Source: a candidate division FCPU426 bacterium
Lineage (GTDB): Bacteria; Oederibacteriota; JAAXVQ01; JAUVAV01
DNA length: 53,227 nucleotides
Assembly (NCBI GenBank): GCA_030591525.1
Contig: JAUVAV010000020.1
Location: 1-53,227, forward strand
Direction: 5' to 3'
Below, piece by piece: positions 1 through 53,227 of the stretch. The translations under genes and the position numbers were made by a program. Below the pieces are notes generated by a model that did no database searches, was not told the DNA's origin, and worked only from the letters and a program-made list of their open reading frames with translations. How positions within the stretch are numbered: position 1 is the first letter of the stretch; each line of letters starts with the position of its first letter.

Positions 1-7
1 AATTCCT

Positions 8-80
8 GAGCAATTGAACAATAGAAAATAGACCGCAATTGAGTTTTTCTATTGCTCTATTGTTCAATTCTCAATTGCTC
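8..80. repeat. imperfect inverted repeat
   Basis: The arms GAGCAATTGAACAATAG (8-24) and CTATTGTTCAATTCTCAATTGCTC (57-80) are inverted copies. The right arm carries a short internal duplication of CAATT. It lies beyond the 3' end of the acyl-CoA dehydrogenase gene and abuts the perfect palindrome at 82-122. No gene is visible in the first 125 bases. Confidence 0.6.
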
Positions 81-81
81 T

Positions 82-122
82 GGAGTTTGAGCAATTAGTC
101 TATGACTAATTGCTCAAACTCC
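82..122. repeat. perfect 19-bp palindrome after acyl-CoA dehydrogenase stop
   Basis: GGAGTTTGAGCAATTAGTC (82-100) and its exact complement (104-122) are separated by 3 bases, and the right end continues into CTAG. It begins three bases past the TAA of the gene at 126. The arms match the terminal repeats of the elements at 3519-3675 and 15885-16054. It could act as a 3'-end hairpin, but no T-tract follows on the minus strand. Confidence 0.75.
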
Positions 123-125
123 TAG

Positions 126-1283
126 TTACCCGCTCTTGGCAGCTTCCTTGATCATCTGCAAAGCGACCTCATTGCGCTGGATTTGGTTGGTCCCCTCGTA
201 AATCTGCGTAATTTTTGCGTCCCGCATCATTTTTTCCACCGGATATTCCCGCATATAACCGTACCCGCCCATGACCTGAACCGCATCCGTTGTCACCTGC
301 ATAGCTACGTCTGAGGCAAACAGCTTGGACATGGCCGAATATTTGGCATAATGTTTCTCTCCGGCATCAATAGTTCTGGCTGTGGCATAAAGCAGAGCCC
401 GGGCAGCCTCCACCTGGGTCGCCATATCCGCTAATATATGCTGAACCGCCTGAATACTGGCTATGGGCTGTCCGAATTGAACCCGTTGCCGGGAATAATT
501 CAGCGCTTCATCCAGAGCCCCGGCGGCAATACCCAGCGCCTGGGACCCCACTCCCGGCCGGGAAGTATTAAGAGTGTTTACGGCCACGATGAATCCCAGG
601 CCCTCCCGGTATAAAATATTTTTAGCCGGCACCCGGCAATTGGAAAATACCAATTCCCGGGTGGAAGAGGCACGGATTCCCATTTTATCCTCTTTTTTTC
701 CGAATTCAAAACCAGGAGTGCCTTTTTCCACAATAAAAGCCGTAGCTCCCCGCGTGCCCTTGGCTTTATTGGTCATGGCGATCACCGTATAGGTCTCGGC
801 TTCACCGCCGTTGGTAATCCATTGTTTGGTCCCGTTGAGAATGTAATCATCCCCATCCCGCAGGGCCATGGTCTGCATATTTCCGGCATCTGAACCGGCG
901 TTCGCCTCGGTCAAGCCGAAAGCCGCCAGTTTTTTTCCAGCCGCAATATCGGGGATATATTTAGCCTTCTGCTCTTCAGTTCCATAAAGCAGGATCGGAA
1001 AAGTCCCCAGGGCCGTAGCGGCCATGGACAAGGAAATTCCGCCGCAAACCTTGGACAGCTCTTCTACTGCCAGGCAAAGGTCGAAAATGCCCCCGCCCAT
1101 GCCGCCATACTTTTCAGGAATATACAGCCCCATGAGATCAGCCGCGGCCATTTCCTTGACAATATCCCAGGGGAAAATCCCTTCTTCATCGTACTTGGTA
1201 CGCACGGGCTTAATCTTGGTCTGCGCCAGCTCACGTGCGGTATCCACAATCATTTTTTGCTCGTCGGTTAAAAAATAGTTCAT
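126..1283 (-). CDS. acyl-CoA dehydrogenase (butyryl-CoA dehydrogenase type)
   Basis: FAD flavoenzyme of 385 residues, the usual length for short-chain acyl-CoA dehydrogenases, which take electrons from the alpha-beta bond of acyl-CoA and pass them to electron-transfer flavoprotein. The family signature GLTEANAGSDAG lies near residue 125, and the C-terminal QIYEGTNQIQR places the catalytic glutamate at about residue 363. The start ATG overlaps the rnc stop by four bases (ATGA), so translation is probably coupled. No EtfAB genes are visible. Its position at the tail of a fatty-acid synthesis block is unusual; chain-length specificity and direction cannot be told from sequence. Confidence 0.93.
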   Translation of the reverse strand: MNYFLTDEQKMIVDTARELAQTKIKPVRTKYDEEGIFPWDIVKEMAAADLMGLYIPEKYGGMGGGIFDLCLAVEELSKVCGGISLSMAATALGTFPILLYGTEEQKAKYIPDIAAGKKLAAFGLTEANAGSDAGNMQTMALRDGDDYILNGTKQWITNGGEAETYTVIAMTNKAKGTRGATAFIVEKGTPGFEFGKKEDKMGIRASSTRELVFSNCRVPAKNILYREGLGFIVAVNTLNTSRPGVGSQALGIAAGALDEALNYSRQRVQFGQPIASIQAVQHILADMATQVEAARALLYATARTIDAGEKHYAKYSAMSKLFASDVAMQVTTDAVQVMGGYGYMREYPVEKMMRDAKITQIYEGTNQIQRNEVALQMIKEAAKSG

Positions 1284-2008
1284 GCTTCCTCCCTTTTCAG
1301 CTTTGACAAAGCCTCGGCAGCCGCTTCCTGGGCTGCCTGCTTTTTGGTTCGTCCCCGGCCTTGCCCATAAATCCGGCCGGAGATTAAAACCGCAATGGCA
1401 TACTTACGCTCATGATCCGGCCCGGTCTCCTGCTCTATGCGGTAAACCGGCAGCTCCTTTTTCTGCTTATGGGAAAACTCCTGCAACAGGGATTTATAAT
1501 CATGCCTGCCCGGTTCCTTGATTTCGCGTTCGATATCCGTTTCCCAGTACTTGAGAATAAATTTTTCGGCCGCCCTCAATCCGCCGGTTATAAATATCGC
1601 TCCCAGCACTGCTTCCATGGTATCAGCCAGCAAGGCCATGCGATTACGGCCTCCGGTCAGGTCTTCGCCGTGCCCAAGCAACAGCGCCGGGCCTAATTCC
1701 AGTTGTCGGGCGTGCCTAGCCAAAATGGAAGTGGAAACCAGCCCGGCTTTAGTTTTGGATAATTCCCCTTCATCCGCCCAGGGCAGCTTATTATACAGCC
1801 GTTGGGTAATCACTAAACCCAGTACGGAATCACCTAGAAATTCCAGACGTTCATTGGTTTCAGGAAAGTTAAGCCCGGAGCGGTCTGCACTTTCATTCAC
1901 CCAGGAACGATGCGTTAAGGCGAAATGCAGCATCTCGCGGGCGGCCGGTCCGGCTTCTATTTCCCGTATAATTTTTCCGATAACTTGTTCATGCCGATCG
2001 GTTGTCAT
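1280..2008 (-). CDS. rnc: ribonuclease III
   Basis: Double-strand-specific endoribonuclease that processes rRNA and structured mRNAs. The N-terminal nuclease domain carries the signature NERLEFLGDSVLGLVI and a second acidic cluster, DTMEAVLGAIF. The C-terminal double-stranded RNA-binding domain starts near DYKSLLQEF and ends with the KKQAAQEAAAEAL helix. At 242 residues it has standard length. It follows fabF by 17 bases and overlaps the acyl-CoA dehydrogenase start by four. The fabF-rnc adjacency is common in bacteria. Confidence 0.96.
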   Translation of the reverse strand: MTTDRHEQVIGKIIREIEAGPAAREMLHFALTHRSWVNESADRSGLNFPETNERLEFLGDSVLGLVITQRLYNKLPWADEGELSKTKAGLVSTSILARHARQLELGPALLLGHGEDLTGGRNRMALLADTMEAVLGAIFITGGLRAAEKFILKYWETDIEREIKEPGRHDYKSLLQEFSHKQKKELPVYRIEQETGPDHERKYAIAVLISGRIYGQGRGRTKKQAAQEAAAEALSKLKREEA

Positions 2009-2025
2009 GGTATTAGGAGAAACGT

Positions 2026-3267
2026 TTAAGCTTCAAATCGTTTTACCAGCAGGGAAACGTTATGCCCTCCGAATCCGAAAGAATTGGTCATCACATTTCT
2101 AACCTCGGTTTTTCTCGGCCCTTCCGGAATAAAATCGAGATCGCACGAAGGATCAGGATCCTCCAGATTCATGGTAGCATGCAATATTTGTTCCTGAATG
2201 GATTTTACCACGGCTACGAATTCAATTCCGCCGGCCGCTCCCAAAGTGTGACCAATCATAGACTTAGTAGAGGATATTGCCAACTTATATGCATAATCGC
2301 CGAATACTTTTTTAATCGCGAGACATTCCGTAATATCCCCCTGCAGAGTGGAGGTTCCATGCGCGTTAATATAATCAATTTCCTCGGCGCTTACTCCGGC
2401 GTCCTGCATAGCCAGGCGCATAGCCTGGGCGCCGCCAGAGCCATCCGGCAAGGGCGCGGTCATATGGTAAGCGTCATCCGACATGCCATAGCCGCCGATC
2501 TCGGCTAATATTTTCGCGCTCCGCGCTTGCGCATGTTCCAAGGACTCCAGCACTGCCAGTCCCGCTCCTTCGGCTATTACGAAACCGTCCCGATCGCGGT
2601 CAAATGGACGGCTCGCTTGGTGGGGCGCTTCATTTCTGAGCGAAAGCGCTTTGGCTGAACAAAAACCGGCTACGGATATCGGCGTAATGGCTGATTCCGT
2701 CCCCCCCGCAATAATAACATCGGCATCCCCGCGCTGAATCAAACGGGTGGCATCCGCCAAAGCGTTATTACCGGAAGCGCAGGCCGTCACTACCGCTACG
2801 TTAGGCCCTTTAAAACCATTTTTAATCGCAATCTGGGCCGGCGCCATATTCGGGATCATCATGGGTACCAGAAATGGCGAAACCCGGCCTGGTCCTTTAC
2901 TGAGTAAAACCCGGGTTTGATTTTCCGCCACACCAATCCCGCCGATTCCGCATCCGACAACTACTCCTATCCGGCTGCGGTCCATCGAGGCTATATCCAA
3001 ACCGGAATGCTGCAGAGCCTCGTGCGCGGCTACCAGGGCGTATTGCACAAAAAAATCCATACGTCTGGCTTCCTTACGATCAACCAGCGCGGAAGGATCA
3101 AAATTACGTACCTCGCCGGCAATCCGGGAATCAAATCCGGCGCTGTCAAAATGGGTTATCGGACCAATCCCGGAATTCCCGGCCAGAATATTTTGCCAGA
3201 ATGATTCCACATCGTTGCCTAATGGCGTAATCGCACCCAGACCTGTTACCACTACCCGTTTTATCAT
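2026..3267 (-). CDS. fabF: beta-ketoacyl-ACP synthase II
   Basis: Condensing enzyme of fatty-acid elongation, joining malonyl-ACP to acyl-ACP. The open frame extends to a TTG at 3279, but the ATG at 3267 (MIKRVVVTG) fits the family start and puts the nucleophile (VVTACASG) at Cys163, the same number as in E. coli FabF. The two catalytic histidine motifs, INAHGTST and IGHTLGAAGG, are present. The protein is 413 residues long. The GCGGGGG just upstream is a poor ribosome-binding site with short spacing. A terminator-like hairpin lies about 60 bases upstream. Confidence 0.95.
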   Translation of the reverse strand: MIKRVVVTGLGAITPLGNDVESFWQNILAGNSGIGPITHFDSAGFDSRIAGEVRNFDPSALVDRKEARRMDFFVQYALVAAHEALQHSGLDIASMDRSRIGVVVGCGIGGIGVAENQTRVLLSKGPGRVSPFLVPMMIPNMAPAQIAIKNGFKGPNVAVVTACASGNNALADATRLIQRGDADVIIAGGTESAITPISVAGFCSAKALSLRNEAPHQASRPFDRDRDGFVIAEGAGLAVLESLEHAQARSAKILAEIGGYGMSDDAYHMTAPLPDGSGGAQAMRLAMQDAGVSAEEIDYINAHGTSTLQGDITECLAIKKVFGDYAYKLAISSTKSMIGHTLGAAGGIEFVAVVKSIQEQILHATMNLEDPDPSCDLDFIPEGPRKTEVRNVMTNSFGFGGHNVSLLVKRFEA

Positions 3268-3317
3268 AAACCCCCGCAAAAAAAATAATCTTCTCGAATG
3301 TCATTTTAAAATAAAAT

Positions 3318-3358
3318 GCAAAAATTCCCCCGCCCGTTTTAACTCCACGGACGGGGGA
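3318..3358 (-). terminator. terminator-like hairpin between acpP and fabF
   Basis: TTCCCCCGCCCGT (3325-3337) pairs with ACGGACGGGGGAA (3346-3358), 13-base arms with one mismatch. On the minus strand the stem is followed by TTTTT and a T-rich stretch. It would reduce transcription from acpP into fabF, so fabF may have its own promoter or be attenuated. Confidence 0.55.
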
Positions 3359-3518
3359 ACGCATCTTTTTCGGAAAACCATCCGCCCCATCCAAAATATA
3401 CCCTTGCTTCTCAGTTTACCCTACACTTAACTGCAAGGATAAAGATAACTAGCGGCCGTTCCCGGATCCCCTTCAGGGCTTTAAAAAACAAAAAGGGATT
3501 TCGAAAGTCCGATGCTTT

Positions 3519-3675
3519 CCTGGAGCCCAAGCAATTAGTCCGTTTTTTAGGATGTCATTCCCGAATGTTTTTATCGGGAATCCAGAGGCTTTGATTTCAA
3601 GGAATTAAAAGTCGCTGGATACACACTTACTACATGCGGGTATGACAAAATTGACTAAATGTTCAAGCTCCTAAG
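3519..3675. repeat. inverted-repeat element at the acpP stop codon
   Basis: Terminal repeats CTGGAGCCCAAGCAATTAGTC (left) and GACTAAATGTTCAAGCTCCTAAG (right) are imperfect inverted copies. Inside is a GTCATTCCCG...TATGAC hairpin (3554-3646). The acpP stop codon TAG lies within the right terminus. The roughly 400-base gap between acpP and fabF holds this element and the hairpin at 3318-3358; I see no gene there. Confidence 0.6.
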
Positions 3676-3916
3676 CTTGCGTTACATTCGCGTGGGTCTT
3701 TATAAACTCAATGGCATCACCCACGGTTTTTAACTTCTCGGCTTCCTCATCAGGAACATCCATATTAAATTCTTCCTCCAGGGCCATAATCAACTCCACA
3801 ATATCCAGGGAGTCGGCCCCAAGATCTTCCATAAAAGAAGCCTCATTAGTTACTTCATCGGCATCGACATTCAACTGATCTACAATAATCTCTTTGATTT
3901 TATCTTCTAGCGCCAC
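3671..3916 (-). CDS. acpP: acyl carrier protein
   Basis: Carries growing acyl chains on a phosphopantetheine arm. The attachment serine is Ser36 in the motif DLGADSLD, the same position as in E. coli AcpP, when translation starts at the GTG at 3916. That start has a strong ribosome-binding site (GAAGGAGGG, about 8 bases upstream) and gives 81 residues, typical for the family. The reading frame continues in-frame upstream to an ATG at 4003 with its own AAGGAGGGGG, so a longer form with 29 extra residues is conceivable. Confidence 0.96.
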
Positions 3917-4001
3917 GCTTTTGCACCCTCCTTCTCGACTTGTTAGTATTTCACCTGCGGCTTTAAAAAACCACTGATGTCTTCTTAATACGCGGTCATG
4001 C

Positions 4002-4027
4002 ATCCCCCTCCTTTTAAGGCGGAGGAT
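4002..4027 (-). promoter_or_regulatory. hairpin covering a ribosome-binding site in the acpP leader
   Basis: Just after the fabG stop, CCTCC and GGAGG pair across GCCTTAAAA. The GGAGG is the ribosome-binding site for the in-frame ATG at 4003 and for an overlapping four-codon ORF in another frame. The acpP site proper lies about 70 bases downstream. A regulatory role is an inference. Confidence 0.35.
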
Positions 4028-4028
4028 T

Positions 4029-4775
4029 TTAATACATAACCATTCCACCATCCACTGTTATAACCTGGCCCGTAATATAATCCGCTTCTTCTGACGCCAA
4101 CCATGCCGCTGTTTTGGCAATATCTTCCGGCTCACCCAACCGGCCCAGGGGAATCATTTTCTTTAAATTCCCTATAATCTCATCTGAAAGCTTACCGGTC
4201 ATCGCAGTTTTTATAAACCCCGGTGCAATGGCATTCACAGTTATGTTGCGCGAAGCCAACTCCCGGGCCGCCGTCCGGGTTAAACCTATTACTCCCGCTT
4301 TACTCGCGGCATAGTTGGCTTGACCCGCATTACCCATCAAGCCGATCACAGAAGCAATGTTAATAATCCGGCCGCCTCTTTGTTTTATCATCGGCCGGCT
4401 TACCGCCTTAATGCCATTAAAGGTGCCTTTAAGATTAACCGAGATGACCAGATCCCATTCCTCTTCGCTCATTCGCATGATCAAGCCGTCCCGGGTTATT
4501 CCGGCGTTATTGACCAATATATCGAGTCGGGTGTATTTGTCAATAATTTTTTTTACGCCTTGTTCAACCTCCGGGTAGGCAGCGACATTCATTTTAAGGG
4601 AAAACACTTCTCTTCCCGTCTCCCCAGCCAGCCTCCGGGCGCTCTCTTCGACTTGATCCGGATTTAAATCGGCCAGTACCAGGTCCGCGCCTAAGCACGC
4701 CATTTTACGCGCAATCTCCAGACCTATGCCCTGCGCGCTTCCGGTAACCAAGGCGACTTTATTTTTCAAGTCCAT
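4029..4775 (-). CDS. fabG: 3-oxoacyl-ACP reductase
   Basis: Short-chain dehydrogenase that reduces beta-ketoacyl-ACP with NADPH in the fatty-acid cycle. It has the nucleotide-binding TGSAQGIG near residue 11, the NNAG motif at 89-92, and the catalytic set Ser142, Tyr155 and Lys159 (NYAASKAG). At 248 residues it has standard length. It sits 15 bases downstream of fabD and 112 bases upstream of acpP, within the canonical fabD-fabG-acpP order. Confidence 0.95.
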
Positions 4776-4790
4776 TAATCAGCCTCCTTT

Positions 4791-5741
4791 TCATTTCTCA
4801 GCCTCGGCCAATTCCAAAGCCGCAGCTTCAATCTCAGCCGGCGAAAAGGCCCCTAAGACCCTGATCTGGGGATCGATTTTTTTCATCAGGCCGCGTAGAA
4901 CCTTGCCCGGTCCGATTTCTACCATAACCTTTACTCCCATGTCCAGCATCTTTTTCATGGAAGTTTCCCAAAGCACCGAACCGGAAACCTGCTTAACCAA
5001 GGCTTCTCTGATTTCCGCCGGATTAGAAACCAAGGCGGCGGAAACATTTGCAATAACTGAAATATCCGGAACTTTCCAAGCGGTCTTTTCCAACGCCCGG
5101 GATAGTTCCTCTCCCGCGCCGCGCATAAAGCGTGAATGAAAGGGGCCGGAAACCGCCAGAGGAATTACGCGAATTTTCTTCTCGCCGGCCAACTCGTATA
5201 AACGGTCCAAGGCCGCGGCAGCGCCGGATACCACTACCTGCCCCGGACAATTCAGATTAGCCGGCCGCAGATTGCCATTAGCGTCAGCCGCGCGGCAGAG
5301 GACGTCTGCTTCTTCCGGCGTAAGTCCTATTACCGCGGCCATCCCGCCCTGAATCTGTTCGGCCGCAGCCTGCATTAGCTTTCCCCGCTGGTAGAGCAAG
5401 CCCACCGCTGACCTAAAATTGAGCGCCCCGGCGGCCAGCAGTGCGGAATACTCTCCCAAGGAGTGTCCGGCACAAACGCATTTTTCCGGAGACGGTTTCC
5501 ATTTTTCGGTTAAAACCGTCCAGGCAGCCACAGTAGCAGTCATGATCGCGGGCTGGGCAATATCCGTACTTTTCAGTTTCTCATCCGGACCTTCTAACAT
5601 AACCCGGCTTATGGGAAAACCCAAAGTTTGATCCGCCAGCTCATAGATTTCGCGGGCCGCTGGGAAGACGTTGATTAATTCCTGTCCCATGCCTACAAAC
5701 TGGGAACCCTGCCCGGGAAATAATAATCCGATCTTAGACAC
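4791..5741 (-). CDS. fabD: malonyl-CoA:ACP transacylase
   Basis: Moves the malonyl group from CoA to acyl carrier protein. The N-terminal FPGQGSQ motif and the nucleophile elbow GHSLGEYSA (Ser94) are present, with the partner histidine in VSGPFHSRFM near residue 203. The protein is 316 residues, slightly above the common 305-310. It lies 15 bases from both fabH and fabG, consistent with one transcript. Confidence 0.95.
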   Translation of the reverse strand: MSKIGLLFPGQGSQFVGMGQELINVFPAAREIYELADQTLGFPISRVMLEGPDEKLKSTDIAQPAIMTATVAAWTVLTEKWKPSPEKCVCAGHSLGEYSALLAAGALNFRSAVGLLYQRGKLMQAAAEQIQGGMAAVIGLTPEEADVLCRAADANGNLRPANLNCPGQVVVSGAAAALDRLYELAGEKKIRVIPLAVSGPFHSRFMRGAGEELSRALEKTAWKVPDISVIANVSAALVSNPAEIREALVKQVSGSVLWETSMKKMLDMGVKVMVEIGPGKVLRGLMKKIDPQIRVLGAFSPAEIEAAALELAEAEK

Positions 5742-5756
5742 TAATGTCTCCTTTGT

Positions 5757-6746
5757 TTACCAGCGCAATATGGACGCGCCCCAAGTTAAACCAGCCCCGA
5801 AAGCCACTAAGGCCACGATCATCCCCGGCTGGAGACGCCCGCCTTGTTCGGCTTCCAGCATTGCTATTGGCAGAGAGGCCGCCGAGGTATTGCTGTAACG
5901 TTCTATATTAATCATAACTTTTTCCATGGAAAGATTAAGCCGTTTAGCAGCGGATTGGATAATACGCAGGTTGGCCTGATGAGGTATCAACATATCCAGG
6001 TCGGATTCTTTCAATCCCGCCCGGGCCAGGGCTTCTGTGACACTTGCGCCGATAATCCGAACCCCAAATTTATAAATTTCCTGGCCGTTCATCTTCATAT
6101 AATGCAGCCGCTGATCCACGGTTTCATGCGTAGTCGGCCGGGCTGATCCTCCGCCGGGAATCCAGAGATTTTCTATCCCGCTGCTGTCCGTACCCAGCGT
6201 GCAGGCCAATAATTCACCGCGCGGAGCGTCTTCGGTCAGTAAAACCGCTCCCGCACCATCTCCCATCAAGACCGCGGTCGACCGGTCCTCCCAGTCCAGC
6301 AGACTGGAAAATTTCTCGGCAGCTATCACCAGGACTTTTCCGGCCTGCCCGGCGGCTATCATCTGCGCGCCAACCACATAGGCATATTGAAAACCGGTGC
6401 AAACCGCGTTTAAGTCACAAGCCGCCGCATTCGCCGCACCCAGACTATGCTGTATCAAACAAGCCGTAGCCGGAAAAACCATATCCGGCGAAGAGGTTGC
6501 CACTATGATCATATCCACTTCCGAAGCCGCCACGCCCGCATTTTCCAACGCCCGGCGGCCGGCGATCACTCCCAGGTCGGAAGCCGCTTGTTCGGGCGCG
6601 GCGATGCGCCGTTCTCGAATACCGGTCCTGCTCCTGATCCATTGGTCCGAAGTATCCAAGCGCTCCTCAAATTCCTTATTGGTCATTACCCGCTCCGGAA
6701 GATAGCAGCCCATGCCCGCGATTCCGACCCGCTTAGCCCGCTTCAT
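5757..6746 (-). CDS. fabH: beta-ketoacyl-ACP synthase III
   Basis: Starts fatty-acid synthesis by condensing an acyl-CoA primer with malonyl-ACP. The catalytic triad is visible as Cys116 (DLNAVCTGF), His256 (IPHQANLRI) and Asn286 (YSNTSAAS). The protein is 329 residues, standard length. Its ATG overlaps the plsX stop by four bases (ATGA). Primer preference cannot be read from the sequence. Confidence 0.96.
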   Translation of the reverse strand: MKRAKRVGIAGMGCYLPERVMTNKEFEERLDTSDQWIRSRTGIRERRIAAPEQAASDLGVIAGRRALENAGVAASEVDMIIVATSSPDMVFPATACLIQHSLGAANAAACDLNAVCTGFQYAYVVGAQMIAAGQAGKVLVIAAEKFSSLLDWEDRSTAVLMGDGAGAVLLTEDAPRGELLACTLGTDSSGIENLWIPGGGSARPTTHETVDQRLHYMKMNGQEIYKFGVRIIGASVTEALARAGLKESDLDMLIPHQANLRIIQSAAKRLNLSMEKVMINIERYSNTSAASLPIAMLEAEQGGRLQPGMIVALVAFGAGLTWGASILRW

Positions 6747-7765
6747 CTTTCAGCTACCCGGTTTTCTTTGAGCGCAGCCTCAATTTTAGAATTAATGTGT
6801 TCTTCGATGAATTTAACCCCCTGCAGGAGGGCGCTTTTTATCGCCCGGCGATTCGATTTGCCGTGCCCGATGGTGGAAATACCATTAATGCCCAACAGCG
6901 GAGCGCTGCCGTACTCCTGGTAATCCATTCGGCGGTATATGGCACGAAGAATCGGAACAAACATCCCTAGGGATATTTTAGTCAACCACCCGCTCGCCAT
7001 TACCTGTTGCTTGATAAGTTCGCCGAACAGGCGTATACTGCCCTCCCCGAACTTCAATAGAACATTACCTACAAAACCATCGCAGATTACCACGTCGACT
7101 CTGCCTTCCAGTATATCCTGCCCTTCCACATTTCCGATAAATTTAATGTTTTTTAAGCCGGCAATCAACTTCCAGCTCTGCCGGATAAGTTCATTCCCTT
7201 TGGACTCCTCCCGGCCCACCGAAATCAGTCCGACTCGAGGCCGGTTGACCTTCATCACATAGCGGCAATAAAGCTCGCCCATAACGGCAAACTGGGTCAG
7301 CATTTTCGGTTTGGTATCAACGTTGGCGCCGACATCCAGGATGGAGGTCGATCCATGAGGGTTTAAGGAGGGAAAATTTATTAGCAAGGCCGGACGGATA
7401 ATACCGGGTATTCGTCCCAGATGCAATAAGGAGACCGCCATGGCAGCCCCGGTATTCCCGGCGGTAAAAACCGCCTGGGCTTTCCCCGCTTTAACCAATT
7501 GATTGGCCAGATGGAGCGAGGATTTCTTCTTGCGGCGCACCGCCATGGCCGGTGGATCATGCATGGTAATTCTTTCTTCGGCGTGGTATACTTCAATTCG
7601 TTCGAAGTCGTATTTATATTTCGCCAATTCATTCCTGATAACCTTCTGCCGGCCGGTTAATAAAATTTTTAAATTGGGATTTTGATTTACCGCTTCTACC
7701 GCACCCGCCACTTCTTCAACCGGTGCCTTGTCTCCACCCATTCCATCCAGCGCAATCGCTACCAT
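6743..7765 (-). CDS. plsX: phosphate acyltransferase PlsX
   Basis: Converts acyl-ACP to acyl-phosphate for phospholipid synthesis with PlsY. The family N-terminus IALDGMGGDKAP is present, along with LDVGANVDTKP and CDGFVGNVLLKFGEG further on. At 340 residues it has standard length. The rpmF-plsX-fabH order is the classical arrangement. It is separated from rpmF by 263 bases filled with hairpins. Confidence 0.95.
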   Translation of the reverse strand: MVAIALDGMGGDKAPVEEVAGAVEAVNQNPNLKILLTGRQKVIRNELAKYKYDFERIEVYHAEERITMHDPPAMAVRRKKKSSLHLANQLVKAGKAQAVFTAGNTGAAMAVSLLHLGRIPGIIRPALLINFPSLNPHGSTSILDVGANVDTKPKMLTQFAVMGELYCRYVMKVNRPRVGLISVGREESKGNELIRQSWKLIAGLKNIKFIGNVEGQDILEGRVDVVICDGFVGNVLLKFGEGSIRLFGELIKQQVMASGWLTKISLGMFVPILRAIYRRMDYQEYGSAPLLGINGISTIGHGKSNRRAIKSALLQGVKFIEEHINSKIEAALKENRVAER

Positions 7766-7800
7766 ATAACGGCCTTTCGTTTAATATGTTAACCGCGAAT

Positions 7801-8030
7801 TCCCCGGCTTTCCCTGATAAAGACATCAGGACAGGCAAGCCGGGGATGAAGCGGGATGGTAATAATGGTTTTCTACAGATCATATCCAATTTCCCCGCTC
7901 TTCAGAGCGGGGAAATTGAATACGTCACCGCGACTCCCCCGCCTTTCCCGGCGGGGAGGAAGCGGCCATATCAATAATGCCTTTCTGCATCTCGGATCAA
8001 ATTACTCCTCCCTTCCGGGCGGAGTAATTT
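7801..8030. repeat. series of four hairpins between rpmF and plsX
   Basis: Four inverted repeats lie in a row: TCCCCGGCTT/AAGCCGGGGA (7801-7810, 7837-7846); CAATTTCCCCGCTC/GAGCGGGGAAATTG (7887-7900, 7905-7918, perfect 14 bp); a CTCCCC-GCC/GGC-GGGGAG stem near 7934-7957; and AAATTACTCC/GGAGTAATTT (7999-8008, 8021-8030), which overlaps the rpmF stop by two bases. None is followed by a long T-tract on the minus strand. No other content is visible. Confidence 0.7.
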
Positions 8031-8211
8031 AAACATTCCCGGAAACAATGATTTCTTTATCCCGGTAATAACCGCAGTTAGAGCATAAATGATGAGGCCG
8101 CTTAGGCTGGTGGCATTGCGGACATACCGAAATATCCACTGACCCTAGTTTCCAGGTTGAGCGCCGCTTCCTGGTACGGGCTTTTGAAAATTTCCTCTTG
8201 GGATTGGCCAT
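8029..8211 (-). CDS. rpmF: 50S ribosomal protein L32
   Basis: Small zinc-binding ribosomal protein of 60 residues. The start MANPKRKFSKARTRKRRS matches the family closely. Two cysteine pairs, CPQCH and CSNC, form the zinc site, and HHLCSNCGYYRDKEII is typical. It lies six bases downstream of yceD, the usual yceD-rpmF pairing. Confidence 0.97.
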   Translation of the reverse strand: MANPKRKFSKARTRKRRSTWKLGSVDISVCPQCHQPKRPHHLCSNCGYYRDKEIIVSGNV

Positions 8212-8217
8212 AATAAA

Positions 8218-8808
8218 TTAATCCTCCTGCTTGACATCTGTATCCGCTTCCCCGGAGCCGCAAGTCTTTTCACTCACCGGCAAATTCTCCAGAACGGCAA
8301 AAGATCCTGCGCCCTTCTTCCGGTTGCAGGCACACGCTCCTTCTGCCAGACGGGCGCCGCATTGGTGACACAAACCGGGACAATCCTCCCGGCAAAGCGG
8401 TTTCATGGGAATAGCTAATATTAAAGCGCTGCGAATCTCTTGAAACAAATCCAACTGACCGCCGCTATAGGAGATAAAAACGGGATCCTGCTTCCGGCTT
8501 TCCCGGCTCTCCTGCTCTTTCTGGTCTGGTGAATATTGCTCCGCCGGAACGGCCACTAGTAAAAAATCCGCCTGCAGAGGAGCATCAAATTCTATTAAAC
8601 ACCTAACACAGGTCAGTTTAACCTCAATTTTGACCCGGCCTTGGACATATATCTTTTCGCCGATGCGATATAAAGTATACTTTAAAAAAATCGGGCCTTT
8701 TTCTGAAACCGCCTCATCTAAATCCAAATCCAGTCCGGAAATCTCTTGGGAAACGATCTGGGGATCTTCCCTGATGGAATCCAGGTTGATTTTCAGTATA
8801 TTTTTCAT
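8218..8808 (-). CDS. YceD/DUF177 family protein
   Basis: Family proteins are co-encoded with L32 and are linked to 23S rRNA processing or stability in bacteria and plastids. The conserved core VKLTCVRCLIEFDAP is followed by a C-terminal cysteine-rich stretch, CREDCPGLCHQCG, with further ACAC, which could bind metal. I chose the ATG at 8808 (MKNILKINLDSI), preceded by AAGGCAGG at a long spacing; the frame is open to an ATG at 8844 with no clear ribosome-binding site. The protein would be 196 residues. Confidence 0.85.
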   Translation of the reverse strand: MKNILKINLDSIREDPQIVSQEISGLDLDLDEAVSEKGPIFLKYTLYRIGEKIYVQGRVKIEVKLTCVRCLIEFDAPLQADFLLVAVPAEQYSPDQKEQESRESRKQDPVFISYSGGQLDLFQEIRSALILAIPMKPLCREDCPGLCHQCGARLAEGACACNRKKGAGSFAVLENLPVSEKTCGSGEADTDVKQED

Positions 8809-8912
8809 AAAAACAAAAAAACCTGCCTTAGGGTGATTTCCCATTCAGACAATAATGGCCGAAATTATATCCTTCACCGTAGCGCCTGTCAACCGAAAAT
8901 CCAGAAAGTCGG

Positions 8913-9266
8913 TTACTTCGCTTCCGGCATGGCCGCAGGCGCAGGCGACGCCTGCTCCATTGCCGTCTGGTCCGGGACCGCAGAGCCGGAACTGACGGGA
9001 AGCTGGCGCATAACCCCCCGGTAACTTTTATTCGTGCGTGATGAAATAATCGAAAGAAAAACCGAGGTAACCATAAATAAAATAGCTAATCCCGAGGTCA
9101 GCCGGGCGAAAAAGTTTTTACCGCCCGACGACCCAAATACTGTCTGGGATGCGCCGCCACCGAAAGACAAGCCGACGGTTGATCCCTTTCCCGCCTGCAA
9201 CAGAACCACAATAATAAGCACTATGCAATTAGTAATATGTAAAATCCACAAAAGCTTATGCATCAT
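8913..9266 (-). CDS. secG: preprotein translocase subunit SecG
   Basis: Inner-membrane subunit of the SecYEG channel. Two transmembrane segments flank the conserved cytoplasmic loop: residues about 5-23, then AGKGSTVGLSFGGGAS and VFGSSGGKNF, then a helix at about 58-76. The C-terminus, rich in Ala and Pro, is longer than average (117 residues in total). It follows tpiA, the common gap-pgk-tpiA-secG order. Confidence 0.93.
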   Translation of the reverse strand: MMHKLLWILHITNCIVLIIVVLLQAGKGSTVGLSFGGGASQTVFGSSGGKNFFARLTSGLAILFMVTSVFLSIISSRTNKSYRGVMRQLPVSSGSAVPDQTAMEQASPAPAAMPEAK

Positions 9267-9299
9267 GTATCAATTCCTCCTTAATATCTTCTTTCGTAA

Positions 9300-9470
9300 C
9301 TAGTTCCTGTTGCGGAAAACTATTTTTAGCGACCCCCCCGCGTTTTGTCATTCTGAGCCGAAGGCGAAGAATCTCCAAGAGACCTGATATTTCAGGCGTT
9401 TCCGTGGAGATTCCTCACTACGTTCGGAATGACAAACTTAAGAAAACAACGTTCCGCAACAGAAACTACT
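9300..9470. repeat. inverted-repeat element between tpiA and secG
   Basis: Terminal repeats CTAGTTCCTGTTGCGGAA (9300-9317) and TTCCGCAACAGAAACTACT (9452-9470) match over about 15 of 17 positions. Inside, GTCATTCTGAG...CGGAATGAC (9347-9433) forms a second nested inverted repeat. The tpiA TAA overlaps the right end. The same terminal sequence recurs at 39177-39345. Confidence 0.65.
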
Positions 9471-10225
9471 TATCCCTTAAACTTCACCAGGGGAATAAAA
9501 GTCTCGGCCTTCAGGCTGGCTCCACCCACTAAGGCGCCGTCTATGTCCGGTTGAGCCATGAGAGTCTTAATATTATCCGGTTTGACGCTTCCGCCGTACT
9601 GAATGCGGACCTTTTCCGCCGTTTCGGGACCGGAAACTTTTGCGAGTAATTTCCGAATCAGCTGATGGACTTCCTGGGCTTGATCCGGCGTGGCATTTTT
9701 CCCGGTGCCGATCGCCCATACCGGTTCATACGCAATAACGACTTTACTAATTTCCCCGGAACTCAACCCGGCCAAACCATTAAGCATATGCTCACTAACC
9801 ACTGCTTCTACTTTTCCAGCCTCGCGTTCCGGCAAGGTCTCGCCTACGCACATAATGGGTATTAAACCCGCTGCCAGGGCGGCTTTTACCTTGCGGTTCA
9901 CAGTCTCATTGGTCTCATGGAAAAACTGCCGCCGTTCGGAATGACCGATAATCACCAGGGAACATCCGGCATCCTTAAGCAAGGGGGCTGAGACCTCACC
10001 GGTAAACGCTCCCGACTCTTCCCAGAACATATCTTGGGCTCCCAGTTTGACCGGACTGTGCTCCACGACCCGCCTGACTGTCTCCAGCGCCGTATAAACC
10101 GGGCAGAGAACCACCTCTACCTCAGGAACCTCCCGGGCGGCTTCCACTATCTGTTGGGCCAAATCTCCGGCTTGCTCCTGGTTATTATTCAGTTTCCAAT
10201 TCCCGGCAATAATAGGTGTGCGCAT
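9470..10225 (-). CDS. tpiA: triosephosphate isomerase
   Basis: Interconverts dihydroxyacetone phosphate and glyceraldehyde 3-phosphate. The ATG at 10225 gives the family start (MRTPIIAGNWKLN) and has GGGAGG 8 bases upstream; the longer open frame to 10312 is not used. Catalytic lysine (NWKLN), histidine (IIGHSERRQ) and glutamate (AYEPVWAIGTGK) motifs are present, as is the phosphate-binding GALVGGASL near the end. The protein is 251 residues. A GC-rich palindrome (10259-10280) lies between pgk and this gene. Confidence 0.97.
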   Translation of the reverse strand: MRTPIIAGNWKLNNNQEQAGDLAQQIVEAAREVPEVEVVLCPVYTALETVRRVVEHSPVKLGAQDMFWEESGAFTGEVSAPLLKDAGCSLVIIGHSERRQFFHETNETVNRKVKAALAAGLIPIMCVGETLPEREAGKVEAVVSEHMLNGLAGLSSGEISKVVIAYEPVWAIGTGKNATPDQAQEVHQLIRKLLAKVSGPETAEKVRIQYGGSVKPDNIKTLMAQPDIDGALVGGASLKAETFIPLVKFKG

Positions 10226-10340
10226 TAAAAATTTCCTCCCAGTCCCTTTTCTAAAGCAGGGGCGCGGCGCGCCGTGCCCCCGCTCACACGATCCCTCTAC
10301 CACAAACCACAAAGCATACCGCTAAAAATCAAAACATAAT

Positions 10341-11543
10341 TCAAGCAGATGGCTTCTCCATCAGCGCTTCTACTCCCGGCAGTTGCCGTCCTTCTAAAAA
10401 TTCCAGAGAGGCGCCTCCGCCCGTAGATACATGAGTCATTTTATCGGCCAAGCCCATTTTGGTAACCGCTGCTACCGAATCCCCGCCGCCGATAATGGTT
10501 GTGGCTCCGGATTCCGCCAATATTTTAGCCAAGGCAAAAGTCCCCTTGGCAAAAGGTTCCATCTCAAAAACTCCCATGGGGCCGTTCCAAATTATGGTTT
10601 TGGCATTTTTAATAATCGCGGTGAACTTTTTCACGGTTTCCGGGCCAATATCCATGCCTTGCCATCCTTCATCTATATTGCCGCGCGGAACTAATTGGCT
10701 TTTGGCATCAACCCTAAAATCATCCGCCACAATATGATCAATGGGCAGCACCAGGGTTTTATTCAAATCCAAGGCCAGTTTAAGTATCTCTTTAGCCACA
10801 GGAATAAGCTCGTTCTCGCAAAGCGATTTACCAATCCCGATGCACTTGGCCTTTAAAAAAGTATAGGCCATGCCACCGCCGATAATCAGGCTGTCAACCT
10901 TGGGAAGCAAATTCCGGATAACTTCAAGTTTTCCGGATACCTTGGCTCCGCCCAGGATAGCTACCAAAGGCCTTTCCGGATCCGCAACCACCTTGCCCAG
11001 ATATCCCAACTCTTTTTCCATGAGAAACCCGGCCGCCGCTTGCGAAGCCAGACGGGCCACGCCTTCGGTGGAACAGTGGGCGCGATGAGCCGAGCCAAAA
11101 GCATCGTTTACATATATATCCGCCAACTCCGCCAACTGCCGGGAAAATTCCGGGTCGTTTTTTGTCTCGCCTTTTATAAATCTGACATTCTCCAGCATGA
11201 GAATATTGCCGGCGGCCAGCCCGTCGGTCAGCTTTTTAACCTCCGGCCCCACCACCTCAGGCGCCATAATAATTTCCCGGCCCATCAACTCACCCAGCCG
11301 CCGGGCCACGGGCGCCAGGGAGAATTTCTCCCGGTCCTCGGGAGCGCCTTTAGGCCGGCCCAAATGCGAACATAAAATAATCCGGGCCCCGGCCCGGCTA
11401 AGAAATTCAATCGTAGGCAGGGCTTTTCTAATCCTGGTATCATCCGTGATTTTTCCGGCCGCGTCCATGGGCACGTTAAAATCCACCCGCACCAGGACAC
11501 ACTGATCACGGACTTGAAGATCACGGACCGATAACTTATTCAT
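10341..11543 (-). CDS. pgk: phosphoglycerate kinase
   Basis: Glycolytic kinase transferring phosphate from 1,3-bisphosphoglycerate to ADP. Substrate-binding RVDFNVPMD and HLGRPKG lie in the N-domain, and GGAKVSGKLEV and GGGDSVAAV in the nucleotide-binding C-domain. Two ATGs in tandem (11546, 11543) follow GGAGG; the second has the better spacing. The protein is about 400 residues, standard. Confidence 0.97.
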   Translation of the reverse strand: MNKLSVRDLQVRDQCVLVRVDFNVPMDAAGKITDDTRIRKALPTIEFLSRAGARIILCSHLGRPKGAPEDREKFSLAPVARRLGELMGREIIMAPEVVGPEVKKLTDGLAAGNILMLENVRFIKGETKNDPEFSRQLAELADIYVNDAFGSAHRAHCSTEGVARLASQAAAGFLMEKELGYLGKVVADPERPLVAILGGAKVSGKLEVIRNLLPKVDSLIIGGGMAYTFLKAKCIGIGKSLCENELIPVAKEILKLALDLNKTLVLPIDHIVADDFRVDAKSQLVPRGNIDEGWQGMDIGPETVKKFTAIIKNAKTIIWNGPMGVFEMEPFAKGTFALAKILAESGATTIIGGGDSVAAVTKMGLADKMTHVSTGGGASLEFLEGRQLPGVEALMEKPSA

Positions 11544-11595
11544 CATATCCTCCATTGCTAACTGCACTGCATACTAAATATTCCGGTGTCATACC

Positions 11596-12699
<1,104 letters not shown>

Positions 12700-12826
12700 T
12701 TAGTATTTTTAATTTCATAGCCTCTGTCCGAGGATCCAGGAGAGAACAAACTAGAATCACCAGTTAAAAGCTTAAAATAAACGGGGGATATTTTTGCATA
12801 AGCCGCGGCTGCAAGTCAATGGTTTT

Positions 12827-13798
12827 CTATATCCATTTTTTCCGTTTTAGAAACAGCAACATTCCGGCCATAGCGAGACCCATAAGTCCCAGCACGAAAA
12901 AATATCCCTTCCATCCCCAGGTAAACTCCGGCAGCTTGATATTCATTCCGTAAAAACCGGTAATTACCGCGAGGGGCATCATGATGGTGGTGATGATGGT
13001 CAAGGTTTTCATGATCTCGTTCATCCGGTGGGAAACCACGGATAAATAGGCTTCCATGGTTGAATTGAGGACATCCCGGTAGGTATCCAGCATACTGTTG
13101 ACCTGAACCACATGGTCATAAACATCACGAAAATAAGCGGCCGTAGCCGGCCGGATAAAAGGCGTGCTCGAACGACCCAGCAGGCCCAGAATCTTTCGCT
13201 GGGGCAGTATAAAATTCCTAAGCGTCATAACCGCTCTTCTCAGTTTCACGATGTTTTCCAAAACTGATTTGTCCGCTCCTTCCAGAACCCGATCCTCCAA
13301 TTCCTCAATCCGGTTTTCCAGCTTTTCCGCTACGGGAAAATAACCATCCACGATGTTATCTATAATGGCGTGCAGCAGAAAACCCGCGCCCTGCTGCATA
13401 GCCTGGGGCTTGTCCTGACAGCGCCGGAATAACCTGGAAACCGATGCCAGGGGATCATTGTGAATGGTCAATACATAATTCTTTCCGAAAAAGATATTCA
13501 ATTCCCGGGTTTGAATAGTCTGCTCCCGGCCATGCGAATAATCCATGCCGTGCATCACAATGAATAAATAATCATCGTATTCATCCAATTTCGGCTGGTT
13601 TTGAGGAAAGATAGCGTCCTCGATGGCGAGCTGGTGGAATTTAAAAACCTCTACCATTACATCAATATCATCCTCGGACGGATTGATAATATCAATCCAG
13701 AGTAAATTACGCGAATTATTCAACAACCGTCCGATGCGCTCTGCCTTTTCCGGCTTCACGCCTTTTTTCTCCTTATTATAAACCAACACCTGCAGCAT
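12827..13798 (-). CDS. corA: CorA-type magnesium/cobalt channel
   Basis: Pentameric inner-membrane Mg2+ channel. The long, charged N-terminal cytoplasmic part has the helical region typical of the family, followed by two C-terminal transmembrane segments. The signature GMN follows the first segment (FYGMNIKLPE), and the tail is basic (FLKRKKWI). At 323 residues it has standard length. It starts 24 bases after the DksA-like gene. Confidence 0.93.
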   Translation of the reverse strand: MLQVLVYNKEKKGVKPEKAERIGRLLNNSRNLLWIDIINPSEDDIDVMVEVFKFHQLAIEDAIFPQNQPKLDEYDDYLFIVMHGMDYSHGREQTIQTRELNIFFGKNYVLTIHNDPLASVSRLFRRCQDKPQAMQQGAGFLLHAIIDNIVDGYFPVAEKLENRIEELEDRVLEGADKSVLENIVKLRRAVMTLRNFILPQRKILGLLGRSSTPFIRPATAAYFRDVYDHVVQVNSMLDTYRDVLNSTMEAYLSVVSHRMNEIMKTLTIITTIMMPLAVITGFYGMNIKLPEFTWGWKGYFFVLGLMGLAMAGMLLFLKRKKWI

Positions 13799-13822
13799 AA
13801 AATCTGCTCCTACTCCAAAAAT

Positions 13823-14185
13823 TTACACCAGGGTTCTTTTATCATTCTCCTGCCGGGCTTTACACTCTACGCAGAGTTTCGCGAAGGGCAGGGCTTCCAA
13901 ACGGGGTCCTGCAATCAATTGGCCGCAGGCTTCGCATTTTCCGTAAGTCCCGTCATCTATCCGCTCCAGGGCTTCCACTACTTCCTGCAACCTAATCCGC
14001 TCGGTTTCGGAAAGCCCCATGGCCAGTTCCCGTTCATAATAATCCGAAGCAATATCCGCCGAGTCGCGCACCTCATCCATACTTTCATCTTTAGAAGCTT
14101 TGGAAACGCTTTCAACTTTGGTCAGCAGATTTTGCTTATGCTCTAACAATTTTTTACGAAATACTTCCATCTGAGATTTTCTCAT
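13823..14185 (-). CDS. DksA/TraR family zinc-finger protein
   Basis: Small regulator type that binds the RNA polymerase secondary channel in characterised members. An N-terminal coiled coil precedes a C4 zinc finger (CEACGQ and, 17 residues on, CVEC). I used the ATG at 14185 (MRKSQMEVF), giving 120 residues; the frame is open to a TTG at 14248 without clear support. The coiled-coil tip region is acidic (DEVRDSADIASDYYERE). Whether it acts like DksA or like the YocK subgroup cannot be told. Confidence 0.85.
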   Translation of the reverse strand: MRKSQMEVFRKKLLEHKQNLLTKVESVSKASKDESMDEVRDSADIASDYYERELAMGLSETERIRLQEVVEALERIDDGTYGKCEACGQLIAGPRLEALPFAKLCVECKARQENDKRTLV

Positions 14186-14286
14186 GCTAGACACCAGCTT
14201 TCTCTTGGCATTTAAGGATGAACCGCCAGGTTCGATCCAGGCTTTCAACAGCTTTAAATCCGGGCAATTATCGGCCCTCCCTACGC

Positions 14287-15828
14287 CTATTTTGTGTAAT
14301 TAACCCCCACAACTTCCGTCCGCCCCCTAAGTGCCGGCGATCGGTATCCCGGCTTGATTTTCGGGCTATTTTCCACAACCTTAATCGTACCCCGCCGGGA
14401 ATCCGGCGTCCCCTTAATTCGACCGCCCCGCAGATGCATTTCACGAAGATAATCCACCAGTTCGGCTGAGAGGCGTTCCCCCGGACTTAACAAGGGTATG
14501 CCCGGCGGATAAGGCGAGAAAATCTCCGCGCTTACCTCACCCACCGCCTCTGTCCACGGTACTTTTTTTGCCGGGGCGAACACGGCCTCGCGGGGAGGTA
14601 AAACCATTTCCGGTAATGTCGACGGCAACGGTATTCCGGTCCGTTTAATTTCGGTCTTCCCGGGAAATTTCCGCGCCACGGCTTCCAAACCCTGCCCTAA
14701 TGACTTGATATCTTTGGAGGTATTACCAATGGTAAGTATCAATAAAATAGTATCCAGATCGGCAAACTCTACTTGAATTTTAAATTTTTGATTCAGAAAG
14801 CTCGTTACCTGGTAACCGTTCAATCCCAAACCCTTCACATCAACGCATAGCTTGGTGACATCCAGTTCATGCGCCCCCGGCTTCCCGGTTATTTCCGGGC
14901 CGAAACAGGACAGCCCGGGAATGGCATTGATCCGGCGCCGCGCCTCCTGGGCCAGAGTAATCGCGAGGGTAAGCAATTCCTGCCCGCGGGTTGCCATCTG
15001 CATCCTGGCCAGATCCAGGGATGCCAGCAGGATATAAGAAGGACTGGTCGTCTGCAACATATTCAAAAGGCGTTTTAGCTTTAAAACATCTACGGTCCGG
15101 CGTACCAGCATAAGGGAAGCCTGGGTCATGCTGCTGAGAATCTTATGCGTACTTTGTACGCAAATATCCGCTCCGCTGGCCATGGCCGTCATGGGCAAAT
15201 CCGGATGAAACTTTAAGTGCGGACCATGGGCTTCATCCACTAAAAAATACATGCCGGCTTGATGCGCCAAACGTGCGATTTTACGCAGATTGGTTCCAAT
15301 TCCCTGGTAAGTAGGATGTGTTACCAAAACCGCCTTCGCATCCGGATGCCGGGCTATGGCCCGGGCTACGGCTTCGGGCGAGACGTTTAAAAACATGTTT
15401 TTTTCTTCATCTATTTCCGGCATTACGTAGACCGGCACTGCCCCCGAGAGAATGATGCCCGCCAAAACTGAACGATGGGCATTCCGGGGGACGATTATTT
15501 TATCTCCCGGGTCACATACCGTCAAGATCATGATGTGATTACCGCCCGAGGTTCCGTTGACCAGAAAAAAGGCGTAATCCGAGCCGTACGCTTCGGCCGC
15601 CAGTTTCAGCGCTTCTTTGATTACTCCCCGGGGATAATGCAGGGAATCCACTTCCTCTAACAGGGTTAAATCGCAGTCAAATATCCTTTCGCCCACGAAA
15701 TCACGGAATTCCCGCGGAATCGAGACTCCGTGTTTATGCCCGGGGGTATGAAAGGATATTTTTTGTTCCTTGGCATAATTAATTACGGCGGCAAAAAGCG
15801 GAGTAGTATTTTGATTTAAAGAATTCAT
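14287..15828 (-). CDS. Orn/Lys/Arg decarboxylase, fold type I
   Basis: PLP-dependent decarboxylase making agmatine, putrescine or cadaverine. The N-terminal HTPGHKHG motif, the cofactor aspartate in FLVDEAHGPH (198-204) and the Schiff-base Lys229 in QSTHK are present. At 513 residues it matches the short, Bacillus SpeA-like class without the wing domain of the inducible E. coli enzymes. GGAGGAG precedes the ATG. It lies downstream of speD and speE, which favours a biosynthetic polyamine role; arginine is the likeliest substrate by family, but this is not provable here. No agmatinase gene is in the window. Confidence 0.9.
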   Translation of the reverse strand: MNSLNQNTTPLFAAVINYAKEQKISFHTPGHKHGVSIPREFRDFVGERIFDCDLTLLEEVDSLHYPRGVIKEALKLAAEAYGSDYAFFLVNGTSGGNHIMILTVCDPGDKIIVPRNAHRSVLAGIILSGAVPVYVMPEIDEEKNMFLNVSPEAVARAIARHPDAKAVLVTHPTYQGIGTNLRKIARLAHQAGMYFLVDEAHGPHLKFHPDLPMTAMASGADICVQSTHKILSSMTQASLMLVRRTVDVLKLKRLLNMLQTTSPSYILLASLDLARMQMATRGQELLTLAITLAQEARRRINAIPGLSCFGPEITGKPGAHELDVTKLCVDVKGLGLNGYQVTSFLNQKFKIQVEFADLDTILLILTIGNTSKDIKSLGQGLEAVARKFPGKTEIKRTGIPLPSTLPEMVLPPREAVFAPAKKVPWTEAVGEVSAEIFSPYPPGIPLLSPGERLSAELVDYLREMHLRGGRIKGTPDSRRGTIKVVENSPKIKPGYRSPALRGRTEVVGVNYTK

Positions 15829-15884
15829 GCCGCTACACTCCTCCTTCTGGAACTGTCTCCAACAAACGTTTTCGAATCATTTTG

Positions 15885-16054
15885 CCAGGAGCTTCAGCAT
15901 TTAGTTGCTTTTCATATAAATAATTCCTCTCCCTTGAGGGGAGAGGTTAGGTGAGGGTGTGATTTTAAAGGCTTTTATCACCCTCCCCTTCATCCCCTCC
16001 CGTCAAAAAGGGAGGGGAATACTTGAATTCTGGACTAAATGCTCAGGCTCCTAG
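15885..16054. repeat. inverted-repeat element between speE and the decarboxylase
   Basis: Left terminus CCAGGAGCTTCAGCATTTAGT and right terminus ACTAAATGCTCAGGCTCCTAG are inverted copies with a few mismatches. Inside, CTCCCTTGAGGGGAG and the pair CACCCTCCCC...GGGAGGGG form further hairpins. It starts four bases past the speE stop and accounts for most of the 229-base gap. Confidence 0.65.
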
Positions 16055-16057
16055 CTC

Positions 16058-16975
16058 TTAAAGCGGCGTATATATCGGCTGGGTATCTTCTATAATCCGG
16101 CCCCGGCTCTCAAGCATATTCCGCAAGGACTTGGTCGGGCTGAAAAGCCCGATATGCGTTTCTCCATCATAAGCCCGTAAATTTTCCAGGCCGCGCAGTT
16201 GCAATCTCCGGTCGATTTCTTGCGCGTTCAACTGCTTCGGATCAAGCTGCGCCGCGGCCAAACCGAACCCCCAAGGCATGTCAAAAGAAGGTATATTGGC
16301 CTCATACGCCCGCACCACAGGAAATACCCGCTGCAAGGTCTTATATAAGGAAGCCATAATCTCCCCGCCAACTATGCTGCTGGTCCCGGCCTGGAGGCTC
16401 ATTATGCCTGCGGGCTTAAGCCGGGCGGCGACACTTTGATAAAATTGAAGAGTATATAACATGCTGGCCGGACCTTCGCAGGTGGGATCGGAAACGTCAA
16501 TAATAATAATATCGTAAATTTCCCGGCTGTCTTGTATGAATTTCCGTCCGTCATCCACAATAATCCGGACCCGGGGATCATCAAAGGCTCCCTGGTGCCA
16601 TGCAACCAGGTGTTTCCGGGCAAAATCCAAAACGTCCCGGTCGATCTCAACCATGTCCACGCGTTCCAATCCGCGGTGACGCAATACTTCCCGCAAGGTG
16701 GCGCCTTCCCCCCCGCCGATAATCAGCGCCTGCTTAGGTTCCGGATGAGTAACCATGGCGGGATGAACCAGAAATTCGTGATAAAGGTATTCATCTACCT
16801 GGCTGGATTGCATCTTGCCGTCCAGAAACAGACAGCGCCCGAATTCATAAGTATCTACGATTTCCACCTGCTGGCAACGCGTCTCTTCCCTGACCAGCAC
16901 CTGCTTATAGCCGTGCAGATGACCCTCGTGCTCGGAATACATTTCCACCAAGAGATTATCTTTATAGATTTCCAT
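16058..16975 (-). CDS. speE: aminopropyltransferase (spermidine/thermospermine synthase family)
   Basis: Transfers aminopropyl from decarboxylated S-adenosylmethionine to a polyamine. The ATG at 16975 has GAGGAG six bases upstream and gives 305 residues. The nucleotide site IIGGGEGATLREVL (85-98) and the catalytic Asp160 (IIDVSDP) are present. The substrate region reads DPTCEGPASMLYTLQFY and later VRAYEANIPSFDMPWGFG. These resemble plant ACL5 thermospermine synthase more than E. coli SpeE, which has DPIG-type and TYYGG-type segments. The product could be spermidine, thermospermine or aminopropylagmatine. Confidence 0.92.
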   Translation of the reverse strand: MEIYKDNLLVEMYSEHEGHLHGYKQVLVREETRCQQVEIVDTYEFGRCLFLDGKMQSSQVDEYLYHEFLVHPAMVTHPEPKQALIIGGGEGATLREVLRHRGLERVDMVEIDRDVLDFARKHLVAWHQGAFDDPRVRIIVDDGRKFIQDSREIYDIIIIDVSDPTCEGPASMLYTLQFYQSVAARLKPAGIMSLQAGTSSIVGGEIMASLYKTLQRVFPVVRAYEANIPSFDMPWGFGLAAAQLDPKQLNAQEIDRRLQLRGLENLRAYDGETHIGLFSPTKSLRNMLESRGRIIEDTQPIYTPL

Positions 16976-16999
16976 CTTCCACTCCTCGATCCGGACTTC

Positions 17000-17056
17000 C
17001 AAAAAAAGAGAATGCAGAACTCGTTGCCAACCCCTGCAACAAGTTCTGCATTCTCT
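17000..17056 (-). terminator. intrinsic terminator between speD and speE
   Basis: AGAGAATGCAGAACT (17007-17021) pairs exactly with 17042-17056. A two-base mismatch is followed by a further TTGC/GCAA stem. On the minus strand the hairpin runs into seven T residues (17001-17007), the classical intrinsic-terminator form. It ends about 25 bases before the speE start, leaving no room for a promoter. A second, weaker hairpin (TGAGG...CCTCA) lies upstream near 17073-17097. Confidence 0.85.
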
Positions 17057-17111
17057 TGCCGGAGAATAGGCTGAGGTTTATTTTAAATACGCCTCAACTT
17101 ATCCCTGGACA

Positions 17112-17486
17112 TTAGGCTTTATGTTTAAGTACGGGAAGATCAAATAATCCCCTTTTCATTTCCAGGGAAGTTTTATTACGCGCCTTAAGTTTCTCCGCTA
17201 CATATTGATGCGCTATCCAGGGGTCCACATCCTCTCCGCAAGTAAAAAGATCCACTGCCGCATAACCATACTCCGGCCAGGTATGAATCGCCAAATGGGA
17301 TTCGGCAATAACCACTACCCCGCTGACTCCGAAAGGATTAAACTGGTGGAATACGGATTTTACAATAGTAGCACGAGCGGCTTCGGCCGCATCCTTCATT
17401 ATCTGTTCGATCCGTACGGGATCTCCCAGGATATCGCGGTCACAGTCGTGCAGTTCCAGCAACACATGACGTCCCAAAGCTTTCAA
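17112..17486 (-). CDS. speD: S-adenosylmethionine decarboxylase proenzyme, prokaryotic type
   Basis: Self-cleaving pyruvoyl enzyme supplying decarboxylated S-adenosylmethionine. Cleavage before Ser63 ([14 protein letters not shown]) creates the pyruvoyl group; His68 and Cys83 (FTCGED) match the numbering of the Thermotoga enzyme. At 124 residues it is the short class 1B form. The start is TTG at 17486, preceded by AGGGGGTGGG. A strong promoter lies just upstream and a terminator just downstream. Confidence 0.96.
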
Positions 17487-17519
17487 TCTAATCCCACCCC
17501 CTATCGTTTTTAGTTTTTG

Positions 17520-17548
17520 TTAATATACCATTTTAAAAATACTGTCAA
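17520..17548 (-). promoter_or_regulatory. sigma70-type promoter of speD
   Basis: On the minus strand TTGACA (17548-17543) is separated by 17 bases from TATTAA (17525-17520), close to the vegetative consensus in both elements and spacing. It lies between the stop of the beta-barrel gene and the speD start, so speD appears to begin a transcript. Confidence 0.75.
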
Positions 17549-17567
17549 TCATTTTATACTTTTTTTA

Positions 17568-18068
17568 TCACCAATCAAAATAAATTCTTCCTCCCAGGGA
17601 GATCCGCATGGCAAAATCCAGCTCCGGCAGAAGGCCCAGCTTGGGTGAAAACTCAAAAAAAACATCGAATGGTTTGTCAAACATATAAGCTATGCCGAAA
17701 ACTCCCCGCACCCCGGTTAAAAAATCATTCCCGCCGCCCTGAAAAAAAACGCCGCCGCCGGCGTAAATCGGTACTTCCGGTATTTCGCTAAAAGGACGGA
17801 TATGGATTAAATAATCCGCAAAAATACCCACTCCGGAACCGAGCGGCGCGCCTAATGAAAAATTGTAAGCGTGGGAATTATTCCGCCAATATTTTGCAGT
17901 AACCCCGGTCGGCTCTCCCAGAATTAATCCTATTCCCCACGTCCGCGGGGAAATTTGCTCGTGGGAAACATGCGCCGAACTTTTTTTAAGGCCCACCGCC
18001 GAAGCTGCTATCCCCGCCATTAGGTATAAGAACATACATCCCAGCATTAAACATTTGCGTCTCTGCAT
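17568..18068 (-). CDS. predicted outer-membrane beta-barrel protein
   Basis: 166 residues with an N-terminal signal segment (MLGCMFLYLMAGIAASAVG). Alternating amphipathic beta-strands rich in Gly and aromatics follow. The motif GIGLILGEPTGVTAKYW resembles the first strand of small uncharacterised barrel families. The chain ends in an aromatic residue after an alternating strand (GGRIYFDW), the usual signal for outer-membrane insertion. AGAGGTGGGG precedes the ATG. Function unknown; it implies a diderm envelope. Confidence 0.75.
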   Translation of the reverse strand: MQRRKCLMLGCMFLYLMAGIAASAVGLKKSSAHVSHEQISPRTWGIGLILGEPTGVTAKYWRNNSHAYNFSLGAPLGSGVGIFADYLIHIRPFSEIPEVPIYAGGGVFFQGGGNDFLTGVRGVFGIAYMFDKPFDVFFEFSPKLGLLPELDFAMRISLGGRIYFDW

Positions 18069-18088
18069 TCCCCACCTCTTTTTTTGAT

Positions 18089-18185
18089 CTAGCAGCCGGT
18101 CGGACTTAAGCCTTTCTCCCCCTTTTTAAAAAGGGGAAAGAGTGCTCAAAATCTAATTTTGCACCTAAGTCCGACAGACTCCTAG
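18089..18185. repeat. CTAG-bounded inverted-repeat element
   Basis: CTAG is found at both ends (18089-18092, 18182-18185). The inner termini CAGCCGGTCGGACTTA and TAAGTCCGACAGACTC are inverted copies, 13 of 16 identical. The centre holds a CTTTCTCCCCCTTTTT/AAAAAGGGGAAAG palindrome. CTAG could be a target-site duplication. Confidence 0.65.
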
Positions 18186-18237
18186 CAGCCATTAGTTCTC
18201 ATGCCTGTAAACTGTTTTTTATACGCTACCACGGAAG

Positions 18238-18265
18238 GTAGGGGCGTTTAATTAAACGCCTCTAC
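18238..18265. repeat. GTAGGGGCG hairpin
   Basis: GTAGGGGCGTTTAA and TTAAACGCCTCTAC form a nearly perfect 28-base palindrome. The same sequence recurs at 23045-23073. The 18186-18334 stretch otherwise contains only a weak GTCCCT/AGGGAAC stem and an eight-base A-run (T-run on the minus strand) downstream of the tRNA. Confidence 0.7.
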
Positions 18266-18334
18266 ACAACTGCAGCTTAAAGGTTCCCTATTCCCCCATA
18301 CAGGGACGGAGGCAAAAAAAACAGAGTTCCAAAA

Positions 18335-18409
18335 TGGAGCGGGGGACGGGGATCGAACCCGCGACGTTCAGCATGGGAAGCTGACATTCTACCACTGAAT
18401 TACCCCCGC
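18335..18409 (-). tRNA. tRNA-Gly (anticodon CCC)
   Basis: The minus strand folds as a full cloverleaf: acceptor stem GCGGGGG/CCCCCGC, D-arm ATTCAGTGGTAGAAT, anticodon stem TCAGC/GCTGA with loop TTCCCAT, and T-arm CGGGTTCGATCCCCG. The anticodon is CCC, for glycine. CCA is encoded at 18337-18335. It lies 20 bases after the GerMN gene, so it may be co-transcribed; a T8 run downstream could end the transcript. Confidence 0.95.
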
Positions 18410-18429
18410 TGCTAATCCCGCTTATCCCC

Positions 18430-18996
18430 TTACCGGCTTAAATCATCCAACCGCAAGGGACGCGAAATATCAATATGTCCGGCCAGAGTCTCGGTTTCCT
18501 GTCCCCCGACCAAAAATTTAATGCTCTGTATCTCTTTGAAATTGTGGGTAAGCGTCTTCACTAGAGAACGCACGGCCCGCAATTCTTCGCAGGTTCCGGT
18601 GGCTTGATTATACTTAACGCGTTTTTCGAGGTCAAGAATCAGGATGCCGTTGCTTCGCAAATACAGGCTCCGTACTATCAAAGGCAAAGGCCAGAGAGTA
18701 GCCTGCGTTTTCCGGCGGGGTTTTTCCCCCATATTTTCGATTACCTGTTTGATCTGTTCCCGTAAAGCCGCGTGTTTGGAAACCCGGTCCGCCCGGGTTA
18801 AATACTTTTTTTCATTCGGAGAGGCAAAATAAAGCAAGATTTTTCGCCCCGCTTCCGATGAAATCATTTTCCGCTTCCCGGGAGGCGGCTCGGTCCGGGA
18901 TGAACAATAAAACATACCAACCAGGCCGCATATCAGCAGTACACCGCCAATCGCGCCGCCGGGCGCTACCCATTTATGCCAGGTCTTCTTTTTCAC
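18430..18996 (-). CDS. membrane-anchored GerMN-domain protein
   Basis: 188 residues with one N-terminal transmembrane segment (about 12-32) and a C-terminal GerMN-like domain (LYLRSNGILILDLEKRV ... LVKTLTHNFKEIQSIKFLVGGQ). GerMN domains occur in spore germination protein GerM and in many non-sporulating bacteria, often beside amidases. The start is GTG with AAGGTGAGG upstream. It overlaps closely with the amidase gene (gap of four bases), which suggests a joint role in peptidoglycan remodelling. A lipoprotein cysteine (FYCSS) is possible but weak. Confidence 0.75.
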   Translation of the reverse strand: MKKKTWHKWVAPGGAIGGVLLICGLVGMFYCSSRTEPPPGKRKMISSEAGRKILLYFASPNEKKYLTRADRVSKHAALREQIKQVIENMGEKPRRKTQATLWPLPLIVRSLYLRSNGILILDLEKRVKYNQATGTCEELRAVRSLVKTLTHNFKEIQSIKFLVGGQETETLAGHIDISRPLRLDDLSR

Positions 18997-19000
18997 AACC

Positions 19001-19735
19001 TCACCTTCCGGAAAAATAATTCACAATACCTTTTGCGATAATACCGGCAACTTTCCGGCGATAGGCATCATTTTCCAACCCGGATGATTTTAGTTTCATC
19101 CTGGCGGGAAATTCAATAAGTACGGCGGCGCTCCGCACCCCCGATAAAACCGCCAAAGGGGCGCGAATAAGTCCCAAATCTTTCTTCTCGGAAAAAGCTT
19201 CCGGCTCCCACCGCTGCCAGGTCTGTAGTAATTGCCTTCCTAATCTGCGACTCTCGGGCAACCGGCTGTTTTGGGCCAAATCCCAGGGCAGAATATTAAT
19301 CCCGGCCTGAACTTCCTGTTTGACGATCCGGGACAAGTCCGGATCTTTAATAAACCGGTTAATGTAAAACCACGGCTGGTCGGATTTCACCCCTCTTCGC
19401 GGCCCGGACAGGTGCAGGCTGATAAATACGTCCGCGGATTTACGATTGGCCAGAGTAGTGCGTTCCAGTATGGAAATGGCTATGTCACTCTTCCGCGTCA
19501 GAAATACTGCAATTCCCGATTGCGCTTGCAGCGCCCGCTGAACTTCCGTCGCCAGCTTAAATACCAGTTCCTTTTCCGGAAGGGCACCCTTGACCTTAAC
19601 CCCGCTATCCTGGCCGCCATGCCCTGGATCCAGAACCACAATTCGGCCGTCCTGATATTGGGCCCGAGCCGAACCCGGATATAATAAAAATGCCGCCCAG
19701 AGACATATTATGCCGATCAGCAATTCTTTCCGCAT
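19001..19735 (-). CDS. N-acetylmuramoyl-L-alanine amidase (Amidase_3)
   Basis: Zinc hydrolase that cuts the glycan-peptide bond of peptidoglycan. The signal peptide is about residues 1-25 (LLIGIICLWAAFLLYPGSARA). The first zinc histidine is in IVVLDPGHGGQDSG, the glutamate ligand is in LPEKELVFK, and the second histidine is in VFISLHLSG. The catalytic glutamate is probably in VLIEFPAR. I chose the ATG at 19735, directly after the accA stop. About 244 residues; no cell-wall-targeting domain is visible. Confidence 0.88.
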   Translation of the reverse strand: MRKELLIGIICLWAAFLLYPGSARAQYQDGRIVVLDPGHGGQDSGVKVKGALPEKELVFKLATEVQRALQAQSGIAVFLTRKSDIAISILERTTLANRKSADVFISLHLSGPRRGVKSDQPWFYINRFIKDPDLSRIVKQEVQAGINILPWDLAQNSRLPESRRLGRQLLQTWQRWEPEAFSEKKDLGLIRAPLAVLSGVRSAAVLIEFPARMKLKSSGLENDAYRRKVAGIIAKGIVNYFSGR

Positions 19736-19736
19736 G

Positions 19737-20705
19737 CTAACCATCAGCCGGTACAAAAAAACCGATCCGCCGGAACTTATTATAACGCTCTTCCAGCAAC
19801 TGGTCGATGTTTGCAGAGGTTAACCTTCCCAACTCTTTCACCAGGTGCTTTTTAACCGATTGAATAACCGCTCCGGGATCGCGATGACTGCCGCCGCGCG
19901 GCTCCGGGACGATTTCATCTATGATGCCCATTTTTTTTAGATCCGGAGCTGTTAACTTTAATATCTCGGAAGCCCGGGGAGCCTGGGCTCGATCTTTCCA
20001 GAGAATCGCCGCGCAGCCTTCCGGCGTAATCACGGTATAGGCTGCGTGGTTCAACATCAAAACCCGGTCGCCGACCCCGATTCCCAGGGCTCCTCCACTG
20101 CCCCCTTCACCTATGATCACTACCACAATCGGCACACGCAAAGTCGACATTTCACTGAGATTCCGGGCAATGGCCTCGGCCACGCCGCGTTCCTCGCCTT
20201 CCAGACCGGGAAAGGCGCCGGCCGTATCCACCAGCGTAATTATGGGCATACCGAACTTTTCCGCAAATTTCATCAGTCGCCGCGCTTTGCGATAGCCTTC
20301 GGGCAGGGGAAGTCCAAAATTGTAATAAAGATTTTCCTTGGTATCGCTTCCCTTCTGGGTCCCGATAACCATAACCGGTTTCTTTTCCAGCCAGGCCACC
20401 CCGCCTATCATGGCCCGGTCGTCGATAAACGCCCGGTCGCCGTGCATTTCTATAAAGTCTTCAAAGCATCCCTTAATATAATCCAGCGTATGCGGCCGTT
20501 GGGGATGACGGCTGATCTGAACAATCTGCCACGGAGTAAGATTGGTATAAACTTCGTCCCGTAGTTTTTCAGCCCTTTCCTCCAACTGTTTAATTTCGTC
20601 TTCCAGGTTAAGCGACTGGTCGTCCGTAAAACTCCGTAGTTCCTCGATCTTTTTTTCCAACTCTATAATGGCCTTTTCAAATTCCAGGCCGTTTTCCTGA
20701 GCCAT
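19737..20705 (-). CDS. accA: acetyl-CoA carboxylase carboxyltransferase subunit alpha
   Basis: With AccD it carboxylates acetyl-CoA, supplying malonyl-CoA to the fab genes at the start of the window. The N-terminal coiled coil (EFEKAIIELEKKIEEL) and the crotonase-like core (GTQKGSDTKENLYYNFG, DTAGAFPGLEGEERG, GEGGSGGALGIGVGD) are typical. The ATG at 20705 gives 322 residues. It follows porB by eight bases, an unusual neighbour. accD, accB and accC are not in the window. Confidence 0.95.
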   Translation of the reverse strand: MAQENGLEFEKAIIELEKKIEELRSFTDDQSLNLEDEIKQLEERAEKLRDEVYTNLTPWQIVQISRHPQRPHTLDYIKGCFEDFIEMHGDRAFIDDRAMIGGVAWLEKKPVMVIGTQKGSDTKENLYYNFGLPLPEGYRKARRLMKFAEKFGMPIITLVDTAGAFPGLEGEERGVAEAIARNLSEMSTLRVPIVVVIIGEGGSGGALGIGVGDRVLMLNHAAYTVITPEGCAAILWKDRAQAPRASEILKLTAPDLKKMGIIDEIVPEPRGGSHRDPGAVIQSVKKHLVKELGRLTSANIDQLLEERYNKFRRIGFFVPADG

Positions 20706-20713
20706 TATCGGAA

Positions 20714-21649
20714 TTACGCCCCTTCTCCGCACCTTTGTAATAAATCATGCCAGCGGCGGTCAACTTCTTCCTGGATTTGCTTTACCAGGGTTTCATTCTC
20801 CGGCTTCAACAAATGCCGAAAACGGTTCTGGGTTTTATAAAAATCCGTAATCGGCTTTTTTTCTTTTATCTTGCGGGTGAGTTTCCAGCGGCCCTCTACC
20901 ACTTCATATATCGGCCAAAGACATGTTTCCACTGCCAAACGGGCGATTTCCATGGTTTGGGCGGGATCAGAACCCCATCCCAGGCGGCAGGGAGTATAAA
21001 CATTCAGGAATTTCGGTCCGACCTTACCAAAAATCTGGTCAGCCTTGCGCATTAAATCAATATGGAATCCCACCGAGGCCTGGCCGGCATAGACCACATC
21101 ATGCGCGGCTATGATGGCGGTCAAGTCCTTGGGAAACTGGATTTTCCCGGGTATGACTTTACCGGCCGGGGAGGTCGTGGTATGCCCGCCTTGGGGCGTA
21201 GCCGAGGAGCGCTGGACTCCGGTATTCATATAAGCCTCGTTGTTATAGCAAATATACAGGATATTATGCCGGCGTTCCATGGCCCCGGAAAGGGCCTGGA
21301 GACCTATATCGTATGTTCCGCCGTCCCCGCCGATAGCCACAAAATTCATTTCCTGTTCCGCCGGCAAGCGGCCCTGCTTTTTTAAAGCCTGATAGGCGGT
21401 CTCAATTCCCGAGATAGTAGCGGCCGAGTTCTCAAAGGCGCTGTGGATAAAATTTCCCCGCCAGGCAGTGAAAGGATAAATGGTAGTAGCTATTTCCATA
21501 CAGCCGGTAGCGCAGGTAGTAACCACCGGCGCCGGGGACTGTCCGTAAATCATTTTAATAATCTGCGGAAAACCACAGCCCGCGCATGCCCGGTGGCCGC
21601 CGGCTAATCCGACTTTGTTCTGACTGGACATCTGTTTCAGATTCTGCAT
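20714..21649 (-). CDS. porB: 2-oxoacid:ferredoxin oxidoreductase, beta subunit
   Basis: Thiamine-diphosphate subunit. CAGCGFPQI and the cofactor motif GDGGTYDIGLQAL...NNEAYMNTG are present, together with the TPQGGHTTTSPAGKV segment of pyruvate or 2-ketoisovalerate oxidoreductases. The protein is 311 residues, with AAGGAG before the ATG. It is the last por gene in the order gamma, delta, alpha, beta. Pyruvate is the most probable substrate, but branched-chain 2-oxoacids are possible. Confidence 0.94.
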   Translation of the reverse strand: MQNLKQMSSQNKVGLAGGHRACAGCGFPQIIKMIYGQSPAPVVTTCATGCMEIATTIYPFTAWRGNFIHSAFENSAATISGIETAYQALKKQGRLPAEQEMNFVAIGGDGGTYDIGLQALSGAMERRHNILYICYNNEAYMNTGVQRSSATPQGGHTTTSPAGKVIPGKIQFPKDLTAIIAAHDVVYAGQASVGFHIDLMRKADQIFGKVGPKFLNVYTPCRLGWGSDPAQTMEIARLAVETCLWPIYEVVEGRWKLTRKIKEKKPITDFYKTQNRFRHLLKPENETLVKQIQEEVDRRWHDLLQRCGEGA

Positions 21650-21674
21650 ATACGACTCCTTCGATTAAAAATAT

Positions 21675-22916
21675 TTATTCCCTTACACCCCAATATACTA
21701 CCCGGGAATTAAGGTCTTTTGGTTCCCCGGCCTGCAAGGTTTGCTCCAGAATTTGTTCCAGTTCCTTAAAGTGGATGTCCCGCCCGCCTAACCCATAGAT
21801 ATAATTTATTAATTTCGGATGTTGGCCCGCATCATATAAAGCGGATTTAATTTCCGTGGCCAGCGGTCCGGCCTGGGCGTTAAAGGAATCCGAGCGGTCC
21901 ATTACGGCAATGGCCGGAACATGCGCCAGCGCCTTAACCAACTCCTCGGCCGGAAAAGGCCGGAATACCCGCAATTTCAAGAGACCCGCCTTAATCCCAC
22001 GCTCACGAAGATTTTCAATTGCCACGCGGGCGGTCCCGGCCGTGGAACCGAGAGCCACCATAACCACTTCCGCATCCTCCAAATGGACGCCTTCGAAAAA
22101 GCCATATGTCGTTCCGAATTTATTCCCGAACTCCCGGCCGATTTCCAGAATCACTTTTTTGGCGGCGCGCATGCCTTCATAAGCAGCCCGGCGATGCTCG
22201 AAATAGAAATCCTGAAGATCAGCGGCTCCCAGGGTGAAGGGCTTACGGTTATCCAAAAGCGTAAAAGCCGGCTTATATTCTCCGATGAACTGCCGGACGG
22301 CCTCATCGGGATAAATCTCGATATTTTCCATACCATGACTGATGATAAACCCATCGGTGCTGGCCCAGGCTGGCAGAAGTACATCCGGATGCTCGGCAAT
22401 GCGAACCGCCTGGATCAAATTATCATAAGCTTCCTGCGCGTTTTCTGAAAATAACTGAATCCAGCCTGAATCCCGGCCACCCATGGTATCGCTATGATCG
22501 CAGTGAATATTAATCGGGCTGGATAAAGCCCGGTTCACTTCGGCCAGAACAATCGGGAGCCGGTAACCGGCGGCAATATAAAGCATCTCGTACATCAGGG
22601 CCAGACCCTGGGAAGAAGTGGCTGTCATAGTGCGGGCACCCGATGACGCCGAGCCGATACAAGCCGACATGGCGGAATGTTCGGATTCGACCGTAATAAA
22701 CTCCGTCTTCACCAGGCCGTCATTCACAAAATTCGCGAAAATTTGCACTATTTCCGTGGCCGGGGTGATCGGGTAAGCGGCGCAGACATCAGGATTTATC
22801 TGGCGCATGGCTTCGGCCATGGCTTCATTGCCGGTCCTGGCCTGAAATTCTTTTTTCTGCTCTGCCTTCCCGGTGGTTCCGGAAGAGCTCATGGTTTCTA
22901 TTGCCTTTTCCATCAC
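21675..22916 (-). CDS. porA: 2-oxoacid:ferredoxin oxidoreductase, alpha subunit
   Basis: Large non-cofactor subunit pairing with PorB. Family motifs CAAYPITPATEIVQ, EHSAMSACIGSASSGARTMTATSSQG and the C-terminal VMDRSDSFNAQAGPLATEI are present. It has 413 residues from the GTG at 22916; the next codon is ATG (22913), and GGAGG precedes both. The N-terminus has about 25 extra polar residues compared with many PorA proteins. It is separated from porD by 193 bases holding a palindrome. Confidence 0.94.
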   Translation of the reverse strand: MMEKAIETMSSSGTTGKAEQKKEFQARTGNEAMAEAMRQINPDVCAAYPITPATEIVQIFANFVNDGLVKTEFITVESEHSAMSACIGSASSGARTMTATSSQGLALMYEMLYIAAGYRLPIVLAEVNRALSSPINIHCDHSDTMGGRDSGWIQLFSENAQEAYDNLIQAVRIAEHPDVLLPAWASTDGFIISHGMENIEIYPDEAVRQFIGEYKPAFTLLDNRKPFTLGAADLQDFYFEHRRAAYEGMRAAKKVILEIGREFGNKFGTTYGFFEGVHLEDAEVVMVALGSTAGTARVAIENLRERGIKAGLLKLRVFRPFPAEELVKALAHVPAIAVMDRSDSFNAQAGPLATEIKSALYDAGQHPKLINYIYGLGGRDIHFKELEQILEQTLQAGEPKDLNSRVVYWGVRE

Positions 22917-23044
22917 TTCTCATCCTCCTGCGTTTATGTCTTTAATTAAAATTTGTAATATATTAGTTATAAATTTTGCTACACGTAAATATTTCGTGCT
23001 GATTTTTCAACCCTTCAAAAACTGAGATATGCCAGCCACGGGAT

Positions 23045-23073
23045 GTAGGGGGCGTTTAATTAAACGCCCCTAC
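23045..23073. repeat. GTAGGGGGCG hairpin inside the por operon
   Basis: GTAGGGGGCGTTTAA and TTAAACGCCCCTAC form a near-perfect palindrome in the porD-porA gap, the same sequence as at 18238-18265. It could stabilise mRNA ends or be a mobile hairpin repeat. Confidence 0.7.
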
Positions 23074-23109
23074 AACTGCCTGACTCACCCTAACTAACGG
23101 CAAAATATA

Positions 23110-23409
23110 TTATGCCCCGTTCTTGGGCTTCATAGTAATGGACTTCGGTTTGGAGGGACACTCATGGACGCAGATCCCGCATCCCTTACAGTAGTCCAAA
23201 TTCACTCCTGTGATCTTGCCATCCTTGACTTCCCAACAATCATCCGGACAGGCAATCCAGCAGGCCAGGCAATTTATGCAGGTCTCAGAATTCCAGACCG
23301 GGACCTCGGTAGCCCAGGCGCCGGTTTTAAACTGCTCTGAAGTGGCGGCGTCCAGAAGATTGCCATGCTTAAATGATTTCCAGCCGGGTTTAACAGTCGG
23401 TGTACTCAT
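23110..23409 (-). CDS. porD: 2-oxoacid:ferredoxin oxidoreductase, delta subunit (2x[4Fe-4S])
   Basis: Ferredoxin-like subunit of 99 residues moving electrons from the active site to ferredoxin. It carries two CxxCxxCxxxC-type clusters, starting at CINCLACWIAC and CKGCGICVHEC. The N-terminus (MSTPTVKPGWK ... WATEVPVW) is typical of PorD. Its ATG overlaps the porC stop (TAATG), pointing to coupled translation. Confidence 0.95.
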   Translation of the reverse strand: MSTPTVKPGWKSFKHGNLLDAATSEQFKTGAWATEVPVWNSETCINCLACWIACPDDCWEVKDGKITGVNLDYCKGCGICVHECPSKPKSITMKPKNGA

Positions 23410-23984
23410 TAAATCTTTACCTCCTCGTAGGCGCGCCGGATGGCTGCCATATTGCCCTCCACGATTTCCGGACGATTCTTGAATTTTTTCTCCATTTTAT
23501 GTTTGGTATCTTCCAGCATGCTCTCAAAGTTCATTAAATTGGTAGCCTTAAGCAATGCGCCCATCATGGGCGTATTAGGGACATTCTTTTTAACCGTTTC
23601 CATGGCAATGGCCGAGGCATTCACCGTATAAAGTTTTTGCCCTTGCCAATTTATGTGTTGACGGATTTCATCCGGACTCTGGGAAGTGTTAATCAGGAGA
23701 ACCCCGTCCTCGCTCAGGCCGGCAGTGACGTCTACACACTCCATCAAGGAGGCATCAAGCACTACTACCACTTCGGGATTAGTCACCGAACAGTGCAAAG
23801 TTATGGGTTCATCGCTGATGCGGTCAAAAGATTGAACCGGCGCACCCATCCGTTCCGGACCATACTCCGGAAAAGCCTGAACAAATTTTCCGGTCCGGAT
23901 GGCGGCTTCACCGAGCAGCAACGCCGCGGTCTTGGCGCCCTGGCCTCCTCGTCCGTGCCAACGAATTTCCAGCATATTTTTCAT
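23409..23984 (-). CDS. porC: 2-oxoacid:ferredoxin oxidoreductase, gamma subunit
   Basis: 191 residues with the family start EIRWHGRGGQGAKTAA and the internal segment QAFPEYGPERMGAPVQSF. First gene of the por set; GGGAG lies 11 bases before the ATG. There are 136 bases between recR and this gene, holding a terminator-like hairpin, so por may be a separate transcript. Confidence 0.94.
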   Translation of the reverse strand: MKNMLEIRWHGRGGQGAKTAALLLGEAAIRTGKFVQAFPEYGPERMGAPVQSFDRISDEPITLHCSVTNPEVVVVLDASLMECVDVTAGLSEDGVLLINTSQSPDEIRQHINWQGQKLYTVNASAIAMETVKKNVPNTPMMGALLKATNLMNFESMLEDTKHKMEKKFKNRPEIVEGNMAAIRRAYEEVKI

Positions 23985-24025
23985 TAAATACTATCTCCCT
24001 TCCTTATTTTTAACCAAGGTTTCAT

Positions 24026-24053
24026 AAAAATCCCCCGCCCCAAAAAAGGGGGG
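24026..24053 (-). terminator. possible terminator after recR
   Basis: On the minus strand CCCCCC, a T6 loop and GGGGCGG form a short GC-rich stem followed by TTTTT. It lies between the recR stop and porC. Confidence 0.45.
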
Positions 24054-24120
24054 AATTAAAAAAACCAAATTATACGCTTCTTCCAGGAAAAATCAAGCAG
24101 GTTTTGGCGCTTAAGACGGA

Positions 24121-24714
24121 TTATAACTCACGGCGTCCGCCCAGAGCCCGGGTAATGGTTATATCATCAGCGTATTCCAGATTCCCATTGGCCGGCAATC
24201 CACTAGCCAGACGAGTAACTTTGACTCCCAGGGGTTTAAGCAGCTTTCCGAGGTAAATGGCTGTAGCTTCACCCTCAACATCCGGATTAGTTCCTATAAT
24301 AACCTCCCCAACCCGGCTGTTTTGCAAACGTCGTAACAATTCCGTGATTTTCAGATCATCCGGTCCCATGCCGTCCAGCGGCGAGAGCGTTCCCATCAGG
24401 ACGTGATATAGTCCGTTAAAAGCCCGGGTCCGTTCCAGCGAAAAAACGTCGTTGGGTTCCTCTACGACACAAATCAGTGCTGAATCGCGCCGGGGATTAC
24501 TGCAAATCGAGCAGATCTCATTTTCGCACAGTGAAAAACAGATCGAACAATAACGAATAGTCTCCTTGGCTTCGATCAGCGTATGGGCCAGCCGTTCCAC
24601 TTCAGCCCGTTCCTGGCGAAGCAGGTAAAATGCCAGCCGCTGGGCAGTCTTGGGCCCTATGCCCGGCATGCGGCCCAATTCATCAATCATACGTGCTAAA
24701 ATCCCGGAATACAT
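24121..24714 (-). CDS. recR: recombination protein RecR
   Basis: Acts with RecFO in gap repair. The N-terminal helix-hairpin-helix (GRMPGIGPKTAQRLAFYLL), a C4 zinc finger (CSICFSLC ... CSIC) and a Toprim domain (ICVVEEPNDVFSLER, with GTNPDVEGEATA) appear in order. At 197 residues it has standard length. It lies 29 bases after dnaX. The usual ybaB gene between dnaX and recR is missing here. Confidence 0.97.
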   Translation of the reverse strand: MYSGILARMIDELGRMPGIGPKTAQRLAFYLLRQERAEVERLAHTLIEAKETIRYCSICFSLCENEICSICSNPRRDSALICVVEEPNDVFSLERTRAFNGLYHVLMGTLSPLDGMGPDDLKITELLRRLQNSRVGEVIIGTNPDVEGEATAIYLGKLLKPLGVKVTRLASGLPANGNLEYADDITITRALGGRREL

Positions 24715-24743
24715 AACAGAGTGTCATGCCCCTCTCTTTCTTC

Positions 24744-26468
24744 TTATTTCCCGTTCGAGGGATTAGACGTAACCTCCACGATCCGGCCTCCGAACATTTC
24801 CAGAGTTTTACGGACCAGGGGTTCACGTTGGGCTATTTCCTCGAACTCCTTTTCCCGGCCAGGTTTATTTTCGGCCTCTGCTTCCCCGGTTCGGGAAACC
24901 TGCTTAGATCCTTTCACGTGTATACGAGTCGCACGTCCCAGCACCTTTTCCAGAACTTTTCCAATGACTTTACGGGATTCCTCTTTTTGTAAGCTGGCGG
25001 CATGATAATCAGACGTACAATTTATTTCCACCCGCCCTTCCTCGGCAGCGGTTATTTTCACATCCCGCAGTAATGCTTGCAGCACACGGTTTTCCTGTCC
25101 AACAGCTTTCATAATATCCGGCCAACTGGCCCGGACTTCATCTAAATAAGAATCCGGAGCCGCATCCTCCAGAGAGTCCACTATTAAGGCCGGCTCGCCT
25201 TCCTCGGAAGGCTTTTCCTCTTCTGCGACTACTGCCGGGCGGTTCCTTGCGGAGCTTGCTTCAGCCGCCGCGGTAGTTGTTCCTGCCGGCGGCGGAGCCA
25301 TAACTTTATCCGGCCCTTCCGCCCAACGGGTTTCCAAGGCGTTTAATTGCTGCCACAGGAATTCCAAGGAGATCACCCGCTCAGCCGCGCAAAGCCGGAC
25401 CAGCAGAAGTTCTAAAACCACCCGGGGATTCTGGGTACGCCGCAACTCATCATCCGTGGCAGCAGCCAGTTTGGCCAGGCTGGTCAGCTCCTCGGACGCA
25501 AACAGGCGTGATTGCCGGGCCACGGCTTCCAGCATATTCGAGGCCAAATCCAGAACCTGATCCAGACAATCCGGCATAACCTGCGCTACCACCAGGCTGC
25601 GCCAATACTCGACCCAGTCCTTCATGAACTGACGCAGATCCGCACCCGAATCCACCAGCCGGTTGATAATGCTTAAGGCCCGGGCGGCATCACGTTCGGC
25701 AATCGCATCCACCAGATCAATGTAAATCTGGGTATCCACCAGGCCTAAAACCGTCACTACATCTGCGGCTTCAATCCGGCTGCCGCTGAAACTTACTATC
25801 TGATCAAACAGGCTCTGGGCGTCGCGCAGACTGCCATCCGCGCCCCGCGCCACCTGGTGCAAAGCTTCCTCGTCAATCGTAATGTTTTCGGCCGCAGCCA
25901 TAACCGCCAGCCGCTCGGTTATCTCCTTGGCCGGAATGCGCCGAAAATCAAAACGCTGGCAACGGCTCACAATAGTAGCCGGCACCTTATGGGATTCCGT
26001 GGTAGCCAGGATAAAAATGGAATGGGCCGGAGGCTCTTCCAGGGTTTTAAGCAGAGCGTTAAAAGCCGCATTGCTCATCATGTGAACTTCGTCGATAATC
26101 ATAACCTTGTAACGGCAAGTCATGGGCGCATAGCGCACTTTTTCCCGAAGTTCGCGGGCATCGTCCACCAGTCCATTGGAAGCAGCGTCGATTTCAATCA
26201 CATCGGTTACCCTACCGCCCATGATTTCTTCACAGCGCACACAATGATTACAGGGTTCCCCCTCTACGGGTGAAATGCAATTAACCGCTTTGGCCAGCAG
26301 ACGCGCCGTGGTGGTTTTGCCTACTCCCCGAGGACCGGTAAAAAGGTAGGCGTGGGAAATCCGGTTGGCCAGGATGGCATTTTTCAAGGTCCGGACAATA
26401 TGTTCCTGTCCTACTACGGATTCAAAAGTCTGCGGACGCCATTTCCGCGCCATGACAATATAAGACAT
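24744..26468 (-). CDS. dnaX: DNA polymerase III subunit gamma/tau
   Basis: Clamp-loader ATPase. Walker A (FTGPRGVGKTT, about 43-53), a four-cysteine zinc module (CISPVEGEPCNHCVRC), Walker B (MIIDEVHMM) and the SRC sensor (IVSRCQRFDF) are all present. At 574 residues it has a full tau-like C-terminus with a Pro/Ala/Glu-rich linker near 395-430. I saw no A-rich slippery site that would produce a gamma form. GAGG precedes the ATG. Confidence 0.96.
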   Translation of the reverse strand: MSYIVMARKWRPQTFESVVGQEHIVRTLKNAILANRISHAYLFTGPRGVGKTTTARLLAKAVNCISPVEGEPCNHCVRCEEIMGGRVTDVIEIDAASNGLVDDARELREKVRYAPMTCRYKVMIIDEVHMMSNAAFNALLKTLEEPPAHSIFILATTESHKVPATIVSRCQRFDFRRIPAKEITERLAVMAAAENITIDEEALHQVARGADGSLRDAQSLFDQIVSFSGSRIEAADVVTVLGLVDTQIYIDLVDAIAERDAARALSIINRLVDSGADLRQFMKDWVEYWRSLVVAQVMPDCLDQVLDLASNMLEAVARQSRLFASEELTSLAKLAAATDDELRRTQNPRVVLELLLVRLCAAERVISLEFLWQQLNALETRWAEGPDKVMAPPPAGTTTAAAEASSARNRPAVVAEEEKPSEEGEPALIVDSLEDAAPDSYLDEVRASWPDIMKAVGQENRVLQALLRDVKITAAEEGRVEINCTSDYHAASLQKEESRKVIGKVLEKVLGRATRIHVKGSKQVSRTGEAEAENKPGREKEFEEIAQREPLVRKTLEMFGGRIVEVTSNPSNGK

Positions 26469-26596
26469 ACCAACCTCGCAAATTTAGAGTTCAAGAAATC
26501 GTCTGGAAAGAATTACGTATCGTGGGTGGATATATTACTATAGACCCACCGGATTGTGTAAAATATTTTTCGGAAAAACCGAACGTGCCACGGCTC

Positions 26597-26779
26597 TTAC
26601 TTAATCCGGAACGGCACCCGAACAACCTGGAGTCGCTTTTGCTTGGTAAGCGCCTTGCGTATCCGGCTGGTCATGCATTGTTCTAAATTAAAAGCCACAA
26701 ATTCCAGGTAGGCGTCCATGCTCAGCCGCTTCCGGGAGGAAGGTAAATTTTTAATAACCGGCAGTCTTAATTTATGCAC
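26597..26779 (-). CDS. small protein paired with nucleotidyltransferase
   Basis: 60 residues, basic, not recognised. Its GTG start overlaps the preceding nucleotidyltransferase stop by eight bases, which argues for a coupled pair. The middle part (LSMDAYLEFVAFNLEQ) looks helical, and the C-terminus is strongly basic (KALTKQKRLQVVRVPFRIK). It could be a small partner or substrate of the nucleotidyltransferase. The 128 bases between it and dnaX show nothing further. Confidence 0.5.
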   Translation of the reverse strand: MHKLRLPVIKNLPSSRKRLSMDAYLEFVAFNLEQCMTSRIRKALTKQKRLQVVRVPFRIK

Positions 26780-27320
26780 GGCTTTTCAAGCTCTCCATAA
26801 CGGCACGATAGATTTTTTCATCGGCATATTTTAAGCAAAGCTTCTCAAATTTCCTGGTCTTATAATCGACCCTGTTCAATTGAATAAGATTCAAGACATC
26901 CGGCAAATCCTTAAACAAGCGCTGGTTGGGATTATTTTTCATGGCATGCAATTTAAGCGCCAGGAGGTGCTCCAGGGAGGGAATATAAAATTCCTCGCCC
27001 GCCAGTTTAATTTTCTTTCCGGACCGTATCATTTTCCGAAGCGTTTCCCGGTCAACAAACAGAAAATCAAGATCCATCCGGTCTTTTTCTTTATGACCAA
27101 GCCTGGCAAAAACGTCCCGGACAAATTCCTCTCGATACCCGGCTTGTTTTAAAACCGGCTTTATTTTCTCAAAGCCTTCCGGCGTGATTAAAAAATCAAC
27201 GTCCAGTGTTTGCCGGGTCACTTTATAATAATTGATAGCAAATCCGCCAATTAAAAGACAGGAAATTTTTTCCTTTTTGGCGACCTGCGAAACAATGTGA
27301 AAAATTTCGTCAAACTTCAT
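26772..27320 (-). CDS. nucleotidyltransferase-fold protein (AbiEii-like)
   Basis: 182 residues. The polymerase-beta-type core is visible: LLIGGFAINYY, then the metal-binding pair in TLDVDFLI, and a C-terminal region IPSLEHLLALKLHAMKN...KDLPDVLNLI, as in AbiEii/DUF1814-type proteins. It is shorter than the AbiEii-like protein at 45244. GAGGGG precedes the ATG, and a good promoter lies upstream, so with the 60-residue gene it forms its own transcript. A toxin or tRNA/protein-modifying role is inferred from the fold only. Confidence 0.75.
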   Translation of the reverse strand: MKFDEIFHIVSQVAKKEKISCLLIGGFAINYYKVTRQTLDVDFLITPEGFEKIKPVLKQAGYREEFVRDVFARLGHKEKDRMDLDFLFVDRETLRKMIRSGKKIKLAGEEFYIPSLEHLLALKLHAMKNNPNQRLFKDLPDVLNLIQLNRVDYKTRKFEKLCLKYADEKIYRAVMESLKSRA

Positions 27321-27356
27321 ACCGACCCCTCGACCTTGACCGAATGGACTAACGGT

Positions 27357-27385
27357 GTATATATCATACCAGAGAACCGGTCAAA
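27357..27385 (-). promoter_or_regulatory. sigma70-type promoter of the nucleotidyltransferase pair
   Basis: TTGACC (27385-27380), a 17-base spacer and TATACA (27362-27357) on the minus strand. TTGACCG at the -35 region and CGGTCAA near 27333-27339 are inverted copies about 40 bases apart, a possible operator. The rest of the 215-base gap holds one small CCATG/CATGG palindrome (27436-27455). Confidence 0.6.
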
Positions 27386-27535
27386 TAGGCAAACGAGACT
27401 TTAGGGGTAACGTGTTAGTCACAGGTTGCGCCTTGCCATGACTTATTAGACATGGCATTACGTCTATTTCATTGCATTCTTTATGGCTTTTTTAGTTAAC
27501 AAGTCAAGAGTGTCCCGCAACCCGCAACACAAAGT

Positions 27536-28711
27536 TCATCTGGCCGACAACGCTTCCTGGTAAGCGCCCAGGGTTTTGCGGGCCGTGGTTTCCCAAGTAA
27601 AACCTTCGGATCGGAGACGGCCGGCCATGGCTAAAGCATGCGCCTTTGGGGGATCGATCAGCACGGACAATAGGGCCCGGGCAATGCTATATGGGTTTTC
27701 GGGATCAGCGTAACAGACCGCCTTTCCGGCCAGCTCGGGAATCGACCCGGCCTCGGAAGTAACTACCGGCACTCCCAGATAAAAGGCCTGCAACACGGGC
27801 AGACCGAAACCCTCGGCCCGGGTGGGATAGGCCAGTACCGCCGCGCCCTGGTACAAGGCCATCAGCTCTTTTTCAGTAACATAATTTAAAGTACGCACCC
27901 GGTCTTTTAACCCCAGATTGTTTACCAGCTTCGGAATCCGGGAACGGCGGGCCATTTCCAGTCCCGCCAGAACGAGCGTAGCCGCGGCTCGGGGCGGAAG
28001 CTGCGCAAAAGCCCGGACTAAATTGGCGGTATTTTTTCGCAAATCAATCGCGCCAAAACCCAAAACATACGGCCGCGGTATTTTAAGCTCCCCCAGTATT
28101 TTTCCGACCTCGCTCTCGTGCAGAGACGCAAGCTGGTGCGGTACGCCCAAAGGTATGACGCGGATATTCCCGGGTTTAAGACGCAATTTTTTGATAAGTT
28201 CCAATCGCGAATATTCAGAATCGGTCAAAACCAGCTTAGCCCTTCCGGCCCCCCGGGCCACGCCGTAATAATAGTAATAATGCGCCAGCAACTGCCGGGG
28301 ATATACTGCCCCCGAGATCTGAGTGAGCTTTCTGATAAAAATGGCATCGTGAACCGTAACTACATGCGGTACTTCGGATTTCCAGGGCGAAGCATTGGCA
28401 GTACAATGCAGCAGCGAAGCTTGGGACCGCACTGCCAGCCGGGGTAGTTCTCTCTGCTCCCAGAGAATCGTGTTTTTGCCCGAGCCCCAAACTCGTTCAA
28501 TTCCCTTGAGGCCGGGCCAGGGATCCGGCCCGGCGCACCGGGCCAAAGCTACTCTAATCTCCGGCCTTTCGGAAATTACGGCCAGGGCCGGAAGCAGGCG
28601 AAGAACATAAATACCCATTCCCCGCGGCCGGCCTTGCGCCGGCCGGCCATCTATCAGTATAATTGAATTTTTCCACACTCTTTCATTGCTCTCGTTTTCT
28701 CTCGTTTTCAA
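27536..28711 (-). CDS. glycosyltransferase family 4
   Basis: GT-B fold retaining glycosyltransferase of 391 residues. The N-domain begins ILIDGRPAQGRPRGMGIYVLRL, and a mid-protein GLPVLQAFYLGVPVVTSEAGSIPEL segment carries the sugar-nucleotide-binding ExxxxxxxE region (RAEGFGLPVLQAF). The start is TTG, overlapping the previous stop, with GGAGG seven bases upstream. No signal peptide or membrane segment; probably a cytoplasmic enzyme building a lipid-linked glycan. Last gene of the polysaccharide cluster. Confidence 0.9.
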   Translation of the reverse strand: MKTRENESNERVWKNSIILIDGRPAQGRPRGMGIYVLRLLPALAVISERPEIRVALARCAGPDPWPGLKGIERVWGSGKNTILWEQRELPRLAVRSQASLLHCTANASPWKSEVPHVVTVHDAIFIRKLTQISGAVYPRQLLAHYYYYYGVARGAGRAKLVLTDSEYSRLELIKKLRLKPGNIRVIPLGVPHQLASLHESEVGKILGELKIPRPYVLGFGAIDLRKNTANLVRAFAQLPPRAAATLVLAGLEMARRSRIPKLVNNLGLKDRVRTLNYVTEKELMALYQGAAVLAYPTRAEGFGLPVLQAFYLGVPVVTSEAGSIPELAGKAVCYADPENPYSIARALLSVLIDPPKAHALAMAGRLRSEGFTWETTARKTLGAYQEALSAR

Positions 28712-29886
28712 TTCGTTTCCTCCATTACTTCCTTTATAACCTCTGCATAACGTTTAGTGATATCCTTCCAGGAAAATTTCCGGGCCAGATCAGCGCTTCC
28801 CCGGGAAAGCCGGATGCGCAGGTCAGGATTCTTAATTAAGCGCTCCAGCGCTGCTGCCAGAGCCGCTGTATCCTCCGGAGGCACCAATAACATATTTACA
28901 TTATGCTTAAAATCATCCACTCCGGGTGGAGCCGGCCAAGTGGTAATCAGGGGCAGAGCTTGGACCAGACAGGCGATCAGACTGCTGCGTTTTAGAGAAG
29001 CCCCATCAACAAAAGGCAGAACAGCGCAATCCGCGCTGGCCAGATACTCGGCCGCCAAGTACGGTTCGGCATATTCCGGCCGGGTAGCAATGGCATGCAA
29101 AGCCGTGGCGCTTAAATCGCGCAGTATCCTTCCCTGATAGGGATTTTCATCGGAAAGTTGGGAAAGCATCAGGAGCTTGATTTCAGGGTAAGCCTGGCGA
29201 AGCCTGCGCAAAGCCCGGAAAAGATTTTCCAGCCCCTTGGGTGGATTGGCAAAACCGAAAAAGGCCACGACAAAATCTTTGGCCTTAAAACCCAGACTCT
29301 GCCGGCGCGCTTCCCGGTCGAATTGTTCCGGCCGGCCGGGCAGACTGGATCCCAGTCGTATCTCGCAGCATTTGGCCGCGGCCGGGGCATAAATTCGGGA
29401 AACGCATTCGCGATCCTGAGGATCAACCAGTATCACTCTTCGGGAAACTTCCAGGGCCGGCCGGATTCTCAGCCGGGACCAGGGAGAAAAATAGCGCAAT
29501 TCGTGCAGGGTGGTAAGCAGGGGAAGGCGCGGAAACTTCTTCCGGAGATAAAAAGGAATCCAATTCACGGCCAGGGAGCGGCCGTAAGCCGCTGTGGGCC
29601 ACTGAAAATTAATCACATCGGGTTTTAACTCCTCAATCGCCCGCGCTGTGGTCGAAAGCATACGCCAGGACCAATTATCAATGCGGGCATGAACTTCCAA
29701 ACGGGTTCGGCTTTTAAGCTGCAAATCCGGCCGGACCTTGCGGGAAGTGAGAACCTGCACATGAAAATTCCGCTGCGCCAGGTTCTTGCACAGCATAAAA
29801 GTATAATCGCCCACACCGCAGCGCATCGGCGGCCAGGTTCCGGTAATAACCATTAAAGTTATTCCGGATTTTCTTTTCGCGGTCAT
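28708..29886 (-). CDS. glycosyltransferase family 4
   Basis: 392 residues from the ATG at 29886, chosen because AGGGGG lies six bases upstream (an ATG at 29892 abuts it). The N-domain motif ITGTWPPMRCGVGDYTFML is typical of GT4. The C-domain has VVAFFGFANPPKGLENLF and a final acceptor/donor region with PFVDGASLKRSSLIACLVQALPLITT. It is coupled to the next glycosyltransferase by overlap. Donor and acceptor unknown. Confidence 0.9.
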   Translation of the reverse strand: MTAKRKSGITLMVITGTWPPMRCGVGDYTFMLCKNLAQRNFHVQVLTSRKVRPDLQLKSRTRLEVHARIDNWSWRMLSTTARAIEELKPDVINFQWPTAAYGRSLAVNWIPFYLRKKFPRLPLLTTLHELRYFSPWSRLRIRPALEVSRRVILVDPQDRECVSRIYAPAAAKCCEIRLGSSLPGRPEQFDREARRQSLGFKAKDFVVAFFGFANPPKGLENLFRALRRLRQAYPEIKLLMLSQLSDENPYQGRILRDLSATALHAIATRPEYAEPYLAAEYLASADCAVLPFVDGASLKRSSLIACLVQALPLITTWPAPPGVDDFKHNVNMLLVPPEDTAALAAALERLIKNPDLRIRLSRGSADLARKFSWKDITKRYAEVIKEVMEETN

Positions 29887-29895
29887 TAACATCCC

Positions 29896-30834
29896 CTATC
29901 TTCGCAATCCCAGCGCCAAAACAAATACCTTTAGATAAATAACCAGACGTGCGGGTAAATTCCGGCCGGCTTTGCCTAAGCACAAGGCTTTTATCATACT
30001 TCCCACTGTCCACACCATGGCATTACACGCGGCCATTAACCGGATTACTATCTCTCCCCGGTGATGTTTGCGCCAGAATTTGAACTGGCTGCGGTAATAA
30101 AGCAGTATGCTTTCTCCCTGGGTCTTATTCGCCCCGGCTCCCCAATGGTGAATAATCCGGGCTCGAGGTTGATAGCGCACTTTACCACCGGCAGCCGCCA
30201 GACGCAAAAACCAGTCAATTTCTTCATAGTATAAAAAAAACCTCTCATCTAAAAACCCGATCTTTTCAAAAACCTTTTTCCGGGCTAAAAAACAGGCTCC
30301 TGAAACTTCATTCACTTCAACCGGAACTTCAAAATCCAGACGGCCGAAAACAGCTCTTTTCCACCAATCCGAAGCCTTAATTCCTCGCGGCAGCAGCCCT
30401 TCCATCCAGGTCCGAAACATGGTGGGGAATTTTCTTCCTGACGGCAGAAGACTCCCGTCGCCATTTAATATCTTGGGGCCCACGGCCCAAGCCTCGGGAT
30501 GCGCTTCCAGGTCTGCCAGCATAATTTGCAAGGCTTGGGGTTGAATCTCAGTATCCGGATTCAGGAGCATCCAAAAAGGCGCTTGGGCCCGATTTAGAGC
30601 CTGGTTAACCCCGGCTGCGAAACCACGGTTTTCCCGGTTGGCCAGTAACCGGATTTCAGGAAACTGTTTGCGCATAACTGCTGCGCTTCCGTCGGAAGAA
30701 CCATTATCCACTACAATTATTTCCAGCGTCAGGCCGGCCGACCCGGCCGGAAGCGCTCTCAGGCATTTTACTAAATGTTCCCGCGTATTCCAATTAACTA
30801 TAGCGATGGAAATTTGCGGTCCCGGTTTATTCAT
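29896..30834 (-). CDS. glycosyltransferase family 2 (rhamnosyltransferase-like)
   Basis: Inverting GT-A enzyme of 312 residues. Start chosen at the ATG at 30834 with GGAGAAAAGAG upstream. Motifs: SIAIVNWNTREHL, VDNGSSDGS, PFWMLLNPDTEIQP (the DxD-like metal site) and FFLYYEEIDWFLRLAAAGGKVRYQP, which match the rhamnosyl-type GT2 group. A C-terminal hydrophobic segment suggests membrane association. It overlaps the preceding GT2 by four bases. Confidence 0.9.
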   Translation of the reverse strand: MNKPGPQISIAIVNWNTREHLVKCLRALPAGSAGLTLEIIVVDNGSSDGSAAVMRKQFPEIRLLANRENRGFAAGVNQALNRAQAPFWMLLNPDTEIQPQALQIMLADLEAHPEAWAVGPKILNGDGSLLPSGRKFPTMFRTWMEGLLPRGIKASDWWKRAVFGRLDFEVPVEVNEVSGACFLARKKVFEKIGFLDERFFLYYEEIDWFLRLAAAGGKVRYQPRARIIHHWGAGANKTQGESILLYYRSQFKFWRKHHRGEIVIRLMAACNAMVWTVGSMIKALCLGKAGRNLPARLVIYLKVFVLALGLRR

Positions 30835-31877
30835 CTCTTTTCTCCGGTTAGTTCCCAGGTTTTCAAACGCATAAGCCGGCACCAGCACCGGGCCGCAGCA
30901 TTGAGCAGCCGTCCTCCGATGTTCCTGACATTGGTTACCTGGCAGCTCATCCGGCGCATGATTTCATGATCCGGAACGCGCCGCTGAGCTTGGAGTATCC
31001 GGCGCTTTCTTCCGATCCGCTTTAAATGTGTGAGTATCCAGATATATGCTCTCCATCGCGGAAATATGGAACGGCCTGAAAATATATCCACCATCTGCTC
31101 GGTTATCAGGACCATCACTAAAAGCGGTCCCAGGCGCAACCATGTGCTCCCGGCCCAAAAATATATGCTGTTCATCAGGCGGTTGCGCTCCAGCAGCCAT
31201 CTATACCATGAAGACTGCGCGCGAAAGCTGGCCGAACCGATATGCTTCACGCTCAGATCCGGCCGATATAACACTTCATGACCGGAAAACCAGGTTCTCC
31301 AACTTAAATAAACATCCTCATAAAAATATTCATAATCCTCGTCAAAGGGCAGGCCTACCGGTTCGCGCCGAAACATCAACGCCGCCCCGGATACGCCGAA
31401 TATCATACGCGGGGAAGTAAAAACATTCTGGATAATAATTCCGGTCAGGCTCATAGTGCCGTTATAGGGATAAACGCTCATATCCATATTAAGATTATTA
31501 ATCCGGGGGCCTGCCACCCAGGCGTTTTCATTACTGTCCAGAGCCCCGGCCAATACGCTTATAAATTCCGGCGGCAGGATGACATCATTATTTACCAGGG
31601 CAATGTAGTCACCTCGGGCCGTCTGTATGCCCGCGTGATTACCGGCGCAAAAACCCGTATTCCTATCCAGGGCCACTAAACGAACTTCAGGATATTGTCC
31701 GCGAATCAATTCCCGGCTCTTATCCGTGCTGGCATTATCAACTACTATCACCTCAAAAGAGTCGTACTTCTGCGAACGCAGGGAATTAAGGCAATCCGGC
31801 AGCATCTTTTCACCGTTATAATTCAAGACTATCACGGAAACCAAGGCTGCGGCCGGAAAACTTTCCCTTTCACTCAT
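30831..31877 (-). CDS. glycosyltransferase family 2
   Basis: 348 residues from the ATG at 31877; an alternative ATG lies at 31892. Core motifs: VSVIVLNYNGEKMLPDCL, VDNASTDKSREL, DYIALVNNDVILPP and DEDYEYFYEDVYLSWR. It is a paralogue of the neighbouring GT2. A hydrophobic segment near residues 250-275 suggests membrane anchoring. It starts inside the end of the flippase gene (overlap of eight bases). Confidence 0.9.
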   Translation of the reverse strand: MSERESFPAAALVSVIVLNYNGEKMLPDCLNSLRSQKYDSFEVIVVDNASTDKSRELIRGQYPEVRLVALDRNTGFCAGNHAGIQTARGDYIALVNNDVILPPEFISVLAGALDSNENAWVAGPRINNLNMDMSVYPYNGTMSLTGIIIQNVFTSPRMIFGVSGAALMFRREPVGLPFDEDYEYFYEDVYLSWRTWFSGHEVLYRPDLSVKHIGSASFRAQSSWYRWLLERNRLMNSIYFWAGSTWLRLGPLLVMVLITEQMVDIFSGRSIFPRWRAYIWILTHLKRIGRKRRILQAQRRVPDHEIMRRMSCQVTNVRNIGGRLLNAAARCWCRLMRLKTWELTGEKR

Positions 31878-33321
31878 AACGTTTTTTTCCATCCTGAGCG
31901 GGACGGAGCACACGTCCGAAAAGCTCGAAATCCACCGCGTCAAAAACTTTAAGTATAAAAATCATCAGGCAATAAACCACCACTCCCAGTAAAACTTTAA
32001 ACCCCAAATCCCATCCGGGAATTAAGCACAGGCTTCCATACATAACGCCTCCCGCAAACAAGGGCCGGATAAAATAACGGATCATTTTCAGGTTCAAGGT
32101 CAAGGGTTTACGCAAAACCACTAAAAAAAAGCAGATATTGATAACCTCGGAAACCAGGGTCACCCAGGCGGCGCCCTGTATACCAAAACGAGGAATCGCA
32201 AAAGCGTTCATAATAATATTGAAAATCATTCCCATCAGAATCAGACGAGCCACTATTTGCTGCCTCCCCATGGCGATCAGAAAAGGACCGCTAATGCTGT
32301 TAGCCGAGATAAGCACTAAGGTCCACATTAGAATCGGAAGCAATGGAATACTGGCCGCATAAGCCGGCCCATAAAGAATATTAATAATTTCAGGCGCCAG
32401 CGCGGCCGTACCCAATGCCAGGGGAAGTGAAACCACTATAAGGTATTTCAAAGAACGCCGGTAAATTAGCATAAACCGCTGATGGTTGGTTTTGTAAGCC
32501 GCCGAGATAACCGGAAATATGGCGCCGCAGTAGTAGGCCGGCAGGATCATGGTGAATTCCAACAACCGGTAAGCCGCGCTGTAATGTCCCACTGCTTCCT
32601 GGCCTTTCAAGGAGGCAATCATGACCGTATCTATGCGGAAATAAATAACGGAGAAAAGATTGGCCAGTGCCAGGGGATATGCTTCTTTAATCATCTTTTT
32701 CCAGAAAATTTTATCCAGAGAAAATATTGGCCGCGTAAAAAACAAAAGCATCCACAGAATAATCACAAAGTGAGCTGCCGCCGCCAGGGTAAAAATCCCC
32801 AGCAAAGTCATAACGCCGGCGCCGGCCGCCAAAGCGCCCAGGGACGCGGCCACCCGGATGGTATTGGCTGCTACTGACACTAGGGCCGGAATTTCCATGC
32901 GCTGGCGGGCAAAAAATACCGCGTTGCACGTATCTACATTACTGGTAAATGCCAGGGACAGGGCCGTAATCGCGGTCAGGATCACCACTTCGGAAGAGTG
33001 TCCCAGAAGAGCTACGGTACCTACCATACCCCCAGCGGCTATCAATGAAAGCAGGACGCGCATGGCCAGAACATTCACGAAATAACGGGATTCCTGTTTC
33101 GGTTCACGGCAAAGATCGCGGGTAATCAGAGTTCCCAGCCCGAAATCCGTTACAATAAAAAAAATCGCGTGCATAGACAGCACAAAAGAATATTGTCCGA
33201 AACCGTCAAGGCCGAGTTGGCGGGCCGCATAGATTATTAAAACTACGCCAAATATTTTATTGACCACTCCGGCGATTATTTGAACCAGGGAATTTTTTGC
33301 TATCCGTGCCGTGGGATTCAT
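31870..33321 (-). CDS. polysaccharide flippase (Wzx/MOP family)
   Basis: Polytopic membrane protein of 483 residues with about 12-14 hydrophobic segments, from IAKNSLVQIIAGVVNKIFG to the final VLLGVVVYCLMIFILK. The N-terminal amphipathic start and the GLDGFGQYSFVLSMHAIF segment are characteristic of O-antigen and polysaccharide flippases, which move lipid-linked oligosaccharide across the inner membrane. ATG at 33321 with GGGGAGG just upstream. Its presence implies that the cluster makes a lipid-linked repeat unit. Confidence 0.9.
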   Translation of the reverse strand: MNPTARIAKNSLVQIIAGVVNKIFGVVLIIYAARQLGLDGFGQYSFVLSMHAIFFIVTDFGLGTLITRDLCREPKQESRYFVNVLAMRVLLSLIAAGGMVGTVALLGHSSEVVILTAITALSLAFTSNVDTCNAVFFARQRMEIPALVSVAANTIRVAASLGALAAGAGVMTLLGIFTLAAAAHFVIILWMLLFFTRPIFSLDKIFWKKMIKEAYPLALANLFSVIYFRIDTVMIASLKGQEAVGHYSAAYRLLEFTMILPAYYCGAIFPVISAAYKTNHQRFMLIYRRSLKYLIVVSLPLALGTAALAPEIINILYGPAYAASIPLLPILMWTLVLISANSISGPFLIAMGRQQIVARLILMGMIFNIIMNAFAIPRFGIQGAAWVTLVSEVINICFFLVVLRKPLTLNLKMIRYFIRPLFAGGVMYGSLCLIPGWDLGFKVLLGVVVYCLMIFILKVFDAVDFELFGRVLRPAQDGKKRYE

Positions 33322-34076
33322 TTCCTCCCCCACCTCTCCAGAACCGTTAACCCGCAGCAGTTCGGCCAATGCTTAATCAGCCAGTTTTTCCGGACTCCGG
33401 TGAAATTGTGTTTTTCATTAAATTGGCAGCCGAAATACTCTTCCAATGCCCGGATAACTCCGCGTTGATTGTTCCATCCGATATCCATGCTGTGGTCGTT
33501 TCTGAAATTAAAATATTTTAAATTAGTATCATGAAATAAAACCTTGCCCCGCTCTGCCAGCCAGGGAAACCAGGAATGAATTTCCTGGAGGGTATGATTA
33601 TATTCATGCGAAGTGTCAATAAAAAGAAGATCGATTGCGGGTTCCAGACCATGCGTCCGGCACCATGACTTGAACTCCCGGGCAAACTGGATATCGTCTT
33701 TTTGCACGAAAATCCAATCCGGGTATTTGCTTACTTGCGCGCAATCTTCAATATCCACGCTGATGAATTTCGCACGGCATAATTTCGCGGCTCTTTCCAG
33801 AACAAATGTGCTGTCGCCGCCGCGAGTTCCCAATTCCACTATCAGACGGGGCTTTTGCATCAGGGTTTCTATGAACAAGGTAATCAGGTGATCGCTGATA
33901 TCCGTTCTTTTTCCCGCTCGTTCCCAAATTTCCCGGAATTCCTCAAGCTCGCTGGAAAAAGCCGGTGGTTCGCGCCGGGCAGCCATTAAAATATTATATA
34001 TATCCCTAATACGTAAAATCAGTACTAGTTCAAGGTGTTTTAACGCTTTCCCGGCCTGCCGGAACAATCCTTTCAC
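33318..34076 (-). CDS. class I SAM methyltransferase-fold protein (Methyltransf_24/CmcI-like)
   Basis: 252 residues; GTG start with GAAGGAG seven bases upstream. The SAM motif IVELGTRGGDSTFVLERAA and the acidic IDLLFIDTSHEYNHTLQEIHSWFPWL-type region match the CmcI/O-methyltransferase group, which often lies in polysaccharide clusters. The HDTNL segment may bind metal. Substrate unknown. It overlaps the flippase start by four bases. Confidence 0.8.
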   Translation of the reverse strand: MKGLFRQAGKALKHLELVLILRIRDIYNILMAARREPPAFSSELEEFREIWERAGKRTDISDHLITLFIETLMQKPRLIVELGTRGGDSTFVLERAAKLCRAKFISVDIEDCAQVSKYPDWIFVQKDDIQFAREFKSWCRTHGLEPAIDLLFIDTSHEYNHTLQEIHSWFPWLAERGKVLFHDTNLKYFNFRNDHSMDIGWNNQRGVIRALEEYFGCQFNEKHNFTGVRKNWLIKHWPNCCGLTVLERWGRK

Positions 34077-34174
34077 GCTTTTTCTCCTTCTAACCGATTA
34101 CTGATGTAACGCAAGTGCCGTCTAAGGTGGGGGTACCCTGCCTTTTTCGCGCTGTAAGTTATCAGATTATCCAT
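34073..34174 (-). CDS. possible 33-residue ORF
   Basis: A basic 33-residue frame (MDNLITYSAKKAGYPHLRRH...) starts 12 bases after the large membrane protein and ends in a GTGA overlap with the methyltransferase start. The overlap is the only support; the ribosome-binding site is poor and there is no family resemblance. It could be a coupling peptide or chance. Confidence 0.25.
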   Translation of the reverse strand: MDNLITYSAKKAGYPHLRRHLRYISNRLEGEKA

Positions 34175-34185
34175 CCCACAATATT

Positions 34186-36045
34186 TTACCGGATATCGGG
34201 GGAGTGTAAACTGGTTCTCATCGGTTTGCGAACCAGGTACCAAATAAAATATCCTATTCCTACCAGCCAGGCTCCGCCCCAAACAGCGGTCCAGGCCCCA
34301 AAGTTGGGTAAAAAGCCGGGAAACAGAGAGGGAGTAAAACCCAGCGCGTTCCAGAGTTTTAATTTAGGCGACAGATAACGCATTACAGGCCAGGCCGCGT
34401 ATAGCCAAGCATAGCCTATGCCAACCATGACCATAGTTCCGGCCATAATACGAGTAACCCGGCCCAATTCACGCGCGCGTTCCCACCCCGCTGGAATCAT
34501 GAGCAGCAGCAGAACAGTTCCCGGGATCATCTGGCGCGAGAAGACCGCAGAACTCCCGGAAAAATCGTCAAACGAAACATAAAGTAAATATTGCGCCAAA
34601 AAAATACCGGCTATTATGATAGCGCCCGTCCGGTTTTTCCGGCAAAATAAGCAAAGTCCGGCCCCGCCTAAAATCAAAGCCGGTAAGTTGGATACAACTC
34701 CAAAATCCCGGTCAATCAAAAGCCCCAGGGCATTTCGTAAGGCCAGCCTTGACCAGGGCCAGGAAAAAGTTCCAAAGGGATTATCCGAAAGACCTAAACC
34801 ATACAAATGATTAAAAAAACAGACAAACCCTAAACCCGATATCAGAGCCGCTACACCGGGAAGCAGAAAATGCCGTATCCGGACCCGCGGCGTAAATAAC
34901 CATAAAATACCGAGCAGAGCGGAAAGCACAATATATTTCGGATATAACCAGGGCAGCAGCCCGGCTGATAGAGCAGTCCCCCATACTCCCCGCCTTCCTC
35001 CCTGGAACCAGAACCATACTCCCAGCAGTAAAACCAGGGTGGCGGGAAGTTCGGTATAAATCAGGTCAAAATAGACTGCCAAAGGCATGCCTAATACTGC
35101 CACGGCCCAGGCGGTTACAGCCTCGGACCGGGAAAAACCGAAGCTGAGGCCCAGATGATACAAACTCAGGGCTATGGTTGCGGCAAATAAAACAATTATT
35201 AAAACCGCGCCCGTCCTTCCCAGAAGAGCATATCCGGGAAGAACTATTAAAGAGACCAGGGGGAAATGTTTGGAAATCATTTTTTTTCCCTGTGCCGGCG
35301 GGGTGGCATAATGAAAATCCAGTTCCGTGGCCGGATAAAATTCCTGGAAATCTTTTCGCTGCATATTATCTGTTAAATCCAGGTCACCCTCATGCCATAG
35401 ACTATGCGTCATCAACAGGTAATGTGGTTCATCCCCGGTAGGCGGATAAACCGTGGTAGTCCAGATACCCAGTGCCAGGTAAAAAAACACTGCCATGAAA
35501 AAAAGTTTTTTTCCCCGGCCCACGGTTTGATTCCGTTCCGGCGTCCGGGCCTGGGCCAGCATTTTTTTTACTCCCCAGAGCATTTTCAGAAAACATGGCA
35601 TAGTCCAAGCCGGACCGGCCCAGAGCAATAATATATATCCCGGCGGTGGAAGATTGATAAATTCTTTTTGCCACGGAAGGCGTACCTGTCCGAGGATATC
35701 AAGCTGGAGTCCGCTCCCCAAAGTATGTATCAGGGGATAAAGTATTAACCCCAGGGGGAGAATAAGAAAAGGCAGATCGCATAGCGCAGCCACCCATCCG
35801 GCCTGTTGGGAATCAACGCCTAACCATCGTTCCCCGGCCAGGCGGGTAAGAAACCAACTTGCCCAAGCCATCAGCAGTCCCAGAGCCAGCGCCAGGCCTA
35901 CTCCGCCGAGCCCGGCGAGATGAAGTCTTGGTGGAAATCCGGCCTGAAGTAATCCTTGAAAACCGGCGAGATAAATTCCCGCCCCCAGGCCGTTAACACA
36001 AATAATAACATACGCTATTCTCAACCGGCTTACTCCGGCTCTCAT
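34186..36045 (-). CDS. polytopic membrane protein, GT-C/ArnT-like glycosyltransferase
   Basis: About 619 residues with a dozen or more hydrophobic segments. After the first five or so, a loop contains YPPTGDEPHYLLMTHSLWHEG, resembling the acidic first periplasmic loop of PMT/ArnT-type (GT39/GT83) enzymes that use polyprenyl-phosphate sugars. A second charged loop (DFHYATPPAQGKKMISKHFPL) follows. I started at the ATG at 36045; the frame is open to 36108, within a repeat. Donor is probably a polyprenyl-phosphate sugar, consistent with the DPM-like GT2 in the same cluster. Confidence 0.75.
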   Translation of the reverse strand: MRAGVSRLRIAYVIICVNGLGAGIYLAGFQGLLQAGFPPRLHLAGLGGVGLALALGLLMAWASWFLTRLAGERWLGVDSQQAGWVAALCDLPFLILPLGLILYPLIHTLGSGLQLDILGQVRLPWQKEFINLPPPGYILLLWAGPAWTMPCFLKMLWGVKKMLAQARTPERNQTVGRGKKLFFMAVFFYLALGIWTTTVYPPTGDEPHYLLMTHSLWHEGDLDLTDNMQRKDFQEFYPATELDFHYATPPAQGKKMISKHFPLVSLIVLPGYALLGRTGAVLIIVLFAATIALSLYHLGLSFGFSRSEAVTAWAVAVLGMPLAVYFDLIYTELPATLVLLLGVWFWFQGGRRGVWGTALSAGLLPWLYPKYIVLSALLGILWLFTPRVRIRHFLLPGVAALISGLGFVCFFNHLYGLGLSDNPFGTFSWPWSRLALRNALGLLIDRDFGVVSNLPALILGGAGLCLFCRKNRTGAIIIAGIFLAQYLLYVSFDDFSGSSAVFSRQMIPGTVLLLLMIPAGWERARELGRVTRIMAGTMVMVGIGYAWLYAAWPVMRYLSPKLKLWNALGFTPSLFPGFLPNFGAWTAVWGGAWLVGIGYFIWYLVRKPMRTSLHSPDIR

Positions 36046-36090
36046 GAACGTGCCGCCAAAAAATATTTTCCTGAGAATTTCCCCCATCCC

Positions 36091-36171
36091 GTCATTCCGA
36101 GGGAACAAAATGACCGAGGAATCTCTTTGCCTCTAGGGGGGATAAAGATTCCTCGCTTCGCGCGGAATGAC
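36091..36171. repeat. GTCATTCC...GGAATGAC hairpin repeat
   Basis: GTCATTCCGAGGGAACAAAA... and its inverted partner ending CGCGGAATGAC enclose internal GAGGAATCT/AGATTCCTC arms. Same family as the repeats inside the elements at 9300 and 39177. It separates the 979-residue gene from the next membrane gene. Confidence 0.7.
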
Positions 36172-36210
36172 ATTTCCGGAAGAAAAAGCTTATTGAGCAC
36201 ACTACCCCCA

Positions 36211-39150
36211 TTACCATGCTCCGCGGGGAATGAATTTATAAATAGCGAGGTCCTTATTTTCGTAAACCTTCCGGAGCGGTATTCCATCGGGATTAAAAGG
36301 CCAGGAAGTTCCTTTAGGTAAAATTACATAGGTAATATTCTCCTCCCGGAGAAATTTAACCGCTTCCAAAATATCGGCCTTTTGATAAAAGTAACGCATA
36401 CGCCGGGCGCGTTCCTGCACAGTAAATCCCATAATTTGACCGGAAATAGTCCCCTCTAAATAAGTATTTCGAAATGTCAAGGCTGCCACCAAAGGCGAAT
36501 CCAGCCAGCGGGGGGATTTACTTTCCCGGGGAGAACCCGGCTTTTCCCCATCCGCTTCCACGGCCTCCGGGGTGACCCGGGACTTGGTCGGCTTTGGCTC
36601 GGACATGGCCGCAGTTATTTCCTCTAGTTTTACCAAAGCTCTTTTCCGTGCGCGGATTTTATTTTGCCATTGTTTCCTGGCTTGAGCCAACTCCTCCGTC
36701 CTGGCCAGAACCTCTGCTTTGGCTTTTTGCTCTTTCTGGATTAAAACCTCCCTTTTTGATAATTCCCGGGTCAAAACCTCGGCTAGAGAGGCATCCCGGT
36801 TGCTGCGGCTCAGGTTCTCCTCTTTTTTTTCAATTGGTTCATTAAAGACCCCGTGATCGGTCAGGCTTAAAGCGGAATCTTCATTTAACTCCTTATCCTC
36901 AAATTTATCCTCTTTCTCTGCTTCATTCAAACCCTCCTGATCTTTTATTCCTGATTCTTCCTCTTCGTTGATAACCTCTAAAGCAGTTTTTTCTTTCAAG
37001 TCCTCCTTGACCGGATGTGCTTCCGGTTTCTTCAGGTCTTCCCCCAGTGGCCCGGAAACCGAAATCCCGGCAAAACCGGAAGCTTCGGCAATATTTTTTT
37101 TCAGAGCCTCAACTTTCAAGTCAGCTTCATCCTTTTGCGAGGATTTAAGCGCCAGGGCATCCCGGGCCAGGGCTAAGGCCTGCTTTTTTTTCAAAACCGC
37201 CTGCTTGGCCCAGGCTTCCTCTTTAACCAGGGCTTTCCATTTCGATTGGGCCATGATCAGGCTTTCAGCTTTGGCCGGAGGCGTAGGAGAGGACCTCGCC
37301 TCTGAAACCGGCTCTGAAATCGGGGCCAACGGCCGGGACTTCGGAGAAACAATGGTACCAGAAGATAACAGGTCCCTGGCTTCCCGGTGCCAAGCCTTCA
37401 TGGAGGTCATGTCTCCCCGATCCCGTTCATGCTGCCATTGCCGATAGTCCTGCTCGGCTACCAGCTTGTCCGGCAGGGGCGAAAGAATAACCTCATCGCT
37501 TTTGGCTGTCTTGCGAAGCCAGGCCAAGGCTTCGCTGGTCTGGGGACTCACCTCATGCTTGAAATCAATTACCCACCAGGCTTGAATTATACCCGGCAAC
37601 CCCAATAATATAAAACCGGACAGTAAAACCCACCGCCATCCGAGTTTGAGCCGGTGTGCCCAGATCCAGAATTGCTCGGCAGCCGGCAGAACGGAAATCA
37701 ACACGGCATAATAAAAAAATTGTATAGTATTCCACTTCATGCCGACTTGCACAAAAAGCACTGCCGCGGCCAAGGCGCCTCCAACCATTAATGTGATAAA
37801 AAGCATGAAGGGATCCGCGCGGCGCGGATGCCAGGTGGTTTTGATCAGACTGAGTAACCCGATAGCCCGTATTCCAAGGTTTCCCACCAGGAAAATCACT
37901 AATAAGCCGGCCATGATTAGAACCACCAGCCAGGGTTTCTGCATAAATAACATCTTTAAATCCGCGGAAGTCATAAGCGCCATACGGTCGGGCGCTACTA
38001 ACATTGTTCCCAAATTGAACCCGGGCAGAAAACGCACCAAGCCCGGAGCATGAAGATTGGACGGCAGAAAAACCAGCAGAAAAAGAGGACTTAAGACCAA
38101 CCCGGCGATTATCCCTCCCCAATCGCGATGAAATATCAGCATAAGCACACCGGTAATAAGCAAGGCCGCCATTACCAACAGCCCGGGATAAACCTTGAAT
38201 CCGGGCAGCACTCCCCATAGCAGCACCAATAATATCAAGTATCCCAGGCGGCGTTCTCTCAGCCATCGCAACAGGGCCCATAAACCCATCATTACCAAGG
38301 CATAGGAAGAGGAAACCCCGGGATTGAAAATATTAAGCATGGGAGACGAGACCCAGAAAACTGAATCCCAAATAAAATATTTACCCTCCCCGCCGAAAAA
38401 AAGCGGCATCAGGTAGCCAAAATTCGAGCTGAAAATCGTTAGAGCCGCTGCCAAGTAAGCAATTTTATTTTCTTTTGACCAGGCACGGGCAACCACGAAA
38501 ACCGATAAAGTCAGCAATCCGGAGTATAAAAATGGGGCTACGCGAAAATACACATGCCAGGGATCGATGGGAACCATAAATACTATCGCTCCCCAAAGCA
38601 TGTCGGAAAACATGTGGTAATTCCTCAGCATTTGGCCGGCAAATCCCGGCATTTCCGGAGGAAAACCATGCGCAAACTGATAGATATTAAAAACGTGCCA
38701 GGGAGCGTCCTGGGCATGCCAGGCCAGGAAACTCATGCCTTCCGGTCCCTGCCAGGCCGTAAAGACCATAAACCAGGCTTGAGCGATCATCCCTCCCAAG
38801 ACCAATAAACCCAAGGGCCAGTACTTCACCAGGGTTTCCGGCAAGGGAGCGCTAGTATAATGCGGCACCCGTTTTTTTCGCCGTTCCTCCTGGAAAGTCA
38901 GCCAGCCTTCCAACCCGGCGCACCCCAGTACGTAAAACCAGAGTAGAAATTGAAAATCCAGTACGGATATTCCCCAATAGAACAGGACCAAGAGTCCCAT
39001 ACCGCTGACCACGGAAGCTGCCAGGCGCTCCAGTACTGTCAGTGGTATTCTCAGCAGGCGCAACAGTAGTCTGCCGGGCATATAAATTGCCAAGGCTGTC
39101 GCTAAAACCGCTATAATCCATTGTCCGGCAAATGACCAGAATGTCATCAT
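36211..39150 (-). CDS. large polytopic membrane protein with coiled-coil insertion
   Basis: 979 residues. Residues 1 to about 525 carry many transmembrane segments and loops such as HAQDAPWHVFNIYQFAHGFPPE and GQMLRNYHMFSDML, which resemble GT-C membrane enzymes. A short soluble start (EALAWLRKTAKSDEVILSPL) is interrupted from about 570 to 880 by a hydrophilic insertion with two Ala/Lys/Glu-rich coiled coils (about 620-690 and 790-850) around a very acidic stretch. The soluble domain then resumes (SPLVAALTFRNTYLEG ... ITYVILPKG ... KDLAIYKFIP). Function unknown; probably glycan transfer or polymerisation at the membrane. Confidence 0.8.
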   Translation of the reverse strand: MMTFWSFAGQWIIAVLATALAIYMPGRLLLRLLRIPLTVLERLAASVVSGMGLLVLFYWGISVLDFQFLLWFYVLGCAGLEGWLTFQEERRKKRVPHYTSAPLPETLVKYWPLGLLVLGGMIAQAWFMVFTAWQGPEGMSFLAWHAQDAPWHVFNIYQFAHGFPPEMPGFAGQMLRNYHMFSDMLWGAIVFMVPIDPWHVYFRVAPFLYSGLLTLSVFVVARAWSKENKIAYLAAALTIFSSNFGYLMPLFFGGEGKYFIWDSVFWVSSPMLNIFNPGVSSSYALVMMGLWALLRWLRERRLGYLILLVLLWGVLPGFKVYPGLLVMAALLITGVLMLIFHRDWGGIIAGLVLSPLFLLVFLPSNLHAPGLVRFLPGFNLGTMLVAPDRMALMTSADLKMLFMQKPWLVVLIMAGLLVIFLVGNLGIRAIGLLSLIKTTWHPRRADPFMLFITLMVGGALAAAVLFVQVGMKWNTIQFFYYAVLISVLPAAEQFWIWAHRLKLGWRWVLLSGFILLGLPGIIQAWWVIDFKHEVSPQTSEALAWLRKTAKSDEVILSPLPDKLVAEQDYRQWQHERDRGDMTSMKAWHREARDLLSSGTIVSPKSRPLAPISEPVSEARSSPTPPAKAESLIMAQSKWKALVKEEAWAKQAVLKKKQALALARDALALKSSQKDEADLKVEALKKNIAEASGFAGISVSGPLGEDLKKPEAHPVKEDLKEKTALEVINEEEESGIKDQEGLNEAEKEDKFEDKELNEDSALSLTDHGVFNEPIEKKEENLSRSNRDASLAEVLTRELSKREVLIQKEQKAKAEVLARTEELAQARKQWQNKIRARKRALVKLEEITAAMSEPKPTKSRVTPEAVEADGEKPGSPRESKSPRWLDSPLVAALTFRNTYLEGTISGQIMGFTVQERARRMRYFYQKADILEAVKFLREENITYVILPKGTSWPFNPDGIPLRKVYENKDLAIYKFIPRGAW

Positions 39151-39176
39151 TGGGTTTGACTCCCCCGCCTGATTAT

Positions 39177-39345
39177 TTCTTGTTACGGAAAGACCGTGTT
39201 AACGGAATTCTCGTACTTTGTCATTCCGAGCGCAGCGAGGAATCTCCAAGGAAACTCTAATTTAAAAAAGGATTCTTGGAGATTTCTCGGCTCCGCCTCG
39301 AAATGACAAGCTTATAAAGATTTTCTTCCGCAACGGAAACTACTT
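39177..39345. repeat. inverted-repeat element after the radical SAM gene
   Basis: Termini TTCTTGTTACGGAAAG (left) and TTCCGCAACGGAAACTACT (right) are inverted copies of the element at 9300-9470. A nested GTCATTCCGAGCGCAGCGAG...GAAATGAC repeat is at 39220-39307. The radical SAM stop codon TAA overlaps the right end, as at tpiA. Confidence 0.6.
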
Positions 39346-40747
39346 ATTTTTCCCTGCCCCAGGCATCGGCCAGCACGCCGATCCCGTCCCAAACCTGGGT
39401 TTTAAAATCCCACCAGGAGCGCAGACATAACAGGCGGCGCAGCAGGTAGGCCGGACGGAAGTAAAAACGCCGTATAGCTTCTTGCCGCAAGGCTGAAATT
39501 TTCCCGGCCGGGAGTTCCCGCGTACTCACGGCGCCTTGGCGGCCGGACTGGTCCATAATGCTCTCTTCCCGGGCAATCAAGCCCGCAGCTATCTCCTGCG
39601 CGCGCAAGCCGGTTCGGGCCCGCGGGACTGCCACGTTGAACGCAGCAAAATCCAGGGGCAATTTCAAGGCCAGCGCCAGGGTAGTCCGCGCCTGGACCTC
39701 ATTTTCTCCGGGAAGTCCCAGGATAAAGGTCGCCCCTGTCCGTATGCCGGCCTTACGGCAGGCGGCCAGAGTCCTTTGAATTCGTTCGAGTTTCACGCGC
39801 TTGCCATATCTCGCAAGCGTGGCCTCACTCCCGCTTTCCACTCCAAAAATGATGGTATGGCATCCGGAAGCCGCCATCACCTCCAGCATATCATGTTTTA
39901 AAACATCTACTCGCGAAAAACAAGACCATTTAAACCGTAATTGGCTCTGCTGCATGGCGCGGCAAAGTTCTAAAGTACGTTTGCCCTGTACGCCGAAGGT
40001 TTGATCTAAAAAAAATATCTCCTTTATGCCCAGGTTTTTCAGAAAAATCAATTCCTCGATCACCTCGCAAAGCGGACGCAGGCCGAAACCCAGCGTCGGC
40101 ATCACGCAAAAGGCACAAGCAAAAGGACAACCATAATCAGTCAGCACGGCGGTCATAGGATGGCTGACCATAAAGGGAAAACGATACCGGCGCAGAGGAA
40201 AAAGTTCATGCCGGGGACGGGGAATATGGAATTCTCCCTGAAGCTTGGTAATCCCTCCGTTTACATATCCCCGTCCGTCTAATCCGCGGTAAACCACATT
40301 GGGAATAATCCGGCCGTCCGGCCGGGGAATCAAGGCGAGGATATCCGGGGTCGCAAAATTCAGCAAAGCCGCGTCTATACCGCAAGCCTCTTCAAGCCGG
40401 ATCTCGGTATCCTCCAGCAATACATCGCCGATAGCCGTAATATAAGCCGTGGTAGCGTTCTTCACTTCTTCTAAAAAGGCGCGGTCTTCGTCCCAGGAAG
40501 CCGCTCCCACCAGAGTGATAATCGCTTCCGGCATGACAGCGCGTATTCGGGCCAGGCACTGCTTCCTGCTTAGAGCTTCTACCATGGCATCCAGCACTAT
40601 AAGCTCGTGCTGTTCGGCCAAAATTCCTGAAAGCGCCAGCATGGTAACCGGCGGAGATATATAGTGGGACTTGGAAAGCTTGGAGCAAAAATAATCACGG
40701 ATGTAATTTTTCGTGCCCGGAGGATTTAGTAATAAAACGCGGCTCAC
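39344..40747 (-). CDS. radical SAM protein with B12-binding-type N-terminal domain
   Basis: 467 residues from a GTG with GGAG six bases upstream. Residues 1-150 look like the cobalamin-binding fold of class B radical SAM enzymes (LLLNPPGTKNYIRDYF, TMLALSGILAEQHELIVLDAM), but the usual DxHxxG cobalamin ligand is absent. The cluster motif is Cys207, Cys211, Cys214 (GCPFACAFC). The HTIIFGVESGSEATL and FILGLPGENEVQARTTLAL segments are typical. Probably a methyl or other group modification of a glycan or lipid; substrate unknown. Confidence 0.85.
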   Translation of the reverse strand: MSRVLLLNPPGTKNYIRDYFCSKLSKSHYISPPVTMLALSGILAEQHELIVLDAMVEALSRKQCLARIRAVMPEAIITLVGAASWDEDRAFLEEVKNATTAYITAIGDVLLEDTEIRLEEACGIDAALLNFATPDILALIPRPDGRIIPNVVYRGLDGRGYVNGGITKLQGEFHIPRPRHELFPLRRYRFPFMVSHPMTAVLTDYGCPFACAFCVMPTLGFGLRPLCEVIEELIFLKNLGIKEIFFLDQTFGVQGKRTLELCRAMQQSQLRFKWSCFSRVDVLKHDMLEVMAASGCHTIIFGVESGSEATLARYGKRVKLERIQRTLAACRKAGIRTGATFILGLPGENEVQARTTLALALKLPLDFAAFNVAVPRARTGLRAQEIAAGLIAREESIMDQSGRQGAVSTRELPAGKISALRQEAIRRFYFRPAYLLRRLLCLRSWWDFKTQVWDGIGVLADAWGREK

Positions 40748-40748
40748 G

Positions 40749-41561
40749 CTAAGCTCCTCTTTTTCTCGCGGTCAAATGCACTCCCATAGCCCCTTTCCGA
40801 CTCCGGCGCGCCGTACCTTCCAGCCAGGAAATCACGGAAAGCGCGCGCCGGACCAGGCGCAGTCCCCATCCCTTGATTCCTCCGCCGCGGCTTAAGGACT
40901 GGGCTGCCCACCATTCTTCCGAATGAGCACTTCCTGCTAACCGGGAGAAGAAAGCATAGTCAAACTGCTGGGTCAACCAGTAGTCCGCATGCCTGATACT
41001 AATTACTTCAAAACCCTCCTGGCGGACCATTTCCAATATTTGTTCAGTGGTAAACTGCTGCTTATGCCCTCCCCATCGGGCTTTAAGTTCATGATTGCGG
41101 CGCACATAAATAGTGCCCGCATTACCCTCGCAGGGAATATATAAATGCAGCAGCCCGCCGGAAGTTAAAACGCGGAAGGCCTCGCGCAATACTTGCGAGG
41201 GATCCGCAACGTGCTCCAGAATATCAAAACCCAGCACACCGGAAAACTTGTTTTCCGGATATGGGAGAGCCGCGACATCCGCCGCTTGACATGAGACTCC
41301 GGAAATCCCGGCTGCCGCGTTTACGGCGTCCGGCGCTAAATCCACGGCATACAGAGCAATATCCGGCCGGTAACGCCGGAGAGCTTTAAGATATTGGCCC
41401 CCGCCGCAGCCCAGCTCCAGTACCTCACCGTGAATGCCGGCCAAGGCCTTCAAGCAGCGGGAGATTTTAAGGCCGGAGAGTGAAAGCGCGGCGGGCCGGG
41501 CCTCACCTTGGCCGTAGATAAAACCTTCCGGATAGGGGCTGGGGACCGGATTACTTTTCAT
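40749..41561 (-). CDS. class I SAM-dependent methyltransferase
   Basis: 270 residues. SAM-binding motif I VLELGCGGGQYLKAL, then YAVDLAPDAV, and motif with DILEHVADPSQVLREAFRVL, as in the Methyltransf_11/UbiE-like group. The C-terminal part is basic. It overlaps the GT2 gene by 11 bases and ends one base before the radical SAM start, so it belongs to the glycan cluster. Substrate unknown. Confidence 0.87.
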   Translation of the reverse strand: MKSNPVPSPYPEGFIYGQGEARPAALSLSGLKISRCLKALAGIHGEVLELGCGGGQYLKALRRYRPDIALYAVDLAPDAVNAAAGISGVSCQAADVAALPYPENKFSGVLGFDILEHVADPSQVLREAFRVLTSGGLLHLYIPCEGNAGTIYVRRNHELKARWGGHKQQFTTEQILEMVRQEGFEVISIRHADYWLTQQFDYAFFSRLAGSAHSEEWWAAQSLSRGGGIKGWGLRLVRRALSVISWLEGTARRSRKGAMGVHLTARKRGA

Positions 41562-42351
41562 GAATCTCGACCCGGCGAAGACTGGAAAACATAAATTTAA
41601 GCATCAAGGTCATGAGAAAACTCTGGAGCATTATGCGCCAGGAAAAACTCGACTGGCCGGCCCGGCGGTCACTAAAAATAATCGGAATCTCCCGGATCCG
41701 GAAACCTCGCATAGTGGCTTTATAAAGCAACTCCTGCACAATACAGGGCCCGAGAGAGACGGTATTATCCAGTTTTATGGCTTCCAGTACCCGCCTATGG
41801 AACAACCGGTAGCCGGAAGTGCAATCGTGAACATTGGCGATCTTCAGAACATTCCGGATATAGAAATTCGCCCCTACTGTGATGGTATGCCGCCAAAAGC
41901 CCCGGTCCATATCTTTCCCTCCCGCTACAAAACGGGAACCAACCACTACGTCCCCCTCTTCCGCCGCACGAATTAATTCAGGCAGGTATCGGGGGTGATG
42001 GGAAAAATCCGCGTCCATTTCGATAATCATCTGCGCGCCCTGAGCCAGGGCGTATTTAAAGCCCTCGATCCCGGCCGTGCCCCGGCCGCGCTCATGCTTG
42101 CGGTGCACGATATGCAGGGCCGGCCGGTCAGCCGCCAGCCGGTCCAGCAGTTTCCCGGTTCCATCCGGCGAATTATCATCCACTACAACTATATGCAGAT
42201 TCGGTATTTTCAATTGTTCAATAGCTTTTATCAGCCGGCCGATGTTGGCTTTTTCATTATAGGTTGGTATCATTATAAAAATGCCGGAGTTGGGTTTAGA
42301 CTGGGTGCGCCTGATGACCGCATTTTTTTTACGCACCGGGATGCGTTTCAT
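41551..42351 (-). CDS. polyprenol-phosphate mannosyl/glycosyltransferase (DPM1-like GT2)
   Basis: 266 residues. Start set at 42351, where ATGA overlaps the GT9 stop. GT-A motifs: IMIPTYNEKANIGRLIKAI, VDDNSPDGTGKLLD, and the metal site MIIEMDADFSHHPRYLPEL, the hallmark of dolichyl/polyprenyl-phosphate mannose synthases. RHTITVGANFYIRNVLKI and IPIIFSDRRAGQSSFS are also typical. It probably makes the polyprenyl-phosphate sugar used by the GT-C-like proteins of the cluster. Confidence 0.9.
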   Translation of the reverse strand: MKRIPVRKKNAVIRRTQSKPNSGIFIMIPTYNEKANIGRLIKAIEQLKIPNLHIVVVDDNSPDGTGKLLDRLAADRPALHIVHRKHERGRGTAGIEGFKYALAQGAQMIIEMDADFSHHPRYLPELIRAAEEGDVVVGSRFVAGGKDMDRGFWRHTITVGANFYIRNVLKIANVHDCTSGYRLFHRRVLEAIKLDNTVSLGPCIVQELLYKATMRGFRIREIPIIFSDRRAGQSSFSWRIMLQSFLMTLMLKFMFSSLRRVEIHEK

Positions 42352-43466
42352 GCCGGGCTGTTCCAGAGCCGGACCAGGGCCGGCCAAACCTCATCCAGGG
42401 TGATGTTTTGCATACAATCCGGTGATTTGTCACATTCCGGACGATAACAGGGAGAACAGGGCATTTGGGAAACTATCTTTTCACCTCTTCTGAACATCTC
42501 GATTTCCCGGCTGCTGGTAGGTCCGAAAAGAGCCAGGGTAGGTCGCTGCAAGGCCAGGGCCATATGCAGGGCCAAAGTATCGCCCGTGACAATAGTCCGG
42601 CAGACTTCTAAAAAGCCGGCGAATTCCCGCAAAGTATGTTCTCCCCGCGTATCCAAGAGCGGTACGCCGGCCAAACGCTGAATGCGTTCATTAATTTCTC
42701 TTTCCTTCGGCCCTCCCAGCAGCAGCACCTCAGCGTTAAGTTCCTGCCGGGCGCGCTCGGCCAGCCGGGCGAACCACTCCTCGGTCCAGCGTTTACGCGG
42801 CCAAGCCCGGCCGCAACCCGTGAAAAGCCCCAGAATATTCTTTTCCTTTTCAATTTCCGAGCGGCGAAAAAATACCTGGCAGCTTTTCCGATCCTCAGCA
42901 GTCAGTTGAAATACATAGGGTTCACCTGCATATTCCAGCCCCAGGGCCTCGAATATAATCTGTAAGTAGGTTTTTTGATTTTGTTGAAATTTCAATTCAT
43001 CATACACGCCCAGAACCAGGGAGTATTCCGCCTCAGGGTTGAAGGCCCGCGGCGTCCCGGTGCCGTTGGGAGCCATGCCCCACCCCTGTTTGCGGCCGGC
43101 CTTTACCTTCTCGGCCAGGCCGGTGATCCCGGGTTCCTTATCCAGGCATATAACTAAATCAAAACAGCGGGCCAGAATTTCCATCAGATTTTCAATTTTA
43201 AAAACCCGGAGCTCGTCCAGACCGGGCAGATCACGAAGAAGTTCCTCGGATTCCGGGGCCGTAAGCCAGGTGAGATGAGACTCGGGATATTTTTTTTTCA
43301 AGCCCGCCACCAGGGGGGTGGTCCTCAGGACGTCTCCCCGCGCACCAACCTTAATTAGAAGAATTTTTAATCCGAGTTTCGTATACGCCCCGCATCCTTC
43401 ACAAAGCCGGTTCTCTTTACAAGGCTTGTCTCCGCGCCAGTATCGGCAGTCCGTGTTAAATTGCAA
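42348..43466 (-). CDS. glycosyltransferase family 9 (heptosyltransferase-like)
   Basis: 372 residues. The start is TTG, with GGAGG ten bases upstream inside the previous gene's end. Core motifs: ILLIKVGARGDVLRTTPLVAGLK, LGLFTGCGRAWPRKRW and VTGDTLALHMALALQRPTLALFGPTSS, typical of ADP-heptose:LPS heptosyltransferases. Extra cysteine clusters are at the N-terminus (Cys7, 16, 22, 25) and near the end (CSPCYRPEC, DC), possibly a metal site. Sugar donor uncertain. Confidence 0.9.
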   Translation of the reverse strand: MQFNTDCRYWRGDKPCKENRLCEGCGAYTKLGLKILLIKVGARGDVLRTTPLVAGLKKKYPESHLTWLTAPESEELLRDLPGLDELRVFKIENLMEILARCFDLVICLDKEPGITGLAEKVKAGRKQGWGMAPNGTGTPRAFNPEAEYSLVLGVYDELKFQQNQKTYLQIIFEALGLEYAGEPYVFQLTAEDRKSCQVFFRRSEIEKEKNILGLFTGCGRAWPRKRWTEEWFARLAERARQELNAEVLLLGGPKEREINERIQRLAGVPLLDTRGEHTLREFAGFLEVCRTIVTGDTLALHMALALQRPTLALFGPTSSREIEMFRRGEKIVSQMPCSPCYRPECDKSPDCMQNITLDEVWPALVRLWNSPA

Positions 43467-43472
43467 CTCCCG

Positions 43473-44402
43473 TTATCCTCCGTTCCTAAACCATTCTATC
43501 GTCCGGATTAAACCCTGTTTCAGCTGTACTTTGGGAAACCAGTTCAAAACCGCATGCGCCCTGGAAATATCCGGTTTCCTCCTCCGGGGATCATCCGGCG
43601 GCAGGGGTTGGTAAACAATTTTCAGCGGCCCGTCTACCAGGCTCTGTACCAGCTTAACCGCTTCTAAAATGCTGAATTCCACGGGATTGCCTAAATTAAA
43701 TATCTGACCGCTGGTCTTAGTCCGGAAAGCGGCCCGAATTATGCCCTCGACCATGTCATCAACATAACAGAAACTCCGGGTCTGATGGCCGGAACCGTAG
43801 ACTGTAAGCGGCTTATGCTCCAAAGCCTGGTTGATGAAATTTGAAATCACCCGTCCGTCGTCTTTTTGCAGGCGGGGCCCGTAAGTATTAAAGATGCGTA
43901 CTAATCGTACGTCCACTTGATGCTTTCTTAAATACTCCATAGTTAGAGCCTCGGCAAAGCGTTTCGCCTCATCATAACAGGAACGTTCCCCCACCGGGTT
44001 CACGTTCCCCCAATCACCCTCTTTTTGCGGATGCCGGAGAGGGTCTCCATATACCTCCGAAGTAGAGGCAAAAAGATAACCGGCCTTTTGCTTTCGGGCC
44101 AGTTCCAGCAGACGATGACTTCCCAGGGCATTAGTCAGCATGGTTTCGATTGACCAGGCCTGGTAATATGGGGGGGAAGCATAAGAAGCCAGGTTGAAAA
44201 TAAAATCCACTTTTAAGTTCAGCGCGCTGCGCACGTCCCGGCGAAGAAACTTAAATCGCGGAGATTTAAGTGCGCCTTGAATATTGGCTTGCCGGCCGGT
44301 CTTAAGATTATCCAGGCATACCACATGGTGCTTCAGCTTTAACAAACGATCGCAGAGATGAGATCCGATAAATCCCGCCCCGCCGGCCACTAAAATCTTC
44401 AT
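43473..44402 (-). CDS. UDP-glucuronate decarboxylase-like SDR epimerase
   Basis: 309 residues. Rossmann motif GGAGFIGSHL (7-16), the TSEVYGDPLRHPQKEGDWGN segment and the catalytic CYDEAKR (Tyr and Lys) are diagnostic for UDP-xylose synthase-type enzymes. Product is probably UDP-xylose or UDP-4-keto-xylose, supplying the cluster. AAGGAG precedes the ATG. It is the first gene of the polysaccharide operon, after a repeat-rich 840-base gap. Confidence 0.9.
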   Translation of the reverse strand: MKILVAGGAGFIGSHLCDRLLKLKHHVVCLDNLKTGRQANIQGALKSPRFKFLRRDVRSALNLKVDFIFNLASYASPPYYQAWSIETMLTNALGSHRLLELARKQKAGYLFASTSEVYGDPLRHPQKEGDWGNVNPVGERSCYDEAKRFAEALTMEYLRKHQVDVRLVRIFNTYGPRLQKDDGRVISNFINQALEHKPLTVYGSGHQTRSFCYVDDMVEGIIRAAFRTKTSGQIFNLGNPVEFSILEAVKLVQSLVDGPLKIVYQPLPPDDPRRRKPDISRAHAVLNWFPKVQLKQGLIRTIEWFRNGG

Positions 44403-44437
44403 ATTTTGCTACTCCTTAGGTTTGAATGATATGTATT

Positions 44438-44627
44438 CTAGTGTCGTGTCTCAGAAATTCGTTCAATAATTCGTGCTGGTCTCCCCCTTTTACAAAAGGG
44501 GGGCAAGGGGGGATTTTATCAATCGCGAGTGGGCTTTTCTGGCAAATCCCCCTGTATCCCCCTTTTCCAAAGGGGGATATCTTATTGAATCTATTTATGA
44601 ACCACAACACTAGTATTGTGGTTCATA
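44438..44627. repeat. CTAG-bounded repeat with a 32-base palindrome
   Basis: CTAGTGTCGTGTCTCAGAAA (44438-) and the inverse of 44582-44613 (CTAGTGTTGTGGTTCATAAA) match at most positions and both end in TTCAATAA-type sequence. The interior has CCCCCTTTTAC/AAAAGGGGG hairpins. At 44596-44627 the right end forms a palindrome with one mismatch pair. Confidence 0.65.
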
Positions 44628-44648
44628 AGTATTTTGAATTTATGTTCT

Positions 44649-45035
44649 GTCATTCCGGCATGCTTTAAGCCGGAATCCAGAGAATTTATCCGTAAAATAT
44701 TTTGAAATCGCTTTCAACATTCCGGAAAACTTTCCATAATATTGGACTATTGTCCATTATTTTATACTAAAGTCTAATAATACGTCTTCCCTTTATGAAC
44801 TCATTTTTTAAAATCCTTTTTTTTTACAAAAAAAGGGATGAGTTCGGAGATTCCTCGCTAACGCCCGGAATGACATTCACACGTTTACAATATTATGACA
44901 TAGCCTCTCAGAGAGTGTGTCGCAACTGCAAAAATAGTTTTTTACCGTCATTCCGGCAAAAGCCGGAATCCAGAAAAACATTGTAAAATAAAGAGTACGC
45001 ATCCTGGATCCCGGATCAAGTCCGGGATGACGAAC
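44649..45035. repeat. cluster of degenerate GTCATTCC/CCGGAATCC repeats
   Basis: Short palindromes (GTCATTCCGGCATGCTTTAAGCCGGAATCCAG-type at 44649, 44948; CGGAATGAC at 44865; CTGGATCCCGGATCAAGTCCGGGATGAC-type at 45005) are scattered in a gene-free stretch. The 44403-45243 gap holds this and the element at 44438-44627; I see no gene. Confidence 0.6.
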
Positions 45036-45243
45036 GAAAAACACTTTCAAAATTATAACATAGCCTCACAAGCGGGGAGAAAATTCCTTCCCGCAACAAA
45101 AGTCAGTTTGAATAACATTTATTCTACAACATGATTTTATTCTGGCAAGAATAATTTGTTTCCACGCTTTCTGCTTGGCGCAGGCCATGGTTCCGGATAT
45201 AATGCGGGCTATGCGACCAGCATCTCCTGCCGCGAAAGAAAAA

Positions 45244-46203
45244 TTATAAGCCGAGCTTTGCTTTTAATAACTCGGCGGCTTGGCTGCGCTTTTTCCCGGA
45301 CATTTTGTTCACGTTTACAAGCTTCCATTGGATTGCGGGAAATTTATCAATGTCTTTAACTCCCGACAACTCCCATTTGGGTGCGCCTTCCTTAATTGAA
45401 AGTAGAAACAATTTCTCATCACGCGTCAAAGATGTTTTAATTTGTGTGATGAGTGTATCTCGCGCCTGGATTAATTCCCGGTGGGTAACTGGCAGGGTTG
45501 TCATTCCTTCAAATTCATTATTATATAAGGCTCGAAAATCCTTTTTCCTGGGCTCCAATAATTCGTTAATTGGTCTGCCACTGCTTGCAAGGTAAACAAT
45601 AAAAGCCTTTCGGATATCGTCAGTCAGACCCTCGTTTTTGAACAATATTTTAATATCATAAAAGTCTCTCGGATGCTGGCGGTCCAATGCTGCGCAGATT
45701 TTACCCCCGTACAAATCCGGAATGGATAAGGTATTAATAGAAGCGGACATCTGGAACAAGGTTTCTGCCTTTGCGCATAATTGACGTTCGAAGCAGGGAA
45801 AAACATTGCCGCGAATAACATAGTTTGGTTCAATTTTTATTTGACCACCCTTAGACCTCACGAATAGCTTAGCTATGTCTTTGGGTTCGCTGAAAAAACA
45901 CTTACAATCCGGCATAGCGTGTTTTATGGAAGCGGAAATCTTGTTCAGCGAATGTCGGATATTTTTTATTGATTCGCTTCTTGGTTCAATCGGCAGGTAG
46001 GTTAAATCAATATCCACCGATAGCCGGGGCAGGTCTCTTATAAAAAGATTTAAAGCGGTTCCGCCTTTTAAGGCAAAACACTTCTCCGTAGCAACCGAGG
46101 GAAGAACACGCATCATAAGCTTGGCTTGCTCATAATAGCGATGACCGATTGAATCGAAACCTTTTATTGAAAAACCAGCGCTGAAACTGCCTTTATTTCT
46201 CAT
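45244..46203 (-). CDS. AbiEii-type nucleotidyltransferase toxin
   Basis: 319 residues. The nucleotidyltransferase motif GGTALNLFIRDLPRLSVDIDLTYL and the downstream GGKICAALDRQHPRDFYDIKILF are characteristic of the AbiEii toxins, which in characterised members add nucleotides to tRNA acceptor ends and block translation. GAGGGG precedes the ATG. It follows the AbiEi-like gene by nine bases. Toxicity is inferred from family. Confidence 0.88.
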   Translation of the reverse strand: MRNKGSFSAGFSIKGFDSIGHRYYEQAKLMMRVLPSVATEKCFALKGGTALNLFIRDLPRLSVDIDLTYLPIEPRSESIKNIRHSLNKISASIKHAMPDCKCFFSEPKDIAKLFVRSKGGQIKIEPNYVIRGNVFPCFERQLCAKAETLFQMSASINTLSIPDLYGGKICAALDRQHPRDFYDIKILFKNEGLTDDIRKAFIVYLASSGRPINELLEPRKKDFRALYNNEFEGMTTLPVTHRELIQARDTLITQIKTSLTRDEKLFLLSIKEGAPKWELSGVKDIDKFPAIQWKLVNVNKMSGKKRSQAAELLKAKLGL

Positions 46204-46212
46204 TTCCCCTCA

Positions 46213-46983
46213 TTACAAAGTCGGTTTTCTTGGCACCATAATATTATATCGTACATTCAAATTACCACCCTTGACTAGTTCCCGCCTACCCTTGCCTAAA
46301 TCAATCCTGGAGAGGTCTAATTTTTTACGCCAAGCGTGGCCACAATCATCCGCCAAGTATAAAAACATACGCTTAACTTTAACCGATGTACATTTTTCAA
46401 GAAGTGTCTGAACAAGGCCGGGACGAAGAATCGTCAGTCCTTCAAAAAGCAACCGTCCTTCTTCAAAAGAACCCCGGTTGGGGAACAAATGGAGAACTTC
46501 CATAATGGCCCTTTCGGGAGATGATATTGTGATAGATAAGTTGTCGGTTTTAATTTTGGTAAGACCTTCTTTTACATCAGTAAAAAGATTTGTTGCAGTG
46601 TAATGAATTCTATTTTCCCAATGATAGGATTTAAACCAAGCAGGAAGTCTCACCCCCACCGATCCAAATAAAAATACATCGGTACCTTTTCCTAATGGCA
46701 AGAAATGTGCAAAACCTTCCAGTTGAAGTGATGTTTTACCTCCTGCATGAATCGGGAGTCTCAACTGGGATTGTATTGCAAACAGTGCCCCTGTCCAATT
46801 AATCTCATCATCGGAACGGACAAAAGCACCTCCTCCGATAGAATTTACCCATGCAGATTTTTGGTAGGATTGAATCAGTTGACGGTATATCCCCTGCTCG
46901 TTTAACCAAGAGGATACTGCCACAGCTCCTTTAGGCCAGGTTTTTAAAAGAAGGTTTATTTTTGTACCAGAATATCTATTCAT
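46213..46983 (-). CDS. AbiEi-type antitoxin/transcription regulator
   Basis: About 256 residues from the ATG at 46983 (MNRYSGTKINLLL); ATGs at 46992 and 47064 are alternatives. An N-terminal winged-helix region (AVAVSSWLNEQGIYRQLIQSYQKSAWV...GGAFVRSDD) is followed by an AbiEi C-domain (LPIHAGGKTSLQLEGFAHFLPLGKG). AbiEi proteins neutralise AbiEii and repress their own operon. TTGCAA, 17 bases and TATTAT lie directly upstream, so the transcript could be nearly leaderless. Confidence 0.82.
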   Translation of the reverse strand: MNRYSGTKINLLLKTWPKGAVAVSSWLNEQGIYRQLIQSYQKSAWVNSIGGGAFVRSDDEINWTGALFAIQSQLRLPIHAGGKTSLQLEGFAHFLPLGKGTDVFLFGSVGVRLPAWFKSYHWENRIHYTATNLFTDVKEGLTKIKTDNLSITISSPERAIMEVLHLFPNRGSFEEGRLLFEGLTILRPGLVQTLLEKCTSVKVKRMFLYLADDCGHAWRKKLDLSRIDLGKGRRELVKGGNLNVRYNIMVPRKPTL

Positions 46984-47217
46984 AATAGACATAATAGCAT
47001 AATAGTAAACTATTTGCAATAATAAGTTTAATCCAAAGCATAAATGTAAATCAATGAGAGACAAATCTGCTTGATACTAAACTAGCAGGTTAACCCCCCA
47101 TTAATAATTAGTAGTAAAATCCTTGAGTTAGCTTAGTTTCATAACAATCTAAGCCTGCCCCCGTGATACTCAACTCATCATCATTCCAATTCTACGGAAT
47201 ATTCATTATGTGTTTTT

Positions 47218-47246
47218 GTAGAGACAAGGCAATGCCTTGTCTCTAC
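47218..47246. repeat. GTAGAGACAAG palindrome
   Basis: GTAGAGACAAGGCAATGCCTTGTCTCTAC is a perfect palindrome apart from the centre, like the hairpin in the gap 3' end. The 47065-47311 stretch shows nothing else I can name. Confidence 0.7.
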
Positions 47247-47311
47247 GTTAGATCACGGTCTTGAACCAGTTTCTCCCCCAGTTTTATCGTCTTGTTCAAC
47301 GATGGCCGTCC

Positions 47312-47439
47312 TCAATTATCAAAAAGCATTTCAAAGTCCCGGAGCGTGATGATGCGTATTCCCTTGAACACTTTCAAATGAAGAAGGTCCTTGAACTTCA
47401 GGGCCGTTGATTTTTAGTGCGCATCGGCAACAAAGCATC
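47312..47439 (-). pseudogene. remnant of a possible PIN-type toxin C-terminus
   Basis: One frame reads about 33 residues with a toxin-like C-terminal flavour (STALKFKDLLHLKVFKGI, RIITLRDFEML), preceded by GCFVADAH and an in-frame stop. The ending resembles that of PIN-domain toxins. Identification is tentative; it could be chance or another family. Confidence 0.3.
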
Positions 47440-47446
47440 CCATGAA

Positions 47447-47605
47447 TCAACGTCCCATATTTTTCACGCTCGTCTTGCCATTCCAAATCAGTTCCACCTC
47501 CCGCTTGTCCTCAAACAATAGAAAGCGGTATTTATCCGGAAATGGCTTACCCGCCTCGACAAAGCGGATGATCTCCCGCTGTTCCTGTTCGGTCAATCGT
47601 GGCAT
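47447..47605 (-). pseudogene. truncated second copy of the small RhuM-linked gene
   Basis: 52 residues. The first 45 or so match the gene at 48750-48965, with MPRLTEQEQREIIRFVEAGK and DKYRFLLFEDKREVELIWNG identical. After GKTS the sequence switches to VKNMGR and stops. 139 bases (47467-47605 and 48827-48965) are about 90 percent identical. It may be a pseudogene or a short expressed variant. Confidence 0.7.
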
Positions 47606-47730
47606 AATTTTTTTCCTTCGCGTACGGGGTAATCAAGACCTGTGAACCAGGCCGGCACTCTTACCTCAATTTTATTATTATATTTCAAGGCCGGACCCCA
47701 TTTTCCCTTCTGCAGGGTCAAAGTGCAGTT

Positions 47731-48753
47731 TCATGGCTTTTTCTTTTTTGGCGGCGGCAGTTGCTTGACAGCGCGGTCGAAGTCGGATTCGAGTCTTTGA
47801 TCCTCGATTTTACGAAACTCAACGAACTCGCGTTCCGCGTGGCTTCTGGCCAACTCGGCCGAGACTTTACCCGCGTTCTGCAATATCTTCCGGTCGTTCA
47901 AGGTCAAAAAACCCTCCAGCTTCGTGATCCAATCGCTCATCGTCATGGCTATCCGGCGCTCGGCCTGGCCCTCGGCAAAGATGAGATACTGCTCGACGAG
48001 ATTATTGAGCGCACGCAGATCTTCTTCGTTCAAATAGTTCTTCGCGATGGAGACGTCCGCTTTGCGGACACGCGCCCCTTCCCAGTTGGTGAGGCCCATG
48101 TTCGGCATTTTTCTGTCAGCGCGGGACAAGATCACCTCAGCGGCAGTCCGGCCGTGAATAGCGTAGTGCACCTTGTTTTGCACCGTGGCGAAGAACTCCT
48201 GAGTGAGCGGGTGGTCCTGATTGTAGTCAATGCTCGTGGCGTAGATATCGGTGATCTTCTGGTAGAACCGCCGCTCACTGGTGCGGATGTCCTGAATGCG
48301 CCGGGTGAGTTCCTCGAAGTAGTCATTGCCAACCTTCGGATTTTTCAGGCGCTCGTCATCCAGTACAAACCCCTTGACGATGTACTCCTTGAGCTTGTCC
48401 GCAGCCCACTGGCGGAAGCGCACAGCCACGGGACTGCGCACCCGGAAGCCCAGGGCCAGGACCATGTCGAGGTTGTAGTAAGCCACCCCGTACTGTTTAC
48501 CGTCAATGGCAGTTGTTCGGAAAAGCCGAACAACTGAATCTTGCTCCAGTTCCTTGTCCTCAAAGATGTGTTTGATGTGCTCGCTGATCGTTCCCTTGGC
48601 CTTGCTGAACAGCTCTGTGAGCTGTTTCTGATTGAGCCAGACGGTCTGATCTTCGAGGCGCACATCGAGCTTCGTGCGGCCATCCTCACTCTGGTAGATG
48701 AGTATCTGGCTCATCTTAATACTCGTATCCTTTGCGGCTTTGCGCGCGTTCAT
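47731..48753 (-). CDS. RhuM family protein
   Basis: 340 residues, start at 48753, where ATGA overlaps the small upstream gene's stop. The N-terminal domain (QILIYQSEDGRTKLDVRLEDQTVWLNQKQLTELF, then ISEHIKHIF) and YYNLDMVLALGFRVRSPVAVRFRQWA are diagnostic of RhuM/virulence-associated proteins (PF13310). These contain a Bro-N-like or HTH part and are often near mobile elements and restriction genes. The biochemical role is not established. The C-terminus is basic (PPPKKKKP). Confidence 0.88.
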   Translation of the reverse strand: MNARKAAKDTSIKMSQILIYQSEDGRTKLDVRLEDQTVWLNQKQLTELFSKAKGTISEHIKHIFEDKELEQDSVVRLFRTTAIDGKQYGVAYYNLDMVLALGFRVRSPVAVRFRQWAADKLKEYIVKGFVLDDERLKNPKVGNDYFEELTRRIQDIRTSERRFYQKITDIYATSIDYNQDHPLTQEFFATVQNKVHYAIHGRTAAEVILSRADRKMPNMGLTNWEGARVRKADVSIAKNYLNEEDLRALNNLVEQYLIFAEGQAERRIAMTMSDWITKLEGFLTLNDRKILQNAGKVSAELARSHAEREFVEFRKIEDQRLESDFDRAVKQLPPPKKKKP

Positions 48754-48965
48754 AGTCTTCCCCTTTTGGCACGCGGTTCGTCCACCTGCTCGATGACCTG
48801 GAAGGGCAGGACGATATTGCAGACCTCGCTCGTCTTGCCATTCCAAATCAGTTCCACCTCCCGCTTGTCCTCAAACAGCAGAAATCGGTACTTATCCGGC
48901 AACGGCTTGCCCGCCTCGACAAAGCGGATGATCTCCCGTTGTTCCTGTTCAGTTAGACGGGGCAT
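48750..48965 (-). CDS. small acidic-basic protein coupled to RhuM
   Basis: 71 residues, not recognised beyond a family resemblance to short proteins found before DNA methyltransferases. It begins MPRLTEQEQREIIRFVEAG and ends with VLPFQVIEQVDEPRAKRGRL. The stop overlaps the RhuM start (ATGA). It occurs twice in the window, the second copy truncated. A regulatory or antitoxin-like role would be a guess. Confidence 0.7.
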   Translation of the reverse strand: MPRLTEQEQREIIRFVEAGKPLPDKYRFLLFEDKREVELIWNGKTSEVCNIVLPFQVIEQVDEPRAKRGRL

Positions 48966-49144
48966 AAAAATTCTCGCCTTCGCGGGGATCTACCTGGAGC
49001 TAGACCGAGTGGCACTATAGAAAATATAACACAAAGATCAGCAGGGACTGTAAGACGTCCGCTGGAGCTATTTGTTATGGAGTTTTACTTTACAACATTT
49101 TATTATTTCTGATTTCGATATTTGACCCCAATGCTCGTATTATT

Positions 49145-50839
49145 TTAGGTGTTAATCTCTATATAATTTGTTTCTTGAAACCATTCTTTGATTCTCACTT
49201 TTGATTCGTTTGACAGATGAGAAACGCAAACTATTGCTAAGTTGTTTTTTGCCCTTGAACAAACAACATAAAATAAATTGCTTGTTCTATTATGTCTCTG
49301 TTCATTGGCAAGGTTATTCGAGAAGTAATCATCGAAGTTGTAGCTCTGTTTCCAAGAATTATCATCTACAATAACCAATACGTTATTGAATTCGTCACCT
49401 TTTGTGTTGTGCTTTGTACTGAATGGGGTGTTATCTTGCTGCACTTGGTATAGTCGGATGAATTGGGAATAATCAATGGCCATTAATTTTTCACAGAACT
49501 CTCTTTTTTCTTCATCTTCTAAGTCGTAATTTTTCATCTTTTCTGTTGGTGCCAGGATTTTATTTTTTGCTACATAATCAATTACTTCTTTTATTTTCTT
49601 GGTTGTTCTTATGTCGATAAGGTTTTTCAATAGTTCATTGAGCTTCTTTTTGGATTCGAATGTTCGAATCTCGAATGATATTTTCTTCAATAATTGTTGA
49701 ATTTTATTTTCTTTAAATAGGGTGGCTATTTCTTCTATGTCAACTAAATAGTCTGTATGCGGGCTCATACCTCGGTTGTCTTTGTTCTTGGTAAGCACGT
49801 CTGCATTCTTTGAGTGTATTTGGTATAATTCTTCGTATTCATTTTCTTTGGCAATGAACCTGTGTGTCAAATAAAGTATCTTTACGTCATCAACAGAATA
49901 GAGCTTCCACTTGTCCTTCAAGTACTGCTCGATAAATAGCTTTGCGCTGAAGTTAGTTGTATCTGATTTGTGGAAGAAAAGTATTTCTCCTTTTCGAGTG
50001 TTTGTTGGCGGTTGATATTGCTGGATATCGCTTCGTATTTTATTAAGTAATTCTATTACCTCTTTGGAAGATCGATAGTTCTCGGTCTTCTGTATTAACT
50101 TCAAATTATGCTCTGTGGGAATTTCCCCAATCCCTGTATCATAAATTTGTTGCCGGTTATCTCCAAAGAAACCTAATGTAAAATCTTGTTTTCCTTTTAA
50201 GTGATTAAGCAGAATAGTAATGGTTTTTTCCTGCGTATCTTGATATTCGTCAACAAAGATTATCGGGTACGTATCGGTAATGATTTTTCTAATCTTTGGG
50301 TAGCTTGAGAATATTTTTTCAGCAATTACTATAAGGGCATCGTGGCTGAATTTGCCTTTTTTATAGTTAGGAAAATTATCGTAATTAATCTTTATGGTCT
50401 TTGAATTTAAGTTTTCGATGGCTTCTTTGTATCTTGCTATCTTTAATTCTGACTTTTCTCTTCCTATTACGGACCTTGTGGTAAGCTTGCTTAGGGCTTC
50501 TTGTTCTTTTGCAAGTTTTTCTTCTAGTAGTTCTAAGAATTTGACTTTTAGCACCGATTGAAACCTTTTAATGCACCCCCAAAGGAAATCATGGATTGTA
50601 CTGACATGGATAAGTTCGTTATGTTCTGTTCTCTCTATAATCTCGTCTTTGGCGATGTTTGTATAAGTGATGCAAACAATTTTCTGTCCATTATTCTTTA
50701 ATTCTTTGCTTTTAGTCTCTAAGATATAATTCAAAGCCTGTACTAATGTCCAAGTTTTGCCGCTTCCTGCCCCAGCGTCCAAGACAAAGCTTTCTTTATT
50801 TTTAATGCATTCAAATACCTGTTCTTCTACGCTAGCCAT
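49145..50839 (-). CDS. gajB: UvrD/Rep-family helicase, Gabija GajB-like
   Basis: 564 residues, SF1 helicase. Walker A DAGAGSGKTWTL (21-32), motif Ia ITYTNIAKDEI, Walker B FVDEYQDTQEK (about 194), motif III GFFGDNRQQIYD (about 224), motif IV NYRSSKEVIELL, motif V HNTKGDEFNNVLV and motif VI FYVVCSRAKNNLAI all present. AGAGGG precedes the ATG. It overlaps the OLD-family gene by 13 bases. In characterised Gabija systems GajB works with GajA in anti-phage defence. AT-rich relative to the housekeeping genes. Confidence 0.82.
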   Translation of the reverse strand: MASVEEQVFECIKNKESFVLDAGAGSGKTWTLVQALNYILETKSKELKNNGQKIVCITYTNIAKDEIIERTEHNELIHVSTIHDFLWGCIKRFQSVLKVKFLELLEEKLAKEQEALSKLTTRSVIGREKSELKIARYKEAIENLNSKTIKINYDNFPNYKKGKFSHDALIVIAEKIFSSYPKIRKIITDTYPIIFVDEYQDTQEKTITILLNHLKGKQDFTLGFFGDNRQQIYDTGIGEIPTEHNLKLIQKTENYRSSKEVIELLNKIRSDIQQYQPPTNTRKGEILFFHKSDTTNFSAKLFIEQYLKDKWKLYSVDDVKILYLTHRFIAKENEYEELYQIHSKNADVLTKNKDNRGMSPHTDYLVDIEEIATLFKENKIQQLLKKISFEIRTFESKKKLNELLKNLIDIRTTKKIKEVIDYVAKNKILAPTEKMKNYDLEDEEKREFCEKLMAIDYSQFIRLYQVQQDNTPFSTKHNTKGDEFNNVLVIVDDNSWKQSYNFDDYFSNNLANEQRHNRTSNLFYVVCSRAKNNLAIVCVSHLSNESKVRIKEWFQETNYIEINT

Positions 50840-52848
50840 ATTAATCCCTCTTTGATATACGTGGGAACGAGCCAGTCATCCTTGCTGATATTAAGCAGGT
50901 CGAAAGCAAATTCTGTTTTCTTCCTGTTTCTATCAATAAATTCTTGTATCTCGAACGATTTTGTTTTGATTTCGCCGCTACCTTGATAACCTTTTAATTG
51001 GTACTTAATGCTTAGCAATTTTACCTTGTTATTAAAAACATAAGCGTGATTGTCTATGATAAAGGCTTCCTCAAAGCTTCTTCCGCATTTTATTGGTCCT
51101 GTTCCGGTATTTACGTTGTTTTGATAAGTTACCCTGATCATCCCGTCAGCGCTTTCCTTTGAAACTGTTTCTTTCAAAAGCTCATCTATCTTTTTTTCGC
51201 AGGGTATCCAATCTTTCAAGGTAACATTGCTCGTTAAAAGTTTTTTGCCGCTTTCCGCTTCTGCCTTCTCAGTCGAATCATGTTTTACAGAATCTATATC
51301 GGTTATGATAAGAGTCTTTATACCTATGAATTCTATGAGCTCCTTAAATTTATTTATGTATGCACCACCGATTTCGATGGAGGAAATATATTGCTTTGAC
51401 AGTTTGCAAGCCTTGCTTTCTTTTTCAATTTTTTCAATAAATAGAGGCAAAAGAATCCTTTCAACTGTCCCTTCAAATAAAATAGCTTTATCAGCAAAAA
51501 ACAGGTCACATTTTCCCAATGTCAAATATTGCCGCAAGAATTCTTTTGTCTCTTTCTTTTTCTCAATCTCTTCTGCTGACTCTTTCTCTGTCAATTTCTT
51601 ATTAAATTCCATTAAATCCTTAACAATAGCCGTGTTTGTTTTCTGTACAGGCATGAAATAGCGTATAGTTTCCAAATTTGATGCGGAAAGAATGTGCGGA
51701 GAATGTGTCGTCAATATCACTTGTGCATCTAGCTTTACATCCTTTAAGAATTTAATAATATTTTTTATAAAAACACTTTGCATCTGAGGGTGCATGTGTG
51801 CTTCTGGCTCTTCAATAAAAATGAGGTTCAGATTATTTTTTTTATCTTTAATTTCGTTATAAAAACCGATTAGCTGAGCTATCATGCAAATAAGATTGCT
51901 ATATCCTAATCCGTTATATTTTTCTGGAAGGCTTTTTCCATCATGATTATAAAATAGCTTAACATTGTTTGTGAACAATATTTCAGGATCGAGTTGCGAT
52001 TTAAGTTCTACCTTTTCCGTTCCCATTCCTGGGAACCCGAAAGTGTTAAAGTATGTCACGAAGGACGAAAAAAAAGTCTTCAACTCCCCATCAATATTTC
52101 CGCTTGCAGTTTCCAGTGCCTGCAAAAACTCATCTGACTTCTTTTCATCTGTCTCATTCTCATTTCTGAATTGAGACTGGAATATTTTTGAAAGCTTTGA
52201 ACGTGACTCGGCATTACTATCATCTAAACCCCGTTGAGCATCTATGAATTCTGTCTGAATCAATTTATTGATATCTGCACGAGAAACATTTTCCGCCTCT
52301 TCCGCTTCCGAATATGGCCTGATATTAATCTTATAATGATCCTGATAATGCGACTTAATCTTTTTAAATAACATTTCATCGGAGTAAGTCAAATCCCTCA
52401 GTGCTTCTTGCAAATTCTTAAGAAACACCTCTGTAGAATCAGGTGCATATTCGCACAATATTGTAATTTCACTGCTTTCCTCTAAGCTGGTAAACAAAGG
52501 CCGTATATTAGACCAGTTATCATTCTCGCCATATTTGATAGTTAAAAATAGCTGGATTTTAGGAATTTCTTTCTGAATTTCTAATGTTTTATGTTCTTTA
52601 TTCTCAGAAGTTATTTCCTTATATGACTTATAGACTTTAATAAAATCACAATAGCTTGCGAACGAAAAGTCCTCGAAATCAAAAGGAGGTTTTTTATTTG
52701 ATTCCTTTAAGAAAACATTAAAAACAGAAGACAAAGAAGTTTTTCCTGAATTATTCTTCCCAACAATAGATGTGGCGTTCCTATCAAACGTTATTGTTAC
52801 GTTATGCAGCAACCTGTAATTTTTTATCTCTGCCTTAATTAATTTCAT
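50827..52848 (-). CDS. gajA: OLD-family ATPase/TOPRIM nuclease, Gabija GajA-like
   Basis: 673 residues. ABC-type ATPase: Walker A IVGKNNSGKTSLSS (about 28-41), a Walker B region LIFIEEPEAHMHPQ (about 345) and the H-loop LTTHSPHILSAS. The TOPRIM nuclease follows: LFEGTVERILLP (about 458) and IITDIDSVKHDS with the DxD pair (about 515). This order defines class 2 OLD proteins. About 100 residues longer than the founder GajA, with a variable C-terminus. GAGG precedes the ATG. With the downstream helicase it matches a Gabija operon. Confidence 0.83.
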   Translation of the reverse strand: MKLIKAEIKNYRLLHNVTITFDRNATSIVGKNNSGKTSLSSVFNVFLKESNKKPPFDFEDFSFASYCDFIKVYKSYKEITSENKEHKTLEIQKEIPKIQLFLTIKYGENDNWSNIRPLFTSLEESSEITILCEYAPDSTEVFLKNLQEALRDLTYSDEMLFKKIKSHYQDHYKINIRPYSEAEEAENVSRADINKLIQTEFIDAQRGLDDSNAESRSKLSKIFQSQFRNENETDEKKSDEFLQALETASGNIDGELKTFFSSFVTYFNTFGFPGMGTEKVELKSQLDPEILFTNNVKLFYNHDGKSLPEKYNGLGYSNLICMIAQLIGFYNEIKDKKNNLNLIFIEEPEAHMHPQMQSVFIKNIIKFLKDVKLDAQVILTTHSPHILSASNLETIRYFMPVQKTNTAIVKDLMEFNKKLTEKESAEEIEKKKETKEFLRQYLTLGKCDLFFADKAILFEGTVERILLPLFIEKIEKESKACKLSKQYISSIEIGGAYINKFKELIEFIGIKTLIITDIDSVKHDSTEKAEAESGKKLLTSNVTLKDWIPCEKKIDELLKETVSKESADGMIRVTYQNNVNTGTGPIKCGRSFEEAFIIDNHAYVFNNKVKLLSIKYQLKGYQGSGEIKTKSFEIQEFIDRNRKKTEFAFDLLNISKDDWLVPTYIKEGLIWLA

Positions 52849-52926
52849 GATTTTCCTCTTTGTTCATTGTTCAGACCCCCTCTATATCTTATTTCAAGAT
52901 TTGATTATTTCTCCCCATAACGCCTG

Positions 52927-53227
52927 CTACAGCGAAACAACATCCGCCTCCCCAATAAAAGCGTACCTTTCCGGCATACATGTAAAAATGACAATCTGAC
53001 ATTCCTTGGCTGCTACCGCCAGTACAGCACCCATTAATTTAAGACGCTCCGTGTCGGTAGAACCCAGCGCATCATCCAAAATAACCGGTGTGCCGCCATC
53101 CTGCGCCACTATCATGGAACAGGACAACCGGTAAATTAGAGAAAGCTGTTCTTTTGTGCCTACGCTAAGGTAATCGAAGGGAACCGTGACATTGGAGATT
53201 GTTCTGCCGGCAATCTTTAAATCATCG
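52927..53227 (-). CDS. C-terminal end of a YhaN/SMC-like ATPase (partial)
   Basis: Runs off the right edge; 99 residues visible. ABC signature-like LSVGTKEQLSLIYRL, Walker B PVILDDALGSTDTERL and a final QIVIFTCMPERYAFIGEADVV are typical of YhaN-like and related SbcC/SMC-type ATPases, which often pair with a metallophosphatase nuclease. The start and any partner gene are outside the window. The gap to the OLD gene is 78 bases. Could be part of the defence island. Confidence 0.75.
   Translation of the reverse strand, partial: DDLKIAGRTISNVTVPFDYLSVGTKEQLSLIYRLSCSMIVAQDGGTPVILDDALGSTDTERLKLMGAVLAVAAKECQIVIFTCMPERYAFIGEADVVSL

Follow-up and report, generated by a model that had tools for sequence, protein, structure and literature searches.

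Near the right-hand end of a 53,227-base contig (G000:C56), which was analyzed whole and is referred to here as the window, lie two overlapping genes for an OLD-family nuclease and a UvrD-like helicase. The contig belongs to an assembly of 2.7 Mb in 91 contigs that is estimated to be 96% complete. Gabija is a common two-gene bacterial anti-virus defence, and the question raised by this locus is whether the pair is a Gabija system and, if so, whether the size of its two proteins sets it apart from Gabija systems that are already known.

Gene Organization and Sequence Motifs

Both genes are on the minus strand. The first, gajA (50827–52848), encodes a class 2 OLD nuclease of 673 aa composed of an ABC ATPase and a TOPRIM domain, as determined by PADLOC, Pfam, a profile search and a fold match. 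The second, gajB (49145–50839), encodes a UvrD-like SF1 helicase of 564 aa, based on PADLOC, Pfam and a profile search. The genes form one operon in the order gajA then gajB, with reading frames that overlap by 13 bases (50827–50839, minus strand), an arrangement that suggests translational coupling. The coordinates, gene order and overlap in the initial annotation agree with these reading frames. Upstream of gajA is a leader (52849–52921, minus strand) that was also found, by blastn and local alignment, in an 88%-identical copy of the operon in another assembly (L003, see below). The leader probably carries a ribosome-binding site and perhaps includes a promoter.

The key motifs that had been recognized in both proteins are present, and all catalytic motifs could be located. 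The ATPase of GajA has Walker A (GKNNSGKT at residue 30), Walker B/D-loop (EEPEAHMHP at 346) and H-loop (TTHSPH at 380) motifs, and its TOPRIM domain has E459/E463, G495 and a DxD motif (D517/D519). GajB has the motifs GAGSGKT at 23, TYTN at 58, DEYQDT at 197, NYRSS at 254, KGDEF at 480 and YVVCSRAK at 524. The ATPase, TOPRIM and helicase residues of the two proteins are invariant in alignments of 26–27 homologs, including E459, E463, G495, D517 and D519 of GajA (26 homologs), and every helicase motif of GajB is kept.

The contig ends 379 bases from the start of gajA and truncates the neighboring gene there, and decayed methyltransferase remnants lie on the other side of the pair, a setting that could point to a non-functional relic or to an assembly artefact. 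Against this, both frames are full length with zero internal stops, all catalytic residues are conserved and the cassette recurs, with 88% DNA identity, in a different neighborhood in L003, an independent assembly. We therefore consider a relic or artefact very improbable.

Assignment of the Pair to Gabija

The proposal that these genes encode Gabija was borne out by PADLOC, in which both proteins scored best on the GajA and GajB profiles. GajA matched PDLC00063 with an E-value of 5.2e-180 (residues 1–673 on profile positions 1–660 of 679), while GajB matched PDLC00135 (2.8e-154) and PDLC00113 (1.2e-116 over residues 3–562). Pfam identified AAA_15 (1.9e-56) and OLD-like_TOPRIM (6.1e-18) in GajA, and UvrD-helicase (2.2e-20) in GajB. 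For profile matches of this kind, such E-values exclude chance. No specific Gabija name for the pair was obtained from NCBIfam or PHROGs. Single-sequence searches of solved structures retrieved only distant OLD or PtuA chains for GajA and only distant PcrA or UvrD chains for GajB; profiles built from the 26–27 homologs reached the solved Bacillus cereus GajA (3.6e-24) and GajB (1.3e-24).

The AriA (2.2e-56) and Old (4.1e-30) profiles also match GajA, via the shared ATPase and TOPRIM domains, as they would if the nuclease were a class 1 OLD or another ABC-ATPase defence protein (AriA of PARIS, or PtuA of retron/Septu systems) situated beside an unrelated housekeeping helicase. However, the scores of the GajA profiles are much better and their matches span all of the protein. 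The helicase is itself GajB by profile, its gene overlaps gajA, and in the homologous loci retrieved the two occur together and vary in step; we assign this alternative a negligible probability. PARIS was rejected on the grounds that the partner is a UvrD-like helicase, not an AriB effector, and that the AriA match spans only the shared ATPase (residues 1–387). Class 1 OLD nucleases stand alone without a helicase, whereas gajA overlaps gajB here, and a retron/Septu identity (PtuA) was ruled out by the profile searches.

The pairing itself is conserved. Where a retrieved homologous locus was long enough to tell, gajB almost always comes directly after gajA, and the commonest junction among 43 homologous pairs is an overlap of 13–16 bases. 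Inter-locus distances for GajA and GajB are correlated with r = 0.98, a value that was reached in 0 of 2000 shuffles in a Mantel test (none exceeded 0.28), and the two genes have therefore been inherited as a unit. One locus, from Lachnospiraceae bacterium MD329 (L036 8001–12101), has GajA and GajB in a single open frame of 1366 aa, which is either a genuine gene fusion or the result of a frameshift where the two genes normally overlap.

Size of GajA and GajB

The founder proteins have 578 aa (GajA) and 494 aa (GajB) (PMC10822852), and the initial annotation was correct that both proteins here exceed them, GajA by 95 residues and GajB by 70. It had also proposed that this enlargement is unusual and may hold a new sensing or inhibitory segment, an expectation that our comparisons do not support. 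Full-length homologs in the genome collection have 647–748 aa (GajA) and 531–653 aa (GajB), so that 673 and 564 aa are ordinary for this branch. The PADLOC GajA profiles of 660–750 aa already cover this size, the best of them having 679 residues, and there are plasmid and phage relatives of like size, one of which is annotated as Gabija. It is the well-studied B. cereus proteins that are shorter than every full-length branch member found here.

By motif spacing, the 95 extra residues of GajA are distributed approximately as follows: 58 from Walker A to Walker B, 22 from there to the TOPRIM glutamate, 5 from that glutamate to the DxD motif, and 10 beyond it. The largest share thus lies in the region of the ATPase where B. 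cereus GajA has its dimerization helices, and it is in this region that the confidence of the GajA model is lowest (residues ~205–310). No extra Pfam domain and no separate confident domain in the AlphaFold model were found in GajA. One new domain was thus rejected as the source of the extra length, since the residues are scattered among four or more sites and the length is common to the clade.

These data also bear on whether the pair could be a long-form relative of Gabija with a mechanism of its own, in which the extra residues are a sensing or inhibitory element. The added length of both proteins, and the structural identity of only 14–18% to the B. cereus proteins, would leave scope for such differences, but the scattered distribution of the GajA residues, the lack of an additional Pfam or separately modeled domain, and the fact that the length is shared by the whole clade and by PADLOC profiles already available make this highly unlikely. 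We conclude instead that the pair is a complete, ordinary copy of a known kind of system.

Active Site and Predicted Structures

The active-site residues of B. cereus GajA, E379, E383, D432 and D434 (PMC10781630, PMC10822852), fall on E459, E463, D517 and D519 in the profile alignment, and we infer that G495 is the counterpart of G409. The stretch aligned to B. cereus GajA stops before its catalytic residue K541; an invariant lysine near the C-terminus, K644, is the likely counterpart, judging by its conservation.

In Foldseek, the three top matches to the AlphaFold model of GajA (pLDDT 83, pTM 0.79) were all chains of B. cereus GajA (8u7i, 8x5i and 8sm3; 1.6e-21, TM ~0.5). The best matches to the model of GajB (pLDDT 89) were PcrA, UvrD and Rep, with B. 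cereus GajB lower in the ranking at 3.5e-13. The structure prediction that had been suggested as a check thus links GajA to its B. cereus namesake, while the model of GajB on its own is closer to PcrA/UvrD. Because identity to the B. cereus proteins is 14–18% in structure-based alignments and overall TM-scores are ~0.35–0.5, assembly and activation may not match those of the B. cereus system in detail.

Base Composition and Transfer of the Operon

The operon has a GC content of 34.3%. Windows of 3.7 kb between 1 and 44 kb of the same contig have a mean of 50.6% GC and a minimum of 48.1%. A 229-kb sample of the genome's other contigs served as the baseline in place of the whole genome; here the mean is 48.6% and the minimum 38.7%, and none of 354 windows is at or below 34.3%. 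This AT-richness had been taken as consistent with transfer. A lower GC content than the flanking sequence is, however, shared by 43 of 44 related operons. AT-richness by itself is therefore weak evidence, and we dropped it as sole proof of recent transfer.

Stronger evidence comes from bacterium BP5.bin76 (L003, JAJXWI010000050.1), whose copy of the cassette aligns with this one in blastn over 3,802 positions with 88% DNA identity. The shared cassette extends from 5 bases past gajB to ~73 bases before gajA, where the blastn edge (L002:8922) corresponds to window position 52921. Two flanking genes of L003 were compared: for one, the best match in this genome has only 27% identity, and for the other no match was obtained. 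The GC content of the L003 flanks also differs from this genome, that of the upstream flank being ~38%. Based on a cassette common to both sequences and on unlike flanking genes, transfer is well supported, and it is on this basis that the earlier claim of transfer stands.

Related pairs at 61–67% protein identity occur in two MAGs, one from Planctomycetes and one from Heimdallarchaeota. The same-genus genome G001 lacks gajA, and among four other genomes of the family one (G005) carries no more than a divergent copy. Taken together, we are confident that this is an intact anti-phage Gabija operon of a long-GajA branch that was acquired as a compact cassette of ~3.8 kb. The locus changes nothing about what Gabija is; its value is in showing clearly that Gabija moves between distant lineages as a minimal cassette of just its two genes.

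Genomic Neighborhood

Downstream of the operon are an AbiEi/AbiEii-type pair (45244–47064, minus strand; Pfam, PADLOC), with members of nucleotidyltransferase toxin and antitoxin families, and a RhuM-family gene (47731–48846, minus strand) that matches the PADLOC candidate defence family PDC-S05 (1.4e-140). An AbiEii-type gene also adjoins the Gabija pair on a Pontibacter plasmid (L076). The RhuM gene is flanked by two truncated starts of a site-specific DNA methyltransferase (47465–47605 and 48753–48965, minus strand), which sequence comparison showed to be 91% alike over 141 bases; the longer is ~81% identical to rhizobial plasmid sequences. These are probable remains of a restriction-modification system.

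On the other side, the contig end cuts a gene of which a C-terminal fragment remains (52927–53226, minus strand). It resembles SMC/DNA-repair-type AAA ATPases, with 49% identity to an ATPase from a plasmid of Tsukamurella; searches with it returned plasmid ATPase relatives only, with no family and no credible solved structure. It lies outside the cassette common to L003. With the AbiE-type, RhuM and methyltransferase sequences, the Gabija pair seems to make up a small defence island, in part decayed, where a run of housekeeping genes ends.

Proposed Mode of Action and Self-protection

By analogy with established Gabija biology, GajA tetramers would be kept inactive by cellular ATP and would recruit GajB. 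The resulting complex, expected to be 4:4 and to form via the 1A/1B domains of GajB, would engage linear or processed phage DNA, and the ATPase/helicase of GajB together with the two-metal TOPRIM nuclease of GajA would cleave or disable that DNA, so that replication stops. On the same analogy we infer activation, DNA cleavage and phage protection, which in Gabija needs both genes, for this pair.

One preprint proposes that Gabija attacks linear DNA that is not attended by RecBCD and is non-abortive (PMC12407980), which contradicts the earlier abortive model of nucleotide depletion; our data favor neither. No clear AddA/RecB was found among the four UvrD-like helicase hits in this 96%-complete assembly, and the published RecBCD-based model of self-protection is consequently not directly transferable. 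Another contig (G000 C61; L081 3326–6256) encodes a UvrD-like helicase of 976 aa with a C-terminal PD-(D/E)XK nuclease domain, possibly an AddA/RecB. It is conceivable, though we consider it unlikely, that the long-GajA branch uses its lengthened dimerization and linker stretches for a rule of assembly or activation different from that in B. cereus, and works here without a protector of the RecBCD/AddAB type.

Comparison with Known Systems

The Gabija system of B. cereus VD045 (578/494 aa; PDB 8SM3, 8JQB, 8WY4) has the same gene order and domain layout as the pair described here, with the same ATPase/TOPRIM and SF1 helicase motifs and the same TOPRIM active-site residues, but its proteins are 95 and 70 residues shorter and only ~14–18% identical in structure-based alignments. 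The PADLOC profiles are closer in size, with no notable difference: PDLC00063 and PDLC00065 (679 and 670 aa) align with GajA end to end, and PDLC00135 and PDLC00113 (603 and 579 aa) are of the size class of GajB, which aligns end to end with PDLC00113. An annotated pair of like length with overlapping genes (GajA 647 aa, GajB 660 aa) is carried by the Pseudomonas filamentous phage PfAC02b (OR790969.1) and is 29 and 26% identical to GajA and GajB, respectively; it differs in being phage-borne. Class 1 OLD, represented by Thermus scotoductus OLD (6P74), shares the ABC ATPase and TOPRIM fold with GajA, but unlike gajA its gene stands alone without a helicase partner. The nearest relative found is the L003 copy, which has the same 13-base overlap and a similar leader and differs in its neighborhood and base composition.
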